Part shown: piece by piece, positions 1-64,000 of the stretch
How the letters are laid out: the number at the start of each line of letters is the position of its first letter
Position numbering within the stretch: position 1 is the first letter of the stretch
Source of the DNA: an uncultured bacterium
GTDB taxonomy: Bacteria > Edwardsbacteria > AC1 > EtOH8
Direction: 5' to 3'
DNA: 64,000 bases
NCBI GenBank assembly: GCA_937863685.1
Contig: CALMGM010000005.1
Location: forward strand, 1,138,217-1,202,216
The notes under the pieces: generated by a model
What the model was told of the DNA's origin: nothing
Seen by the model: only the letters and a program-made list of their open reading frames with translations
The model's database searches: none
Translations under genes and position numbers: made by a program

Positions 1-3000
1 ATCTGGCTGATAAAAAGGGCCGGGATGCTGTGATGGCCCTGAAGAACGCAGTGACCCTGGTGCCCAGCCGCAGTAACGAGATAATGGAACTGGCGGAGAG
101 GTTCTTTTTCTCCGACGGCCAGTTGCCGGAGATGGGCGATCTGGCCTTTGAGATGAATCTGGGGAAAAGAAATTTCGATGCTGCCGTCAAGCTGGTCAAG
201 GAATTGGGCAGCCATGACGTGGACGTTATGTACGCCCGTTATAATAAGCTGAAGGAATCGCTGGACCATCACCAGGGGCCGGCCAAGCCGGCCGGGACGT
301 TGGCCCGCGAGATGACCACCTATTACGGGGCGGCCCTGCTCACCGAGCGCCGGGGACAGATATCCCAGGCCCTGGACATTTTGGAGAACATTCTGATCCG
401 CTCCCAGGACGAGGGGAGCAACGTATTGGCCGCCGCGGCCAAGCTGGCCGCCTACCATCCGGGGGATACCGATACCATGCTCAAGCACGGCGACATCCTG
501 ATGTCGCTGGATAAAAAGGACCGGGCCCTGGAACTATACATAGAGGCGGCCAAGAGCGGCGCCTCCGACCGGGTAGCCAACAAACTGGAGAACGTCTCCC
601 AGGGCGATCCTGAAAATATCGAGATCCTATCCCTGCTTACCCGGCTTTACCTGCAGAAGCCGGATGCCGCCAAAGCCCTGGAGAAGACAAAAAAACTGAT
701 GGTCCTGGACAGACAGAATATTGATAATTGGATAAACATCCTGCGGGAGATCGTCAAGCTGGAGCCCGGGCTGGCCGAGGCCCATATGCTGCTGGGCGAT
801 GCTTCGCTGGATTCAGACAAACTGGACCTGGCCATGGCCGGCTATGCCAAGGTGGCCGAGCTGGAACCCCAGAGGCTGGATGAGATATTGGACCGCTACC
901 GCAAGATAATGGATAAATCCCCGGGCAATTTCGAGGCGGCCACCAAGATCATCGACGCCTATATTTCGGCCAAGCAGACCGACCGGGCCATTGCCGCCAT
1001 ACACCAGATCGTCGACAAGGACATTTCGCTGGTGGACCTGGCCCTGGAGAAGCTGGATCATATCCTGAAAGCAAACCTCGACCAGCCCGATGCCCTGGAT
1101 TATCTGGCGGAATGCTATCTGCTCAGGAAGGACACGGCCAAAGCCATTCCGGTCTACCGCTATCTGTCCGGTCTGGGGAAGGAACCCCAGGAAAGGGCCC
1201 TGTCGGGCCTGCAGAAGATGGTGGCCCAGGACCATTCCGAGATGCCGCCGATGATCGCCTTGCTGGATGTAATGGTAAAAGGCGGGCGTTTCAAGGAAAG
1301 CGTAATGTTCGGGACCGAACTGGCCAAGCGCCACCCGGCCAGCTGGGCCGAATATCTGCCCATCCTGGAAAGGGCTTCCTTCCAGGACGGGAAGGAGTTC
1401 AACACCTCGCTGATCGATATATGCAACCAGCTGGAAGCAGCGGGGCAGGCCCATCCGGCCATTGATTTTGTAAAGGCCTCAGCCCTGGCCGAGTCCGGGC
1501 AGTATCCGGGATCGGCCGAATTGATGTTGAGGCTGACCAGGGATCAGGGGACATCAGCCCTGGCCAGAGAATCCCTGGAGGAGGTCTCCAGGAAATATCC
1601 CCAAGCGGCCCACCTGCAGCTGGCCCTGGCCGAAAGTTACCAGGACCAGGGGAAACTGGAGGCAATGGCCTCGGCCCTGCTGGCGGCCATCAAGCACGAT
1701 AAAACCATGGTGCCAAAAGTAACCGATAAACTCAATCAGTTACTGGAAAAAAGCCCGGACAACGTTGAACTGCAGATGCTGCAGCTGGAACTGCTGTTCC
1801 AGGAGAAACTGCTGGACAAATCGCTCCAAAAAGCCGAACAGATAATCAACCGGTGGCCTGACCAGAAGGGGGCCAGGGCCCATTTGAGGCTGGGCCAGAT
1901 AGCCCTGGAAAGGGGCGAACTGACCAGGGCGGCCGGCAGCCTGATGAAGGCTTCCGAACTGGACAACGCCCTGTCGGCCGAGGCGGGCGAATCATTAAAA
2001 CGCCTGCTGGAAATTGATGCGACCAGCCTGCCCGGGCATTACGCCCTGGCCCGGGTCCTGATGCATCAGCGGACCTTCGACCAGGCCATAGAGGAACTGA
2101 TGCTGGCCGGCGAGAAGGACCCCCGCCTGGCCGAGAACATAGCCGCCGACCTGAGAAGCATCCAAAAACTGGAACCGGCCAACGCCAAGGCCCTGCTGGC
2201 CGAGGCTCAGATGGACATCATCCTGAAAAACCCCGATGCCTCCCTGGCCGCTTTAAGCCAATTGATGGATATCGCCCCGGATAATTTTGCCCGGGCCGAG
2301 GAGCTTTATCGCAAATTATTGTCGGCCAACCCCGACAACTTCCGGATCAATTTGGCCATGGCCCGGGCCTATATCATCAACGGGGACATCGACCAGGCCG
2401 GTCAGCTGATTGAATCGGCGGTAGGAGCCGATCCCAATCTTTACGAACAGGCCATCAGCCTGCTGCGCATATCGCAGGAGAAAGAACCGCAGAATCTTTC
2501 AAACCAGGTCCTGCTGGCCAGGATATACCGTTTGCGGGCCAATTACCAGCAGAGCATAGAGCTTCTCAAGGGGGTTCTGGCCGGGGACGAGAGCTTGGCG
2601 GAGGCGGTGGGCCATGAATTGCAGGCCATCATCTCGGAAAAGCCGGATCTGCTGGATGCCAGATACCTGCTGGCCGAACTTCATCGCATACACAGTCAGC
2701 CCGAGGCCGAGATCCGGGAATACCAGGCGATATACAAGGCCGATGGAAATGAGCGGGCGAAGATACTGGTCAAATTGGAGGAGATGCTGTCCCTCAACCC
2801 CGACTTGGTGCTGGCGGTCATTTTAAGCTCCCGGATCCTGGCCGAACAGGGGCGGTTCGCCGAGGCAGTGGCCGGATATATGCGGGCCTGTGAGCTGGAT
2901 AATGCCTTCAGGCCCATAGCCGCAGCAGAGCTAGAGAAGATGCTGCCGGCCAGTCCCAAACTGCCGGAGATATACGAGGCCCTGGGGACCGTCTATTTCG

Positions 3001-3683
3001 AGCTGGGAAAATTCACCCAGGCCCGTGACATGCTGCCCCAGGCCTCCGGAATGATAACCGATCCCGAGCGAAGGATGAGGATGTTATTCTTCCTGGCCGA
3101 GACCCATCTGGCCCTGAGGGATGAGGCCAAGGCCGATGAGGCCATGGACCAGGTCCGGGGGATGATGTCCGACGCCAACGAGGTATACAACGCCCTGCGC
3201 CGTTTTGCCTCCCGCCGCCTGCAGGTGGAGATCGACAAGGCCTACCAGGCGCTACAGGAGGCGCCGGACGACCAGTTCCGCAAGCTGGACCTGGCCAACA
3301 AGCTGATAATAATCCAGAAATTCGATGCCGCCATCAACCTGCTCAATTTCAAGCCGCTGGATGAGGAGCTGGCCAACCGCCGGGTGCTGACCATGGCCAA
3401 GGCCTTCTGGGGCCGCAAGGAGGCGGTAACGGCCATGGAACTGCTGAGGCAGGTTCCACTGGAAGGGCATCCCTACGGCCGCTTCCAGATGGAGGTCTGC
3501 TATCTGCTGGGGCAGTGCTACGAATCCATCGGGAATTATTCAGGGGCGGTGGCTGCTTATCGCAACATCTACATGGACCAGACCGATTTCCGGGATGTCA
3601 AGAACCGCCTGGAATGGTGCGCCCAGGCGGCGGTAATGAAAGAGCTGGAGCACCGCGGAGCGGTGCTGGAGGCCAGCAGCTGA
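1..3683 (+). CDS. Large TPR-repeat protein, 5' truncated by window edge
   Basis: ORF 30..3683 with many TPR-like repeats (A..LA..Y...G....A); the same frame stays open upstream to base 3 (LADKKGRDAVMALKNAV), so the start lies outside the window. Confidence 0.85.
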   Translation, partial: LADKKGRDAVMALKNAVTLVPSRSNEIMELAERFFFSDGQLPEMGDLAFEMNLGKRNFDAAVKLVKELGSHDVDVMYARYNKLKESLDHHQGPAKPAGTLAREMTTYYGAALLTERRGQISQALDILENILIRSQDEGSNVLAAAAKLAAYHPGDTDTMLKHGDILMSLDKKDRALELYIEAAKSGASDRVANKLENVSQGDPENIEILSLLTRLYLQKPDAAKALEKTKKLMVLDRQNIDNWINILREIVKLEPGLAEAHMLLGDASLDSDKLDLAMAGYAKVAELEPQRLDEILDRYRKIMDKSPGNFEAATKIIDAYISAKQTDRAIAAIHQIVDKDISLVDLALEKLDHILKANLDQPDALDYLAECYLLRKDTAKAIPVYRYLSGLGKEPQERALSGLQKMVAQDHSEMPPMIALLDVMVKGGRFKESVMFGTELAKRHPASWAEYLPILERASFQDGKEFNTSLIDICNQLEAAGQAHPAIDFVKASALAESGQYPGSAELMLRLTRDQGTSALARESLEEVSRKYPQAAHLQLALAESYQDQGKLEAMASALLAAIKHDKTMVPKVTDKLNQLLEKSPDNVELQMLQLELLFQEKLLDKSLQKAEQIINRWPDQKGARAHLRLGQIALERGELTRAAGSLMKASELDNALSAEAGESLKRLLEIDATSLPGHYALARVLMHQRTFDQAIEELMLAGEKDPRLAENIAADLRSIQKLEPANAKALLAEAQMDIILKNPDASLAALSQLMDIAPDNFARAEELYRKLLSANPDNFRINLAMARAYIINGDIDQAGQLIESAVGADPNLYEQAISLLRISQEKEPQNLSNQVLLARIYRLRANYQQSIELLKGVLAGDESLAEAVGHELQAIISEKPDLLDARYLLAELHRIHSQPEAEIREYQAIYKADGNERAKILVKLEEMLSLNPDLVLAVILSSRILAEQGRFAEAVAGYMRACELDNAFRPIAAAELEKMLPASPKLPEIYEALGTVYFELGKFTQARDMLPQASGMITDPERRMRMLFFLAETHLALRDEAKADEAMDQVRGMMSDANEVYNALRRFASRRLQVEIDKAYQALQEAPDDQFRKLDLANKLIIIQKFDAAINLLNFKPLDEELANRRVLTMAKAFWGRKEAVTAMELLRQVPLEGHPYGRFQMEVCYLLGQCYESIGNYSGAVAAYRNIYMDQTDFRDVKNRLEWCAQAAVMKELEHRGAVLEASS

Positions 3684-3773
3684 AAAACCAGAAAAACAAA
3701 GACCCGATGAAAAATACCCGGCCCTTATGACCGGGTGTATTTTTGCGAAAATCAAATAGATGGAGATATCAAA

Positions 3774-4391
3774 TTGAAAACCAAAATAGGCAACCTGTTC
3801 TTCAAATGGCGCAGTTATACTCCGATCCCGTTGCTGTTGGCAACTTTGATACTGGCCAAACCGGCTTTATGGTCCATCTCCCTGGGCCTGCTGGTCGCCC
3901 TGGCCGGCGAGCTTACCAGGATCTGGGCGGTGGCCTACGCCGGGGGGGCCACCCGGACCCTGGAGCCCGGAGTGGGCAACCTGATCACCGGCGGCCCCTT
4001 CTCCTATGTGCGCAACCCGCTCTATGTGGGCAATCTACTGTTGAGCCTGGGCGTCTGCCTGGCGGCCTGGCCGTCCAAGTGGTCCCTGGTGATCTCCGAT
4101 GCAGTGGCCATACCATGGCTTCTGCCCATATTCGTGACAGCCTTTGCCGTGCAATACGGGTTCATCGTGGCGGTGGAGGAGGACACCATCCGCCAGAGCC
4201 TGGGGGCAACATATGATGAATATTATAATGCAGTGCCCCGCTGGCTGCCCCGCTTGACCCCGTATCCCAATCGTTATCCGGAGAAGGGTGACCTCAAGGC
4301 TGGTTTCCGTTCCGACCGCCGCAGCATCCAGACCACCTGCCTGGTACTGCTGGTGATAATCATAATTTATATGGTCAGGCTGTTCAGATAA
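3774..4391 (+). CDS. Isoprenylcysteine carboxyl methyltransferase/PEMT-family membrane protein
   Basis: ORF with GPFSYVRNPLYVGNLLLSLG motif and hydrophobic segments; the ORF track starts at 3735, but a TTG start near 3774 (LKTKIGNLF) is also plausible. Confidence 0.75.
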   Translation: MKTKIGNLFFKWRSYTPIPLLLATLILAKPALWSISLGLLVALAGELTRIWAVAYAGGATRTLEPGVGNLITGGPFSYVRNPLYVGNLLLSLGVCLAAWPSKWSLVISDAVAIPWLLPIFVTAFAVQYGFIVAVEEDTIRQSLGATYDEYYNAVPRWLPRLTPYPNRYPEKGDLKAGFRSDRRSIQTTCLVLLVIIIIYMVRLFR

Positions 4392-4450
4392 ATGAACCAC
4401 GGGCAGAAAATTTGATCTCCGGATACAGCCAGGGAAATATCCTGCGGCAG

Positions 4451-4485
4451 AAAAAAGGGGGCGTCGAATGACGCCCCCTTTTTTT
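4451..4485. terminator. Bidirectional intrinsic terminator between convergent genes
   Basis: aaaaaagggggcgtcgaatgacgccccctttttt. Confidence 0.9.
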
Positions 4486-4488
4486 AGC

Positions 4489-5388
4489 TCAGCTCAGATA
4501 GGCCTTCAGCCGGCCGCCTTCGGTGGCCAGCTTGATCTTTCTCAAAGCCCGGTCCCGCAGCTGCCGTACCCGTTCCCGGGAGATGTTCATCTTCCGCCCG
4601 ATGGAATCCAGGGTCCCCTGGTCGTGTTCATCCAGACCGTAATATAGTTTTAGCACCTTGACCTCGCGCGGGGTCAGCACCGAAAAGGCGTGCTTGATGT
4701 CGCTGTCCAGGGTCTTGCTCTTCAGGGTCTCCTCCGGCGATTTGAAGCGGGGATGCTCCACGATCTCCGAAAGCCTGGTCTCGCCGTCCTCCGACAGCGG
4801 GGCATCCAGAGAGACCTGGTTGGCGCTGTATCCCAGCAGGTCCCGGATCTCCTCCACCGGGATCCGGGATCTGCTGGATATTTGCTTGACGGTGGGCGGG
4901 GCGCCGTTATATCCGGGGTCGCTTTTTATCTCCTCCACGGCCCGGTTCAGCCGGGTAAGCTTTTCGATGCGGTTCATGGGCAGCCGGATGGTCCTGGTCT
5001 GCTCGGCTACGGCCTTCAGCATTGCCTGCCTGATCCACCACACGGCATAGGTGTTGAAACGATATCCCCGGGACGAATCGAAACGCTGGACTGCCTTTAT
5101 CAACCCCACATTGCCCTCGTTGATGAGGTCGGCCAGGGACAGTCCCCGGCCCTGGAATTCTTTGGCGGTGGACACCACGAAGCGCAGGTTGCTCTCGGTC
5201 AGCCGGTCGATGGCGGACTTGTTTCCCGCCTTGGCCTGCTGGGCCAGGGACAGCTCCTCATCCGGGGACAGCAGCGGCACCCGGCTGATCTCCTTGAGGT
5301 AGATGTCCAGCGACGGATCGTCATGATACGCTATTTCCCGATAGCTCATATGGATAAACTCACTTTCTGCATTCTTCCCTTTGATCAC
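4489..5388 (-). CDS. Sigma-70 family RNA polymerase sigma factor (short RpoD/SigA-like)
   Basis: DPSLDIYLKEISRVPLLSPDEELSLAQ...NLRFVVSTAKEFQGRGLSLADLINEGNVGLIKAVQRFD...YAVWWIRQAM; region 4 HTH SRERVRQLRDRALRKI; GTG start overlaps htrA stop (GTGA), alternative ATG at 5349. Confidence 0.93.
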   Translation of the reverse strand: MIKGKNAESEFIHMSYREIAYHDDPSLDIYLKEISRVPLLSPDEELSLAQQAKAGNKSAIDRLTESNLRFVVSTAKEFQGRGLSLADLINEGNVGLIKAVQRFDSSRGYRFNTYAVWWIRQAMLKAVAEQTRTIRLPMNRIEKLTRLNRAVEEIKSDPGYNGAPPTVKQISSRSRIPVEEIRDLLGYSANQVSLDAPLSEDGETRLSEIVEHPRFKSPEETLKSKTLDSDIKHAFSVLTPREVKVLKLYYGLDEHDQGTLDSIGRKMNISRERVRQLRDRALRKIKLATEGGRLKAYLS

Positions 5389-6875
5389 TTGCCTGGTTTT
5401 ACCGCGAAGAAACGCAGCACTTCGCCGCGCTTGATATGAAACACCACCGGTCGGCTGCCCTGGCGTTTGCCCCCGCTGATCCGGTTGAAATCCCCCACGT
5501 TCTTCACTGCCTGCCCGTCGACCTTTTTGATGATGTCCCCGGCCCGCAGGCCGGCATCATCGGCCGCTGAGCCGCTTTGGATGCTTTTTATCAGGGCTCC
5601 TTCTGTGTCCTTGATGCCGGCGGCCCGGGCCTCCTGGGAGTTCACCGAAACCACCTGCTCGATCCCCAGCCAGGCCTGATCCTGCTTCTCCTGGCCGGCC
5701 TGGGCCACTTCCTCGCCGGGCATCTCGCCGATCTGGGCGGTGAGGGTCTTTTCCTTTTTATCGCGTAAGATCACCATCTTGATCTTGGCTCCCACCTTGG
5801 CATCGGCCACCACCTGGCGGAATTTGGCCACATTGGGTGTCTCCAAGCCGTCGAATCTTACGATCACATCCTGATCCTTCAGTCCGGCCCTGTCGGCCGG
5901 AGTGCCATCCTCCACCTTGGCGATCAGCACGCCTTTGGCACTTTTCAGGCCCAGTCCCTCGGCCAGGTCGGCCGTCAGCTCCTGGGGCAGCACCCCCAGA
6001 TAGCCCCGCACCACCTTGCCGCTGGAGATCAGCTGGTCGGCCACATTTTTGGCCATATTGATGGGGATGGCAAAGCCGATCCCCTGTCCGGCCGGATTGA
6101 TGGCGGTGTTGATGCCGATGACCCGGCCCCTGATGTCGGTCAGCGGCCCGCCGGAATTGCCGAAGTTGATGGAGGCGTCGGTCTGGATGAAATCCTGGTA
6201 CAGCGGACCCCCGCCGGCGATGGGCAGCCCGTTGCGCCCCTTGAAGGAGATGATGCCCTGGGTGACGGTGCGCTCCAAGCCGAAGGGATTGCCTATGGCT
6301 ATGGCGTAGTCACCCACCTCGATATCATCGGAGTTGCCCAGAACGGCCACTTCGGTGTCCGGCAGGTCGGTCTTGAGATCCTTCAGCCGGATGACCGCCA
6401 CATCGGTGCGGGGGTCGGTGCCCACCACCACGGCTTGGAATTCCCGGCTGTCGGAAAGTTTCACCGTCAGCTCACCGCCGCCGGCCACCACGTGGTTGTT
6501 GGTGAGGATCAGGCCCTTTTTATCGATGATGAACCCGGAGCCCTGGCCCTCCACCTTCTGTTTCTGTGGTTCGCGCTGGGGAACCTCACCGAAGAATTCC
6601 CTGAAGAAATCCTCGAAGGGCCCCTGGAAGCTGTAGCCGGGCCGTTCGATGTATTTTTTGGACTGGATATTGACCACCGCCGGGCCGACCATTTTGGCCA
6701 CGGCCACGAAGGGGCTTTTAAATTCGGCATTCACCGCAGGGTTCGGTTTCTCCGCCCGGGAACAGGCGGTCCAGTTAAGCCCGGAGGCCAGTATCAGCCC
6801 AGCCGCCAATCCGGCAAGGCCTGCCATAAAAGTCCGCGGCTCAAATATCCAGAACTTTTTCAGATTGTCCGACAT
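5385..6875 (-). CDS. htrA: Do/HtrA (DegP-type) periplasmic serine protease with two PDZ domains
   Basis: TNNHVVAGG, GNSGGPL catalytic motif, two PDZ-like segments, N-terminal membrane anchor. Confidence 0.93.
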   Translation of the reverse strand: MSDNLKKFWIFEPRTFMAGLAGLAAGLILASGLNWTACSRAEKPNPAVNAEFKSPFVAVAKMVGPAVVNIQSKKYIERPGYSFQGPFEDFFREFFGEVPQREPQKQKVEGQGSGFIIDKKGLILTNNHVVAGGGELTVKLSDSREFQAVVVGTDPRTDVAVIRLKDLKTDLPDTEVAVLGNSDDIEVGDYAIAIGNPFGLERTVTQGIISFKGRNGLPIAGGGPLYQDFIQTDASINFGNSGGPLTDIRGRVIGINTAINPAGQGIGFAIPINMAKNVADQLISSGKVVRGYLGVLPQELTADLAEGLGLKSAKGVLIAKVEDGTPADRAGLKDQDVIVRFDGLETPNVAKFRQVVADAKVGAKIKMVILRDKKEKTLTAQIGEMPGEEVAQAGQEKQDQAWLGIEQVVSVNSQEARAAGIKDTEGALIKSIQSGSAADDAGLRAGDIIKKVDGQAVKNVGDFNRISGGKRQGSRPVVFHIKRGEVLRFFAVKPGK

Positions 6876-6905
6876 TTTCCGTCTCCTCTAAATTAGCGGT
6901 TAAGA

Positions 6906-7211
6906 TCAGTTGTCCTCTTCGGCCAGGTGCTGCTTATTCCGTAAATTCTCGATCGACTGCTGGGGATCATCAACGATCTCCAGGATAAGGCGGACACCGG
7001 CCAGATTCACCCGTTTCACCCTGACCAGGTATATTATGTACTCTATCTCCTCAATGTCCGCCTGGGAGTAGAGCCTGATACGGCCGCTGACCCGGGCCGG
7101 GGAGACCAGCCCCAGGCGTTCATACATCCTTAAGGTCTGCTGATGCAGGCCCACCAGCCGGGCGGCCACGCTGATGGAATACAGGGGGGTTTCGGGATGA
7201 AGTTCCGGCAT
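6906..7211 (-). CDS. hspR: MerR-family heat-shock repressor HspR
   Basis: YSISVAARLVGLHQQTLRMYERLGLVSPARVSGRIRLYSQADIE, next to hsp20 and htrA. Confidence 0.88.
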   Translation of the reverse strand: MPELHPETPLYSISVAARLVGLHQQTLRMYERLGLVSPARVSGRIRLYSQADIEEIEYIIYLVRVKRVNLAGVRLILEIVDDPQQSIENLRNKQHLAEEDN

Positions 7212-7312
7212 AGGTCGTCAGCCTTATATAAAAATTACGGCATCATAAATGCCAAGATCGCTCCGGCCGATATTTTCGGCCGGAGCGGTGATCCCGCTGA
7301 GCTTTCCCGTGA

Positions 7313-7765
7313 TCATTTGACTTCGATGGAGATCTCCTTGGGCTTGATCTCCTCGGATTTGGGCAGCTTGATGGTCAACACGCCGTTCTCATAGGAAGCC
7401 TTGGCCTTGGCCGACTGGACCTCGCTGGGCAGGGTGATCATACGCTGGAACTGGCCGTAGCTGCGCTCTATCCGATGATAGGTCTTGTCCTTGGTCTCCT
7501 CCTCCCGCTTGCGCTCGCCGGAGATGGTGATGATGTCGCCGGTGACCTGGATCTTGACGTCCTCCTTGGTCATGCCCGGGATCTCGGCCTTGACAATGAT
7601 GTCGTCCTTGGTCTCCTCGATATCCATCACCGGGGCCCACAGGCTGTCGCCCACCAGGCGCCTTCCCGGGGTCCGTCCGAAAAAATCCAGGAAAAGGCGG
7701 TTCATCTCATCCTGAAGGGAGACGAGGTCGGACACCGGCTCCCATTTGGTCAGGTCATGTCTCAT
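7313..7765 (-). CDS. Hsp20/alpha-crystallin small heat-shock protein
   Basis: APVMDIEETKDDIIVKAEIPGMTKEDVKIQVTGDIITISGERK ... ENGVLTIKLPK. Confidence 0.95.
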   Translation of the reverse strand: MRHDLTKWEPVSDLVSLQDEMNRLFLDFFGRTPGRRLVGDSLWAPVMDIEETKDDIIVKAEIPGMTKEDVKIQVTGDIITISGERKREEETKDKTYHRIERSYGQFQRMITLPSEVQSAKAKASYENGVLTIKLPKSEEIKPKEISIEVK

Positions 7766-7841
7766 ATCATACCTCCTTGAAAATAATATTTTGTTTCAGA
7801 AATTATTAAGCAAGGATCAAATATTGCTTGCTGATTGATAT

Positions 7842-7871
7842 AATATAACACTTGAGTGGCTTATTGTCAAG
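7842..7871 (-). promoter_or_regulatory. Minus-strand sigma-70 promoter overlapped by HAIR-like HspR operator
   Basis: Minus strand TTGACA (7870-7865), 17-nt spacer, TATATT (7847-7842); plus strand CTTGAGT-N7-TGTCAAG (7851-7871), compared with the known HspR/HAIR consensus CTTGAGT-N7-ACTCAAG. Confidence 0.75.
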
Positions 7872-8093
7872 TAGTCTGATAATAAAATATTAAGTATTTG
7901 TAACTCATTGTAGTACATAATAATAGCATTTAAAAATAACCGGATGAAAACCTGCCATTAAGACCAAGATTTGACGTTTGGAAAAAGAAGTTGGTTTAAT
8001 CCGTTTAGGTTTGTATTATGGAAAAGGGATTTTTTTGGAAACCTATATATAGCTTAATGCCTCTAATAACAGTATATTAACCGAGAAAACGCA

Positions 8094-9005
8094 ATGAAAA
8101 GGCACATTCCCACCCTAATTTTCATATCCTTGGCAATGATCGTACAATCAGGATGTGGAAGATCAAACCCGGCCTCTCCCGAGATCAGCGATGATGAAGC
8201 CATCAACCTGCTGATCTCATCCTCTAATTATGCCGATTATTCAAACTATACCGACGACGGACTGTCCGAATTTATCCCAACCTACCCAAAAAGCGACAGC
8301 TTTCCTTCCGATATTTACTTCCGCAGGCGGATCGAAACCAGAGCCCATAATATCAGCATCACCTATGATTCCAGCCGCACCTTTGCCACGGCCCGGATAA
8401 CCACCGATTTCACCGGACGCCTGGTGGTAGACAACAACCAAAACGGGATATGCGACAGCATCTCCCGGCCGATCCACGATCAGGGGCTGCGTTACGTATG
8501 GTTCAAGAAGGGGAACAACCGGTGGCGGGTCTATGGTGCTTCGCCGATGGTGGTCCAGACCGCAGATCCCTCAAATACGGTTTTCATCGACAGCATCAGG
8601 GTGGAGGGCGACCTGGGACTAAGGACCGGGGTGATGTTCCGGAACCCGGAGTTCGGCCAGACCTTGGGGAGGGAGGAGCTGCCGATATTGTACCAGGGGG
8701 CGGAGGTGACCCTGACCGTCTGGACCCGCCTGGAGGACCCTTCCGATTCCTGCTGGTCATTCATGCACCGGAGGGTCTGGCTGAATGGGATGATCGACCA
8801 CCTGCGCGCGCCGATGCTGAGACAGGGCACTTTTGAATTCAAATACAGCTGGAAAGTGGACACAGTCAGCGAACCGGTGGTGCGCCAGGCGGCGGCGGAT
8901 GTGATGCTGGGATCGACCCTGTTCGGCGACAGCCTGGCCGGATATTCGGCCTGCATCTGGACCATACCCTATATCGTCACTGACAACGACAGCCTGCCAA
9001 AATAA
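8094..9005 (+). CDS. Hypothetical lipoprotein
   Basis: Signal peptide with lipobox-like VQSGC; no recognised domain. Confidence 0.75.
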   Translation: MKRHIPTLIFISLAMIVQSGCGRSNPASPEISDDEAINLLISSSNYADYSNYTDDGLSEFIPTYPKSDSFPSDIYFRRRIETRAHNISITYDSSRTFATARITTDFTGRLVVDNNQNGICDSISRPIHDQGLRYVWFKKGNNRWRVYGASPMVVQTADPSNTVFIDSIRVEGDLGLRTGVMFRNPEFGQTLGREELPILYQGAEVTLTVWTRLEDPSDSCWSFMHRRVWLNGMIDHLRAPMLRQGTFEFKYSWKVDTVSEPVVRQAAADVMLGSTLFGDSLAGYSACIWTIPYIVTDNDSLPK

Positions 9006-9051
9006 TAACCGGGGCCAAAGCCCCGGTCAATAATAAAGAAATAATTATGAT

Positions 9052-9291
9052 ATGAATGAGGTCATAGTGTACGAAGCAGAATGGGTCGTTGGTCCCAGCT
9101 GGATCAACCTGGAAAAGAAACTTCAGGAACTGGCCGGCCGGCATAACGTGCAGATCCAGATAACCGGAAAAGAGATGAGCCTGATGTGCCAGCGGCTGGA
9201 CTACAAAATTTCAGGCCCCCGCCAAAACCTCAACTTGTTCAACAAAAAGCTGCTGGGCGAGGGCCATGTGAAATTCATCGGGGTGGGCTAA
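9052..9291 (+). CDS. Hypothetical 79-aa protein
   Basis: Compact ORF downstream of the lipoprotein gene, convergent with bactofilin. Confidence 0.55.
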   Translation: MNEVIVYEAEWVVGPSWINLEKKLQELAGRHNVQIQITGKEMSLMCQRLDYKISGPRQNLNLFNKKLLGEGHVKFIGVG

Positions 9292-9295
9292 AAGA

Positions 9296-9658
9296 TCATT
9301 TGCCGGGTTCGTTCTGGCCGGTCATCTTGGACATGCCGTCGAAGAACACGTCGTTGTCGATTATGATCCCCCGGCTTTTGATGTCGCCCATCATTACCGA
9401 GCCGCTCTGCAATTCGACCTTGCTGGCGGCTGTTATATTTCCCTCCACCTTTCCGCCAATTATGGCATCCTTGACCTTGACCTCGGCCTTCACCAGGCCG
9501 CCCTTGCCGACCACCAGGGTCCCGCCGGTCTCCAAGTGACCTTCGAATTCCCCATCGATCCGGATCCCGGATTCGGCCTTCAATGTTCCGTTCCACTTGG
9601 TATCCTTGGCCAGGGTGGTGCTGAGCGGCCCGCCGCCGATCTCTACTTTTTTATCCAT
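9296..9658 (-). CDS. Bactofilin (polymer-forming cytoskeletal protein)
   Basis: GTLKAESGIRIDGEFEGHLETGGTLVVGKGGLVKAEVKVKDAIIGGKVEGNITAASKVEL, beta-helix repeat typical of bactofilins. Confidence 0.92.
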   Translation of the reverse strand: MDKKVEIGGGPLSTTLAKDTKWNGTLKAESGIRIDGEFEGHLETGGTLVVGKGGLVKAEVKVKDAIIGGKVEGNITAASKVELQSGSVMMGDIKSRGIIIDNDVFFDGMSKMTGQNEPGK

Positions 9659-9703
9659 ATTTCTTTCCTTTTTATTGGGACACGGCAGGCCGTGTCCTTT
9701 CAG

Positions 9704-11221
9704 TTATTCTATCTCGGTTATGCCCACATCGTAATCCTCGCCGTTGACCCGCATCACGAAACGGCGGTGGGGATGGCCGTCGGGAGCGGGCACCCCGGCC
9801 TTCAATGATTCCTGGCGGGCCTTCTTCTTCAGGGGGTCCTGCTGGACGGCAAAATATTCCTTGGCCACCGCCGGGTACAGGGCGTAGGACAGGATATCCT
9901 CCTCCTTGTCGGAGATGCCCTTCATCTCCTGCTTGCATTTCTCCCATTCCGGGGCGATATGATCGGCCGGGCGGTCGGTGATGGGCTTTTCGTCGCCGAT
10001 GGCCTTTTTCATCACGGCCGGGTCGATGGGGGCCGGGGTCTTTCCGTATAATCCCCGGCAAAGGTCCTTGACTTCCTGGATTATCATCTTGTATCTTTCC
10101 CCGCCCAGGACGTTGAAGGTGGCCTGGGTGCCTACGATCTGCGAAGTGGGGGTCACCAGCGGAACGTAGCCCAGCTCGGCCCGCACCTTGGGGATCTCCT
10201 TGAGCACCGCCTCGAACTTGTCCGAGGCATTCTGCTTTTCCAGCTGGGACACCATGTTGGTCAGCATTCCGCCCGGCACCTGGTAGACCAGGGCCCGGAC
10301 ATCCACCCGCTCGGCCACCGGAGTGATCAGGTGCTGGTAGGCGCTGTCCTTGATCTCCTGAAAATACTCGGCGATCTCCAGGAAATGCGATCTGTCAACC
10401 GTAAGTCCGAACCCGCTGTTGTTCAGCATCTCCACCATGGTCTCGGTGGGCGGCTGGCTGGTGCCGGAGCCGAAGGGGGATATGGCACAGTCCAGTATAT
10501 CGGCGCCGGCCTGGGCGGCGGCAAAGTAGGAGGTGGGGGCCATCCCGGTGGTGCAGTGGGAGTGCAGGCATACCGGCAGTCCCACCTCGCTCTTCAGCTT
10601 GCCCACCAGCTCTTTGGCCGAGGCCGGCGAGATCAGCCCGGCCATGTCCTTGATGGTGATGATGTCGCAGCCCAGGTCCTTAAGGTCCCGGGCGAATTTC
10701 ACGAAGCCGTCAATGGAATGCACCGGGCTCAGGGTATAGCTGATGGCCCCCTGGACGGTGGCCCCGGTCTTCTTGGCGGTGACGATGGCCCTTTCCATGT
10801 TGCGGATGTCGTTCAGGGCGTCGAACACCCGGAAGACATCGATCCCCAGCTCGGCGGCCTTTTTTATGAAATGTTCCAGGATATCGTCGGCGTAATGCTT
10901 GTAGCCCACCAGGTTCTGTCCCCGCAGCAGCATCTGGAGTTTGGTCTTCTTGGTGTGCTTCTTGAATATCCGGATGCGGTCCCAGGGATTCTCGTCCAGA
11001 AAGCGCAGCATGGTGTCGAAGGTGGCGCCGCCCCACATCTCGAAGGACCAGTAGCCCACCTGGTCCATCTTCTCGATCATAGGGATCATGTCCTCGGTGC
11101 GCATCCGGGTGGCGATCAGGCTTTGGTGGGCGTCCCGGAAGGCGGTCTCGGTGATATTGACGGTGTGTTTTTCCTGCCAGTCCTTTTGTATATCGGGTCT
11201 GGTTTCCGGTTTCTTGGGCAT
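9704..11221 (-). CDS. Pyruvate/oxaloacetate carboxyltransferase (OadA / PycB / transcarboxylase 5S-type)
   Basis: ITETAFRDAHQSLIATRMRTEDM, WGGATFDTMLRFLDENPWDR, CLHSHCTTGMAP. Confidence 0.92.
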   Translation of the reverse strand: MPKKPETRPDIQKDWQEKHTVNITETAFRDAHQSLIATRMRTEDMIPMIEKMDQVGYWSFEMWGGATFDTMLRFLDENPWDRIRIFKKHTKKTKLQMLLRGQNLVGYKHYADDILEHFIKKAAELGIDVFRVFDALNDIRNMERAIVTAKKTGATVQGAISYTLSPVHSIDGFVKFARDLKDLGCDIITIKDMAGLISPASAKELVGKLKSEVGLPVCLHSHCTTGMAPTSYFAAAQAGADILDCAISPFGSGTSQPPTETMVEMLNNSGFGLTVDRSHFLEIAEYFQEIKDSAYQHLITPVAERVDVRALVYQVPGGMLTNMVSQLEKQNASDKFEAVLKEIPKVRAELGYVPLVTPTSQIVGTQATFNVLGGERYKMIIQEVKDLCRGLYGKTPAPIDPAVMKKAIGDEKPITDRPADHIAPEWEKCKQEMKGISDKEEDILSYALYPAVAKEYFAVQQDPLKKKARQESLKAGVPAPDGHPHRRFVMRVNGEDYDVGITEIE

Positions 11222-11258
11222 TTTAACTACCTCTTGAAAATTACGGGATTGCAGCAGA

Positions 11259-11642
11259 TCAGGCCAGCACCACCAATACTTCCCCGGAGCTGACAGTCTG
11301 CCTTTCCGCGACCCTGATCTCCGAGACCTTGCCGGCCAGATGGGAGGATATGGCGGTCTCCATCTTCATGGCCTCCAGCTTGAGCAGCACATCGCCCTCC
11401 TTGACCTCCTGGCCCACCTGGCACATGATCTTGATGACGGTGCCGGTCATGGGGGCCTGGACCGCCTTCTGTCCGGCGGCCACCGCCGCCGGGGCGGCTT
11501 GGGCGCTGGGGGCGGGCGGCGGCGCCGCCACCACCACGGTCCGGGGAGCGGCCGGCGCCGGCAGGGCGGATCTTTTGCCGACCTCTTCGACCTCGACCTC
11601 ATAAGCCTTGTTGTTGACCTTGACGATATACTTGCGAGACAT
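11259..11642 (-). CDS. Biotin carboxyl carrier protein (1.3S / gamma-type)
   Basis: Pro/Ala linker and biotinylation motif EAMKMETAI. Confidence 0.92.
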   Translation of the reverse strand: MSRKYIVKVNNKAYEVEVEEVGKRSALPAPAAPRTVVVAAPPPAPSAQAAPAAVAAGQKAVQAPMTGTVIKIMCQVGQEVKEGDVLLKLEAMKMETAISSHLAGKVSEIRVAERQTVSSGEVLVVLA

Positions 11643-11684
11643 AGCATCCTCTTGTTTTATTTTATAAAATTAAATTTTCTTTTT

Positions 11685-11712
11685 GTCATTCCCGACTTGA
11701 TCGGGAATCCAG
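11685..11712 (+). repeat. REP-like palindrome (GTCATTCCCG...CGGGAATCCA family), left of GIY-YIG ORF
   Basis: gtcattcccgacttgatcgggaatccag. Confidence 0.85.
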
Positions 11713-11713
11713 T

Positions 11714-12001
11714 TCATGTTATCTGGCTGTACAGGTCTTTCCATTCGGGATTATTTTCTTCGATCAGGCTGATCTTCCAGTTTCGGTTCCATTTTTTTAA
11801 TTGCTTTTCTCTTTTTATGGCATATTCTACCTGGTGGTAATATTCAAAGTATACCAATAAATGAATATTATATCTTTGGGTGAAACCTTTGACCTCGCCA
11901 TTTTTGTGTTCGCATATCCGTTTGATCAGGTTGTTCGTCACTCCAATGTATAACGTTCCGTTTTTTCTGCTGGCTAAGATATAAACATAATAATTCTTCA
12001 T
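11714..12001 (-). CDS. Small GIY-YIG nuclease-domain protein
   Basis: MKNYYVYILASRKNGTLYIGVTNNLIKRICEHKNG; the ORF track extends the start to 12040, but that N-terminus (MSFPCKWESITIT) is translated REP palindrome. Confidence 0.9.
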   Translation of the reverse strand: MKNYYVYILASRKNGTLYIGVTNNLIKRICEHKNGEVKGFTQRYNIHLLVYFEYYHQVEYAIKREKQLKKWNRNWKISLIEENNPEWKDLYSQIT

Positions 12002-12012
12002 TGTAATGGTAA

Positions 12013-12039
12013 TGGATTCCCATTTGCATGGGAATGACA
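12013..12039 (-). repeat. REP-like palindrome, inverted relative to 11685-11712
   Basis: tggattcccatttgcatgggaatgaca. Confidence 0.85.
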
Positions 12040-12092
12040 ATGTGGCCGCTAAGTTTTGCTGTCTATTATGGTCAGTGGATCAGGTTTATATC

Positions 12093-12281
12093 CTACTTTT
12101 TCCGGTAGCCGTTCATGATCTCCTGGCGGCCGGTCAGGGCCCACAGGTTGATCCGGTTCTGCCGGACCGGCTTCAGGGAAACTATGTGGTAGCCCAGTTT
12201 GTCATCCTTCAGATACTGCCCCAGGGCGGCGGCGATGGCGGTCTGGATCTCGGGGGGGATCTTTGGTTTTTTGTTTGTCAT
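12093..12281 (-). CDS. Small OadG-C/decarboxylase-delta-like protein in carboxylase locus
   Basis: PPEIQTAIAAALGQYLKDDKLGYHIVSLKPVRQNRINLWALTGRQEIMNGYRKK; position between biotin carrier and carboxyltransferase genes. Confidence 0.6.
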   Translation of the reverse strand: MTNKKPKIPPEIQTAIAAALGQYLKDDKLGYHIVSLKPVRQNRINLWALTGRQEIMNGYRKK

Positions 12282-12319
12282 ATGCTTTTTTAATATCGAT
12301 GACCTGAGGTTCTGGCAAG

Positions 12320-12395
12320 TGTCATCCCCGGCTGGATCGGGGATCCAGGGTTAATCTCTCTTCTTTTTTGGATTCCCGCCTTCGCGGGAATGACA
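12320..12395. repeat. REP-like inverted doublet (BIME-like)
   Basis: tgtcatccccggctggatcggggatccag (12320-12348) and tggattcccgccttcgcgggaatgaca (12369-12395), about 20 bp apart. Confidence 0.85.
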
Positions 12396-12408
12396 GGCAG
12401 AATAAAAT

Positions 12409-13965
12409 TTACAGCGGAATGTTGCCGTGTTTCTTGGCCGGGGATTGCTCGCGCTTGGTCTTCAATATGGCCAGGGCCGAGACGATCCTTGCCCGGGTGT
12501 CCTCGGGCGGGATCACCGCGTCCACGTAGCCCCGCTTGGCGGCCTCATAGGGGTTGGAGAACATGGTCTCGTATTCCTCTATCAGTTCCTGGCGGCGCTT
12601 GTTCTTGTCCTCGGCGGCCTCGATCTGCTTGCGGAAGATGACGTTGACCGCGCCGGAGGCGCCCATCACCGCGATCTCGCTCTGGGGCCAGGCCAGCATC
12701 AGGTCCGATCCCAGGTCCTTGTTGCACATGGCGATGTGGGCCCCGCCGTAGGATTTGCGCAAAGTGACGGTGATCTTAGGCACGGTGGCCTCGGAGTAGG
12801 CGAACAGGATCTTGGCCCCGTGGCGGATGATGCCGCCGTGCTCCTGCTGTTTGCCGGGGAGGTAGCCGGGGCAGTCCACGAAGGTCACCAGCGGGATGTT
12901 GAAGGCATCGCAGAAACGGATGAAGCGGGCGGCCTTGTCGGAGGAGTTGATGTCCAGACAGCCGGCCAGCACCTGGGGCTGGTTGGCCACGATGCCCACC
13001 GTCTGACCGTTGACCCGGCCCAGGCCCACCACGATGTTCAGGGCGTACAGCTGGTGCACCTCCAGGAAATCGCCGTTGTCCACCACCCGGGCGATGATAT
13101 CTTTTACATCGTAAGGCATCTTGGGGTTGACCGGGACGATGTCGCGCATCGCCAGGTCCGGCCCGGCGGGCTCATTGTCGGTCTCCACCGCCGGCGGGTC
13201 CTCTAAATTATTGGCCGGCAGAAGGGTGATCAGCTGGCGGACCCCGGCGAAGCAGTCCTCCTCCGATTGGTATATGAAGTGGCCGTTGCCGGAGACGGCG
13301 TTGTGGGCCTGGGCCCCGCCCAGCTCCTCCAGCCCCACGTCCTCGCCCATCACCGCCTTGATGACCTGGGGGCCGGTGATGTACATGTTGGAGACCTTGT
13401 CCACCATGAACACGAAATCGGTGATGGCCGGGGAGTAGACCGCACCCCCGGCGCAGGGGCCCAGTATCACCGAGATCTGGGGGATGACGCCGCTGGCCCG
13501 GGTGTTGCGGAAGAAGATCATGCCGTAGCCCCGCAGGGAGTCCACCCCCTCCTGGATGCGGGCCCCGCCGGAATCGTTGATGCCGATGACCGGCACGCCC
13601 ATCTTTAATGCCATGTCCTGCATCTTGACGATCTTTAAGGCGTGGGCCTCGCCCAGGGAGCCGCCGGTGACGGTGAAATCCTGGGAGAAGACGAACACCG
13701 GGCGGCCCTCGATGGTGCCGTAGCCGGTGACCACGCCGTCGGCCGGGATCTCCACCTTGTCCATGCCGAAGTTGTCGCAGCGGTGCTTGACGAAGGCGTC
13801 GAACTCCACGAAGCTCTGGGGGTCCAGCAGCAGGTCCAGGCGCTCCCGGGCCGAGAGCTTGCCCTTGTCGTGCTGTTTGGCGGCCCGCTTGCCGTCGGCG
13901 TCGCAGATGACCGCCTTTTGGTCCTCCAGGGCCTTGATTATCTGTTCAATGGTCTTTTCAGACAT
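12409..13965 (-). CDS. Acyl-CoA carboxylase / methylmalonyl-CoA carboxyltransferase (12S/MmdA/PccB-type)
   Basis: GGSLGEAHALKIVKMQDMALKMGVPVIGINDSGGARIQEGVDSL; GPCAGGAVYSPAITDFVFMV. Confidence 0.93.
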   Translation of the reverse strand: MSEKTIEQIIKALEDQKAVICDADGKRAAKQHDKGKLSARERLDLLLDPQSFVEFDAFVKHRCDNFGMDKVEIPADGVVTGYGTIEGRPVFVFSQDFTVTGGSLGEAHALKIVKMQDMALKMGVPVIGINDSGGARIQEGVDSLRGYGMIFFRNTRASGVIPQISVILGPCAGGAVYSPAITDFVFMVDKVSNMYITGPQVIKAVMGEDVGLEELGGAQAHNAVSGNGHFIYQSEEDCFAGVRQLITLLPANNLEDPPAVETDNEPAGPDLAMRDIVPVNPKMPYDVKDIIARVVDNGDFLEVHQLYALNIVVGLGRVNGQTVGIVANQPQVLAGCLDINSSDKAARFIRFCDAFNIPLVTFVDCPGYLPGKQQEHGGIIRHGAKILFAYSEATVPKITVTLRKSYGGAHIAMCNKDLGSDLMLAWPQSEIAVMGASGAVNVIFRKQIEAAEDKNKRRQELIEEYETMFSNPYEAAKRGYVDAVIPPEDTRARIVSALAILKTKREQSPAKKHGNIPL

Positions 13966-14002
13966 TTTGATAAACCTTTTTATATTTTTAGTTTGTTGTT
14001 TC

Positions 14003-14129
14003 TGACCTCACCCCTGCCCACTTTCGTTTGTAGTTATAAATTGCCATACTCAGTGCAGGCTCTCTCCAAATAAATTTGGCGAGGGGTTTTAGTCTCCCCT
14101 AATAAAGGGAGGAACGGAGGGGTGTCTTG
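14003..14129 (+). repeat. Dispersed intergenic repeat, left flank of TcmP island
   Basis: tgacctcacccctgccc...ctctccaaataaatttggcgaggggttttagtctcccctaataaagggaggaacggaggggtgtcttg; matches the reverse complement of 16119-16240. Confidence 0.75.
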
Positions 14130-14219
14130 CACCTGTTGCCAGGCGGCTGACGGGGATCGCTTATGAAACAATCCCGTTGCCAATTAACATGGCAAGGCAT
14201 TGCAGTTATTGGGACATAA

Positions 14220-14372
14220 ATAAAGATTCATTATATATTAAAAGGTGGGGGATTTCAAGGAGAAAATGGCAGAGTAACTTATGATATTGTTGGTAAGTCA
14301 AAAGCACTAAAACAAGCTTTATCAATAAAACAAATAACCGCTTTCAATATTTTAAAAGCGGTTATTAAATAA
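14220..14372 (+). pseudogene. Possible decayed 3' gene fragment (no start codon)
   Basis: 50 open codons IKIHYILKGGGFQGENGRVTYDIVGKSKALKQALSIKQITAFNILKAVIK* after an in-frame TAA; protein-like but lacks an initiation site. Confidence 0.3.
14333..14366. terminator. Hairpin downstream of DUF5131 gene
   Basis: AATAACCGCTTT-caatatttta-AAAGCGGTTATT. Confidence 0.65.
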
Positions 14373-14384
14373 GATTAGTTAGAC

Positions 14385-15110
14385 TCAATTCGCTGCTTTA
14401 TATTGCTTAGGCATTTGGTCCCATACTTTTCCATCAAGTAAACGCCCTGCTTTTTTCTTATTGAATCCACCCCATTGTTTAAAGAAAAAAGGCACCCGCG
14501 ATTTAAGACATTGATCCCGAATTTCTTCAACCCATGCAGGGTCAATCGCCCTGGCCCCCGGGCCGGATTCCCCCCCGGCAATAACCCAATCTATTCCTTT
14601 GAGTTCCAGCTTGCCAAGGTTTCCCAGCAAAGGTTCACATGAAAGAAATTTCACTTTCGCTCCACAGCGTTTTAACAACTCAATACGATTTTTATAATCT
14701 CTTGTTTCCACACTAACCCCCATCCATGCATTGTCTGGCCAGTCTATTAAAGCGTCCATTTCAATAAGGCGCTCGGCCCGCTTGGTTAAAATTTGATAAG
14801 TGTGCCAAAACGCCTTATCCATAACCCCGAACACGCGAAGAATGAATTCTGACGGGACTTTGTCGTGAAAAAGGTCGCTCATTGAATTCACGAATATCAT
14901 CTGTGGTTTTTTTAATGTCATTGGCTGCTGTAGGGAACGGCTGTGAACAGCCGTGTTGAACCCATGCTTATAATTGGGTTGCCCCATAGCCTGCAAGCGC
15001 CTGGTCATTCTTTCGGCGTAACAGTTCAGACACCCTGGGCTAATTTTGGTGCACCCGGTCACTGGGTTCCAAGTTGATTCGGTCCATTCGATTTTTGTGG
15101 CTTGTGACAT
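14385..15110 (-). CDS. DUF5131 / phage Gp37-Gp68 family three-Cys-motif protein
   Basis: IEWTESTWNPVTGCTKISPGCLNCYAERM, IFVNSMSDLFHDKVP, VIAGGESGPGARAIDPAWVEEIRDQC. Confidence 0.92.
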   Translation of the reverse strand: MSQATKIEWTESTWNPVTGCTKISPGCLNCYAERMTRRLQAMGQPNYKHGFNTAVHSRSLQQPMTLKKPQMIFVNSMSDLFHDKVPSEFILRVFGVMDKAFWHTYQILTKRAERLIEMDALIDWPDNAWMGVSVETRDYKNRIELLKRCGAKVKFLSCEPLLGNLGKLELKGIDWVIAGGESGPGARAIDPAWVEEIRDQCLKSRVPFFFKQWGGFNKKKAGRLLDGKVWDQMPKQYKAAN

Positions 15111-15113
15111 TTT

Positions 15114-15944
15114 TTAATCAAAAATATTTGTTTGTCGGTTAACATATTTTTTTGCTTGTTTCCAAAATTTTACACCCAAAAGGCTTCTACTATAAAACGC
15201 TAAATGATATAACGGTAAGTTGTTATCATCACTTCTAATTAAAACAGTATCTTCAATTTTACAATCATGATATCGCAATTTCTTCATCTGTTTCCCAAAT
15301 TTAGTTACAAGAAAATGACCGAAAGTAATTTTATTGTTTATTTCTGCCCATTCCTTCCGCCATTCATCATCACCCAAAAACTCCGCCATTATATTGCTGT
15401 CAGGTTTTATATATTGGAATAAAAATCTATTTGCATCCATCATTGAAGGAATTAACACTAGAAAGTCAACAAACCTTTCTGATAACAGTTCTAAAGTGCT
15501 AAACTTTAAATTGCTCACTGCAAAAATATCAACAACACAAAAACATAATACTTTTTTATCTTTCGAATGTAGCGGTATCTTGGTTAGACAATTATTAACT
15601 TCATAATTTGTGTCACCATTAATTATGGTAATATTATTACTACTATATTTCTCAACTCGATGAGTTAATGCCTCTGTTTTCTTTTTGTCTTTATCGCAAA
15701 AAATGTATTTGTCAAATTTAACGGGTAGTTTTAATACTCTTAACGGCAATGCATCAATAATCTTATTCGTATCTTTAATCTTAGCCTTACCAGCACCGGA
15801 GAATAAATCAACATATACGAGACATTCCCACTTATCTCTCATGCTTTTTGTGAAAAGATCAGCATAATACTCCACATGTTTGTATTTATTTTCAGCCCAG
15901 GTTCCAACTTCAGGTGTTATTAATCCATCTTCTTCTGTTTTCAT
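15114..15944 (-). CDS. tcmP: Three-Cys-motif partner protein TcmP
   Basis: TWAENKYKHVEYYADLFTKSMRDKWECLVYVDLFSGAGKAKI; directly upstream of the DUF5131 gene on the same strand. Confidence 0.88.
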   Translation of the reverse strand: MKTEEDGLITPEVGTWAENKYKHVEYYADLFTKSMRDKWECLVYVDLFSGAGKAKIKDTNKIIDALPLRVLKLPVKFDKYIFCDKDKKKTEALTHRVEKYSSNNITIINGDTNYEVNNCLTKIPLHSKDKKVLCFCVVDIFAVSNLKFSTLELLSERFVDFLVLIPSMMDANRFLFQYIKPDSNIMAEFLGDDEWRKEWAEINNKITFGHFLVTKFGKQMKKLRYHDCKIEDTVLIRSDDNNLPLYHLAFYSRSLLGVKFWKQAKKYVNRQTNIFD

Positions 15945-16020
15945 AAACTATGTACCCTAAAAAGATGTGTTAAATATTATCTGTTCATTCTACAACTTAA
16001 AACCGATAAAATCAAGTTAA

Positions 16021-16047
16021 AAAGCCGGGCTTACGCCCGGCTTCTTT
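16021..16047. terminator. Hairpin terminator-like element
   Basis: aaaagccgggcttacgcccggcttctt. Confidence 0.7.
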
Positions 16048-16118
16048 TATTGGTTATAAAATTAACACGTGGTTTGCTTCACAAGAAAAGCTTCGCAGTC
16101 TTCTCGCAATGACCACCC

Positions 16119-16240
16119 CAAGATACCCCTCTAAATCTCCCCTTGTTAGGGGAGACAAAAACCCCTCGCCAGATTTATCTGGAGAGGGGCAGGCCTGCCC
16201 GCCTATGTGGGCTGAACGCAAATGGCGGGGGTGAGGTCAA
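16119..16240 (-). repeat. Dispersed intergenic repeat, right flank of TcmP island (inverted copy of 14003-14129)
   Basis: Reverse complement: gacctcacccccgcc...ctctccagataaatctggcgaggggtttttgtctcccctaacaaggggagatttagaggggtatcttg. Confidence 0.75.
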
Positions 16241-16241
16241 C

Positions 16242-17261
16242 TTATCCCAGCGTCTCCCGTATATATGCCAGCATCAGGTCCCGGGTTGCGTTTAGGCCCT
16301 TCAAATGGGTCCGCTCCATGCCGTGGCTGGCGCTGACCCCGGGGCCTATCAGCCCCACCCGGATATCGTACCCGGCGATCAAGGCTATCGAGCCGTCCGA
16401 GCCGTAATGGGGGAACACATCCAGCTTGTGGGGTATCTTGTTCCTGGCCGCCAGCTCGGTCAGCTTGCAGCGCATGGCATAATCGTACGGCCCGGTGGAA
16501 TCCTTGACGCAGATGGACACCGAGCTCTCGTCGCCCTCCACCTTTTCGCCCACCACCCCCATGTCGGCCACCAGCATCTCCACCGCGGTCTCCGGCAGGC
16601 CGGAGGCCGCCCCGTGCCCCACCTCCTCGTAATTGGAGAAGAAGAAGGCCACCGGGATGGTCTTGAGCTTCTCGGCCCCCAGGGTCAGCATGGCGTCCAG
16701 CATGGCGGCCGAGCCGGCCTTGTCGTCCAGAAAGCGCGATTTGATATAGCCGGTCTCGGTGAACTCGAACCGGGGGTCGAAGAAAATGAAATCGCCGATG
16801 GCGATGCCCAACGCTTCGGTGTCCTCCTTCTTTTTTACCTCGGCATCCAGCCGGATGTGCATGTTCTCGGCCTTGCGGACGGTCTTCTCGGCCTCGTCGT
16901 TGACATGGGCGGCCGGGTTGTTCAACAGCAGGGTGCCGCGGAACTCGCGGCTGTTGGTGGTCCGGACGGTGACATACTCGCCCTCGAACGACGGCAGGAT
17001 GGGCCCGCCGATCTTGGTGAGGGACAGATGGCCGTCGGAGTTGATGCCGCTGACCATGGCACCCAGGGTGTCAACATGCCCGGCCACCACCAGGCGGGGC
17101 TGGAGATGGTTTCCGACCACCAGGCCGCCCTTGTTGGTGCGTTTGGTGCTTATCCCGGCTCCCTGGGCCAATGTCTCTATGTGTCCCATGATCTGGTTGG
17201 TGAATCCCGAGGGGGAATGGATGGCCTCCAGGTCCCTTAATATCTCGACGATGCGCTCCAT
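16242..17261 (-). CDS. M42-family metallopeptidase (glutamyl/tetrahedral aminopeptidase-like)
   Basis: LVVAGHVDTLGAMV, DDKAGSAAMLDAM, FSNYEEVGHGAA, PHYGSDGS; start taken at MERIVEIL instead of the longer ORF. Confidence 0.9.
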   Translation of the reverse strand: MERIVEILRDLEAIHSPSGFTNQIMGHIETLAQGAGISTKRTNKGGLVVGNHLQPRLVVAGHVDTLGAMVSGINSDGHLSLTKIGGPILPSFEGEYVTVRTTNSREFRGTLLLNNPAAHVNDEAEKTVRKAENMHIRLDAEVKKKEDTEALGIAIGDFIFFDPRFEFTETGYIKSRFLDDKAGSAAMLDAMLTLGAEKLKTIPVAFFFSNYEEVGHGAASGLPETAVEMLVADMGVVGEKVEGDESSVSICVKDSTGPYDYAMRCKLTELAARNKIPHKLDVFPHYGSDGSIALIAGYDIRVGLIGPGVSASHGMERTHLKGLNATRDLMLAYIRETLG

Positions 17262-17424
17262 GATGCTCCTTAGAATTGTTGTTTGGCAGCTGAATGTAAA
17301 ATAATTATAAAGCACTTTTGGGGCATAGTCAACCAAGGGTAAAAAATAATTGACAGGGGATGGGATTTGAGATAAGCTTCTTTACGGGGTCGGCATGCGT
17401 GACCGGCTACCGGTATCTTTGATC

Positions 17425-17731
17425 ACTGTCACCCTGAGACTGGCAGTTTGCCTGATAAGCCGAATGGGTGACAATGTCATCCACGGATTGAGAGCTGCAG
17501 GTACGGAGGGGGGTTATACGGCGGAGATCATTTTCGACGTCTGACCCCTCCCCTGCCCCTCCCCCGATGGGAGAGGGAAACACGTAGGGACATGGCGCGC
17601 CATGTCCCTACGTTATACAGGATATTTTCATGTTATGTAGGGGCGGGTTTTAAACCCGCCCCTACGGTTATGATCGTCTAATTCACCCGTTCGACTTGTC
17701 GGGTTCCGTGCCGGTCTCAGGGTGACAACAT
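17425..17731. repeat. Intergenic repeat cluster: inverted CACCCATTCG...CTCAGGGTGACA copies around two long palindromes
   Basis: 17425-17474 (minus) and about 17687-17731 (plus) share CACCC(A/G)TTCG(G/A)CTT(A/G)TC...GTCTCAGGGTGACA; palindromes ACGTAGGGACATGGCGCGCCATGTCCCTACGT (17582-17613) and GTAGGGGCGGGTTTTAAACCCGCCCCTAC (17637-17665). Confidence 0.8.
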
Positions 17732-18789
17732 TTAAATATTATTTTATGGTTCTCCACCGTCCAGGCCAGCAGGACCATCAGGCCCACGGTCAGTATCAGC
17801 GCCGTAATGGCCTGCGGCCAGTTCAGGTTCTTCTGCAGGCCGGAGGTCAGCCGGCCGTAGACCAGGGCGATGTGCACCCAGTAGAGCATCAGTGAGTGCC
17901 GGCCCATCAGCCGCATGAAGGAGAAGCTCTCCGGTTTGAACAACAGGCACAGAAAGAAACATCCCGACAGCACCACGGCCTGCATCCCTATCCGGATAAA
18001 GGAATATTCCGGACTGTTGTAGAACAATATCCAGCCGTGGGAATGGGGGATGCTGACGGCGGCCCAGATCCCGCCCAGCATCAGCAGCATCCCGGCGGCG
18101 ATCAGCCCGTAGTGCAGGAGGATCAACTTTAATTTGTCGCCTCTGAATCGCCTGGTCAGCAGGCCCGCCATGGCCCCGGCCGGGACGAAAACAAAATACG
18201 GGAAAAGGGGAAAGTACCCGAACCCGACGGACGCATTGAAGAAATTCCGGATATACCAGGGCAGTGAATTGACCAGCGGAGAGCTCCAGACCGCCGGTGA
18301 TAGCAAAGCCACCAGGATGGCCGTTGCGGCCAGAGCCCAGTATCTAAGATGGTTCTTTTTTATCACTGCGAAAAGCAAACCCACCAATATCAGGGATATC
18401 CCGATATTATTGAGGATATCGAACTTCAGGAGGTCCCGCCACTTTGAGTATGGCGCCCACTGTAGGAACTCCTCCAGCCGGAACAGGTAGGCGATGCCCA
18501 GCACCTCCAGCCCCCGCCGGGTGGAGAACCACAGTCTTTTGCCGAAGGAGATGTCCATCTGGTCCATCTTGGCATAGCTCAGCCCCACCGACAGCCCGGC
18601 CAGGAACAGGAAGGCCGGGGCGGTATAGGCCCCCAGCATCTGACAGAAATGGAAGGCCTGGGACTGCCGGTAAGCCGGCGCTAGGAAAGAATCTATCACG
18701 TGGCCCCGCATCATCCACAGCACGGCCAAACCTCTGGCCCAGTCGATATGCAGCAGGCGGGGGGAGGGTTTTAGTGTCGGGGGGATCAT
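17683..18789 (-). CDS. DUF1624 / heparan-alpha-glucosaminide acetyltransferase-like membrane protein
   Basis: HIDWARGLAVLWMMRGHVIDSF...AYTAPAFLFLAGLSVGLSY; multiple TM segments. Confidence 0.85.
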   Translation of the reverse strand: MIPPTLKPSPRLLHIDWARGLAVLWMMRGHVIDSFLAPAYRQSQAFHFCQMLGAYTAPAFLFLAGLSVGLSYAKMDQMDISFGKRLWFSTRRGLEVLGIAYLFRLEEFLQWAPYSKWRDLLKFDILNNIGISLILVGLLFAVIKKNHLRYWALAATAILVALLSPAVWSSPLVNSLPWYIRNFFNASVGFGYFPLFPYFVFVPAGAMAGLLTRRFRGDKLKLILLHYGLIAAGMLLMLGGIWAAVSIPHSHGWILFYNSPEYSFIRIGMQAVVLSGCFFLCLLFKPESFSFMRLMGRHSLMLYWVHIALVYGRLTSGLQKNLNWPQAITALILTVGLMVLLAWTVENHKIIFKCCHPETGTEPDKSNG

Positions 18790-18837
18790 TCTATATTTTA
18801 TCCATGATATTGTTGCAGCTATAGTTGATCTGATACC

Positions 18838-18893
18838 AACTCATCCCCCCTGCGCCCCTTCTCTTTTAAAGAGAAGGGGTGTGGGGTTGAGTT
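18838..18893. repeat. Dispersed intergenic palindrome (CTCATCCCC...CCCCTTCTC/GAGAAGGGG...GGGTTGAG)
   Basis: aactcatcccccctgcgccccttctcttttaaagagaaggggtgtggggttgagtt. Confidence 0.75.
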
Positions 18894-18964
18894 ATGATAA
18901 TAATCCCGAAATTATACGATAAATCCGGAGGCCAGTCAAAGGAAATGTTGTACATAAAATTGTC

Positions 18965-18993
18965 TTGAACTGCGGCGGGCTATATGTTAAAAT
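18965..18993 (+). promoter_or_regulatory. Sigma-70 promoter for nuoEF-like operon
   Basis: TTGAAC-N17-TAAAAT. Confidence 0.55.
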
Positions 18994-19041
18994 CCTTTTT
19001 CTCATATCCATCGGCCCAAAAAATCATAAGTTGAGGAATAT

Positions 19042-19521
19042 ATGAAAAAGACTCCGGGAAAGAAGGCAAATCCAGATCTGGGAAAGATCAACCGGGTCCT
19101 GGCCAAATACAAGGGCAACAAGGGGGCCTTGATCCCGGTGCTGCAGGAAGTGCAGGTGGCGCTGGGTTTCCTGTCGCAGGACAGTTTGAGGGCCATCTCC
19201 GAGGGCTTGGCGATACCGCTGAGCCAGATCTACGGGGTGGCCACTTTTTACACCCAATTCCGTCTGAAACCCATCGGCAAGCACCTGGTGCGGGTATGCC
19301 ACGGAACGGCCTGCCATGTGGGCGGGGCCGAGAAGATCAGCGCGGCCATCGAGGCCGGCCTCAGCGTCAGGGACGGGGAGACCACGGCCGACGGCAAGTT
19401 CACAGTGGAATCGGTGGCCTGCCTGGGCTGCTGCAGTTTGGCCCCGGTGATGATGGTGGACAACGACACCTTCGGCCGGCTGACCCCGGAGAGCGCCATC
19501 AAGGCGGTCAAGGAATACTGA
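19042..19521 (+). CDS. NuoE-like thioredoxin-fold [2Fe-2S] subunit (24 kDa family)
   Basis: IYGVATFYTQFRLKPIGKHLVRVCHGTACHVGGAEKI...VACLGCCSLAPVMMVD. Confidence 0.93.
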   Translation: MKKTPGKKANPDLGKINRVLAKYKGNKGALIPVLQEVQVALGFLSQDSLRAISEGLAIPLSQIYGVATFYTQFRLKPIGKHLVRVCHGTACHVGGAEKISAAIEAGLSVRDGETTADGKFTVESVACLGCCSLAPVMMVDNDTFGRLTPESAIKAVKEY

Positions 19522-19661
19522 CCCGGTTTTACGGGACACGGATAAACACGGTTTGTTAAAAAAACTTGTTTTTTAACCACAGAGAACACAAAGCACACAA
19601 AGGAAACATTATTGTAGGGGCGAATGGTCATTCGCCCTTGGCGGCACCGCCCGGCAATACA

Positions 19662-19689
19662 TGTCATTCCCGCGCAGGCGGGAATCCAG
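19662..19689 (+). repeat. REP-like palindrome
   Basis: tgtcattcccgcgcaggcgggaatccag. Confidence 0.85.
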
Positions 19690-19777
19690 TCTTTGACCCC
19701 TCTCCAACCTCTCCCCGCAACGGAGAGAGGCCCATGGTTTGTAAAATAAATATTTTATATACAAGGAGGATCCTGTC

Positions 19778-21616
19778 TTGAAAAAAGCGACCTCTAAAGC
19801 CAAAACCCTTCCCAAAAAGAAGGCGGTAAAAAAGCCGGCGGCGCCGGACTACCGGATAGTGGTGGGCCTGGGCAGCTGCGGCATCGCGGCCGGCGGCCAC
19901 AAGGTCAAGGCGGCCCTGATGGAGAGCCTCAAAAAAGCCAAACTCAACGTCCAGGTCTCCGACACCGGCTGCGTGGGCATGTGCTACAGCGAGGTGCTGC
20001 TGGACGTCCACCACAAGAACGGCCAGGTCTACACCTACGGCAACATGACCCCGGACAGGATGGCGCGTTTCGTGGACGAGCACCTGGCCAAAGGGCAGCC
20101 GGTGGCCGACTGGCTGGTGAAGGCCAGCGACCGGGCCCTGCCGGACGACAGCTTTTATGCCAAGCAGAAGAGGATCGTGCTGCGCAACTGCGGCGACATC
20201 GATCCCGAAAAGATAGAGGATTACATGGCCCATGGCGGGTACCAGGCACTGGAGAAGGCCCTCAAGAAGATGTCTCCCGACGAGGTCATAAAAGAGGTGC
20301 TGGACTCGGGGCTGCGGGGCCGGGGCGGGGCCGGCTTCCCCACCGGGCGCAAATGGCAGTTCGCCCGGGGCTCCAGGGGCGACAAGAAATACATCGTCTG
20401 CAACGGCGACGAGGGCGATCCCGGGGCCTTCATGGACCGCTCGGTGCTGGAGGGCGACCCCCACAACGTGATGGAGGGGATGCTGATCGCCGGGTACGCC
20501 ATCGGGGCCGACGAGGGCTATTTTTACGTCCGGGCCGAATATCCCCTGGCGGTGGAACGGCTGAAACTGGCCATCGAACAGGCCAAGAAGAGGGGCTTTT
20601 TGGGCAAGAACATCATGGGCACCAAGTTCTGCTTCGAGATGAAGATCAAGGAGGGGGCCGGGGCCTTCGTCTGCGGCGAGGAGACCGCCCTGATGGCCTC
20701 CATCGAGGGCCAGCGGGGGATGCCCCGCCTGAGGCCGCCCTTCCCGGCGGTGTCCGGCCTGTGGGGCAAGCCCACCAACATCAACAACGTGGAGACCTTC
20801 GCCAACGTGCCCTGGATCATCCTCAACGGCTCGGCGGCCTTCGCCTCGCTGGGCACCGAGAAGAGCAAGGGCTCGAAGGTGTTCGCCCTGGCCGGCAAGA
20901 TCGCCCGGGGCGGGCTGGTGGAGGTGCCGATGGGCATCACCATCAACGAGATCATCCACGAGGTGGGGGGCGGCATCAAGGACGGCCGGGCTTTCAAGGC
21001 GGTGCAGATGGGCGGCCCGTCGGGCGGCTGCATCCCGGCGGCTTTGGGCAGCACCATCGTGGACTACGATTCGGTGGGCCAGACCGGGGCCATCATGGGC
21101 TCGGGCGGCATGGTGGTGATGGACGACACCACCTGCATGGTGGACATCGCCCGGTTCTTTTTGGATTTCACCCAGAAGGAATCCTGCGGCAAGTGCACCT
21201 TCTGCCGGGTGGGCACCAAGCGGATGCTGGAGATACTGGAACGGATCACCAAGGGCCGGGGCCAGGAGGGCGACATCGAGCTGCTGCTGGAGCTGGCCGA
21301 GAAGATAAAGATCTCGTCGCTATGCGGGCTGGGACAGACCGCGCCCAACCCGGTGCTGACCACCGTCAAATATTTCCGCCAGGAATACGAGGCCCATATC
21401 AAGGACAAGACCTGCCCGGCCCATTCCTGCAAGGAACTGCTGAAGTACGAGATCGTCCCCGAGAAATGCATCGGCTGCACCGCCTGCGCCAGGGTCTGCC
21501 CGGTGACGGCCATCTCGGGACAGGTGAAGAAACCCCACGTGATAGACCAGGAGGCCTGCATCAAGTGCGGCAACTGCGTGGCCAAATGCAAATTCGACGC
21601 CATAAAGGTGAGGTAG
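19778..21616 (+). CDS. NuoF/HydB-like NADH-binding FMN Fe-S subunit with N-terminal [2Fe-2S] and C-terminal 2x[4Fe-4S] domains
   Basis: GLRGRGGAGFPTGRKWQF, CNGDEGDPGAFMDR, ESCGKCTFCRVGTKRM, CIGCTACARVCPV...CIKCGNCVAKC. Confidence 0.93.
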   Translation: MKKATSKAKTLPKKKAVKKPAAPDYRIVVGLGSCGIAAGGHKVKAALMESLKKAKLNVQVSDTGCVGMCYSEVLLDVHHKNGQVYTYGNMTPDRMARFVDEHLAKGQPVADWLVKASDRALPDDSFYAKQKRIVLRNCGDIDPEKIEDYMAHGGYQALEKALKKMSPDEVIKEVLDSGLRGRGGAGFPTGRKWQFARGSRGDKKYIVCNGDEGDPGAFMDRSVLEGDPHNVMEGMLIAGYAIGADEGYFYVRAEYPLAVERLKLAIEQAKKRGFLGKNIMGTKFCFEMKIKEGAGAFVCGEETALMASIEGQRGMPRLRPPFPAVSGLWGKPTNINNVETFANVPWIILNGSAAFASLGTEKSKGSKVFALAGKIARGGLVEVPMGITINEIIHEVGGGIKDGRAFKAVQMGGPSGGCIPAALGSTIVDYDSVGQTGAIMGSGGMVVMDDTTCMVDIARFFLDFTQKESCGKCTFCRVGTKRMLEILERITKGRGQEGDIELLLELAEKIKISSLCGLGQTAPNPVLTTVKYFRQEYEAHIKDKTCPAHSCKELLKYEIVPEKCIGCTACARVCPVTAISGQVKKPHVIDQEACIKCGNCVAKCKFDAIKVR

Positions 21617-21618
21617 AA

Positions 21619-24600
21619 ATGCAGATAAACATCACATTCAACGGCAAACAGATCGCCTGCGATTCCAATCAGACCATAGTCGACGTGGCCAAGGAGCAGG
21701 GGGCCTTTGTGCCCACCCTGTGCCACGACAGCAAGCTGGAGCCCTACGGCTCCTGCTGGGTGTGCCTGGTGGAGGTCAAGAACGCCCGGGGCTTCGTGCC
21801 GGCCTGCGCCACCAAGGTGATGGACGGGATGGTGGTGGAGACCGAGAACGACCGGGTGAAGGCCGCCCGCCAGATGGCGCTGGGACTGCTGCTGTCCAAC
21901 CACTCCGGCGACTGCATCGGGCCCTGCGTGGACACCTGCCCGGCCGGCTGCGACGTCCAGGGCTACACCGCGCTGATCGCCAACGGCATGGAGGCCGAGG
22001 CCATCAAGCTGATCAAAGAGACCCTGCCGCTTCCCGCCTCGCTGGGCCGGGTCTGTCCGCATCCCTGCGAGACCGAGTGCCGCCGCAGCCTGGTGGAGGA
22101 GCCGGTGTCCATCTGCTACCTCAAGCGGCATGCGGCCGATTTCGATCTCAACTCCGGAAAACCATACATGCCGCCAATTGCTTCCGACACCGGCAAGAAG
22201 GTGGCGGTGGTGGGAGCCGGCCCGGCCGGGCTGACCGCCGCCTACTACCTGCGCCAGAAGGGCCACCAGGTCACCATCTTCGAGGCTTTGCCCAAGTCCG
22301 GCGGATGGCTGCGCTACGGCATTCCGCAGTACCGCCTGCCCAAGGAGGTGCTGGACCAGGAGGTGAAGACCGTCACCGACCTGGGCGTTGAAGTGAAGTA
22401 CAATCAGAAATTGGGCCAGGACATCACCCTGGAAGGCCTGAAAGGCCAGTATGATGCGGTATTTCTGGGCATGGGGGCCCACGCCTCCTCCAGGATGGGA
22501 GTGGAGAACGAGGAGGACCGCGGAGTGGTGGCCGGAATAGATTTCTTAAAACGTTTGACCCTGGGCGAAAAGTTCAACGTGGGAAAAAAGGTGGCGGTCA
22601 TCGGCGGCGGCAACACCGCCATCGATGCCGCCCGGACCTCCCTGCGGCTGGGAGCCGAGGAGGTGTTCATCGTCTACCGCCGCTCGGAAAAGGAGATGCC
22701 GGCCAATCCTTTCGAGATCGAGGAGGCCAAGCACGAGGGGGTCAAGTTCCAGTTCCTGACCGCCCCCACCCGGGTGATCGCCTGCAGCCACGACAAGAAC
22801 GGGGCCATCTCCTGCCAGAAGATGGAGCTGGGCGAGCCGGACGCTTCGGGCCGCCGCCGTCCGGTGCCGGTCCAAAATTCAGATTTCCATATCGAGGCCG
22901 ACCTGATCATCTCCTGCATCGGGCAGAGCCCCGACCTGTCCGGATTGGGTGAGAATCATAATCTGAAAGTGACCCGCTGGAGCACTCTGGAGACCGATCC
23001 CGAAACCGGGGCCACGGCCGATCCCAAGATATTTGCCGCCGGAGACATGGCCACCGGAGCGGCCACCGTGGTGGAGGCCATCGGCGGGGCCCGCAAGGCG
23101 GCCCAGGGGATCGATGAATTCTTAAAATACGGCAAGATCGAAAAGAAGATAAAACAATACAACATCACCAAGGGCAAGATCAACCAGGTGCCCAAGGAGC
23201 TGTTTGCCACCGAGCCCAAAGTGGCCAAGGCCAGGATGCCGATGCTGGAGCCGTCGCAGAGAAGAAATTTCGACGAGGTGGAGAAGGGCTTCTCCCGCAT
23301 CACTGCCATCGAGGAGGCCAAGCGCTGCCTAGAATGCGGCTGTGCCGACATGCAGGAATGCAAGCTGCGCGACTACGCCACGGTCTACGACGTGATGGTC
23401 CAGCGCTTCATGGGCGAGGTCAAGCAGCATCCCATCGACGACAGCCATCCCTTCCTGGTGCGCGATCAAAGCAAATGCGTGATGTGCGGCCGCTGCGTCA
23501 GGATGTGCCTGGAGGTGGTGGGGGCGGCGGCTTTGGGCTTCGTTTATCGCGGGTTCAATGCCATCGTGGCCCCCACCATGGAGAAGCCCTATCCCGAGTC
23601 GCCCTGCGTATCCTGCGGGGCCTGCATCGAGACCTGCCCGGTGGGGGCATTGACCGAGCGGGTGCGGCACATCAAGCCCTCGCCCTGGAAGATGGAGAAG
23701 ATCCCCTCGGTGTGCACCTTCTGCGGGGTGGGCTGCGGCCTGGACCTGAACATCATGGACAACAAGGTGGTCCGGGTCACCGGGAACGAGGACAGCCCAG
23801 TCAGCCAGGGCTCGCTGTGCTTCAAGGGCAAGTTCGGGTTCGAACTTATCCATTCACCCGAGCGTTTGACCGCACCGCTGGCCAAGGCCGGAGCCAAACA
23901 CAAGGAGATCGCCTGGCCCGAGGCCATATCCAAGGTCAATTCCGAGATCGACGCCATGGTCAAAAAATACGGGCCGGATTCGGTGGCGGTGTTCGCCTCC
24001 GGCCGGACGAGCCTCGAAGAGGCCGAGGGCCTGCGTTCCTGGGCGGAGAAGAAGGGGGTCAAACAATTCGGCAGTTTTGCCGGAGGGTATGCGTCAGGCA
24101 CCCTGATCGATATTCTGGGCTCCTCGGCGGGCAAAGGATATCAGTCATTGTCCGAAGCCAAAAATATCATACTTATCGGCTCTGATACATATGCCGAGCA
24201 TCCGGTGTTCTCCCAGATGGTCAGAAAGGCCGTCAAGGGCGGGGCCAAGCTGTATTCCCTCCAGGAGAAGGCCACCAAGCTGGGCGAGATCGCCGCACAG
24301 GAACTGGTCATTAAAAAAGGCGGAATATCCTTTGCCATGAACGGGATTCTCAAGAACCTGCTAGCCAAGGGCCAGTCCAAATATTCCGGCTACAAAGAAT
24401 TGGCCAAGAGCTTGGGCAAACTGAGCGCGGCGGCGGTGGCCACCAACAGCGGATTAAAGAAGGCCGAGATAGACGGGCTGGCCAAGCCGCTGCTGGAAGA
24501 TCAGAATTGCCTGCTGGTATTCAACGCCGACGCAGTGGATGCCGAAACCATCAAGGCCCTGGCCAATATTCTCCTGCTGATGGACGTTCCGGAGAATTTC

Positions 24601-25107
24601 ATCGCCCTGCGGGCCAAGGCCAATGCCTCGGGTGTCGAACGGTTCGTCAACGCCGATGCCTCCGGCTTATCGAAGATCAAAGCCGCGGTATTGCTCAACG
24701 AAGATCCGGCCGGCAGCCTGGAGGACGGCCCCAAGATCAAGACCGCCCTGGCCAAGCTGGAAAAGCTGATAGTCTGCGATATGTTCCTGACGGAGACCGC
24801 CAAGCTGGCCGACATTGTTTTGCCGGCAGCGGCTTGGGCCGAGAGCGACGGCAGTTTTATCAACAGCGAGGGCCGGTTGCAACATCTCAAGGCCGGCATC
24901 CAGCCTGCCTCGGGCAAGACCACCAAGCAGGTACTGATTGAACTGGGCGGCTCAGCCATGCCCAACCTGCCCAAGGAGAAATCGGGCCAAAAGCAATTCG
25001 GCGTTCCCAGTCTGAAGAAGGGCAAGGCGATCAGCGCCGGGTTCGCTTCGGACGTGATGGAGAAAAAGGCGGCCGAGCTGAAGAAGAAAGCGGGACTGGT
25101 CCGGTAA
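21619..25107 (+). CDS. Multidomain Fe-S flavoprotein: [2Fe-2S] ferredoxin + GltD/NfnB-like FAD module + 2x[4Fe-4S] + FdhF/NuoG-like molybdopterin-fold domain lacking the Cys/Sec ligand
   Basis: MQINITFNGKQIACDSNQTIVDVAKEQG; VAVVGAGPAGLTAAYYLRQKGHQVTIFEA; CVMCGRCVRMC; SVCTFCGVGCGLDLN...GSLCFKGKFG; no Cys/Sec where FdhF has its metal ligand (FAGGYASGT). Confidence 0.88.
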   Translation: MQINITFNGKQIACDSNQTIVDVAKEQGAFVPTLCHDSKLEPYGSCWVCLVEVKNARGFVPACATKVMDGMVVETENDRVKAARQMALGLLLSNHSGDCIGPCVDTCPAGCDVQGYTALIANGMEAEAIKLIKETLPLPASLGRVCPHPCETECRRSLVEEPVSICYLKRHAADFDLNSGKPYMPPIASDTGKKVAVVGAGPAGLTAAYYLRQKGHQVTIFEALPKSGGWLRYGIPQYRLPKEVLDQEVKTVTDLGVEVKYNQKLGQDITLEGLKGQYDAVFLGMGAHASSRMGVENEEDRGVVAGIDFLKRLTLGEKFNVGKKVAVIGGGNTAIDAARTSLRLGAEEVFIVYRRSEKEMPANPFEIEEAKHEGVKFQFLTAPTRVIACSHDKNGAISCQKMELGEPDASGRRRPVPVQNSDFHIEADLIISCIGQSPDLSGLGENHNLKVTRWSTLETDPETGATADPKIFAAGDMATGAATVVEAIGGARKAAQGIDEFLKYGKIEKKIKQYNITKGKINQVPKELFATEPKVAKARMPMLEPSQRRNFDEVEKGFSRITAIEEAKRCLECGCADMQECKLRDYATVYDVMVQRFMGEVKQHPIDDSHPFLVRDQSKCVMCGRCVRMCLEVVGAAALGFVYRGFNAIVAPTMEKPYPESPCVSCGACIETCPVGALTERVRHIKPSPWKMEKIPSVCTFCGVGCGLDLNIMDNKVVRVTGNEDSPVSQGSLCFKGKFGFELIHSPERLTAPLAKAGAKHKEIAWPEAISKVNSEIDAMVKKYGPDSVAVFASGRTSLEEAEGLRSWAEKKGVKQFGSFAGGYASGTLIDILGSSAGKGYQSLSEAKNIILIGSDTYAEHPVFSQMVRKAVKGGAKLYSLQEKATKLGEIAAQELVIKKGGISFAMNGILKNLLAKGQSKYSGYKELAKSLGKLSAAAVATNSGLKKAEIDGLAKPLLEDQNCLLVFNADAVDAETIKALANILLLMDVPENFIALRAKANASGVERFVNADASGLSKIKAAVLLNEDPAGSLEDGPKIKTALAKLEKLIVCDMFLTETAKLADIVLPAAAWAESDGSFINSEGRLQHLKAGIQPASGKTTKQVLIELGGSAMPNLPKEKSGQKQFGVPSLKKGKAISAGFASDVMEKKAAELKKKAGLVR

Positions 25108-25124
25108 TCTGAATCATGTAAAGA

Positions 25125-25153
25125 ACAGCCCAGGCATCATGCCTGGGCTGTTT
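25125..25153. terminator. Intrinsic terminator
   Basis: acagcccaggcatcatgcctgggctgttt. Confidence 0.8.
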
Positions 25154-25267
25154 ACTTGTTTGAAAATATCAATTGACATACCACGGCAAATAGATTATCC
25201 TTAAAAATAATAGGTGCTCCCTCATAATGAAGGCGAGAGAAATTTTAATTATAACAAGGAATAAAAA

Positions 25268-25822
25268 ATGATTCAGGCAAAATCGGGCGATCTGGTGAAA
25301 GTGCATTACACGGGAACCTTTGAAGACGGAAAGGTATTCGATTCCTCCGAAGGCGGCGATCCGTTGGAGTTCATTCTGGGCTCGGGCCAGGTGATTCCGG
25401 GCTTCGATAAGGCCATCGAGGGAATGAAAGTAGACGAGAGTAAAAAAGTGACCATCCCGGCCGACCAGGCCTACGGGCCGCACCATGCCAAAATGGTGGT
25501 GGAGGTGGAGCTGGACAAGTTCGGCCCCAATGCCAAACCGGAGCTGGGCAAGCGGGTACATTTGAGCATGGAGGACGGCCAGCATGTGCCGGTGACCATC
25601 ACCGCCATCAGCCAGACCCACGCCACCCTGGACGCCAACCACCCGCTGGCCGGCAAGGATCTGACCTTCGATCTTAAGCTGGTCGAGGCCGGTGAGGTGC
25701 CCGAAAGCTATCACAAGGGCTGCGGGGGCTGCGGCGGGGGACACGGCGATTGCGGGCACGACCACGAAAATGATCATGAACATGAGCATGGAAGCTGCTG
25801 CGGGGGCTGCGAGGACAAGTAA
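25268..25822 (+). CDS. FKBP-type peptidyl-prolyl isomerase, SlyD-like with His/Cys/Gly-rich metal-binding tail
   Basis: VKVHYTGTFEDGKVFDSSEGGDPLEFILGSGQVIPGFDKAIEGM; tail CGGCGGGHGDCGHDHENDHEHEHGSCCGGC. Confidence 0.93.
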   Translation: MIQAKSGDLVKVHYTGTFEDGKVFDSSEGGDPLEFILGSGQVIPGFDKAIEGMKVDESKKVTIPADQAYGPHHAKMVVEVELDKFGPNAKPELGKRVHLSMEDGQHVPVTITAISQTHATLDANHPLAGKDLTFDLKLVEAGEVPESYHKGCGGCGGGHGDCGHDHENDHEHEHGSCCGGCEDK

Positions 25823-25841
25823 CAAACCGACGGAGGTTAAG

Positions 25842-27050
25842 ATGAAAAAGGCCGTTGTCTTTTTAGCGGGCCTGATCATAATGGCCGGGCCGCTGGCCAT
25901 CGGGGCTGATGACCAGGTAAAGCTGTTTCCCGTCATGTCAGCCGGCAAGTTCGGCTATATCAACGCCCGGGGCAGGATGACCATAAAGCCGGAGTTCGAC
26001 TGGGCTTTTAATTTCACCGAGGGGCTGGCCCTGGTCAACATCGGCGGCAGCAAGAACGAGATGGGCTATGTGATCGGCGGAAAATGGGGGTATATTAATC
26101 CCCAGGGTAGGATCGTCATCAATCCGCAGTTCGACGATGCCAAGGATTTTTCCCAGGGGCTGGCGTTGGTCAACATCGGGGGAAAGGTCAACGAGCTGGG
26201 GCTGTTGTCGGACGGCAAGCGGGGGTACATAGATCGCCAGGGCAAGATGGTGGTGGACCCGCAGTACGACGATGCCCGCAGTTTCTCCCAGGGATTGGCC
26301 CTGGTCCGGCTGAACGACAGGTACGGCTACATAGACCAGCAGGGCAAGGTGGTCATCGAGATAAAATACAACGATGCCCGAAATTTCTCCGAAGGGCTGG
26401 CCCCGGTCAGGGAGAACGACAAATACGGATATATAGATCAAACCGGCAAAATGATCATCGAGGCGAAATTTGTATACGCCTCCAATTTTTCCCAGAGCCG
26501 GGCGGTGGTGCGGCTGGATGACAAGATCTGGTTCATAGATAAAACCGGGAACAAGATCAGCCAATTATATTTTGAGGATGCCAACGCCTTTTCGGAAGGG
26601 CTGGCTTCGGTCAAAAGCGGCCAAAAATGGGGCTATATAGATACTTTGGGGACCCTGGCCATTGCTCCGCACTTTGACGCCGGTTCGGATTTCCACCAGG
26701 GACTGGCCGCGGTCAGGGTGGGCGGCAAGCGGGGCTACATCAACCGGACCGGCGAAGTGGTGATCGTTCCCCAATACGACGGAGCCATGGACTTCTCAGA
26801 GGGGCTGGCCCTGGTCAACAAAGGGGGAAAGATGAACGAGAACGGCATCGTGTCGGGCGGCAGGTGGGGTTTCATCGATCAGAAAGGCCGGATGGTCATA
26901 GAGAACAAATTCGATTTCGCCTGGGATTTTAAGGAGGGGTTGGCTTTGGTGAACATCGGTGGGGAGATGAACCCCAAGGGCAGCGTCACCGGAGGGGTGT
27001 GGGGGTATGTCAACAAGGTCGGGAGGTTAGTTTTTAAGGGGAAGAAATAA
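25842..27050 (+). CDS. WG-repeat protein
   Basis: Repeated [W/Y]GYI(D/N)xxGxxVIxxxFDxAxxFSEGLA units after a signal peptide. Confidence 0.9.
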   Translation: MKKAVVFLAGLIIMAGPLAIGADDQVKLFPVMSAGKFGYINARGRMTIKPEFDWAFNFTEGLALVNIGGSKNEMGYVIGGKWGYINPQGRIVINPQFDDAKDFSQGLALVNIGGKVNELGLLSDGKRGYIDRQGKMVVDPQYDDARSFSQGLALVRLNDRYGYIDQQGKVVIEIKYNDARNFSEGLAPVRENDKYGYIDQTGKMIIEAKFVYASNFSQSRAVVRLDDKIWFIDKTGNKISQLYFEDANAFSEGLASVKSGQKWGYIDTLGTLAIAPHFDAGSDFHQGLAAVRVGGKRGYINRTGEVVIVPQYDGAMDFSEGLALVNKGGKMNENGIVSGGRWGFIDQKGRMVIENKFDFAWDFKEGLALVNIGGEMNPKGSVTGGVWGYVNKVGRLVFKGKK

Positions 27051-27149
27051 TAGCGTTATTAGTTTAAAGTTGACAGTTTACAGTGAAATAATTAGGTCAT
27101 TCTGAGTGATCTTCCTGCTCAACAAACCGAAGAATCTGAGTAAAATATT

Positions 27150-27728
27150 ATGCTCAAAGATCTAATATTGAAGAACCGAAGCTACCGACGGTTCGATCAG
27201 AATCACAAGATCGATCTGCCTACCCTGCGGGAACTGGTGGAACTGGCCAGGCTGTCTGGCTCGGCCGGCAACCTCCAGCCTCTAAAGTATATTCTCGTTG
27301 CCGATCCCAATATCAATGAGGATATTTTCCCTTTTATGGCCTGGGCTAAATACCTGAAGGACTGGAAGGGCCCAACCCAGGGAGAACGGCCTTCGGCCTA
27401 TATCGTGATGTTGTGGGACACATTCATCTGCCCCAGCAAGATGCATTACGACGCCGGGATATGCGCCCAGAGCATCCTGTTGGGAGCGGTGGAGAAAGGT
27501 TTGGGCGGGTGCATGCTGGCCTCGGTCAACAGTGAGGGATTGAGGAAAGTGCTTGAGATCGATGAGAGATACGAGATACCGCTGGTGATAGCCCTGGGCA
27601 AGCCGGCCGAAACAGTGGTGATAGATGATATCGGCCCGGACGGGAGGATCGAATACTGGCGGGACGACAAGCAGGTGCACCATGTGCCGAAAAGAAGAAC
27701 AGAGGATATGATCGTCAAAGAATATTGA
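27150..27728 (+). CDS. Nitroreductase-family protein
   Basis: LKNRSYRRFDQNHKIDLPTLRELVELARLSGSAGNLQPLKYILV; AGICAQSILLGAVEKGLGGCM. Confidence 0.9.
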   Translation: MLKDLILKNRSYRRFDQNHKIDLPTLRELVELARLSGSAGNLQPLKYILVADPNINEDIFPFMAWAKYLKDWKGPTQGERPSAYIVMLWDTFICPSKMHYDAGICAQSILLGAVEKGLGGCMLASVNSEGLRKVLEIDERYEIPLVIALGKPAETVVIDDIGPDGRIEYWRDDKQVHHVPKRRTEDMIVKEY

Positions 27729-27740
27729 TAAATTATTCCT

Positions 27741-27768
27741 AAAAGCCCCGGGGAACCGGGGCTTTTTT
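27741..27768 (+). terminator. Intrinsic terminator
   Basis: aaaagccccggggaaccggggctttttt. Confidence 0.88.
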
Positions 27769-27824
27769 GTTCGCCATAAATAAGTTGTTGTAACTGTCGC
27801 GTAATAAAAAGTGGCATATGAGCC

Positions 27825-27851
27825 TGGATTCCTGCTTTCGCAGGAATGACA
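27825..27851 (-). repeat. REP-like palindrome
   Basis: tggattcctgctttcgcaggaatgaca. Confidence 0.85.
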
Positions 27852-27962
27852 AGGTTTCTTATTATTTTTAAGTTAAATAAAATAATCGGGAATATTATTC
27901 TCCGGCGGGCGGTATATAGGGCAGTCAACTCAATAATCAACTATAAACCGGAGAGAACGAAG

Positions 27963-29852
27963 ATGAAAAGCAGGATCTTCCCCCTGATCGCAGCCGCGTT
28001 GCTGGCCCTTATATCGGCCGGCATGATCGGCGCCGCCGGAACAGGCATCATCTCATGCAAGGTGGTCGACAGCGCCAATGGCAATCTGCTGGCCGGGGTC
28101 ACATTGATAATCCCGGGCACCTCGTATGTGGCGGTCTCGGACAAGGCCGGGCACTACCAGTTCACCGGCATACCTGAGGGAACATACAAGGTTCAGGCTT
28201 CCCTGGCCGGCTATCAGACCCAGTCCCAAAAGGTCAAGGTGAAAGCCAATTCCACGGTCAAATTGGAATTCAAATTGAAAAAGCCTGGTAAAACCATTTT
28301 GCAGAATCTTGGCTTGGTCAAAGATGAGGCCAAGTTTCCGGCTTCACGTGCTTCCAAGACCGTTTGTTATGAGATGGCCCCTTCGGCCTGCGACCAGACA
28401 GGCGGTTATTATCTTCCGCCGGATTACAACACCGAGGAATATTCCCGGATCTATGAGAACCGCTTTCTGGAGGTCACCCAGAACCCGCTATCCACCTTCT
28501 CCATCGACGTGGATCCGGCCAGCTATGCCAACGTCCGCCGCTTCCTCAATTACGGGCAGATGCCGCCCAAGGATGCGGTCCGCATCGAGGAGCTGATCAA
28601 TTATTTCGATTATAATTATCCCCTGCCGGATGACGGCCGGCCCTTCTCCATCATCACCAATGCCGCCCCCTGCCCCTGGAACAACGGCCACCGGCTGGTC
28701 AGGATAGGGATCAAGGGCAAGGAGATATCCCGGGAAAAGCTGCCCCCCACCAACCTGGTCTTCCTGATAGACGTCTCCGGCTCCATGCAGAGCCCGGACA
28801 AACTGCCCCTTTTAAAATCGGCCTTCAAGATGCTGGTCAACCAGCTGCGGCCCCAGGACCGCATCGCCATCGCAGTCTACGCCAGTTCCGAGGGCCTGGT
28901 ACTGCCGTCCACCTCGGGCAAAGACAAGAAGGCCATTCTCGACATCCTTGACAAACTGGAGGCCGGGGGCTGCACCGCCGGGGCGGCCGGGATCCAACTG
29001 GCCTACAAGGTGGCCGGAGAGAACTTCATCAAGGGCGGCAACAACCGGGTCATTTTAGCCACCGACGGAGATTTCAACGTGGGGGTCTCATCCACCTCGG
29101 AGCTGATCAGGATGATAGAGCAGAAGCGGGAGGCCGGGATATTCCTCTCGGTGCTGGGCTTCGGCGGCGGCAACCTCAAGGACTCCCGGATGGAACAGCT
29201 GGCCGACAAGGGCAACGGCAACTACGCCTACATCGACAACATCACCGAGGCCAAAAAGGTGCTGGTCAACCAGATGGCCGGGACCTTGTTCACCATCGCC
29301 AAGGACGTCAAGATCCAGGTGGAGTTCAATCCGGCCAAGGTCAAGGCCTACAAGCTGATCGGGTACGAGAACCGGATGCTGAACAAGGAGGACTTCAACG
29401 ACGACAAGAAGGACGCCGGGGAGCTGGGGGTGGGCCACACCGTCACCGCGCTCTACGAACTGGTGCCGGCCGGGTCGATGGAAAGAATTTCCAATGTCGA
29501 TGATCTCAAATACCAGAAGATTGAGGCAAAACCAAGCGGCAGCTTCTCCGGAGAGCTGATGACCGTCAAGCTGCGCTACAAGGACCCCGACGGCCAGGCC
29601 AGCAAGCTGATATCCAGACCGGTTCGCGATGATAATGACGAAATGGCAAAGATGCCAGAGGACCTGCGCTTTGCCTCGGCGGTAGCCGAGTTCGGTCTAT
29701 TACTTAGGGATTCGGAGCACAAGGGAAGCTCCAGCTACCGCCAGGTGCTGGAGCTGGCCAGAAATTCCAGAGGAAATGACACCGAGGGCTACCGGGCCGA
29801 GTTCATCAAGCTGGTGGAGGCCGCCAGCCAGTTGGCTGACAAGCAGGACTGA
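27963..29852 (+). CDS. YfbK-like von Willebrand factor A protein with N-terminal carboxypeptidase-regulatory-like domain
   Basis: TNLVFLIDVSGSMQSPDKLPLLKSAFKMLVNQLRPQDRIAIAVYA; N-term VTLIIPGTSYVAVSDKAGHYQFTGIPEGTYKVQASLAGYQT. Confidence 0.92.
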   Translation: MKSRIFPLIAAALLALISAGMIGAAGTGIISCKVVDSANGNLLAGVTLIIPGTSYVAVSDKAGHYQFTGIPEGTYKVQASLAGYQTQSQKVKVKANSTVKLEFKLKKPGKTILQNLGLVKDEAKFPASRASKTVCYEMAPSACDQTGGYYLPPDYNTEEYSRIYENRFLEVTQNPLSTFSIDVDPASYANVRRFLNYGQMPPKDAVRIEELINYFDYNYPLPDDGRPFSIITNAAPCPWNNGHRLVRIGIKGKEISREKLPPTNLVFLIDVSGSMQSPDKLPLLKSAFKMLVNQLRPQDRIAIAVYASSEGLVLPSTSGKDKKAILDILDKLEAGGCTAGAAGIQLAYKVAGENFIKGGNNRVILATDGDFNVGVSSTSELIRMIEQKREAGIFLSVLGFGGGNLKDSRMEQLADKGNGNYAYIDNITEAKKVLVNQMAGTLFTIAKDVKIQVEFNPAKVKAYKLIGYENRMLNKEDFNDDKKDAGELGVGHTVTALYELVPAGSMERISNVDDLKYQKIEAKPSGSFSGELMTVKLRYKDPDGQASKLISRPVRDDNDEMAKMPEDLRFASAVAEFGLLLRDSEHKGSSSYRQVLELARNSRGNDTEGYRAEFIKLVEAASQLADKQD

Positions 29853-29869
29853 TGAGATAAAAAACTCCG

Positions 29870-29897
29870 AGCCGTGCTTTTGGGCACGGCTTTTTTA
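29870..29897 (+). terminator. Intrinsic terminator
   Basis: agccgtgcttttgggcacggctttttta. Confidence 0.85.
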
Positions 29898-29968
29898 TTG
29901 GCGAAAATGTTGCTTGACTTTGATTTTGAATTCAGGTATCTTAGATAGAAAAGAGGCTGATAAAAATT

Positions 29969-30062
29969 GTCATCCTGAGGGAACTTCAAAACCGAACAGG
30001 TTGGAGAATGACAGGTCACCCATTCGATTTGTCAAGCATGTTTGTTTTCTCAGGGTGACAAA
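29969..30062. repeat. Dispersed repeat, family of the 17425/17687 elements
   Basis: gtcatcctgag...cacccattcgatttgtcaagc...tctcagggtgacaa. Confidence 0.6.
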
Positions 30063-30092
30063 GTGCATTGGTTAATATTTAAGGATATTAAA

Positions 30093-31733
30093 TTGAAGAT
30101 AACCATCTGCCAACTCAATCCCACGGTCGGTGATGTCGAGGGCAATGCAAAAAAGATCACCGGCATGTTGGCCCAAACCAAAGCACAGAGACCGGATCTG
30201 ATAATCTTTCCGGAACTGTTTCTCACCGGATATCCGCCCCGCGACCTGTTGGAGAAGGAGTGGTTCATACAACGCTGCAGCGCAGCCATCAGGGAACTGA
30301 CCGAGGCTTCCAGGGATTATCCGGAGACCGGCATCCTCTTCGGCGCACCCACCACGACGGGAAGGGATACCGGCAAGGGGCTTTTCAATTCGGCGGTTCT
30401 CGTCCATAACGGGAAAGTCACCTGCCGTCATAAGACGCTGCTGCCCAGCTATGACGTGTTCGACGAGGCCAGATATTTCGATCCGGCAGATTCTGTGGGC
30501 TTGGTCGATTTCAAGGGCGAAAAGCTGGGCATAACCATCTGCGAGGATGCCTGGAACCATCCCGATCTGTGGCCCAAGCGCAAGCCTTACGATTACGACC
30601 CGGCGGCCGACCTGGCCAAGATGGGCGCCACTCTGCTGATAAACATCTCGGCCTCGCCTTTTGAGGCCGGCAAGGAAAGGACCAGATTCGAATTGATCGG
30701 GCGACACGCCCAAAAGCACGGATTGCCGTTCATCTATGTCAATCAGATCGGCGGCAACGACGAGCTGGTGTTCGACGGCCGGAGTTTCGGAGTGGACAAG
30801 AACGGGCAAATGGCTTGGTCTCTGCCAGCCTTCCAGGAAGATGTGGTGACCATCGACAGTTCCCTGCCCGGCAAACCGGCCGAGCCTCCGGTTCATGATG
30901 AGATAGAATCCATTTATTTGGCTCTCAGGCTGGGGGTGAGGGACTATTTCCGCAAGTGCGGTTTCAACCGGGCAGTAGTGGGACTTTCGGGGGGAATCGA
31001 TTCGGCGGTGGTGGCGGCCGTAGCCGCCGAAGCCTTGGGACCGGAGAATGTGCTGGGGATCACCATGCCGTCTCCCTTCTCGTCGCAGGGAAGCGTGGAC
31101 GATTCCCGCAAACTGGCTGGCAAGCTGGGCATTGAGCTCGAGGAGATATCCATCACTGAGATCTACGAGAAATACCTGGAGATACTGGAACCCCATTTCG
31201 AAGGCCGGACGCCGGACATCGCCGAGGAGAACATCCAGGCCCGGATCCGGGGGAATATACTGATGGCCTTCTCCAACAAGTTCGGGCACCTGGTGCTGAC
31301 CACCGGCAATAAAAGCGAGCTGGCGGTGGGCTACTGCACGCTGTACGGCGACATGAGCGGCGGACTGGCGGTGATCTCGGACTTGCCCAAGACCACGGTC
31401 TACCGGCTGGCCGACCATATCAATCGCGAGCGGGAGGTAATCCCCCGGGTCATAATCACCAAGGCCCCGTCAGCCGAGCTGAGGACCGGCCAGAAGGACC
31501 AGGACACCCTGCCGCCTTACGACGTCTTGGACAGGATACTGGAGGGCAACTTGGAAGATGGTTTATCTATCGATCAACTAGTCGGGCAAGGGCTTGAAAG
31601 AGAGACCGTTGAATGGGTGGTAAGAACCGTCCGGCAGAACGAATACAAGCGCCGACAGGCGGCCCCGGGAATCAAAGTTACCGGCAAGGCCTTCGGCGGA
31701 GGACGCCGGATGCCGATAGCGGCCAGGTATTGA
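30093..31733 (+). CDS. nadE: Glutamine-dependent NAD+ synthetase
   Basis: Amidohydrolase domain (KITICQLNPTVGDVEGNAKK...LPSYDVFDEARYF) plus synthetase domain (VVGLSGGIDSAVVAAVAAEALG); TTG start. Confidence 0.95.
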   Translation: MKITICQLNPTVGDVEGNAKKITGMLAQTKAQRPDLIIFPELFLTGYPPRDLLEKEWFIQRCSAAIRELTEASRDYPETGILFGAPTTTGRDTGKGLFNSAVLVHNGKVTCRHKTLLPSYDVFDEARYFDPADSVGLVDFKGEKLGITICEDAWNHPDLWPKRKPYDYDPAADLAKMGATLLINISASPFEAGKERTRFELIGRHAQKHGLPFIYVNQIGGNDELVFDGRSFGVDKNGQMAWSLPAFQEDVVTIDSSLPGKPAEPPVHDEIESIYLALRLGVRDYFRKCGFNRAVVGLSGGIDSAVVAAVAAEALGPENVLGITMPSPFSSQGSVDDSRKLAGKLGIELEEISITEIYEKYLEILEPHFEGRTPDIAEENIQARIRGNILMAFSNKFGHLVLTTGNKSELAVGYCTLYGDMSGGLAVISDLPKTTVYRLADHINREREVIPRVIITKAPSAELRTGQKDQDTLPPYDVLDRILEGNLEDGLSIDQLVGQGLERETVEWVVRTVRQNEYKRRQAAPGIKVTGKAFGGGRRMPIAARY

Positions 31734-31912
31734 ACATAATAAACAAGATTTTCGTCCGAAAATTGATCCGGATGCAGAAAATATTCAATATCCGGCAACT
31801 AAGGTATTTCGAAGCCAGAAATCAGGATATCCCTTATTGTGTCTTCATGGAAAATATTGTAGTGTAATAAACAATTAAGGACCGGCTAAATTCAGAAATA
31901 GGAGGAGAAAGC

Positions 31913-32776
31913 ATGGCCTCTCAGGTAGCTCTTAAATTGAAGTGCCCCGCCTGCCGCAAGAGCCTGATGGACAAGGCACACAAGATCGACGACCAATCCG
32001 CCATCGATCTGAGGGTGGATGTCAAGGGGAAAAAGGGTTGGATGAGGCTCTCCCCGGTCTACGGCAGCTATAAGATTGAAAGCAAATTTCCCATCGCCAA
32101 GGATACAGTAGTAAAAATATCTTGCCCCCATTGTCAGGCTATTCTGACCGATCACACCGAATGCGATATCTGCAGGGCTCCTATGGTGCCGATGATGCTG
32201 GAGGAGGGGGGCAGGGTCTTCATCTGCTCCCGTAAAGGTTGCAAGAAACATTTCCTGGAGTTCGAGGATGTGGACAAGGCGCTGACCAAATTCTACGATA
32301 CTTATGCTCTGGGCGGAGAGCGGCAGAGAGCCCTGCAAGGCATGAAAAGGCCGGCAGTCGAGGAGCCAGACGCAAAAGAGATCATGGCCAGCGGCAGTTT
32401 TCTGCAGTCCTATTGCCCGCATTGCAAACATACTTTGATAAATCACTGCTCATTGACCTTTACGGTGGTGGGCCGGGGCGGGGAAGAGGGGATGCTGCTG
32501 CTATCGCCCTATCTTAACGTATTCACCAACAGCTCGACCATCGAGATACCCCACGGGGAGGAGGTCAAGGACCTGCGGTGCCCGCATTGCGATCACTCCC
32601 TGCTGGAGAAGCTCAAGAAATGCGAGCGGTGCGGATCGCGGATAGCCAAGATCACGGTGGGAGCCATGCACAAACTTATCACCTTCTTCATCTGCCTCCG
32701 CAAGGGCTGCACCTGGCATGGCATCTCGGGTGAGGATACCAAACTGATAATGCTGGAAGACAGCCAGGAGTGGTAA
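31913..32776 (+). CDS. Uncharacterised Cys-rich protein with two tandem zinc-ribbon-like domains
   Basis: Two copies of CPxC...LSP...CPHCxxxL...CxxC...F.ICxxxGCxxH; co-directional with nfnAB, 1 nt upstream. Confidence 0.85.
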   Translation: MASQVALKLKCPACRKSLMDKAHKIDDQSAIDLRVDVKGKKGWMRLSPVYGSYKIESKFPIAKDTVVKISCPHCQAILTDHTECDICRAPMVPMMLEEGGRVFICSRKGCKKHFLEFEDVDKALTKFYDTYALGGERQRALQGMKRPAVEEPDAKEIMASGSFLQSYCPHCKHTLINHCSLTFTVVGRGGEEGMLLLSPYLNVFTNSSTIEIPHGEEVKDLRCPHCDHSLLEKLKKCERCGSRIAKITVGAMHKLITFFICLRKGCTWHGISGEDTKLIMLEDSQEW

Positions 32777-32777
32777 G

Positions 32778-33614
32778 ATGTATCCGATAATAGACCGCCA
32801 GGAACTGGCCAAGGGCAACATGGTGCTGATCACGGTGGAGGCCCCCCAGATCGCCCGCAAGATCAAGCCCGGGCAATTCGTGGTACTGAGGATCAACGAG
32901 ACCGGCGAGCGGATCCCCCTGACCGTGGCCTACAAGGACCTGTCCCACGGCACCATCACCATCATCTTCATGGTGATCGGAAAATCCACCGCCCTGCTGG
33001 GGTCGCTCAAGGTGGGCGACGCCATCAAGGACCTGGTGGGTCCGCTGGGCGTCACCGAGGAGTTCACCAAACTGGGGACCATCGTCGGCATAGGAGGCGG
33101 CTCGGGCATTGCGGTGCTGCATCATCTGCTGCAGGGCTATGGGGCCGCCGGCAACAAGCTGGTGGGCATCATCGGCGCCCGGGAGCGGGACCTTCTGATT
33201 CTGGAGGATGAGATGAAAACCCTCTGCCAGCAGCTGATCGTCGTTACCGATGACGGCAGCTACGGGATGCACGGTCTGGTGACCGACGCCCTGAAGACCC
33301 TGGTGGAGCGGGACAATCCGGAGCCGATAGACCTGGTGATCGCGGTGGGGCCGCTGGTGATGATGCGGGCGGTGTGCCAGCAGACCAAGCTGTATAATAT
33401 CAAGACCCTGGTCAGCCTGAACCCGGTGATGGTGGACGCCACCGGAATGTGCGGGGCCTGCCGGGTATCGGTGGGGGGAAAGACCCGTTTCGCCTGCGTC
33501 GAGGGGCCGCATTTCGACGGGCATCAGGTGGATTTCGACGAACTGATCCAGCGCAACAACACCTACGGCAGGGACGAGAAGACCTCGCTCCTGTTCTCCA
33601 TCAGAGCCAAATGA
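32778..33614 (+). CDS. NfnA/SudB-like ferredoxin-NAD(P)+ reductase subunit (FAD/NAD-binding, [2Fe-2S])
   Basis: PGQFVVLRINETGERIPLTVA, GTIVGIGGGSGIAVL, MCGACRVSVGGKTRFACVEGPHFDGHQVDF. Confidence 0.92.
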   Translation: MYPIIDRQELAKGNMVLITVEAPQIARKIKPGQFVVLRINETGERIPLTVAYKDLSHGTITIIFMVIGKSTALLGSLKVGDAIKDLVGPLGVTEEFTKLGTIVGIGGGSGIAVLHHLLQGYGAAGNKLVGIIGARERDLLILEDEMKTLCQQLIVVTDDGSYGMHGLVTDALKTLVERDNPEPIDLVIAVGPLVMMRAVCQQTKLYNIKTLVSLNPVMVDATGMCGACRVSVGGKTRFACVEGPHFDGHQVDFDELIQRNNTYGRDEKTSLLFSIRAK

Positions 33615-33627
33615 TAATGAGCCGATC

Positions 33628-35445
33628 ATGTCCGAATTGAAGAAAGAGCAGTTCGATAAGGTCGCCCCCGGCACCGAGTTCACCATCTACTGTCCGCACT
33701 GCCACCAGGGGCTGAATCTTTACGAGCCGAAGTCCAATAAGACCTGGTTCCGCCTGAATATCATTTCCGGAGAACGGAAGGGGGAGTTGTTTTTAAGCCC
33801 CAAGGTGGATGAATTTGAGCAGCGCTCCGGCCTGGAGCTGGCCGAGGGGCAGGTGATGGAGGACATGTCCTGCCCCTTGTGCCAGGCTTCGCTGATCGAG
33901 CCCGAGGCCCACTGCGGAGAATGCGATTCTCCGGCCGCCAAGATTATGATCACGGTCCATTCCCGGCTGATACCGTTCTATATCTGCACCAAGGTCGGCT
34001 GCCACTGGCACGGGATATCCCGGGCCGACGAACTGAGGATCAAACCCAAGGTGGCCCGGCAGAGGGTGCCGGAACAGGATGCCCTCCTGAGGATCCGCAA
34101 TTTCCAGGAGGTGCCCTACGGGTTCACCAGGGAAACAGCCCTGATCGAGGCCCACCGCTGCCTCAACTGCAAGGACCCCAAGTGCCGCATAGGGTGCCCG
34201 GTGGACATCGACATTCCCGGATTCATCGGGCTGATCAAGCAGGAGAAATTCGCCGAGGCCGCCCAGAAGATCAAGGAGAAGAACGCCCTGCCGGCCATCT
34301 GCGGCCGGGTCTGCCCCCAGGAGGATCAGTGCGAAAAAAACTGCATCCTGGCCCTGAAGGAGACCCCGGTGGCCGTAGGCAGCCTGGAGCGTTTCGCGGC
34401 CGATATGGAACGGGAGACCCAGTCGGTGGTGATCCCCAGAAAAGCCCCGGCCAACGGGATCAAGATCGCGGTGGTGGGTAGCGGGCCGGCCGGTCTGACC
34501 CTGGCGGCGGACATGGTGGTCAAGGGCTACAGCGTCACCCTGTATGAGGCGCTGCACAAGCCGGGGGGGGTGCTGGTCTACGGCATTCCCGAGTTCCGGC
34601 TGCCCAAGGCCATCGTTGATTCCGAGATCAACTATCTGCGCCGGATGGGGGTCAAGATCGAGGTCAATTCACTGATCGGCCGGCTGTTCGACCTTAACGA
34701 CCTTTGGGAGATGGGGTACAATGCGGTATATCTGGCGGTGGGGGCCGGGCTGCCGGTGTTCATGAGCATCCCCGGGGAGAACCTGTGCAATATCTATTCG
34801 GCCAACGAGTATCTCACCCGGCTGAACCTGATGAAGGCCTACGCCTTTCCGGATTACGACACCCCGGCCCCCAAGGGCCGCCAGGTGGTGGTGGTGGGCG
34901 CCGGAAACGTGGCCATGGACTGCGCCCGGACCGCCCTGCGCATGGGCAGCCGAGAGGCCACCATCGTCTACCGTCGTTCCCGCGGCGAAATGCCGGCCCG
35001 GCTGGAGGAGATCAATCACGCCGAAGAGGAGGGCATCAAATTCCGACTGATGACCAATCCGGTGCGTTTCATCGGCGACGACCAGCGCTGGGTGCGCCAG
35101 ATAGAATGCGTCCAGATGAAGCTGGGCGAGCCGGATTCCTCGGGTCGCCCCAGGCCGATACCCATCGCCGGATCGAACTTTTTGATCGACACCGACCTGG
35201 TGATCGTGGCGGTGGGCGCCGGGCCTAACCCGGTGGTCTTTTCCGGGTTTCCCGACATCGAGAGGAACAAGCCGGGATATATAAAACCGCTGACGGCCTC
35301 AGGGCGCACCAACCTGCCGGGGGTCTGGGCCGGAGGGGATATCGTCACCGGCTCGGCCACCGTCATTTCGGCCATGGGTATGGCCCGGCTGGCGGCCGAC
35401 GATATGCACAGTTATCTGAACAAAAAACAGGGTTCCTGGCTCTAA
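33628..35445 (+). CDS. NfnB/GltA-like oxidoreductase with an extra N-terminal Cys-rich zinc-ribbon-like domain
   Basis: C-terminal about 450 aa GltD-like (KIAVVGSGPAGLTLAADMV, VVVVGAGNVAMDCARTALRMG); N-terminal about 150 aa matches the domains of the 31913-32776 protein. Confidence 0.92.
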   Translation: MSELKKEQFDKVAPGTEFTIYCPHCHQGLNLYEPKSNKTWFRLNIISGERKGELFLSPKVDEFEQRSGLELAEGQVMEDMSCPLCQASLIEPEAHCGECDSPAAKIMITVHSRLIPFYICTKVGCHWHGISRADELRIKPKVARQRVPEQDALLRIRNFQEVPYGFTRETALIEAHRCLNCKDPKCRIGCPVDIDIPGFIGLIKQEKFAEAAQKIKEKNALPAICGRVCPQEDQCEKNCILALKETPVAVGSLERFAADMERETQSVVIPRKAPANGIKIAVVGSGPAGLTLAADMVVKGYSVTLYEALHKPGGVLVYGIPEFRLPKAIVDSEINYLRRMGVKIEVNSLIGRLFDLNDLWEMGYNAVYLAVGAGLPVFMSIPGENLCNIYSANEYLTRLNLMKAYAFPDYDTPAPKGRQVVVVGAGNVAMDCARTALRMGSREATIVYRRSRGEMPARLEEINHAEEEGIKFRLMTNPVRFIGDDQRWVRQIECVQMKLGEPDSSGRPRPIPIAGSNFLIDTDLVIVAVGAGPNPVVFSGFPDIERNKPGYIKPLTASGRTNLPGVWAGGDIVTGSATVISAMGMARLAADDMHSYLNKKQGSWL

Positions 35446-35476
35446 AAGTGAGCCTTTAAAAACCCATATATTTGTC

Positions 35477-35505
35477 TTGACACTTTGAAATTAAGGATAT
35501 ATAAT
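35477..35505 (+). promoter_or_regulatory. Consensus sigma-70 promoter for gdhA
   Basis: TTGACA-N17-TATAAT (exact consensus). Confidence 0.85.
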
Positions 35506-35573
35506 ACAAAGTTTAATGGATCCCCCAAGTTGTTTTATAACCATTCCCCTTTTAACCATTAACTTTTAAGGAG

Positions 35574-36938
35574 ATGCCAATGTCTCACATCACCGACGTG
35601 ATCGCCAAGGTCAAGGCCAAGAATCCGGGAGAGCCGGAATTCCATCAAGCGGTAGAGGAGGTCATGAAGACCCTGGAACCGACCGTAGCCAAGCACCCCG
35701 AGTTCGTCAAATGGAAGATATACGAACGGATCTGCGAACCGGACCGGGTGGTCATGTTCCGGGTGCCCTGGGTGGACGACAAGGGCGAGGTCCAGGTTAA
35801 CAAGGGTTTCCGGGTCCAGTTCAACAACGCCATCGGGCCCTACAAGGGCGGACTGCGCTTCCATCCTTCGGTCAACCTGGGCATCATCAAGTTTCTGGGT
35901 TTCGAGCAGATCTTTAAGAACAGCCTGACCACCCTGGCCATGGGCGGCGGCAAGGGAGGCTCGGACTTTGATCCCAAGGGCAAGAGCGACCTGGAGGTGA
36001 TGAAGTTCACCCAGTCATTCATGCGCGAATTGTTCCGTCACATAGGAGCCGATGTGGACGTGCCGGCCGGGGACATCGGAGTGGGAGGCCGGGAGATCGG
36101 ATTCATGTACGGATATTATAAAAAGGTCCGCAACGAGTTCACCGGCGTGCTGACCGGCCGGGCCCGGGAATACGGCGGATCGCTGATCCGGCCCGAGGCC
36201 ACCGGCTACGGTTCGGTCTATTTTGGGGCCGAGATGCTGGCCACCCGCAAGAAGGACTACAAGGGTCTGCGCTGCATCGTGTCGGGCAAGGGCAACGTCA
36301 CCCAGTACACCATCGAGAAGATCAACCAGTTGGGCGGCAAGGCCCTGTCCATTTCCGACTCCAGCGGCACCATCATTGACGAGGAAGGCATCAGCGCCGA
36401 GAAGCTGAAGTACGTCATGGAGCTGGCCGAGGTCAAACGCGGCCGGGCCAAGGAATACGCCGACAAGTACAAGAGCGCCAAGTATTACGAGGGCAAGAGC
36501 GTCTGGGACGTGGTCAAGGAACAGGGCATCAAGTTCGACTGCGCCTTCCCTTCCGCCACCCAGAACGAGATCAACGCCGAGCACGCCCAGGCCATGGTCA
36601 AGAACGGCTGCTTCCTGGTCTCCGAGGGCGCCAACATGCCCTCCGACCTGGCGGCCATCAAGATCTACCAGGACAACAACGTGCTGTACGGGCCGGCCAA
36701 GGCGGCCAACGCCGGCGGCGTGGCCACCTCGGGCCTGGAAATGGCCCAGCAGAGCTCCCGCTGGTACTGGAACCGCGAGGAAGTGGACCAGAAGCTGCAG
36801 AGGATCATGCAGGCCATCCACCAGCAGTGCCTGGATGCCTCCGAGACCTACGCCACCAAGGGCGACTATCTGGCCGGCGCCAACATCGCCGGGTTCGTCA
36901 AGGTGGCCAAGGCCATGGTGGCCCAGGGCGTGGTATAG
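35574..36938 (+). CDS. gdhA: Glutamate dehydrogenase (hexameric, NADP-type family)
   Basis: YKGGLRFHPSVNLGIIKFLGFEQIFKNSLTTLAMGGGKGGSDFDPKGKS. Confidence 0.95.
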   Translation: MPMSHITDVIAKVKAKNPGEPEFHQAVEEVMKTLEPTVAKHPEFVKWKIYERICEPDRVVMFRVPWVDDKGEVQVNKGFRVQFNNAIGPYKGGLRFHPSVNLGIIKFLGFEQIFKNSLTTLAMGGGKGGSDFDPKGKSDLEVMKFTQSFMRELFRHIGADVDVPAGDIGVGGREIGFMYGYYKKVRNEFTGVLTGRAREYGGSLIRPEATGYGSVYFGAEMLATRKKDYKGLRCIVSGKGNVTQYTIEKINQLGGKALSISDSSGTIIDEEGISAEKLKYVMELAEVKRGRAKEYADKYKSAKYYEGKSVWDVVKEQGIKFDCAFPSATQNEINAEHAQAMVKNGCFLVSEGANMPSDLAAIKIYQDNNVLYGPAKAANAGGVATSGLEMAQQSSRWYWNREEVDQKLQRIMQAIHQQCLDASETYATKGDYLAGANIAGFVKVAKAMVAQGVV

Positions 36939-36983
36939 ACCCCTCCCTAAGTCCCTCCCCCATTGGGAGAGGGACTTGCCTAG

Positions 36984-37010
36984 AAAGCCCCCGCTTCCAG
37001 CGGGGGCTTT
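36984..37010 (+). terminator. Terminator hairpin
   Basis: aaagcccccgcttccagcgggggcttt. Confidence 0.75.
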
Positions 37011-37050
37011 GGTTTATCTGAGGCATAGCTATTTAAGCACAAAAAATATA

Positions 37051-37079
37051 TTGACAAAAAACAACCGGGGATATACAAT
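37051..37079 (+). promoter_or_regulatory. Sigma-70 promoter upstream of the 33-aa Lys-rich ORF
   Basis: TTGACA-N17-TACAAT. Confidence 0.7.
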
Positions 37080-37131
37080 TGCCTCATTAAAGGGTCAGGG
37101 CAAAAAATAATTTTAAAAGCGGAGAAAAACC

Positions 37132-37233
37132 ATGGCTAAAGACCAGGACATTAAAAAGGACGGTAAAAAGAAAGCCGGGAAAACCCTGATGGAAAAACGT
37201 CTGGCCAAAAAGGCGAAAAAAGCCGGCAAGTAA
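37132..37233 (+). CDS. 33-aa lysine-rich small protein
   Basis: MAKDQDIKKDGKKKAGKTLMEKRLAKKAKKAGK*; own promoter (37051-37079), purine-rich SD gcggag, own terminator (37279-37299). Confidence 0.65.
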   Translation: MAKDQDIKKDGKKKAGKTLMEKRLAKKAKKAGK

Positions 37234-37278
37234 AATCGCAGCCGGCTGGCAACGCGTCCCACTCCAAAAATCAATTAG

Positions 37279-37299
37279 GTCCCCGCTTGCAGCGGGGAC
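37279..37299 (+). terminator. Intrinsic terminator of small ORF
   Basis: gtccccgcttgcagcggggacttttg. Confidence 0.75.
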
Positions 37300-37329
37300 T
37301 TTTGTTGTTGAATCGCTATATCAAGGCCA

Positions 37330-37358
37330 TTGACTTTAGGGGTTGGGTCTTCTATAAT
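37330..37358 (+). promoter_or_regulatory. Sigma-70 promoter
   Basis: TTGACT-N17-TATAAT. Confidence 0.7.
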
Positions 37359-37390
37359 CACATCCTTGAACATTGAAAAGAACGGGGACC

Positions 37391-37948
37391 ATGAAGATCA
37401 AGGGCATGATAATAGCCGCCCGCAAGGAATTCGTCAACGAAAACTTCGGCCAGGGAGCCTGGGAAAAGGTGATGGAAGGACTTTCCCGGGAGGACCGGCA
37501 TCTGATAGGGGAATCCATCCTTTCCAGCCAGTGGTATCCCTTCGAGATCGGCGACCACATCGACAAGGCCATCGTCAAGGTGCTGGGCAAGGGCGACAAC
37601 CTGGTGTTCGAACAGCTGGGGGCCAAGTCGGCCCAGAAGAGCCTGGCCAGGGAGCACCGGACCTTCCTGTCCCCTGGCAATCCCCAGGCTTTCATGAAAA
37701 AGACCGGCTCCATCTACAAGTTCTATTATGACACCGGCTACCGGGAATACCAGGCCACCGGGCCTAATTCCGGAGTGATAACAACGCATGAAGCCAAGAC
37801 CTTTTCGACACCCGACTGCCTGACGGTGGTGGGCTGGTACAAGGAGGCCCTGAAGATGTGCGGGGCCCGGGATATCAAGATCACCGAGGAGGAGTGCCGG
37901 GCCACCGGCGGCACGGTGTGCCGCTATAAAGTGGAGTGGAAGATATGA
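37391..37948 (+). CDS. Uncharacterised protein, DUF2378/TIGR02265-like (paralog A)
   Basis: EFVNENFGQGAWEKVMEGLSREDRHLIGESILSSQWYPFEIGDHIDKAIVKVLG; C-terminal ECRATGGTVCRYKVEWKI. Confidence 0.65.
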   Translation: MKIKGMIIAARKEFVNENFGQGAWEKVMEGLSREDRHLIGESILSSQWYPFEIGDHIDKAIVKVLGKGDNLVFEQLGAKSAQKSLAREHRTFLSPGNPQAFMKKTGSIYKFYYDTGYREYQATGPNSGVITTHEAKTFSTPDCLTVVGWYKEALKMCGARDIKITEEECRATGGTVCRYKVEWKI

Positions 37949-37971
37949 TCGGCCATAATATTAAGCAAAAC

Positions 37972-37998
37972 AAAGCCCCCGTAAAAGACGGGGGCTTT
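37972..37998 (+). terminator. Intrinsic terminator
   Basis: aaagcccccgtaaaagacgggggcttt. Confidence 0.85.
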
Positions 37999-38030
37999 AT
38001 CATTGTCGGTGTCCGCGGTAAATATTTTTC

Positions 38031-38059
38031 TTGACAATAACCCTTCTTTGTCCCATAAT
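38031..38059 (+). promoter_or_regulatory. Sigma-70 promoter
   Basis: TTGACA-N17-CATAAT. Confidence 0.7.
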
Positions 38060-38084
38060 CAAAGCAAAATAACAGGAGACTGCC

Positions 38085-38657
38085 ATGGAAGAAATCATGG
38101 CCCGGGGAGTTAACTTTCTGTATTCCCGGGAATATATCCAGAGCAAATACGGCAGGGAACTTTGGGGAAAACTGATGAACGAACTGCCGCCTATGTCGGC
38201 CAAACTGTGGTCCGGTCCCCTGCTGAGCCTCAAAGATTATCCCTTTGCCGAATTCAAGCTGATGCTCAAGGTCCTGAGCAAGGTGCTGGGGGCGGAGGAG
38301 GGACGGAACACAGCCGATCTCTACGGCTACGTTGCCGACCGCAGTCTTAATACCCTGTACAAGGTATTCTTCAAGTTTTCCCAGCCGGCCTTCGTGCTTA
38401 AAAACTATCCCAAACTTTGGGCCCGGTTCTTCACCAGCGGCGAGGTGAAGGTGCTGTCGTCCCAAAAAGGATCGGCCGAGATTTCCTTTTTACTTCCGGA
38501 GATCTTTTTGGATTGGTTGCCTTCGGCCTGTTACGGCTATTCAAAGAAGGCGGTGGAGATGTCCGGGGGATCGGACCTGGAACAGGAGGAGACCGAAAGG
38601 GTCCGGCTGCCGAATGGAGAATGGCGGATAGTATACCGGGTTAAATGGAAGGAATGA
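38085..38657 (+). CDS. Uncharacterised protein, divergent paralog (B) of 37391-37948
   Basis: EYIQSKYGRELWGKLMNELPP...LLSLKDYPFAEFKLMLKVLSKVLG; C-terminus RIVYRVKWKE. Confidence 0.65.
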   Translation: MEEIMARGVNFLYSREYIQSKYGRELWGKLMNELPPMSAKLWSGPLLSLKDYPFAEFKLMLKVLSKVLGAEEGRNTADLYGYVADRSLNTLYKVFFKFSQPAFVLKNYPKLWARFFTSGEVKVLSSQKGSAEISFLLPEIFLDWLPSACYGYSKKAVEMSGGSDLEQEETERVRLPNGEWRIVYRVKWKE

Positions 38658-38671
38658 TGGTTTTGATTCAC

Positions 38672-38700
38672 AGAAGCCCCGGCCGTAGGCCGGGGCTTCT
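38672..38700 (+). terminator. Intrinsic terminator
   Basis: agaagccccggccgtaggccggggcttct. Confidence 0.85.
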
Positions 38701-38765
38701 GTTTTCTCAAGACGCGTGGTCTATCTTAAGGATCATATCTTTATGGAACATGCGTGCCTTACCAA

Positions 38766-39848
38766 TTAATCGTTCTGCAACAGATATTTTGCCGCCAGTA
38801 GCGATATATTGTTTGAGGAATGCTTTGGTTTGGATACATTGCGTATGACCGTGATGGTCAGATCATAATCGGGGAAAATCAGATCAATGGAATTCATCCC
38901 ATCGCCCATCCCGGGATGATAATAGAACTTTCTGCCGTCAAAGTCGCTGATCCCCAGACCCAACCCGTAATCGGTCGATTTTCCGGAATTCAATAAAATC
39001 GGCTCCCAAATCTTCTGGTAGTTTTGGGGCAGTTTTTTGCCGGAGAGCAAGGCCATTTCCCATTTTGCCATATCCCGGGAGTTGGATATCACTCCTCCTC
39101 CGCCGATCAGATTCGAGAAGTGCATAATCCTGGCTTTCCGGAAGCCCGCCGAATCGGAAAGATATCGTTGGACTGCATTCACGGCGTCATTCCTGAAGTC
39201 ACAGGCATAGGTATCCTTCATTTTCAGCGGCTGGAATATCTTTTTCTTTAGAAAGGCGGCATAATCCATTTTACTAAGCTTTTCTATCAGGGCCACAATT
39301 ATGGTGTAGCCGGTGTTGCAATAGATGTATTTCTCGCCCGGCTCTCCGCGGAACTCGCCTTTGAAGGCCAGGTCAATGACCTGGTCGACGGTATGAGCCT
39401 GATCGATGCTGTTCATGAATTCATCGTTCTGGGTCAACTCGGGCAACCCGCTGGTATGGGAAAGCAGCTGTTTGACGGAAATTTTCCGGCCGGACAGGGG
39501 CAATTCCGGAAAATATTGGTTGATATCGTCGTCGAGTTTCAGTTTTCCCTCCTGGACCAGGAACAGAACCGCCATGCCGGTGAATTGTTTGGACATGGAG
39601 GCGATACCCAGGACATGGCCGGAGTTGAGCTTTTGCCCGGACTCCAGATTTGCCAGGCCATAATATTTATCGAATATTACCTTATTGTCGTGGGTGATGA
39701 TAACGGACGCCCCGGGCTCGCTATCCGGAAGCATTTGCGACAGGTCCTTCTCCAGTTGCCCGAGTCTGTTTTCAAATATTTCTCTAGATTGGGCGAACAC
39801 CGCGATTGACAAGGAACATAGAAGAAATATCAACGCTATTCTCTTCAT
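38766..39848 (-). CDS. Serine hydrolase (beta-lactamase class C family)
   Basis: VLGIASMSKQFTGMAVLFLVQEGKLKLDDDINQYFPELPL; signal peptide MKRIALIFLLCSLSIAVFA. Confidence 0.92.
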   Translation of the reverse strand: MKRIALIFLLCSLSIAVFAQSREIFENRLGQLEKDLSQMLPDSEPGASVIITHDNKVIFDKYYGLANLESGQKLNSGHVLGIASMSKQFTGMAVLFLVQEGKLKLDDDINQYFPELPLSGRKISVKQLLSHTSGLPELTQNDEFMNSIDQAHTVDQVIDLAFKGEFRGEPGEKYIYCNTGYTIIVALIEKLSKMDYAAFLKKKIFQPLKMKDTYACDFRNDAVNAVQRYLSDSAGFRKARIMHFSNLIGGGGVISNSRDMAKWEMALLSGKKLPQNYQKIWEPILLNSGKSTDYGLGLGISDFDGRKFYYHPGMGDGMNSIDLIFPDYDLTITVIRNVSKPKHSSNNISLLAAKYLLQND

Positions 39849-39920
39849 GTTTCTGATTCTCCCTTGAATTATAAAGTTGGTTTGATAAAATGACAAGAGC
39901 TTATAATATATTGAATATGC

Positions 39921-40691
39921 TCATTTAGAGCAAACAAAACACATGATCTTGCCAACAATGTCTTTTTGATCCTTGTAATCATAAAATAAGTCGGCCTTAA
40001 ACCCTGTTTCGGCAAAGAGGGCCTGGTAATCTGCCTCATGTAAAATCGGGGAAACAAAAGGACATTCCTCTAAATGTTCGATGCCTTGTGCATCAAATAT
40101 TTTATAGGTGTAAAGGCCGTTCAACAGCTTTTTGTTTTCAGAAAGCTTGAACTCGACTTTTCTGGATACTTTAGTGCCGCTGACCGGATCTGCTATTGCA
40201 TTTGACCAGGGTATTTCCTTTTTACAATTCACAAAACTTGAAAAGTCAAAACGCATGACGGTTAACAAAAATAATCCTTTGGGGGCCAGATGATGGTAAA
40301 CGGCCTTCAAACAAGAGACTTGTGCTTCTTTGGTGCATAGCTCGCGGAATGAATTGTCGGCAATATATATCAATCCGAATTGTCGGTCAAAATCAAAATC
40401 GGTTATATCGCCATTAACCAGTGTGATTTTGTTTTTTAGTTCAGCCGGCAATTTGCCAATGTTTGTCTTGGCTATTTTCAGCATTTGGGAAGACAGATCG
40501 ATGCCCGTTACGTCATATCCGAGTTCGGCCAGTATGGATAATAGTCGGCCGGTGCCGCAGGCCAATTCCAATATCGGGCCGCCGGCTTGGCGGGCGAAGT
40601 TTTTATACCAATCAAACTCATTTTCATTCAAAGGACGGAAATGGTCGTAGTCCCAGCCAAATAGCTGGTATCTTTTAAGGTCGGCGGTCAA
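39921..40691 (-). CDS. Class I SAM-dependent methyltransferase
   Basis: PILELACGTGRLLSILAELGYDVTGIDLSSQMLKIAK. Confidence 0.92.
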   Translation of the reverse strand: MTADLKRYQLFGWDYDHFRPLNENEFDWYKNFARQAGGPILELACGTGRLLSILAELGYDVTGIDLSSQMLKIAKTNIGKLPAELKNKITLVNGDITDFDFDRQFGLIYIADNSFRELCTKEAQVSCLKAVYHHLAPKGLFLLTVMRFDFSSFVNCKKEIPWSNAIADPVSGTKVSRKVEFKLSENKKLLNGLYTYKIFDAQGIEHLEECPFVSPILHEADYQALFAETGFKADLFYDYKDQKDIVGKIMCFVCSK

Positions 40692-40770
40692 AGTTTAGCT
40701 CCGATATTGGTGCCAGCCAATAACTATCTGGTTTGTGTGTATGATGTAAATACACCCTGCCATCGCCGTT

Positions 40771-41238
40771 CTATAATTTTTTTATCATTTCAATAAAACC
40801 CGACTCGAAATTAAAATGTAAATTAAAGTTTAACATCTTGACATTATTTGCATGAACCGTTGTTTTGATATAAGTTGCGCCTTTGTTCTTAGCCCAGATC
40901 TCCCCGTTTGCCTTCAATTGGCGGGCAAGACCTTGGTGCTGAAAATCATCATGGACCCATAAGGATTTGATATGTCCAAATAATTCACTGTCTGCTTTCT
41001 CTAAATCAAGCCAGTGAAAACCTATGATCTTCCCATCGGGGGTTTCGGCCAATTGAAAGAAACGGTCGACGCAGTAGTCGCGTTTTTTGATTTGTTCAAT
41101 GCGTTGCCTAATTTGTTCAGGCTTTGGGCAGTATTCAGGAGTCCAATATTTAGGTGCATTTTCGTGGGTTTCGGCTATTTGGGCTACTTCGGAATCATTC
41201 AAGATATTAAGTTCACGATAGTTTATTAACGACGGCAT
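40771..41238 (-). CDS. GNAT-family N-acetyltransferase
   Basis: LWVHDDFQHQGLARQLKANGEIWAKNKGATYIKTTVHANNVKMLNFNLHFNF. Confidence 0.88.
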   Translation of the reverse strand: MPSLINYRELNILNDSEVAQIAETHENAPKYWTPEYCPKPEQIRQRIEQIKKRDYCVDRFFQLAETPDGKIIGFHWLDLEKADSELFGHIKSLWVHDDFQHQGLARQLKANGEIWAKNKGATYIKTTVHANNVKMLNFNLHFNFESGFIEMIKKL

Positions 41239-41313
41239 AAAGTTTCTCCATTATATACAAATAAATATCCGTATAAATCCGTAACCATCTGTGTTATCTG
41301 TGTGCCGTGGTAA

Positions 41314-43614
41314 CTATTTTCTTTTTATATACCCCAGCGCCTGGTCGTTGTCGCCGTCCATAATCACCGAGACTGTGGAGTCGGCCATCATCTTGGAAAC
41401 ATTTATCACCGTGATGACCTTTTCCATCTTCTTGAATTCCGGCAGGATCCTCTTCAGCAGGTTCGGTGCGTTCTTGAAGAACTTCTCGTTGAACACCATG
41501 CCCTTCTCATCGGGATACAGCGGCAGGTAGCGGATCCGGGCCTCCACCAGATCCTGGAAGAAATGGGTGCCGAAGGAGACCTCGGGCACATAATCCTTCT
41601 TTTTCTTGGCCACCTCGATCAGCATGGCGGTGTTGTTGATGTCCGAATATCCCACCCGCACCCCCAGCTTGATGTCGCCCCGGCTGCCCCAGCGGCCCGG
41701 CCCCATCAGGATGAACTTCTGACGCGGCAGGCGGCTGTTCAGTTCGCCGATGGTACGGCCCACCTGGATCAGGTCCTCCATGGTGGGCAGGGAATCGTAC
41801 TCCGCCGGATCAACATACACCAGGTATTCGATATCCTCCACCTGGGCGGTGGTGACGAATTTATCGGCGGTAAACAGGATATCATCCTTGGGGACGTCCT
41901 GGGGCACCGGGATGTTGTGCACCCCGCCCGATTGGCTCTGAGGCCGGCACTGCAGCAGGTACAGCTTGTGGATGTCGCCGTCGCAGGCGAACTCTATGTC
42001 CACCGGCCAGCCCAGCTCCTTACTGAGGATGTCCAGTATGGCCTTGATCTGGGGGATGAAGGGGCCGTGGGTCAGCAGTTTGGAGAAGGTGACCACCGGG
42101 GTCCCCTTGTCGTAATCTATCATGGTGCCCACCGGGGTGAACATCTGGCCGTCCTGGTGGATGGAGATGATCTGGGGCAGGGCCGGATACTCCTGGCCGT
42201 ACTCCTGGACCAGCTTCTCGAAATTGATGGTTTCGAAGCGGCGGGTGGTGAGGTTGATGACGTCGATGCTCTTCTGGGAATACCACAACACCTCTTCGGG
42301 GCTGGCATTCACCCTGAGGCCGGGCTGGCCGGGACAGACCAGGGCCGGATAATCGTCGCCCATCCGGTCCACCGCCCGGGTGCCCAGGCCGGCCACCAGC
42401 CGGATGATACCGTCCTCCCGCCGGATGCGGGGCGACCAGCGGAACTCGTTGGAACTGAAGGCCACCCCGGCGTAGGCCGGGAAGAAATAACGGCCCACCC
42501 GCTGCCCCACCACCTCCTGGATGACGATGGCCATCTCCTCGTTGAAGTCCAGCAGGCCCCGCTCCCGGCGGTACTCGATGGGATCCGGCCCGAAGACGCT
42601 GGCGTACACCTCCTCGATGGCGTCGATCAGGGCCTCCAGCTTCTCGCGCTTGGTACCCTGGTTGGCCACGAACAGGCTCTTGTATTTTCCGGCAAAGGAG
42701 GAGCCCAGGGTGTCCTCCAGCAGGCTGGAGGAGCGCACCACCAGCGGACGGTCTCCGAAATCGTCCAGGGCCAGGCTCAAGCCGGCGATGATCTCCGGCG
42801 ACATGGAGGAGTTCTTGAAGATCTGCTCGATGTAGGGGTACTCCTGGCGGATCTCCACCGGGTCGCGGTACTTGATGGTGGGCATCTCCTCCAGGGCGTT
42901 GAAATGCAGGAAATCCAGGATGCCGTCGGAGGTGATGTACCAGGTCTTGGGGATGGTGAGGTTACGCAGGGCGATGGTGTTCTTCTTGGCGGCCAGCAGT
43001 ATCTTTTCGGCCCGGAACAGGCCGGCGGCCTTGCCGCCCAGCTTGCCGTTGCCGGTGGATGGACCGATGGTGCGGGACAGCACCGGGGCGAAATCGAAAA
43101 CCGTCACGAAATTCTTGGTGGTGTTGATATAATCCAGGTCCTCGCTGAAGAACCGCCGGATCAGGGCCACCCGGACCCCGATGCGCTCCTCGGGCGACAG
43201 GCTCTTCTGGGCATCGGACATCAGGCTGAAGCGGGTAACGGCCTCGGTGATGTCGGCCAGGGAAACGTCCCTCTTTTCGGCGGCCATGGCCAGAAAGCGG
43301 GCCTGTTCGTGCTTGACCCACAGGCTGATCATCCGGGCGATCTCCTCGGCGCTGACCTCCTGAGCGGCGATGGTGAACACCTCATCCATGATCTCCTGCA
43401 GCAGCACCTGGTTAAGCCGGGGCATGGGCTGGTTTTCGCTGTATTCCCAGTCGGTGGAGGTGGAGTCCAGGCGCTTCATCAGCTCCTCGATGCGGGAGAT
43501 GTTGCGCTTGTAGAGATAGTTCATCATCTTGCGGCCGATCCGGTTCAGCAGCACCGGATTGGTGTCGCGCAGCAGGTCGATGATCACCTGCCATTCGGGT
43601 TTGTGTTCGGACAA
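41314..43614 (-). CDS. PEP/pyruvate-binding (PPDK N-terminal) domain protein, 766 aa
   Basis: LGGKAAGLFRAEKIL, RPLVVRSSSLLEDTLGSSFAGKYKSLF, AIVIQEVVGQRVGRYFFPAYAGVAFS. Confidence 0.9.
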   Translation of the reverse strand: MSEHKPEWQVIIDLLRDTNPVLLNRIGRKMMNYLYKRNISRIEELMKRLDSTSTDWEYSENQPMPRLNQVLLQEIMDEVFTIAAQEVSAEEIARMISLWVKHEQARFLAMAAEKRDVSLADITEAVTRFSLMSDAQKSLSPEERIGVRVALIRRFFSEDLDYINTTKNFVTVFDFAPVLSRTIGPSTGNGKLGGKAAGLFRAEKILLAAKKNTIALRNLTIPKTWYITSDGILDFLHFNALEEMPTIKYRDPVEIRQEYPYIEQIFKNSSMSPEIIAGLSLALDDFGDRPLVVRSSSLLEDTLGSSFAGKYKSLFVANQGTKREKLEALIDAIEEVYASVFGPDPIEYRRERGLLDFNEEMAIVIQEVVGQRVGRYFFPAYAGVAFSSNEFRWSPRIRREDGIIRLVAGLGTRAVDRMGDDYPALVCPGQPGLRVNASPEEVLWYSQKSIDVINLTTRRFETINFEKLVQEYGQEYPALPQIISIHQDGQMFTPVGTMIDYDKGTPVVTFSKLLTHGPFIPQIKAILDILSKELGWPVDIEFACDGDIHKLYLLQCRPQSQSGGVHNIPVPQDVPKDDILFTADKFVTTAQVEDIEYLVYVDPAEYDSLPTMEDLIQVGRTIGELNSRLPRQKFILMGPGRWGSRGDIKLGVRVGYSDINNTAMLIEVAKKKKDYVPEVSFGTHFFQDLVEARIRYLPLYPDEKGMVFNEKFFKNAPNLLKRILPEFKKMEKVITVINVSKMMADSTVSVIMDGDNDQALGYIKRK

Positions 43615-43717
43615 TGCGGTTCTCCCAATAGGGGTTAAAATTTATTTAATCGTGCAATCTCTCTCCCACACAAAGACGCTAAGACACCAAGGGTTTCAAA
43701 ACATGAAGACACGATTA

Positions 43718-46696
43718 TCAATCCAATAATATCACACCATAGCCGGTGCGGCCGTCGATCATCACCGTCAGCGGCTTGGCAAAACGCAGGTGCCGGACGT
43801 TCTCCGATTCTCCGATCACCGGGCCCTGCTCCAGCCGGGGCCAGTCGATCCTGCCGTGCTCCGGGTCCAAGGGCACGGTGAAATAGCCGATCCTTAGCGA
43901 GGTCATGTTCTGGAAGAAGTGCGAGCCCTGCGAGGGGTCCACGTTCATGTTGGGCAGGCTGACCTCGACCATGGTCTTGGCCCGGCTGATCTGGTTCCAT
44001 TTGACCGGGATGCCCAGCCAGGGATCGGAGGATCCCCAGCGGCCGGGTCCGATCAGGATATAGTTGCGGTCCTCCTCCTTGAGCCGGGCGTTGAATTTCT
44101 CTATCTCGTTGGCTATCCTCTGGCTGTTGGCGGCGTTGAAGGTGTCGGGCTTGACGTAGACCAGATCGCACATCTCCTGGTTGACCCCGTTGCCCAGCAC
44201 CTGATGGCTGTAGCACAGGGTCTCCCTGAAATTGTTCTCTCTGAGATCCACCTTGACCAGCTCGTCACCCACCACCAGCGGGCGCACCTGAAGAAAACCG
44301 AACTCGGCCGGCAGAACATTCCGGGGGTCCAGGTTCACTGCAAATTCCATTTCGATGGGACAGCCCATGGCCTCCCGGGAGAGCTTCAACAGCCGCTCCA
44401 GGATGCCGGCTAGGGGGAAGACATCATTTTTCAGAATGTTGGCAAAGGTGACGCTGCGGGGTCCGGGCTGGTTGATGCCGTCGTAGAACTGGTCATTCTG
44501 GGAGGAATAGGTGGAGGCCAGGTTGCCCAGGGTGCCGTCCAGTTCGGCCTGTTGCAGGTCGGCCTTCAGCAGGTACTGGTCCTCCTCGGCAAAAGCGGTG
44601 GAGGCCAGGGGACGCATATTTATGGCGTAGAATTCACGCTGGGAGTTGTTGAGCATCTCCTTGGTGGTGCCGAACTGCGGCAGAATGAGGGGATAGGCCG
44701 GTGTGAACCGTAAGGTGGCCCCGCCGTCCACCACCGTCTTGCCCAATCCCAGGGCCACATTGACCACGCCATCCTCGGGGGTGGCGCTGCCTACCGGATA
44801 GTAGTTGTAAGAGCGGGCCACCCCGGAGAAATCGGGATAAAAAATGCCGTTCCGCTTTTGGCCCACCACCTCCTGGATGACCACCGCCATCTTCTCCTCC
44901 TCCACCCGGTGGTTGGTGGATTCGATATAGGCCTTGGCCTGCTGGAAGAAAGTGGAGGCCCATACCAGTTTGATGGCGTTGGTCAGGCTCAGGAAACGGG
45001 CATCCAGGTTCGGTTCGTTGTTGGGGATCATCTTGGTGACGTAGATCCCAGCGAAGGGCTGGTAGAGGGCGTCCTCCAGCAGGCTGGAGGATCTCACCGC
45101 CAGCGGGGCCTTCAATTGCCGGATGAAATCCAGCAGGTCGCCCACGATGGTGGCCGGCAGTTCGGCATGAAGGAAGGCGTTGGCTATTCGGGCGTCAGAT
45201 TTCTCCTGCAGAGCCATGCCGAAAAGGTCGTTGTGGCGGACGAACTCGTCGAACAGATCGGTGCCCAACACCAGGGTGCGGGGGATGGAGATCCTGACCT
45301 CCGGGAAATCATCGTCCTTCAGGTTGGCGGTAAGGACCTTGTCGATGAAGGCCAGGCCCCGGGCCTTGCCGCCCATGGAGCCGCCGCCCATCCGATAAAA
45401 ATGCCACTGTTTTAAATTGAACTGGCGGGAATAATAATAAACGCCTCCCCGGTGCATGCCGTTATAATGCTCCAGGAAAGCTTCTTTTATGGCCCGGCGC
45501 AGCAGCAGAAGATCCTTTTGCTCGGCAACCAAGGGCTGATATATCTTTTCGGCCAGCTGGAATTCGGTGCGAACCAGCAGCCAGCGTTTCAGGTCTTCAT
45601 GACGGTAATAGGTCGACAACAGGTCGGGCGGCAGGCTTTCCACCACCGATAGAAAAGCTTCGATATTGGCCACCCGGGCCACCTCGCTCCGATTTTCATC
45701 CCGGAATACCAGGTCGCCGAAATCGAAATGATCGGTCAGGATCTGGTGGAAATCGCCTATCAAAGTGGGGCTGTTCTTCAGCAGGTGGGCGGCGTTCAGC
45801 TCTTGGGCGATCTGCCGGGTGTTCTCCTCGCTGGACTGGAACATTATCGGCAGATAGGGCTGCCGGGACCTTACCATCTTGACGAAATCGATCCCGGCCC
45901 GGTCGTCAAGCTTTCCGTTGCGGGGGCAGCGGATGTCGCTGAAGATTCCCAGCATGCTGTCCTGGAACTTATGGTAGATAGCGACGGCCTGTTCGTAATT
46001 GCCGGCCAGATGGACCTGGGGCCGGCCGTTCTGCCTGAGCACCCTTTGGGTGAATGATAGATTCTCATGCAGTAAACGGCTGGTCTGGTTCCACAGCTCC
46101 TCATAAATCAAATAGATGTAAGAGGAATAGAACTGAACCGAGTCCTCCAGCACCAGCAGGTTGGGGACCCCCACCAGGCCGGTGTCGTGCTCGGAGTTCT
46201 TGACGTCCTCGATGTACTGGATGATGCCGGCCATGATCTTGCCGTCGCCCTGCCAGGCGAATATCTTGTCCACCGAGCGGCCGTCGTCGGCCTCCACTAG
46301 GCGCTGCAGCTCCGGGGTGTTGTAGGCCAGCACCACCACCGGCAGGCCGGGGTGCTTCTCCTTGACCGCCCGGCCGAAGGTGAAGGGGTCCATGTCCCCC
46401 AGCCGCTGGATGGTGACCACCAGGTCATAGGTCTCATCATCCAGCGCTTTCAGGGCGGCCTGGCCGCCGGTGGCCCGGGTGATGACCGGCACATAGCCCA
46501 GGTCGCGCTGTTTGTAGATCTGGCCCAGCAGGTCGGCCAGCCGGCCCTCTTCTTCCAAAATGAAGGAATCATAAAGGCTGGCCACCAGCAGAACCTTGCG
46601 CACCCGATAGGACATCAGCCGCTGCAATTTGGATGAATAGAAATCGTCCAGCGGCAGCAAACTGGTTTGGTTTGTTTTTTGATTGGTCGGGATCAT
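43718..46696 (-). CDS. PEP/pyruvate-binding domain protein with N-terminal receiver-like segments, 992 aa
   Basis: GGKARGLAFIDKVL, APLAVRSSSLLEDALYQPFAGIYVT, AVVIQEVVGQKRNGIFYPDFSGVARS; N-term VRKVLLVASLYDSFILEEEGRLADLL and VPNLLVLEDSVQFYSSYI. Confidence 0.88.
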   Translation of the reverse strand: MIPTNQKTNQTSLLPLDDFYSSKLQRLMSYRVRKVLLVASLYDSFILEEEGRLADLLGQIYKQRDLGYVPVITRATGGQAALKALDDETYDLVVTIQRLGDMDPFTFGRAVKEKHPGLPVVVLAYNTPELQRLVEADDGRSVDKIFAWQGDGKIMAGIIQYIEDVKNSEHDTGLVGVPNLLVLEDSVQFYSSYIYLIYEELWNQTSRLLHENLSFTQRVLRQNGRPQVHLAGNYEQAVAIYHKFQDSMLGIFSDIRCPRNGKLDDRAGIDFVKMVRSRQPYLPIMFQSSEENTRQIAQELNAAHLLKNSPTLIGDFHQILTDHFDFGDLVFRDENRSEVARVANIEAFLSVVESLPPDLLSTYYRHEDLKRWLLVRTEFQLAEKIYQPLVAEQKDLLLLRRAIKEAFLEHYNGMHRGGVYYYSRQFNLKQWHFYRMGGGSMGGKARGLAFIDKVLTANLKDDDFPEVRISIPRTLVLGTDLFDEFVRHNDLFGMALQEKSDARIANAFLHAELPATIVGDLLDFIRQLKAPLAVRSSSLLEDALYQPFAGIYVTKMIPNNEPNLDARFLSLTNAIKLVWASTFFQQAKAYIESTNHRVEEEKMAVVIQEVVGQKRNGIFYPDFSGVARSYNYYPVGSATPEDGVVNVALGLGKTVVDGGATLRFTPAYPLILPQFGTTKEMLNNSQREFYAINMRPLASTAFAEEDQYLLKADLQQAELDGTLGNLASTYSSQNDQFYDGINQPGPRSVTFANILKNDVFPLAGILERLLKLSREAMGCPIEMEFAVNLDPRNVLPAEFGFLQVRPLVVGDELVKVDLRENNFRETLCYSHQVLGNGVNQEMCDLVYVKPDTFNAANSQRIANEIEKFNARLKEEDRNYILIGPGRWGSSDPWLGIPVKWNQISRAKTMVEVSLPNMNVDPSQGSHFFQNMTSLRIGYFTVPLDPEHGRIDWPRLEQGPVIGESENVRHLRFAKPLTVMIDGRTGYGVILLD

Positions 46697-46804
46697 AAAT
46701 CAATCCAAAGTTAATGTATTAGTATATGCCAAGCAGTAGGATAAAATCAACGATTATTTCCTTAAACAATTAATTTTACGTGGCACTGAATTTTTAAAAC
46801 ACCT

Positions 46805-46831
46805 TGGATTCCTGCCTTCGCAGGAATGACA
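46805..46831 (-). repeat. REP-like palindrome
   Basis: tggattcctgccttcgcaggaatgaca. Confidence 0.85.
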
Positions 46832-46850
46832 GAATGACATATCAATAAAA

Positions 46851-46876
46851 AGGCGCAGGAAAATTTCCTGCGCCTA
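46851..46876. terminator. Hairpin between converging/adjacent transcription units
   Basis: aggcgcaggaaaatttcctgcgccta. Confidence 0.6.
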
Positions 46877-46909
46877 CTAACAACTAAAACCTTGCAACTA
46901 GTAACTAAA

Positions 46910-48196
46910 TTACACCCAGCCCCTCAGCTTGCAGGCCTCGGCCACCTTCTGAATGGCGATCATGTAGGCCGCGTCGCGCATATAGACCTTCTTATCTCGG
47001 GCCAGGGCACTTACCTTCAGGAAGGCGTCGGTCATCTTGGTGTCCAGCTTGGACAGCACCTCGTCCTTGGTCCAGAAGTAGTTCATGTTGCACTGTACCT
47101 GCTCGAAATAACTGCAGGTGACCCCGCCGGCATTGGCCAGAAAGTCGGGTATCATGAAGATGCCGCGCTGCTTGATGATCTCGTCGGCCTCGGGGGTGGT
47201 TGGGCCGTTGGCGCCCTCCACTATCAGCTTGACGTTCTTGCCCATCTTGGGGGCGGTGTCCTTGGTGACCTGATTCTCCAGGGCGGCCGGCACCAGGATC
47301 TCCACGTCCTGCTCGATCCAGGCGTTGCCGTCCAGCACCTCGTAACCGGCGGCCTTGGCCTTTTCCTTGCTGATGCCCCCGAAGCGGTCGGTGATCTTCA
47401 GCAGTTCGTCGGCGTCGATGCCGGTCTTCTTGAGGAAGGTGTACGATTTCTGGTCGGCCTGGTCCCAGCAGGACACGCAGACCGGGGTTCCGCCGTATTC
47501 CTTGTACAGCTTGACGGCGTACTGGGAGACGTTGCCGAATCCCTGGAAGGCGGCCTTGGTCTTCTTGATGTCAATGCCCATCTCGCGCAGGGCCTCCCGC
47601 ATCACGTAGACGCAGCCGTAGCCGGTGGCCTCGGTGCGGCCCAAACTTCCGCCCACCCCCAGCGGCTTGCCGGTGATGATGCCGGGGAACTTGCCGTTGT
47701 GGATCCTCTCGTACTCGTCCATCATCCAGATCATGTGCTGGCCGGAGGTCATCACGTCCGGGGCCGGCACGTCCTGGAAGGGCCCCACGTTATAGGCCAC
47801 CTGGCGCATCCAGCCGCGGCAAATGCCCTCCTGCTCACGCTCCGAAAGGTGATGCGGGTCGCAGATGACCCCGCCCTTGCCGCCGCCCAGGGGGATATCC
47901 ACCACCGAGCACTTCCAGGTCATCCAGGTGGCCAGGGCCCTGACGGTGTCGATGGTCTCCTGGGGGTGGAAGCGGATGCCGCCCTTGCAGGGGCCGCGGG
48001 CATCGTTGTGCTGGACCCGGAAGCCGCGGAATACCTTGACGGTGCCGTCATCCATGCGGACCGGGATGTTGAAGTGATACTCCCGCATGGGATTACGTAG
48101 GAGATCGCAGGTTGCCTGATCGAGGCCCAGTTTTTCGGCCACGCCGTCAAACTGTTTTTGGGCCATCTCAAAGGCATTAAAGGATTTGTCAGCCAT
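46910..48196 (-). CDS. Glu/Leu/Phe/Val dehydrogenase (second GDH-type enzyme)
   Basis: GPCKGGIRFHPQETIDTVRALATWMTWKCSVVDIPLGGGKGGV. Confidence 0.94.
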   Translation of the reverse strand: MADKSFNAFEMAQKQFDGVAEKLGLDQATCDLLRNPMREYHFNIPVRMDDGTVKVFRGFRVQHNDARGPCKGGIRFHPQETIDTVRALATWMTWKCSVVDIPLGGGKGGVICDPHHLSEREQEGICRGWMRQVAYNVGPFQDVPAPDVMTSGQHMIWMMDEYERIHNGKFPGIITGKPLGVGGSLGRTEATGYGCVYVMREALREMGIDIKKTKAAFQGFGNVSQYAVKLYKEYGGTPVCVSCWDQADQKSYTFLKKTGIDADELLKITDRFGGISKEKAKAAGYEVLDGNAWIEQDVEILVPAALENQVTKDTAPKMGKNVKLIVEGANGPTTPEADEIIKQRGIFMIPDFLANAGGVTCSYFEQVQCNMNYFWTKDEVLSKLDTKMTDAFLKVSALARDKKVYMRDAAYMIAIQKVAEACKLRGWV

Positions 48197-48336
48197 GAGA
48201 ATCAGCTCCTTTTATGAGTATTTAATATATATGAAGCCCCTGCAGAATACTCAACAGAGGCCTCTGTTATTCTAAATTCATGCGGATTATATCACAAGCG
48301 GAAATTAAAGTCAAATCCAATCGGCCGGCTATTCTA

Positions 48337-48365
48337 TTGACAAAATCGCTCGATAATCGTATACT
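48337..48365 (+). promoter_or_regulatory. Sigma-70 promoter of thi operon
   Basis: TTGACA-N17-TATACT directly upstream of the TPP riboswitch. Confidence 0.82.
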
Positions 48366-48367
48366 TC

Positions 48368-48478
48368 GTAACAGCTGGGGGAGCATAAGGCATAAATGCC
48401 AGGCTGAGAGGCCCGATCAAATGAAAGATAGGGCGACCCCTTAACCTGAACTGGGTAACACCAGCGGAGGGAAGCGTA
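48368..48478 (+). ncRNA. TPP riboswitch (THI element)
   Basis: gctgggggagc...aggCTGAGAGGcccg...CGACCCCTTAACCTGAACTGGGTAACACCAGCGGAGGGAAGCG. Confidence 0.95.
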
Positions 48479-48496
48479 AATAACCGGGGGTTATCG

Positions 48497-48535
48497 GCTT
48501 TTGCTCCGCAAGATCGGGCAAAGGCTTTTTTGTTC
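48497..48535 (+). terminator. Candidate riboswitch expression-platform terminator
   Basis: ggcttttgctccgcaagatcgggcaaaggctttttt: GCTTTTGC pairs with GCAAAGGC (one wobble), then T-run. Confidence 0.6.
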
Positions 48536-48678
48536 AAGGCACTTGCCAGCGAAACATGCGAAACACACGGATATTTTAACGGGTGGGTACGTTTTCTTTG
48601 CCGCGAAAAAATACAGTGAGTGCAGAGGGTTATAGGTCTTTATATTTTTTATTCCCAGGACAAATAAATACAGCAATC

Positions 48679-48706
48679 TGTCATTCCAGCGCAGGCTGGA
48701 ATCCAG
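48679..48706 (+). repeat. REP-like palindrome in thi leader
   Basis: tgtcattccagcgcaggctggaatccag. Confidence 0.8.
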
Positions 48707-48815
48707 GCTTGGATGCCATTCGGAATTTATACTGCAATTGGTGCGGGAATGGGCATGATAATATCGTTATTGATCTATTCAAACACTAAAAGCAAAACTT
48801 TATACTCACTGTCAT

Positions 48816-49016
48816 ATGCAAATCATCCTGAACGGGAAAGAGCACCAACTGGCCGGTCCGGTCCCGGTCGAAGCCCTGCTGAAAGATCTGGGGCAGGATG
48901 GCGGACGATTGGTGGTGGAGCTCAATGCAACGATCATCAACCAAGAGCTTTATTCTGCCACCATGCTGAAAGAGGGCGACATCCTGGAGGTGGTCCGGCT
49001 GGTGGGCGGGGGATGA
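48816..49016 (+). CDS. thiS: Sulfur carrier protein ThiS
   Basis: MQIILNGKEHQLAG...LKEGDILEVVRLVGGG*, C-terminal GG. Confidence 0.93.
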   Translation: MQIILNGKEHQLAGPVPVEALLKDLGQDGGRLVVELNATIINQELYSATMLKEGDILEVVRLVGGG

Positions 49017-49134
49017 TTTGATAAAAGCAAAATGAGAAGCCAGTAGACTGTAGTCGGTATGCAGTATTTAGTAATGGGGAATAAGTAATTACAAATTAAG
49101 AAAATTTCTTTGTATTCTTTGGGATTAATAAAAA

Positions 49135-49923
49135 ATGGAAGAAAATATAAATATGCTCAAACCCTTAATGATAGCCGGGCGGCAGATCAAATCACGCCTG
49201 TTACTGGGAACCGGGAAATTCCCCAATTCACAGGTGATGGCTGATGCCCTGGAGGCCTCGGGGGCCGAGATCGTGACCGTGGCTCTGCGCCGGGTGGAGT
49301 TCGACAACCCCCAGGATGACATCATCTCCCATGTTGACCAGAAAAGATACCTGCTGCTGCCCAACACCTCCGGGGCCCGGGATGCCGGGGAGGCGGTCCG
49401 TATCGCCAGGCTGGCCCGGGCGGCCAGCGGCTGGAACTGGCTGAAGCTGGAGGTAACTCCCGAGCCAAACTTCCTGCTACCCGATCCCATCGAGACGCTG
49501 AAAGCCGCTGAGATATTGCTGAAGGACGGATTCGTGGTCCTGCCATACATCAATGCCGACCCCATTCTGGCCAAGCGCCTGCAGGAGGCGGGCTGCGCGG
49601 CGGTGATGCCGCTGGGCTCGCCCATCGGCTCGGGCCGCGGGATCAGGACCGCCGACCAGATCAGGATCATCATCCAGCAGGCCACGGCGCCGGTGGTGGT
49701 GGATGCCGGGCTGGGCCTGCCATCCCATGTCTGCCAGGCCTTCGAGCTGGGGGCCGATGCCGTGCTGGTCAACACCGCGGTGGCGGTGGCCGAAGACCCG
49801 GTGAAAATGGCCAGGGCCTTCCGCCTGGCGGTGGAGGCTTCCCTGGCCGGGATCGAGGCCGGCCCCGCCCCTGAAAGTGATGACGCCTCCGCCTCCAGCC
49901 CGTTGACCGGATTCTTGAGGTGA
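49135..49923 (+). CDS. thiG: Thiazole synthase ThiG
   Basis: [34 protein letters not shown]; start may be the internal ATG at 49153. Confidence 0.95.
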
Positions 49924-51083
49924 GTTCATTTTACGAAATAATTCCGTCCATCGATCCTGATCGGATAAAGGTGAAGCTTCGGGATGTGACCACCAAGCAG
50001 GTCAAGGCCTTGCTGGACTCCATTAACTCCGGAGGCATTCCCCAGACTGACGATATCGCGATCCTGACCTCTCCGGCCGCCGGCGAACTGCTGGAGCCGA
50101 TGGCCCAACTGGCCAAGGACATCACCTTGCGCAGGTTCGGCAGGACCATCCAGATGTACGCCCCGCTGTATATATCCAACCACTGCAGCAATTCCTGCGT
50201 CTACTGCGGGTTCAATGTTCACAATAAGATCAGCCGCCGGACCTCGGGCCGGGAAGAGATATTGTCCGAAGCCCGGCTGCTGAAGAACAAGCACATCTCG
50301 CAGCTGCTGTTGGTGAGCGGAGAATGCCCGGCCGAGGTCGGCATCGATCTGCTGGAAAAAACGGCCGGGGACCTGAAAGGGCTTTTCCCTTCGCTGTCCA
50401 TAGAGATATACCCGTTGGACACTCCGGAATACCGCCGGTTGTATGATGCCGGCATCGACGGGCTGGCCATCTACCAGGAAACATATGATCAAGAGATATA
50501 CTCAATGGTCCATCCGGCCGGTCCCAAGCGGGATTACCAGTATCGATTAGGTGCGCCGGAAAGGGGAGCGGCCGCAGGTTTCAGACAGATCGGCATCGGT
50601 TCGTTGCTGGGGCTTAACAACTGGCGGGTGGAATCATATTATCTGATGCAACACGCCGCCTATCTGATGAAGCATCACTGGAAAAGCCAGATCTCCATAT
50701 CCTTCCCCCGTCTCAGGCCGGCGGCCGGGGGATACAGCCCGGATTATCCAGTCAGCGACCGCGAACTGGTGCAGATGATCTGCGCCTTCCGGCTGTTGCT
50801 GCCCGACGCCGGACTGGTGCTGTCCACCCGTGAGCCAGCGGAACTGCGGGATCATCTTATAGGGCTGGGCATCACCAGGATGAGCGCCGGCTCCAAGACC
50901 GCTCCGGGCGGGTATCTCGACAAAACCGACAACAAACCCGACGAATACGGTCCGGCCGCCGAGGGCCAGTTCAACGTGTCTGACGACCGTCCGGTGAAGG
51001 AAGTAGCGCAGAGTATCCGGGCCAAGGGTTACGATACAGTGTGGAAGGACTGGGATAAGGGGTTCGAGGATAATCCAAAATGA
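49920..51083 (+). CDS. thiH: 2-iminoacetate synthase ThiH (radical SAM)
   Basis: [18 protein letters not shown] radical SAM CxxxCxxC. Confidence 0.95.
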
Positions 51084-51757
51084 AAAATGAAAAATCAAAA
51101 ATCAAAAATCTACGCCTGAACGCGTTTGAAAAAATCGACCTCTATCCGGTAACCGATCAAAGCCTTTCTATGGGGCGTTCCGATCTTGAAGTATTGGACG
51201 GCCTGATCGCCGGGGGCGCCAGGATAGTCCAGCTGCGGGAAAAACATCTTTCCAAAAAAGATTTTTATCAGATGGCCCTGGCCTTCCGGGAAAAGACAAC
51301 CAAGGCCGGAATGCTGCTGATCATCAACGACCACCTGGACATCGCTTTGGCCTGCGGGGCCGACGGGGTGCATCTGGGGCAGGACGACCTGCCGCTTTAC
51401 GTCGCCCGGAAACTGGCACCGGAGCTGTTGATCGGAATCTCCACTCATAATCTGGATGAAGCTTTGTTAGCGCAGGAACAGGAGGCCGATTATATCAACA
51501 TCGGGCCGATATTTGCCACCCGGACCAAGGAGGTATCCATGGAACCTCTGGGGCCGGGTGCCATCAAAAAAATAGCTCCGCAGATCAATATTCCTTTCAC
51601 GGTAATGGGCGGCATCAATTCATCGAACATCGACCAGGTCCTGCTGGCGGGCGCCAGGAGGATAGCGGTGGTAAGCGCCGTCACCAAGGCGGAAAATATC
51701 GAACAGGCTGTCCGGGATCTGCGAAAAACCATAAATCAGACTGAATCCTTTGGTTGA
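51080..51757 (+). CDS. thiE: Thiamine phosphate synthase ThiE
   Basis: LYPVTDQ...IVQLREKHLSKKDFY...GADGVHLGQDDLP...YINIGPIFATRTKE. Confidence 0.94.
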   Translation: MKNEKSKIKNLRLNAFEKIDLYPVTDQSLSMGRSDLEVLDGLIAGGARIVQLREKHLSKKDFYQMALAFREKTTKAGMLLIINDHLDIALACGADGVHLGQDDLPLYVARKLAPELLIGISTHNLDEALLAQEQEADYINIGPIFATRTKEVSMEPLGPGAIKKIAPQINIPFTVMGGINSSNIDQVLLAGARRIAVVSAVTKAENIEQAVRDLRKTINQTESFG

Positions 51758-51782
51758 CTTTTGGCATCAAATAGTATAGAAT
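51754..51782 (+). promoter_or_regulatory. Sigma-70 promoter for iscU/nifU-like gene
   Basis: TTGACT-N17-TAGAAT. Confidence 0.6.
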
Positions 51783-51815
51783 GCCGAATGTCTTATTTAA
51801 TGGAGAATTTATCAG

Positions 51816-52244
51816 ATGTACAGTGAAAAGGTGATGGACCATTTCATGAATCCCCGAAATATGGGAGAGATCGAGAACCCCGACGGAGTGGGGATGGTGG
51901 GGAATCCGGTCTGCGGCGACATGATGAAGATCATGCTGAAGATAGAGAAGGACGTCATCACCGACGTAAAGTTCAAGACCTTCGGCTGCGGGGCGGCCAT
52001 CGCCACTTCCAGCATGGCCACCGAACTGGTCAAGGGCAAGTCCCTGACCGAGGCCCTGGAAGTGTCCAACAAGGCGGTGGCCGAGGCCCTGGATGGCCTG
52101 CCCCCGGTGAAGATGCACTGCTCGGTGCTGGCCGAGGACGGGGTGCGGGCGGCCATCAACGACTATCTGGTAAAGAACGGTCGGCCGGGGCTGGAGCTAA
52201 AGGAAAGCGGGCACGAGCACGATCAGCATAACGAAGATCATTAA
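51816..52244 (+). CDS. IscU/NifU-N Fe-S cluster scaffold
   Basis: YSEKVMDHFMNPRNMGEIENPDGVGMVGNPVCGDMMKI...KFKTFGCGAAIATSSMATEL. Confidence 0.94.
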   Translation: MYSEKVMDHFMNPRNMGEIENPDGVGMVGNPVCGDMMKIMLKIEKDVITDVKFKTFGCGAAIATSSMATELVKGKSLTEALEVSNKAVAEALDGLPPVKMHCSVLAEDGVRAAINDYLVKNGRPGLELKESGHEHDQHNEDH

Positions 52245-52260
52245 AGTCCCGGCATAAAAT

Positions 52261-52289
52261 AAAAGCCCCCGCCAAGGGCGGGGGCTTTT
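52261..52289. terminator. Intrinsic terminator
   Basis: aaaagcccccgccaagggcgggggctttt. Confidence 0.9.
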
Positions 52290-52303
52290 CATTGTCTTTC
52301 CAG

Positions 52304-52380
52304 CTATTTGAGCGGAATCATCTTCCTGGTCAGGCTGGCATCGCCGGCGTTGAGGCGGTAGCCGTGCCCCCGATAGTTTG
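52304..52380 (-). pseudogene. Remnant of a C-terminal sorting/FlgD-like tail of a secreted protein
   Basis: Minus strand: NYRGHGYRLNAGDASLTRKMIPLK*, like YFYRLSAGPVNLTHKLILVR* of the neighbouring C25 peptidase. Confidence 0.5.
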
Positions 52381-52419
52381 GCAGTATCATTTTCAAAGTA
52401 AAATAAATGATCATAACCC

Positions 52420-52448
52420 TTGACAAAGCGGGCAAAGTAATATAAATT
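52420..52448 (+). promoter_or_regulatory. Sigma-70 promoter for C25 peptidase gene
   Basis: TTGACA-N17-TAAATT. Confidence 0.65.
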
Positions 52449-52475
52449 TAACATATTCACAATAAAGGATAGACC

Positions 52476-55400
52476 ATGAGATCAAGAACAATCATAATGG
52501 CAGTTCTGGCAATATGTTTTGCTTCGGCCGTTTCAGCCAATGCCGGACAGAGACTGAATTTCGGCACAGAAAAAAAACAGGATAAAGTTATCAAGCTGAG
52601 TACTGCCAACGATACATTCATTATGCTGGATTTTTCCGTCGCCGGGTTTGATGTCGTCGAGCACACAACCAAGGACGGAGCATACATCCTGCTATCCCTT
52701 CCTGACCAGGGATATAACACCGAGCTGGGCCATCCCAAGCTCCCGGTGGTCTCCGAATGGGTGGAGGTCCCGCAGGGGGCCAAGGTCGAGGCCTTTCTGG
52801 AGGTGGTCGCTTCGGAGGAATTTAATCTGAAGGACAAGGGTTTTGACAAAAAGATAATGCCGGTCCAACTTCCGGTGCCCAAGCTGCCCGGGGCCGAAGA
52901 AAAGGTTCCCTTCAGTATCGATCGATCAATTTACGCAACGGACAATTTTTACGGCCAGGCCAAGGTCACGCTATCCGAGCCAGTCCAGATGCGCGGGCAC
53001 CGGGCGGTTTTGGTCACTTTTTGGCCGGTGGCCTACAACCCGGTCAGCGGAGACATCAAAGTGGTAACCAAGGCCCGGATAAGCCTGAAGCTTTCGGGTT
53101 CCGATATGGCTCAGACCCGGAAGATGGCAGCCAAATACCGGTCGGCGGCATACGACAGCCCGCTGTCATCGACCTTGATCAATTACGGCACATACGAATC
53201 TTCCGCCAAAGCTGTTCCAGCTATGCCCATAAACCAGCTGATAATCGTGGGTGATGGATATTATGATGCATTGGCGCCGCTGGTGGATTGGGACATCCGA
53301 AGGGGTTATCGGACATTGGTCACCAAAACCTCGGAGATACCCGGCGGGGCCGACACCACGTATATCCGCCAGTATATCAAAAGCCGGTACGACGGCGAGA
53401 ACCCGCCGGACTTTGTCCTGCTGGTGGGGGATGTGGATGTGATCCCGGCATATTATACCAGCACATTGCCGGATCACCCCTATACGGACTTATATTATTC
53501 GACCATGTCTGGAACCGATTTTGTGCCTGATCTTTATGTCAGCCGGATCTCGGTGGCCGACACCACCCAGTTGCATAACTATATTGTCAAGTATCTGGGC
53601 TATCAACAAGGGGCATGGACCAGCGATCATTCCTGGATGCAGAAGGCATATTTTACTGCTTCCAATGATGGTGGATATCATGCCATAACCGAATCTACCG
53701 ATAATTATTGCATGGCCTTGGCCAGGACCAATGGCATGGCCTGTGACTCACTATATTATTATTACGGTACCGGCACGCCGGTGGCGGATGCCTTCAACAA
53801 CGGCCGGGCCGTCATGTCTTACACCGGCCACGGCGCCGTCACCTATTGGGACGGTCCCCGGTTTTATCAGTCTGATATTAATGCTCTGACCAATCAGGAT
53901 AAGTATGCTTTTGTGACCAGCTTTGCCTGTCTGACCGGGCAGTTCACCGCCACAGAATGTTTCGGGGAAACATGGATCAGAGCAGCCGATAAGGGCGCTG
54001 TTGCCTATTGGGGTTCCTCGGTCTATTCCTATTGGGATGAGGACGATATCCTGCAACGCCGATTGTATGATGCGCTTCTTGACAGCGGCTATGCCTGGAT
54101 AGGCGGGATGACCCTGAAAGCCAAACTGGACTTCGGCCGTTTCTATGGCTGGTCAAGCGCCGTCAGCGTACCCGTCAAGCAATATTTTGAACAGTACAAT
54201 CTTTTAGGCAGCAGTGCCGTCGATCTTTACACCCGGCAGCCTCTGACCCTGACCGTCAGCCACCCGGCCACGGTACCGCTTGGTCCGGCCACGGTGAATA
54301 TCAATGTAACGGCCGGGGCTGCGGTGCAGAACGCCCTGGTCTGCCTGACCTCCAAGGTCAGCGGAGAGATCATGGCTGCAGGCTACACCGATGCTTCGGG
54401 CGATGCTTCCCTGGACATTGTGACCACCATCGTCGACAGCATCGGGGTGGTGGCCACCGCCCATAACTGCGCGCCATATACCGGACAGATCAATGTCTCG
54501 GTGGCCGGCCCCTGCGTACTGTACTACAAGCATAGCATTAATGATCCAGCCGGCAACGGCAACGGCGATATCAACCCCGGCGAAGCGATAGCCATGCCCC
54601 TGTGGGTGAAGAATTACGGCAATACCATATCCACCGGCACGGTAAAGGGCACCTTGAGGACCACCAGCATCCAGGCGGCCATTACTGACAGCTTTTACAA
54701 TTTCGGCCTGGTATACTCCGGAGATTCGACGCAATATCTTTCGGGATTCAAGTTCAGCGCCTCGCCGGCCTGCACCAACGGAACCGTCATTCCCTTCACA
54801 CTGGAATGTCATGATACCGAGAACAGCTGGACATCCAAATTCTCGGTCAAGGTCTCGGCGCCAAAGCTGCTTTACAAGACCTACAGCATCATTGACCCGG
54901 CTCCGGCCAACAACAACGGCTTTGCCGAGCCAGGGGAGACCGACAGCCTGCGGATATACCTAAAAAACATCGGCCTGCTGACCGCCGGTAATGTCGCTGG
55001 TATTTTAAGCAGCAGCGATCCCTATGTGACCATTGTCGCCGACAGCGCAGGCTACGGAGACATACTGCCTGACAGCACCAGCGGATCGATCTCCAGTTAT
55101 CTGCTTGCCTTCGGCATTCCGCCGCAGAATCCCTATTACGCCAAGCTGGTCCTGCAGATGAAAACCCTGGGCGGGGTAGTTGTTCAGTATGACAGTTTTA
55201 TGCTGTCCATCGCCAATCCAGGGTTCTATGACGACGTGGAAGACAGCATATTGACCAACCGCTACCAGACCGGAGCTCTGTGGCATACCACCCAATTTAC
55301 CTCCTACAGTCCCGCTACCTGCTGGCGTTGCGGGGTGGGGGATGACCAGAATTATCTGGATGACATGAACTCATCGCTGGTGACCCCGGAGTTCGTGGTG

Positions 55401-55985
55401 GGCACCCAGGCCACGGTGTCCTTCTGGCATAAATACGTCATCGAAAACACCTACGATTACGGTTTCGTGGAATTCAGCACCGACGGGGGGACAAGCTGGA
55501 CCGAGCTGGCCAACTTTACCGGTACATTGAACGACTGGACCAAGCAATCATACGACATCAATGGCATTCCCGTCGGCTCCAAAGTATTGCTCAGCTTCCG
55601 GTTCGTTTCCGACTATTCTCTGAACTACAGCGGCTGGCACATAGATGAGATCTCGGTGAACACTCCCACCGGAGTGGCTGGCCGGCCAGAACAACAATTA
55701 CTTCCGGGGATATTCAAGCTAAGTCGCAGTTATCCCAACCCAATGCGCCGCAGTGCCATAATATCCTATCAGGTGCCACAAAAATCCCAGGTATGCCTGT
55801 CGGTCTATAACATCCTGGGCCAGAATATCAGGACCCTGGATTCCGGGGAAAAAGACCCCGGCCTATACCAGGCGAGTTGGGACGGCAGGGATAATCAGGG
55901 CAGGAATATGGCCTCTGGCATATATTTCTACCGGTTGTCGGCCGGCCCGGTGAATCTGACCCACAAGCTCATTTTGGTAAGGTGA
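52476..55985 (+). CDS. C25 (gingipain-like) cysteine peptidase with C-terminal FlgD/T9SS-like tail
   Basis: VMSYTGHGAVTYWDGPRF (His), FVTSFACLTGQFTATECFGETWI (Cys); C-terminal YPNPMRRSAIISYQVP...GIYFYRLSAGPVNLTHKLILVR*. Confidence 0.92.
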   Translation: MRSRTIIMAVLAICFASAVSANAGQRLNFGTEKKQDKVIKLSTANDTFIMLDFSVAGFDVVEHTTKDGAYILLSLPDQGYNTELGHPKLPVVSEWVEVPQGAKVEAFLEVVASEEFNLKDKGFDKKIMPVQLPVPKLPGAEEKVPFSIDRSIYATDNFYGQAKVTLSEPVQMRGHRAVLVTFWPVAYNPVSGDIKVVTKARISLKLSGSDMAQTRKMAAKYRSAAYDSPLSSTLINYGTYESSAKAVPAMPINQLIIVGDGYYDALAPLVDWDIRRGYRTLVTKTSEIPGGADTTYIRQYIKSRYDGENPPDFVLLVGDVDVIPAYYTSTLPDHPYTDLYYSTMSGTDFVPDLYVSRISVADTTQLHNYIVKYLGYQQGAWTSDHSWMQKAYFTASNDGGYHAITESTDNYCMALARTNGMACDSLYYYYGTGTPVADAFNNGRAVMSYTGHGAVTYWDGPRFYQSDINALTNQDKYAFVTSFACLTGQFTATECFGETWIRAADKGAVAYWGSSVYSYWDEDDILQRRLYDALLDSGYAWIGGMTLKAKLDFGRFYGWSSAVSVPVKQYFEQYNLLGSSAVDLYTRQPLTLTVSHPATVPLGPATVNINVTAGAAVQNALVCLTSKVSGEIMAAGYTDASGDASLDIVTTIVDSIGVVATAHNCAPYTGQINVSVAGPCVLYYKHSINDPAGNGNGDINPGEAIAMPLWVKNYGNTISTGTVKGTLRTTSIQAAITDSFYNFGLVYSGDSTQYLSGFKFSASPACTNGTVIPFTLECHDTENSWTSKFSVKVSAPKLLYKTYSIIDPAPANNNGFAEPGETDSLRIYLKNIGLLTAGNVAGILSSSDPYVTIVADSAGYGDILPDSTSGSISSYLLAFGIPPQNPYYAKLVLQMKTLGGVVVQYDSFMLSIANPGFYDDVEDSILTNRYQTGALWHTTQFTSYSPATCWRCGVGDDQNYLDDMNSSLVTPEFVVGTQATVSFWHKYVIENTYDYGFVEFSTDGGTSWTELANFTGTLNDWTKQSYDINGIPVGSKVLLSFRFVSDYSLNYSGWHIDEISVNTPTGVAGRPEQQLLPGIFKLSRSYPNPMRRSAIISYQVPQKSQVCLSVYNILGQNIRTLDSGEKDPGLYQASWDGRDNQGRNMASGIYFYRLSAGPVNLTHKLILVR

Positions 55986-56105
55986 TGCGGGCCTTTATTA
56001 ATAATTTCAAAAATCATTAAAATTTTACTTGACAAAAACCACCTATCTGTGTTATGGTTCAAAGGTTATCGCTTAAATTATCAACCTAGCGATTGTTTTT
56101 GTTTT

Positions 56106-57029
56106 ATGGGTCTTAAGGAAAAAACACAGCTTACCATTGTATTCATCCCCCATCACGGAGGCAAAACAGTCAGCCTCAGGGTGCCTCAGTGGTTCTTGGT
56201 ATGCTTGGCATGCTTTGGGGGTTTTTTGTTATTGGGGTTGGGCCTGGTCACCACCGGCTATGTCAATAAATTTGTCGACATCTCCATGCTGCAGAAGCTG
56301 CAGGTGGAGAACCGCATACTGAGGACCAGACTTGATGAATTCGCGGCCAAGGCCGGCGATCTGCATAACCAGATGGCGGCTTTTGTGAACTTCGATTCCA
56401 AGGTCAGGATGATGTCCGGCCTTCAGACCATAGATCCCGATATCCGGCAGGTGGGCATCGGGGGCGGCAAGCAGACGGAACTTCCCGGAGAGATCTCGGT
56501 CAAGACCGCTTCCTCCATCAGGGAGGTGGGGGATGACCTTGACCGGCTTACCCGGGAGGCCAAGCTTCAGAACGAGAGTTTTCAGGAACTGAGCAGAACC
56601 CTTCAGCAACGCCAGGAGATGTGGGACCATATGCCTTCCATCCAGCCAACCCCCGGATGGATAATAAGCGATTTCGGTTACCGGCGTGACCCCCTGACCG
56701 GCGAGATGAGAATGCACGAGGGCATAGATATAGCAGCTCCCGGAGGGACAATCATCGTAGCTCCGGCCTCCGGGGTGGTCAAGTTCGTGGGCTCCCGCGG
56801 CAATTACGGCCTATGCCTCGAAGTGGACCATGGCTACGGCATCATGACCAGGTTCGCCCACTGCTCGCTGATCAGGGTCAGCCAGGGTGCCAGCGTGTCA
56901 CGCGGCCAGGTGGTGGCTTTGGTGGGATCCACCGGAAGGACCACCGGACCCCATCTGCATTACGAAGTGATTTCCAACGACAAGGCCAACGACCCGGTCA
57001 GTTATATCCTTTCCGCCAGGATGTTCTAA
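56106..57029 (+). CDS. M23-family (LytM-type) metallopeptidase with N-terminal TM and coiled coil
   Basis: ISDFGYRRDPLTGEMRMHEGIDIAAPGGTIIVAPASG...RTTGPHLHYEV. Confidence 0.94.
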   Translation: MGLKEKTQLTIVFIPHHGGKTVSLRVPQWFLVCLACFGGFLLLGLGLVTTGYVNKFVDISMLQKLQVENRILRTRLDEFAAKAGDLHNQMAAFVNFDSKVRMMSGLQTIDPDIRQVGIGGGKQTELPGEISVKTASSIREVGDDLDRLTREAKLQNESFQELSRTLQQRQEMWDHMPSIQPTPGWIISDFGYRRDPLTGEMRMHEGIDIAAPGGTIIVAPASGVVKFVGSRGNYGLCLEVDHGYGIMTRFAHCSLIRVSQGASVSRGQVVALVGSTGRTTGPHLHYEVISNDKANDPVSYILSARMF

Positions 57030-57045
57030 TGCCAATAAAATATTG

Positions 57046-57074
57046 AAGGCCAGGAACGATCCTGGCCTTTTTTT
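57046..57074 (+). terminator. Intrinsic terminator
   Basis: aaggccaggaacgatcctggccttttttt. Confidence 0.85.
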
Positions 57075-57094
57075 TGTCCCCCGGCAACCCGGGG

Positions 57095-58147
57095 CTACTG
57101 CCGGTAAGGGTGGCTCCCGGGAAAATCTTCCCGGGAAAGCCGTTTCATCAATTCTTCGGCTCGGCCCAGGTCGTCATACTTCGGGCCGCCGGGCCGGGCC
57201 TGAATGAATGAATGTATTTTGAATCCCAAATACCTCCCTTGCTTATCAAGCTCTGTCCATAGCAGCGGGGCATAGCCGGACTCCCGGTCCAGGTTCATGC
57301 CGCCGTAGGTACAGAAGTTCCCCAGGCTGTAGGCTATCAGGCGGTCCCGGTAGAGCTCCATGGCCCGGGGGACATGGGGGCCGTGTCCGATTATCAGGTC
57401 CGCCCCCCGATCGACGGCATCATGGGCGAATTTTACCAGGTGCCCCCGGGGTTCTTTAAGGTATATCTCCGGGGCATCATTGATATGCAGGGCGGAACGC
57501 CCCTCTTTGCCGCCGTGAACCGAGACGATAAGGATGTCGTATTTTCCAGCCAGTCTGGATATTTCCTCAAGAGCCTGGACCGGATGGATGATGGAACGCG
57601 GCGGGTCGCCGATGGCCAGGGCGATCACAGCGATCGAAGCGCCCTTTATATTGAAGGTCGCGACATGGCCCTCCTTGCCGGTAAATTGAATCCCGGCAGT
57701 TTCCAAGACCTTACGGGTGGACAAATTCCCATTGGAGCCGAAATCATTGGCATGGTTATTGGCCAGGGAGACTACGTCAAACCCGGCCCGGGCCAGATTG
57801 TCAGCGTAAGATGCCGGGGTGCGAAAGACGTAAGCCTTGCCCTTTTTTGCCGCCTTGGCCGGTTTGCCGGAATCGCACAAGGGGCCCTCCAGGTTGCCGA
57901 AGGCCAGGTCGGCACTTTTCAACAGCTCCCGGCAGTCGTCAAACAGGTATTTTCCGTTCTCCGGCGGCAGCAGCGGTGAGGGGTAGCAGCTGCCCATCAT
58001 AATATCTCCCACCGCGGCAATGGTGATGGTATCCTTGCCGGTGGGATCGGTCTGGGCATAAGCCATCTGAAGCAACAGCGGAAATAACAGGGCCAGGATG
58101 ACCGTTCTCAAATTCAATTTGCTCGGAAGGTTTTTCATGATGCTCAT
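57095..58147 (-). CDS. CapA-family (poly-gamma-glutamate synthesis-like) protein
   Basis: ITIAAVGDIMMGSCYP, DVVSLANNHANDFG, DLIIGHGPHVPRAMELYRDRLIAYSLGNF. Confidence 0.93.
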   Translation of the reverse strand: MSIMKNLPSKLNLRTVILALLFPLLLQMAYAQTDPTGKDTITIAAVGDIMMGSCYPSPLLPPENGKYLFDDCRELLKSADLAFGNLEGPLCDSGKPAKAAKKGKAYVFRTPASYADNLARAGFDVVSLANNHANDFGSNGNLSTRKVLETAGIQFTGKEGHVATFNIKGASIAVIALAIGDPPRSIIHPVQALEEISRLAGKYDILIVSVHGGKEGRSALHINDAPEIYLKEPRGHLVKFAHDAVDRGADLIIGHGPHVPRAMELYRDRLIAYSLGNFCTYGGMNLDRESGYAPLLWTELDKQGRYLGFKIHSFIQARPGGPKYDDLGRAEELMKRLSREDFPGSHPYRQ

Positions 58148-58175
58148 AAAGGTTGTTTTGCTAATTTTATAAAAG

Positions 58176-59186
58176 TTATTTCAGCCAGCCGTTTCCCCGA
58201 TACCAGCGGGAGGTTTCTTCCATCCCTTTATCCAAGGCATAGCGGCAGGTGAATCCGAAATCATGTTTAGCACGTTCGGGTGAACATGTCCAGAAAGATT
58301 GGGACATCTCCCGCACCTTCTGTCGGTTAAAGATGCTCTCCTTTCGAACGGCCCAGGCTCCAGCTTCCGCCAGGACGGCCGAGAAACGTGCCAGCTCCAA
58401 CGGCAAATGCAGAGCCAACGGTTTTTTGCCAAGACTGCGGGCTATAGCCGAAGATATTTCCTGCCAGGAATAATCCTCTGGGTCAGATAAAAAATAGGTC
58501 CTGCCAGCCGAAGCCTCAGACTCCGCCGCAGCGATCATCCCCTGGGTCAGGTCCTTGACGTATATAAGATGGATATATCTTTTTTTAAAGCCCGGCAGCA
58601 GGGCCAATCCCCGGTTGATCCATTTGAAATACAAATAAACATCGCTATCCCGGGGACCGTAGACGGTGGGAGGCCGGATGATGGTAAGGGGGAGCTTATC
58701 TCCCAGCTTGTTCATCTGCAGTTCGGCCTCCAGTTTGCTGCGGCCGTAATCGGAGATGGGCCGACACTGGTCAGATTCGCATTTTGGGGCCCCCATGCAT
58801 TCGGCCGGCCCGGCCGCCGCTTGGCTGGAAAGAAAGACCAGCCTCTTCAGCCCCGGCGCACTCCCAATCGCCGCCCGGGCCAGGCTCTCCGTGGCGGCCA
58901 CATTGTCTTGGAACAATTTCCGGCGGGAGCCGGACTTGGCGGCGGCGATGTGAAATATGCAATCGACATCCTTTACGGCGTCAGCCAGAGAGGCCTGGTC
59001 GTCGAAAGACCCATAGGCCAGATCCAGCTCCAGACCTTTCAGCCATTTTAAGTCGCTGGTGGTCCGGACCAAAGCCCTGACCCGATAGCCTTTTTCTAAA
59101 AGGTTTTCCGCCAGATGGCTGCCGATGAATCCGGTGGCCCCGGTGACCAAGGCCAATGGTTTCCCTTTCCTTTCCATCATAGCCAT
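58176..59186 (-). CDS. NAD-dependent epimerase/3beta-HSD-like SDR
   Basis: ALVTGATGFIGSHLAENLLEKGYRVRALVR; YGRSKLEAE. Confidence 0.93.
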   Translation of the reverse strand: MAMMERKGKPLALVTGATGFIGSHLAENLLEKGYRVRALVRTTSDLKWLKGLELDLAYGSFDDQASLADAVKDVDCIFHIAAAKSGSRRKLFQDNVAATESLARAAIGSAPGLKRLVFLSSQAAAGPAECMGAPKCESDQCRPISDYGRSKLEAELQMNKLGDKLPLTIIRPPTVYGPRDSDVYLYFKWINRGLALLPGFKKRYIHLIYVKDLTQGMIAAAESEASAGRTYFLSDPEDYSWQEISSAIARSLGKKPLALHLPLELARFSAVLAEAGAWAVRKESIFNRQKVREMSQSFWTCSPERAKHDFGFTCRYALDKGMEETSRWYRGNGWLK

Positions 59187-59296
59187 TAGTTTAACTCAAA
59201 TCATCAAGGCTGTCAATAATCACAAACCGCCTGGGCTCAATATTAATCCTTGACATTTCCGTAAATTATGATAAATTTACAATTTGCCAAGGAGAT

Positions 59297-59659
59297 ATGA
59301 GTGAAACCGCCTCAAATAATATCCCGGAAAAGCTTTGGAGAAAGCTTCTCCTGATGAAGCGCATCTCCCAGGACCCCCGGCTGCCGAAACGGGTAAAGTT
59401 CATTCCCGGGCTGATAGCCGCTTACCTGCTATCGCCCATAGATCTGGTGCCGGATTTCATTCCGGTTTTGGGCTATCTGGATGATCTGGTGGTGGCGGGG
59501 TTCCTGCTGTGGCTGTTTTTCAGACTGGTGCCCGGAGAGCTGACTGCCCATCATCGGACCATCCTGGAGGCCGAGCCCGTAAAATCCTTCGATCTTGAGG
59601 TACTGACGGAAAATCAACCCGCTGAAAATCTTAAAACAAGTGATAGATTCACACTATGA
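59297..59659 (+). CDS. DUF1232/YkvA-family protein
   Basis: LPKRVKFIPGLIAAYLLSPIDLVPDFIPVLGYLDDLVVAG. Confidence 0.92.
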   Translation: MSETASNNIPEKLWRKLLLMKRISQDPRLPKRVKFIPGLIAAYLLSPIDLVPDFIPVLGYLDDLVVAGFLLWLFFRLVPGELTAHHRTILEAEPVKSFDLEVLTENQPAENLKTSDRFTL

Positions 59660-60036
59660 TAGCATCGACCGGCATTGACATCGCCGAAGTAAAGAGGGTG
59701 GAGGAGGCCGTGGCCCGGTGGGGGAAGAGGTTCCTGGACAAGGTCTATACCCCGTCCGAGATCGCTTTCTGCCAGAGCCGTCCCAACAAGTATCAAAGCT
59801 ATGCCGCCAGGTTTGCCGCCAAGGAGGCGGTGTCCAAGTGTTTGGGGACCGGATTCCAGCGGGGGGTCTATCCCAACCTGATAGAGATCGTGGACAACGA
59901 AAAGAGCCGCCCTACGGTGAAACTTCACGGACGGGCGGCCGAGTACGGCCGGGGATATCTCATCCACCTGTCGCTGTCTCACGACCGGAGCATGGTGGTG
60001 GCGGTGGCGGTGATGGAGAAATCAGATAATGGATAA
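59656..60036 (+). CDS. acpS: Holo-ACP synthase
   Basis: STGIDIAEVKRVEEAVARWGKRFLDKVYTPSEI...YAARFAAKEAVSKCLGTG. Confidence 0.94.
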   Translation: MIASTGIDIAEVKRVEEAVARWGKRFLDKVYTPSEIAFCQSRPNKYQSYAARFAAKEAVSKCLGTGFQRGVYPNLIEIVDNEKSRPTVKLHGRAAEYGRGYLIHLSLSHDRSMVVAVAVMEKSDNG

Positions 60037-60093
60037 CAGATTGCGGATTTAACCGGGAAATTTGCCGCGACTTCAATACAACGGAGTAACTCA

Positions 60094-61656
60094 ATGTTCG
60101 TTGCCACACCATCCCAGATGCGGGAGATAGACGCCCGGGCCATCAGAAAATACAAAATACCGGGGAAGGCCCTGATGGAGAACGCCGGCCGGGCCCTGGC
60201 CGAACAGGCCGAGGCCATGCTGGGGGCGGGTAAGCTGGGGGGCCGGCGGCGGGTCGCCGTCATATGCGGCAAGGGGAACAACGGGGGCGATGGGTTTGTA
60301 GCCGCCAGGATACTGGCGGAAAAAGATACACAGATCACGGTTGCTTTGCTGGGCCGGATCGGCCAGATCAAAGGCGACGCCCTGAGCCGGGCCAAAAAAC
60401 TGAGCCAGCGTGGTTTGAAGGTCCAGGAGATAGTTTCGGAAGCGGGGTTGGCCTCGCTGAATAAAGACCTGGCCGGTTCCCATCTGATCATAGATGCCAT
60501 ATTCGGTACAGGGTTCAAAGGCCCGGTAGAAAAAAACGCTGCCTCGGCCATGGATCTGATCAACGCTTCCGGATTGCCGGTGCTGTCGGCTGACATGCCA
60601 TCCGGGGTGGACGGGGAGACCGGCCAGATTTCAGGCAAGGCGGTCCGGGCCGATGCCACAGTTACCATGGGATTGTTAAAAACCGGACTGCTGTTTCACC
60701 CGGGCAAAGCACTGGCCGGAAAAGTGATCGTCGCCGATATCGGTTTTCCGCTAAAGGCCATAACCGAGCAAAAGATATACGCCGGCCTGACAGAGCTGTC
60801 CCTGGCCAGGAGCTGGCTGCCAGACAGAAAGCCGGATGCCCACAAGGGCAGCTGTGGAACGGTGCTGGTGCTGGCCGGCTCGGCCGGCATGACCGGAGCG
60901 GCCCACCTGACATCATTGGCGGCCATGCGTTCCGGAGCCGGGCTGGTCTATCTGGGGATCCCCGAGAGCCTGAACGATATCCTGGAGGCCAAGCTGACCG
61001 AGGTCATCACCAAGCCCCTGCCGGAGACCAGGAACCGTACCCTGTCCCTGGCGGCGCTGGAAAGGATACTTAAGCTGACAGACAGGGCCGATGCGCTGGT
61101 CATCGGCCCCGGCTTGTCGGCCCACCCCGAGACCGCCGAGCTGGTGCAGGCGGTCATAAAGTCGGTCAGCATTCCGGCGGTGGTGGACGCCGACGGGCTC
61201 AACGCCCTGGCCGCCGGGCCGGAATTGCTGGGCTGCCCAGCCCGCCTGGTCCTGACGCCCCATTACGGCGAACTTTCCCGGCTGTTGAAGGTCGGGATAC
61301 CGCAGATAAAGGCCGAGCCGCTCAAATATGCCCGGGAGGCGGCCAGGAAATTCAACCAGATGATAGTGCTGAAAGGGGCGCCCACCGTCACCGCCCTGCC
61401 GGACGGGAGGGCCTGGATCAATCCCACCGGCAACAGCGGGATGGCCACCGCCGGATCAGGGGATGTGCTGGCCGGATTGATCGGCGGACTGCTGGCCCAG
61501 GGTCTGTCCCCGGAGAGGGCGGCGGTGCTGGGGGTCTATCTTCACGGGCTGGCCGGGGACCTGGCGGCCGATGACAAGACGGAATACTGCCTGCTGGCGG
61601 GGGACATCATAGAACATCTTCCTCCGGCCTTTAAAAAAATCATGGAGGATATATAG
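60094..61656 (+). CDS. nnr: Bifunctional NAD(P)H-hydrate epimerase/dehydratase
   Basis: VAVICGKGNNGGDGFVAARIL; VLVLAGSAGMTGAAHL; NPTGNSGMATAGSGDVLAGLI. Confidence 0.95.
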   Translation: MFVATPSQMREIDARAIRKYKIPGKALMENAGRALAEQAEAMLGAGKLGGRRRVAVICGKGNNGGDGFVAARILAEKDTQITVALLGRIGQIKGDALSRAKKLSQRGLKVQEIVSEAGLASLNKDLAGSHLIIDAIFGTGFKGPVEKNAASAMDLINASGLPVLSADMPSGVDGETGQISGKAVRADATVTMGLLKTGLLFHPGKALAGKVIVADIGFPLKAITEQKIYAGLTELSLARSWLPDRKPDAHKGSCGTVLVLAGSAGMTGAAHLTSLAAMRSGAGLVYLGIPESLNDILEAKLTEVITKPLPETRNRTLSLAALERILKLTDRADALVIGPGLSAHPETAELVQAVIKSVSIPAVVDADGLNALAAGPELLGCPARLVLTPHYGELSRLLKVGIPQIKAEPLKYAREAARKFNQMIVLKGAPTVTALPDGRAWINPTGNSGMATAGSGDVLAGLIGGLLAQGLSPERAAVLGVYLHGLAGDLAADDKTEYCLLAGDIIEHLPPAFKKIMEDI

Positions 61657-62016
61657 ATGATTTGGCTGGGATATGGATTACTGGGGGCCTTGGCCGGAAT
61701 GATCAGCGGCCTATTTGGCATCGGCGGGGCGGTGGTGATAGTTCCGGCGCTGGTGATATTGTTCAAGTATTCCCAACACCAGGCCCAGGGGACATCCCTG
61801 GCCACCCTGCTGCTGCCCATCGGTCTGCTGGCGGCCTGGAAATACTACTCGGCCGGGCATGTCAACATCAAAGCGGCGGCCGTCATGGCGGGCTGCTTCT
61901 TCTTCGGGGGTCTGCTGGGGGCGGTGCTGGCCGAAAGGGTCTCCGGCCTGTGGCTGCAACGGGCGTTTGGCGTCTTCCTGATGGTGATAGCGGTGAAAAT
62001 GATATTGGTAAAATGA
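61657..62016 (+). CDS. TauE/SafE-family small membrane permease
   Basis: GALAGMISGLFGIGGAVVIVPALVILFKYSQHQAQGTSLATLLLPIG. Confidence 0.9.
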   Translation: MIWLGYGLLGALAGMISGLFGIGGAVVIVPALVILFKYSQHQAQGTSLATLLLPIGLLAAWKYYSAGHVNIKAAAVMAGCFFFGGLLGAVLAERVSGLWLQRAFGVFLMVIAVKMILVK

Positions 62017-63503
62017 AAAGACTGGACTACTGGATAATAAGCAACGCGAAGAATTTCCCGGGAAAGGCGAGCCTGGAGGACGAAATTCCGTTTGTCATCT
62101 GGCAGCGGCAGTGGGAGGTGTGCGATATCATAGGCGACCGCCAGGGATCTGAAAAGCTGGCTCAATCCATCAACCTGTTGGCGGAAAAGAATCAATCTTA
62201 TGGGTCCCTAGCCAGTTACTATCTTTCGGCCCTGGCCGTATACCGGGCCAATTATAAGGAAGCCCTGAAGTTTTCCCGCAAGGGGCTGGAACAGGCCGTC
62301 GGATCGGGAGACCGGGAAGGGACGGCCCGGATGTACGGCCAGATGGGAGAGGCCAGCTATCATCTGTCGGACTATGTCGGCGCCACGGAATACCGAATGA
62401 AAGCGCTGGAGATCTTCAACGAATTGGGCCATGACATCAAGGCCGCCGATGTCAACAGCGACCTGGGTCTGACCTACTGGAGGATCGGCTCGTATGCTCA
62501 AGCGTTGGAATATTCCCGTCAGGCCCAGGAAATCTATGAAAAGGAAAATAACGTCCGCCAACTGATCGCGGTCAAGACCAATATTGCCAGCATTTATATC
62601 CGGATGGACAGGATCGATGAAGCTTTTGACCTTTATCAGCAGGTATTCGGGCTGGCCCAAACCATTGGCGATAAGCAGAAACAAAGCAGTCTGCTGAACA
62701 ACATAGGCGTGATACTGCTCCGGAGAAATGAGTACCAGAATGCTCTGGCCTATCTGCAGCGAGGGGTCAGTATAGACCGGACCATTGGGAATATAACCGG
62801 AGAGGGTTCCAAGCTCAATAATATGGCGGTCCTGGAGGGGACATTGGGCAACCATGATAAAGCTCTGGGATACCTGGAAAAAGCTTTGCTGATAGACATC
62901 TCCACAGGAAATCTAAACGGCCAGGCATCAAAGCTGAATAACATGGCAGACCTTTGGGCTATGAAACAGGATTATAAGAAAGCCCTGGAGTACAGCCTGA
63001 AGACCATGGAACTAAGCCGCCAGATCAATGCCAAAGATTACTTGTGTCATTCGCTGGTGAAGAATTCCGAGTTGTGTGCCTTGCTGGGCCGCTATCCGGA
63101 AGCAATTGAATACGGCCGGGAAGGGATAACCTTGGCCCGCGAGATAGGGTCACATTCGGCCATAATTTTAGGACTGTCCTATATGGCAAATGTATATTTG
63201 AAATTGGGTGATACCAAGATAGCTTTGGAATATTCCGATGAATCTTTGGCATTGTTAAAGAAACAGAGCGTTTTTGAGGTGGCCCTGGAAAAATATTATT
63301 TTCAGCGCTATGAAATATTAAAAGCAGTTGACAGAAAAGAGCAGGCACTGGAGTGCTTAAACAGGGCATATCGGGAACTTAATAAAAAGGCAGATGAAAT
63401 AAGTGACCCGGCAATGAGAGAAAAATTTTATTCAAACAACGCCGAGTATATTGTCATTTTAAACGAATGGAAGGCAATAGATAAAGGCAAACAAGAGGGT
63501 TAA
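62013..63503 (+). CDS. Tetratricopeptide-repeat protein
   Basis: Multiple TPRs (LNNIGVILLRRNEYQNALAYLQRGVSIDRTIGN); start ATG at 62013 overlapping the previous stop; longer ORF upstream is a shadow frame. Confidence 0.88.
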   Translation: MKRLDYWIISNAKNFPGKASLEDEIPFVIWQRQWEVCDIIGDRQGSEKLAQSINLLAEKNQSYGSLASYYLSALAVYRANYKEALKFSRKGLEQAVGSGDREGTARMYGQMGEASYHLSDYVGATEYRMKALEIFNELGHDIKAADVNSDLGLTYWRIGSYAQALEYSRQAQEIYEKENNVRQLIAVKTNIASIYIRMDRIDEAFDLYQQVFGLAQTIGDKQKQSSLLNNIGVILLRRNEYQNALAYLQRGVSIDRTIGNITGEGSKLNNMAVLEGTLGNHDKALGYLEKALLIDISTGNLNGQASKLNNMADLWAMKQDYKKALEYSLKTMELSRQINAKDYLCHSLVKNSELCALLGRYPEAIEYGREGITLAREIGSHSAIILGLSYMANVYLKLGDTKIALEYSDESLALLKKQSVFEVALEKYYFQRYEILKAVDRKEQALECLNRAYRELNKKADEISDPAMREKFYSNNAEYIVILNEWKAIDKGKQEG

Positions 63504-63534
63504 TGATATGCTAAAATGTTCAACAGGTGGTTGA

Positions 63535-63885
63535 ATGCCGATCTATGAATACCTCTGCCAGGGCTGCCAAAGGAAGGTCAGCCTGCTGATCCTCAACCCG
63601 TCGACCTACGGCCGGCCCAAGTGCCCCAGTTGCGGGAGCGCTGAGCTGGAGCGGATCATGTCCCGCTTCCGGACCCTGCGGTCCGAGGAGAAGCGGATGG
63701 AAAAGCTGGCCGATCCCTCATCCTTTACCGGGCTGGATGAGAACGATCCTTCCTCGGTGGCCAAGTGGGCCAAGAAGATGGGAAAAGAACTGGGGGATGA
63801 GGCGGGCGAGGGATTCGATGAGATGGTGGACCAGACCATGGAGGAGGAGATGAATAAAAGCAATGACGGGGAGTCGCTGGAGTAG
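63535..63885 (+). CDS. FmdB-family zinc-ribbon protein
   Basis: MPIYEYLCQGCQRKVSLLI...CPSCGSAELERIMSRF. Confidence 0.92.
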   Translation: MPIYEYLCQGCQRKVSLLILNPSTYGRPKCPSCGSAELERIMSRFRTLRSEEKRMEKLADPSSFTGLDENDPSSVAKWAKKMGKELGDEAGEGFDEMVDQTMEEEMNKSNDGESLE

Positions 63886-63918
63886 CCTGCAGAAGAGGAA
63901 AAATATTTATAAAAGGTG

Positions 63919-63946
63919 TGGATTCCCGATCAAGTCGGGAAAGACA
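63919..63946 (-). repeat. REP-like palindrome
   Basis: tggattcccgatcaagtcgggaaagaca. Confidence 0.75.
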
Positions 63947-64000
63947 CGCGAATGAAAAACGTTGTGTCTTAGTGTGAGAAGGAAAATATAAGGAAGCATG

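Follow-up and report, generated by a model that had tools for sequence, protein, structure and literature searches.

The nfnAB locus studied here lies in the window (the whole stretch of 64,000 nucleotides that was analyzed) and carries three copies of a Cys-rich module of about 115 residues, two in a stand-alone protein that we call Zr and a third that opens NfnB. The copies are homologous and share one pattern of Cys/His ligands, they are under purifying selection, and relatives in other genomes display a conserved linkage to nfnAB and a fusion to NfnB of single origin. Judged from its sequence, the module represents an uncatalogued domain family. The reading that we favor, tentatively and at just short of an even chance, is that it serves as a metal-stabilized docking or gating domain of NfnB-type and Bfu-type electron-transfer complexes, with Zr as a bivalent adapter.

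The Zr-nfnA-nfnB locus

All genes of the locus are on the forward strand. Zr, a protein of 287 aa (31913..32776) supported by its open reading frame, its Ka/Ks values and its homologues, is followed after 1 base by nfnA (278 aa, 32778..33614), which encodes the NAD(H)-side FAD/[2Fe-2S] subunit and matches PRK06222 and DHODB_Fe-S_bind, and after another 13 bases by nfnB (605 aa, 33628..35445). With gaps this short, the three genes very likely form one transcript. Upstream lies nadE (NAD synthase, Pfam NAD_synthase, 30042..31733) and downstream gdhA (glutamate dehydrogenase, Pfam ELFV_dehydrog, 35574..36938). In both L010 and G002, nadE is again the upstream neighbor and gdhA is again adjacent; whether the two genes are members of the Zr-nfnAB unit is uncertain. 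A Bfu/Stn-like enzyme is encoded 7-13 kb upstream of the Zr locus, and the BfuC of the window (19042-19521) is without the module.

By sequence, the products of nfnA and nfnB belong to NfnAB. NfnA scored 373 bits against PRK06222 (cut-off 220) and contains the motif ERIPLT (ERxPxT) and the [2Fe-2S] motif DATGMCGACR-x10-CV with an Asp ligand, the published form being DGTGMCGxCRx10CV (PMC6405883). The NfnB body (residues 141-605, 34048..35442), assigned two [4Fe-4S] clusters, FAD and an NADP(H) domain by Pfam, NCBIfam and PDB matches, scored 548 bits over residues 155-597 against TIGR01316 gltA (cut-off 472). It contains both [4Fe-4S] motifs, RCx2Cx4Cx3CPV and GRVCPQExQCx3C, and its nearest PDB relative is chain B of 4ylf (residues 147-604). 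What follows the module is thus a normal GltD/NfnB protein, as the original prediction had it, and since the core motifs are intact the module substitutes for nothing in NfnB. Between the last module ligand (H128) and the first [4Fe-4S] ligand (C178) the distance is 50 residues, which ties the module to the cluster domain. Docking in the literature placed ferredoxin near the distal cluster (PMC6405883). AlphaFold2 modeling of full-length NfnB, from a four-sequence alignment, gave a pLDDT of 42.8, too low to locate the module on the protein.

A cysteine-rich module with four ligand pairs

Both copies in Zr were delimited by HMM matches, Zr1 at residues 7-119 (31931..32269) and Zr2 at residues 164-275 (32402..32737), and the third copy, at NfnB residues 19-134 (33682..34029), was located by alignment, HMM, tree and AlphaFold2. 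The open reading frames lie where the original description put them, and the threefold occurrence of the module was confirmed by local alignment, where copy 1 scored 104 against copy 2 and 108 against the NfnB copy, and copy 2 scored 211 against the NfnB copy, all far above the shuffled controls (mean 27-29, maximum 48-58, 500 shuffles per pair). Common to all three are C-P-x-C, L-S-P, a second C-P-x-C, C-x2-C and C-x4-C-x2-H.

Among 71 modules, 69 have kept the four Cys/His ligand pairs, and outside the ligands a middle motif, LSPxYGSY or LDPxYGSF, is conserved. The first pair varies between Cx2C, Cx3C and Cx3H; the third is mostly Cx2C and is C-x4-H in the NfnBs of the G039 phylum; the last is Cx4C, usually followed by x2H, and two NfnBs (G280 and G211) have lost its last Cys and the His. 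Paired ligands with such interchange, here in pairs 1 and 3, are the general mark of a zinc module, and the exchange of Cys for His is compatible with zinc but tells against iron in an electron-carrying role. From this ligand pattern the module is likely to bind metal, as predicted originally, and the metal is probably zinc, with probably two per module.

The same pattern bears on a redox relay, which had been among the roles first proposed, and in which the Cys sites would bind rubredoxin-like iron or an Fe-S cluster and exchange electrons with NfnB. In its favor, the copy in NfnB lies directly against the [4Fe-4S] domain, modules of its lineage (see below) are found only with electron-transfer enzymes if G002 is set apart, and one of 20 modules showed a weak, sub-threshold similarity to the rubrerythrin-like NF033497 (E 0.0019). 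However, the swaps in pairs 1 and 3 and the ligands lost from two NfnBs disfavor a relay, the NfnB copy lacks the CxxCG knuckles of rubredoxin and with them the Fe(Cys)4 pattern, and the NfnB core already has all its own clusters. We therefore regard a relay as quite improbable.

The AlphaFold2 model of the NfnB module (eight alignment rows) is a compact all-beta domain predicted with confidence (pLDDT 82.9, pTM 0.76), with the strands in an apparent two-fold run. Foldseek searches with this model against the PDB and viral models gave no match at E<=0.001, single and profile sequence searches of the PDB found no relative of the module, and no relative was found in viral contigs. Likewise, Pfam and NCBIfam searches with the window proteins and 20 diverse relatives returned no entry that identifies the module; DZR (PF12773) scored 25.4-26.2 and Zn_ribbon_6 (PF07191) 20.5-22.1, below their gathering thresholds of 27.3 and 25. 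The expectation that the module would fall outside characterized families has thus held in all three databases.

Two module lineages meet in Zr

A tree of 64 modules was split with 100/100 support into two lineages, and a second tree agreed. The Nfn lineage holds all NfnB fusions, Zr copy 2 and the single-module genes beside Rnf, and all 28 of its members in the tree, except that of G002, are on or beside an NfnB-type body. To the second lineage belong Zr copy 1, the BfuC fusions, stand-alone proteins and sensor-kinase insertions, and here copy 1 of the Edwardsbacteria Zr proteins clusters with the BfuC-fused modules (98/84). Zr is therefore a hybrid of both lineages, and the three copies are homologous, as first described, but not equally related.

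The fused NfnB bodies form a single clade among 52 NfnB bodies (SH-aLRT 99), and the NfnB-fused modules form a single clade as well (98/89). The simplest reading of these matching clades is one fusion event that was kept or transferred across phyla, and the fusion is thus old and retained.

Distribution and gene context

In the counts that follow the samples are weighted towards relatives, neighboring genes in other genomes were mostly assigned by visual inspection and from their resemblance to a small set of query proteins, and the associations of Zr, NfnB and BfuC are those of gene order and fusion. Four of ten Candidatus Edwardsbacteria genomes have nfnAB, always with the fusion and always with Zr upstream, and in the G039 phylum the order Zr-nfnA-[module]nfnB was present in 4/4 genomes from two genera. 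Altogether this order was seen in eight genomes and homologues of Zr in nine, this genome included, both in two phyla. Within one class of Actinomycetota, the fused NfnB is present in 9 of 249 genomes, with nfnA adjoining where readable (G258 gave one long ORF only, on a short contig). No Zr gene was found in the Actinomycetota genomes with a fused NfnB, and the adapter is therefore dispensable there. Directly upstream of nfnA, in the place of Zr, two Actinomycetota MAGs encode a protein with five cyclic-nucleotide-binding domains. The predicted linkage to nfnAB is thus conserved, by fusion in three phyla (Edwardsbacteria, the G039 phylum and Actinomycetota) and by adjacency of Zr and nfnA in two. 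The fusion is nevertheless a rare variant, as an NfnB above the TIGR01316 cut-off was present in 192 of 386 genomes and the fusion in 7 of these, in a sample weighted towards relatives.

Modules are also found away from NfnAB. In two genomes of one family in a fourth phylum (G480 and G639) a module gene lies beside an RnfB-NfnB fusion inside the Rnf operon. Copy 1 has relatives that are joined to the C-terminal end of BfuC (2Fe-2S_thioredx), and the operons concerned also encode GltB, a NuoG-like subunit and BfuB, the last often as a fusion with an NfnB body. The module-bearing Bfu set of G015 and G554 is followed by nfnAB. The Bfu operons of G010 and G172, with BfuC-module, BfuB and GltB, are without an NfnB body, which shows that NfnB is not the universal partner; together with the stand-alone copies, many of them near proS, trpS or gyrAB without clear linkage, they led us to reject the idea that every module accompanies an NfnB-like body.

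The original prediction also made Zr a dedicated Nfn subunit, which the data do not bear out. The genome G002 (Edwardsbacteria, 99% complete) is without nfnAB and keeps Zr intact between nadE and gdh, from which it follows that Nfn is not the only client of Zr, and a strictly Nfn-bound role is too narrow for a protein whose first copy has relatives among stand-alone proteins, BfuC fusions and sensor kinases. The order nadE-Zr-gdh could instead mean that Zr belongs with glutamate and NAD metabolism, and that nfnAB came alongside and gained its module by recombination. The association with gdh is suggestive but not constant (G002, G555/L098 and G067/L035); a module gene abuts the glutamate dehydrogenase (GDH) gene in G555/L098, and GDH and GltB recur near the BfuC-module operons. 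The loci of the G039 phylum (4/4) and the Rnf loci of G480 and G639 are, however, without an adjoining gdh and do have an NfnB-type body, and the single clade of NfnB-fused modules, mirrored by that of the bodies, argues against local recombination. This makes a role of Zr in glutamate and NAD metabolism rather than at Nfn improbable.

In two sensor kinases (G062/L049 and G604/L099) the HATPase domain is interrupted by a relative of the module. The sensor regions of both kinases contain CxxCH. Evidently the module can plug into a signaling enzyme, and a regulatory sensor is, because of these insertions and of the cyclic-nucleotide-binding protein at the place of Zr, the strongest rival to docking or gating. 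The modules would then respond to a metal, to the redox state of thiols or to a small ligand and switch Nfn (and Bfu and Rnf), with Zr acting in trans. The conservation of the middle motif beyond the ligands would also fit a sensor, but a structural role would explain the kinase insertion just as well. We consider sensing unlikely, if the most plausible of the alternatives.

Selection on Zr and its C-terminal tail

The Ka/Ks ratio (Nei-Gojobori, some comparisons saturated) of the whole Zr gene was 0.13-0.16 against three relatives, and 0.13 against the Zr of G002, where nfnAB is missing. For the modules it was 0.06-0.18 where measurable, whereas the linker was more relaxed (0.2-0.8). The modules are thus under purifying selection. 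All Zr proteins share the C-terminal sequence L-(E/Q)-D-S-x-E-W, here LEDSQEW (32753..32773), and the Rnf-adjacent single-module proteins end in QDSSDEW or QDASDEW. By its conservation the tail is a natural candidate docking peptide.

Zinc ribbons are frequently structural, and the module could be a plain folding-stability domain of NfnB, with Zr a paralogue that has no role at Nfn; the fusion is absent from 185 of the 192 sampled genomes that have an NfnB. Against this stand the separate genes, the conserved tail, the purifying selection and the position next to NfnAB or Rnf-NfnB, which recurs in three phyla, and we find such a passive role very unlikely.

A possible docking or gating role

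Because the module recurs across several phyla on three kinds of electron machine, it is probably not peculiar to one genome, and these machines probably share it for docking or control. Under the reading favored here, a compact all-beta accessory domain, probably with two zincs, would offer a docking or gating surface on low-potential complexes. In NfnB it is fused directly ahead of the [4Fe-4S] domain, on what may be the side where ferredoxin has been docked. Zr2, the sister of the module of NfnB, would probably pair with that module or with the body of NfnB, a contact to which the conserved LEDSxEW tail would contribute, and the BfuC-type Zr1 would probably hold or sense another partner, such as ferredoxin, the upstream Bfu/Stn-like enzyme or glutamate dehydrogenase. 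The net effect would be that Nfn is assembled or controlled, and that its electrons are not carried by the modules. In this account, zinc, contact with NfnB, bivalent bridging and gating are what we infer.

In a bolder and rather doubtful extension, the previously undescribed family would be an assembly or control element shared by Nfn, Bfu-glutamate synthase and Rnf-NfnB, where Zr physically links Nfn with ferredoxin or a Bfu-type enzyme in a redox supercomplex around glutamate and NADPH metabolism. Studies of electron-bifurcating enzymes mostly view them as closed machines whose gating has yet to be explained. A module that sits on Nfn and Bfu and beside Rnf-NfnB would offer a single way into assembly, ferredoxin access or control in all of them, and it can be deleted or supplied in trans. 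It also points to two enzymes of which we found no description, the RnfB-NfnB fusion and the Bfu-NfnB-glutamate synthase operon.

Comparison with known systems

The top Foldseek match of the module, the RNA polymerase V small subunit 8hyj_I, was not significant (E 0.16, TM 0.21-0.28); we take this subunit to be RPB9-like, with two zinc ribbons. Double zinc ribbons (DZR and Zn_ribbon_6) have the CPxC...CxxC knuckles in common with the module, below threshold and over about 20-35 residues, but they cover only the central two pairs, whereas the module has four pairs over about 115 residues and an LSPxYGSY-like middle. In the open-licence literature we found nothing on zinc ribbons with NfnB, on electron bifurcation plus glutamate synthase with zinc ribbons, or on RnfB-NfnB fusions.

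Among the BfuABC/HydABC/Stn enzymes, BfuC proteins with a relative of copy 1 at the C-terminus are encoded together with BfuB and a NuoG-like subunit; the BfuC of the window differs in that it is without the module in cis, which BfuC of other genomes carries. A published survey of Bfu enzymes contains neither the term zinc nor the term glutamate synthase (PMC9304861). Zinc as the hinge of a mobile domain has a precedent in HydB of HydABC, although that site is a single 3Cys-1His site, unlike the module (PMC9499530).

The closest known system is NfnAB itself (4YLF of T. maritima and 5JCA of P. furiosus), with which the locus shares the full-length NfnA and NfnB body, the cofactor motifs and the gene order. 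A 2019 review distinguishes four structural patterns, and the NfnB module and Zr fit none of these (PMC6405883). The difference from the solved structures lies in the extra N-terminal module of NfnB, about 140 residues, and in the two-module gene upstream.

The window carries a Bfu/Stn-like gene set (19042-25107, + strand) in the order BfuC (159 aa, without the Cys-rich module), BfuB (612 aa) and a large BfuA-like protein, in which an NfnB-like body is joined to an apparent molybdopterin-oxidoreductase-like C-terminal part. The genes of the stand-alone two-module protein and nfnAB lie 7-13 kb downstream of this set. At two loci from other genomes (L043:5924-12631 and L090:7854-14469) we observed a hybrid operon, where BfuC-module, BfuB and a NuoG-like subunit are followed by nfnA and nfnB.

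Stand-alone modules were also seen near proS in four genomes (L042, L088, L101, L102), near trpS-scpA-scpB-HNH in two (L048, L094), and as a single-module gene immediately 3' of a glutamate dehydrogenase gene (L098:7769-8182, - strand).

In two sensor histidine kinases (L049:8243-10114, - strand; L099:6022-7884, + strand) the module is inserted within the HATPase domain; their sensor regions contain CxxCH, and cytochrome or iron-sulfur oxidoreductase-like genes adjoin them. In two Actinomycetota MAGs a protein with five cyclic-nucleotide-binding domains is encoded directly upstream of nfnA (L012:3697-6246; L011:1047-3656).

Within Rnf operons of two genera of one family, RnfB is fused to an NfnB/GltD-like FAD/[4Fe-4S] body (L100:7774-9888, - strand; L148:1254-3365, + strand), and the next gene encodes one Nfn-lineage module; a literature search returned no paper on this fusion. 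BfuC(-module), a BfuB-NfnB body fusion, a NuoG-like subunit and a GltB FMN glutamate synthase domain are encoded together at L044:7859-14328, L087:6685-13084, L089:6855-13247, L149:8771-15142 and L035:7960-14846. These operons, a type unmentioned in the published Bfu survey (PMC9304861), are candidates for a ferredoxin/NAD(P)H-linked glutamate synthase.
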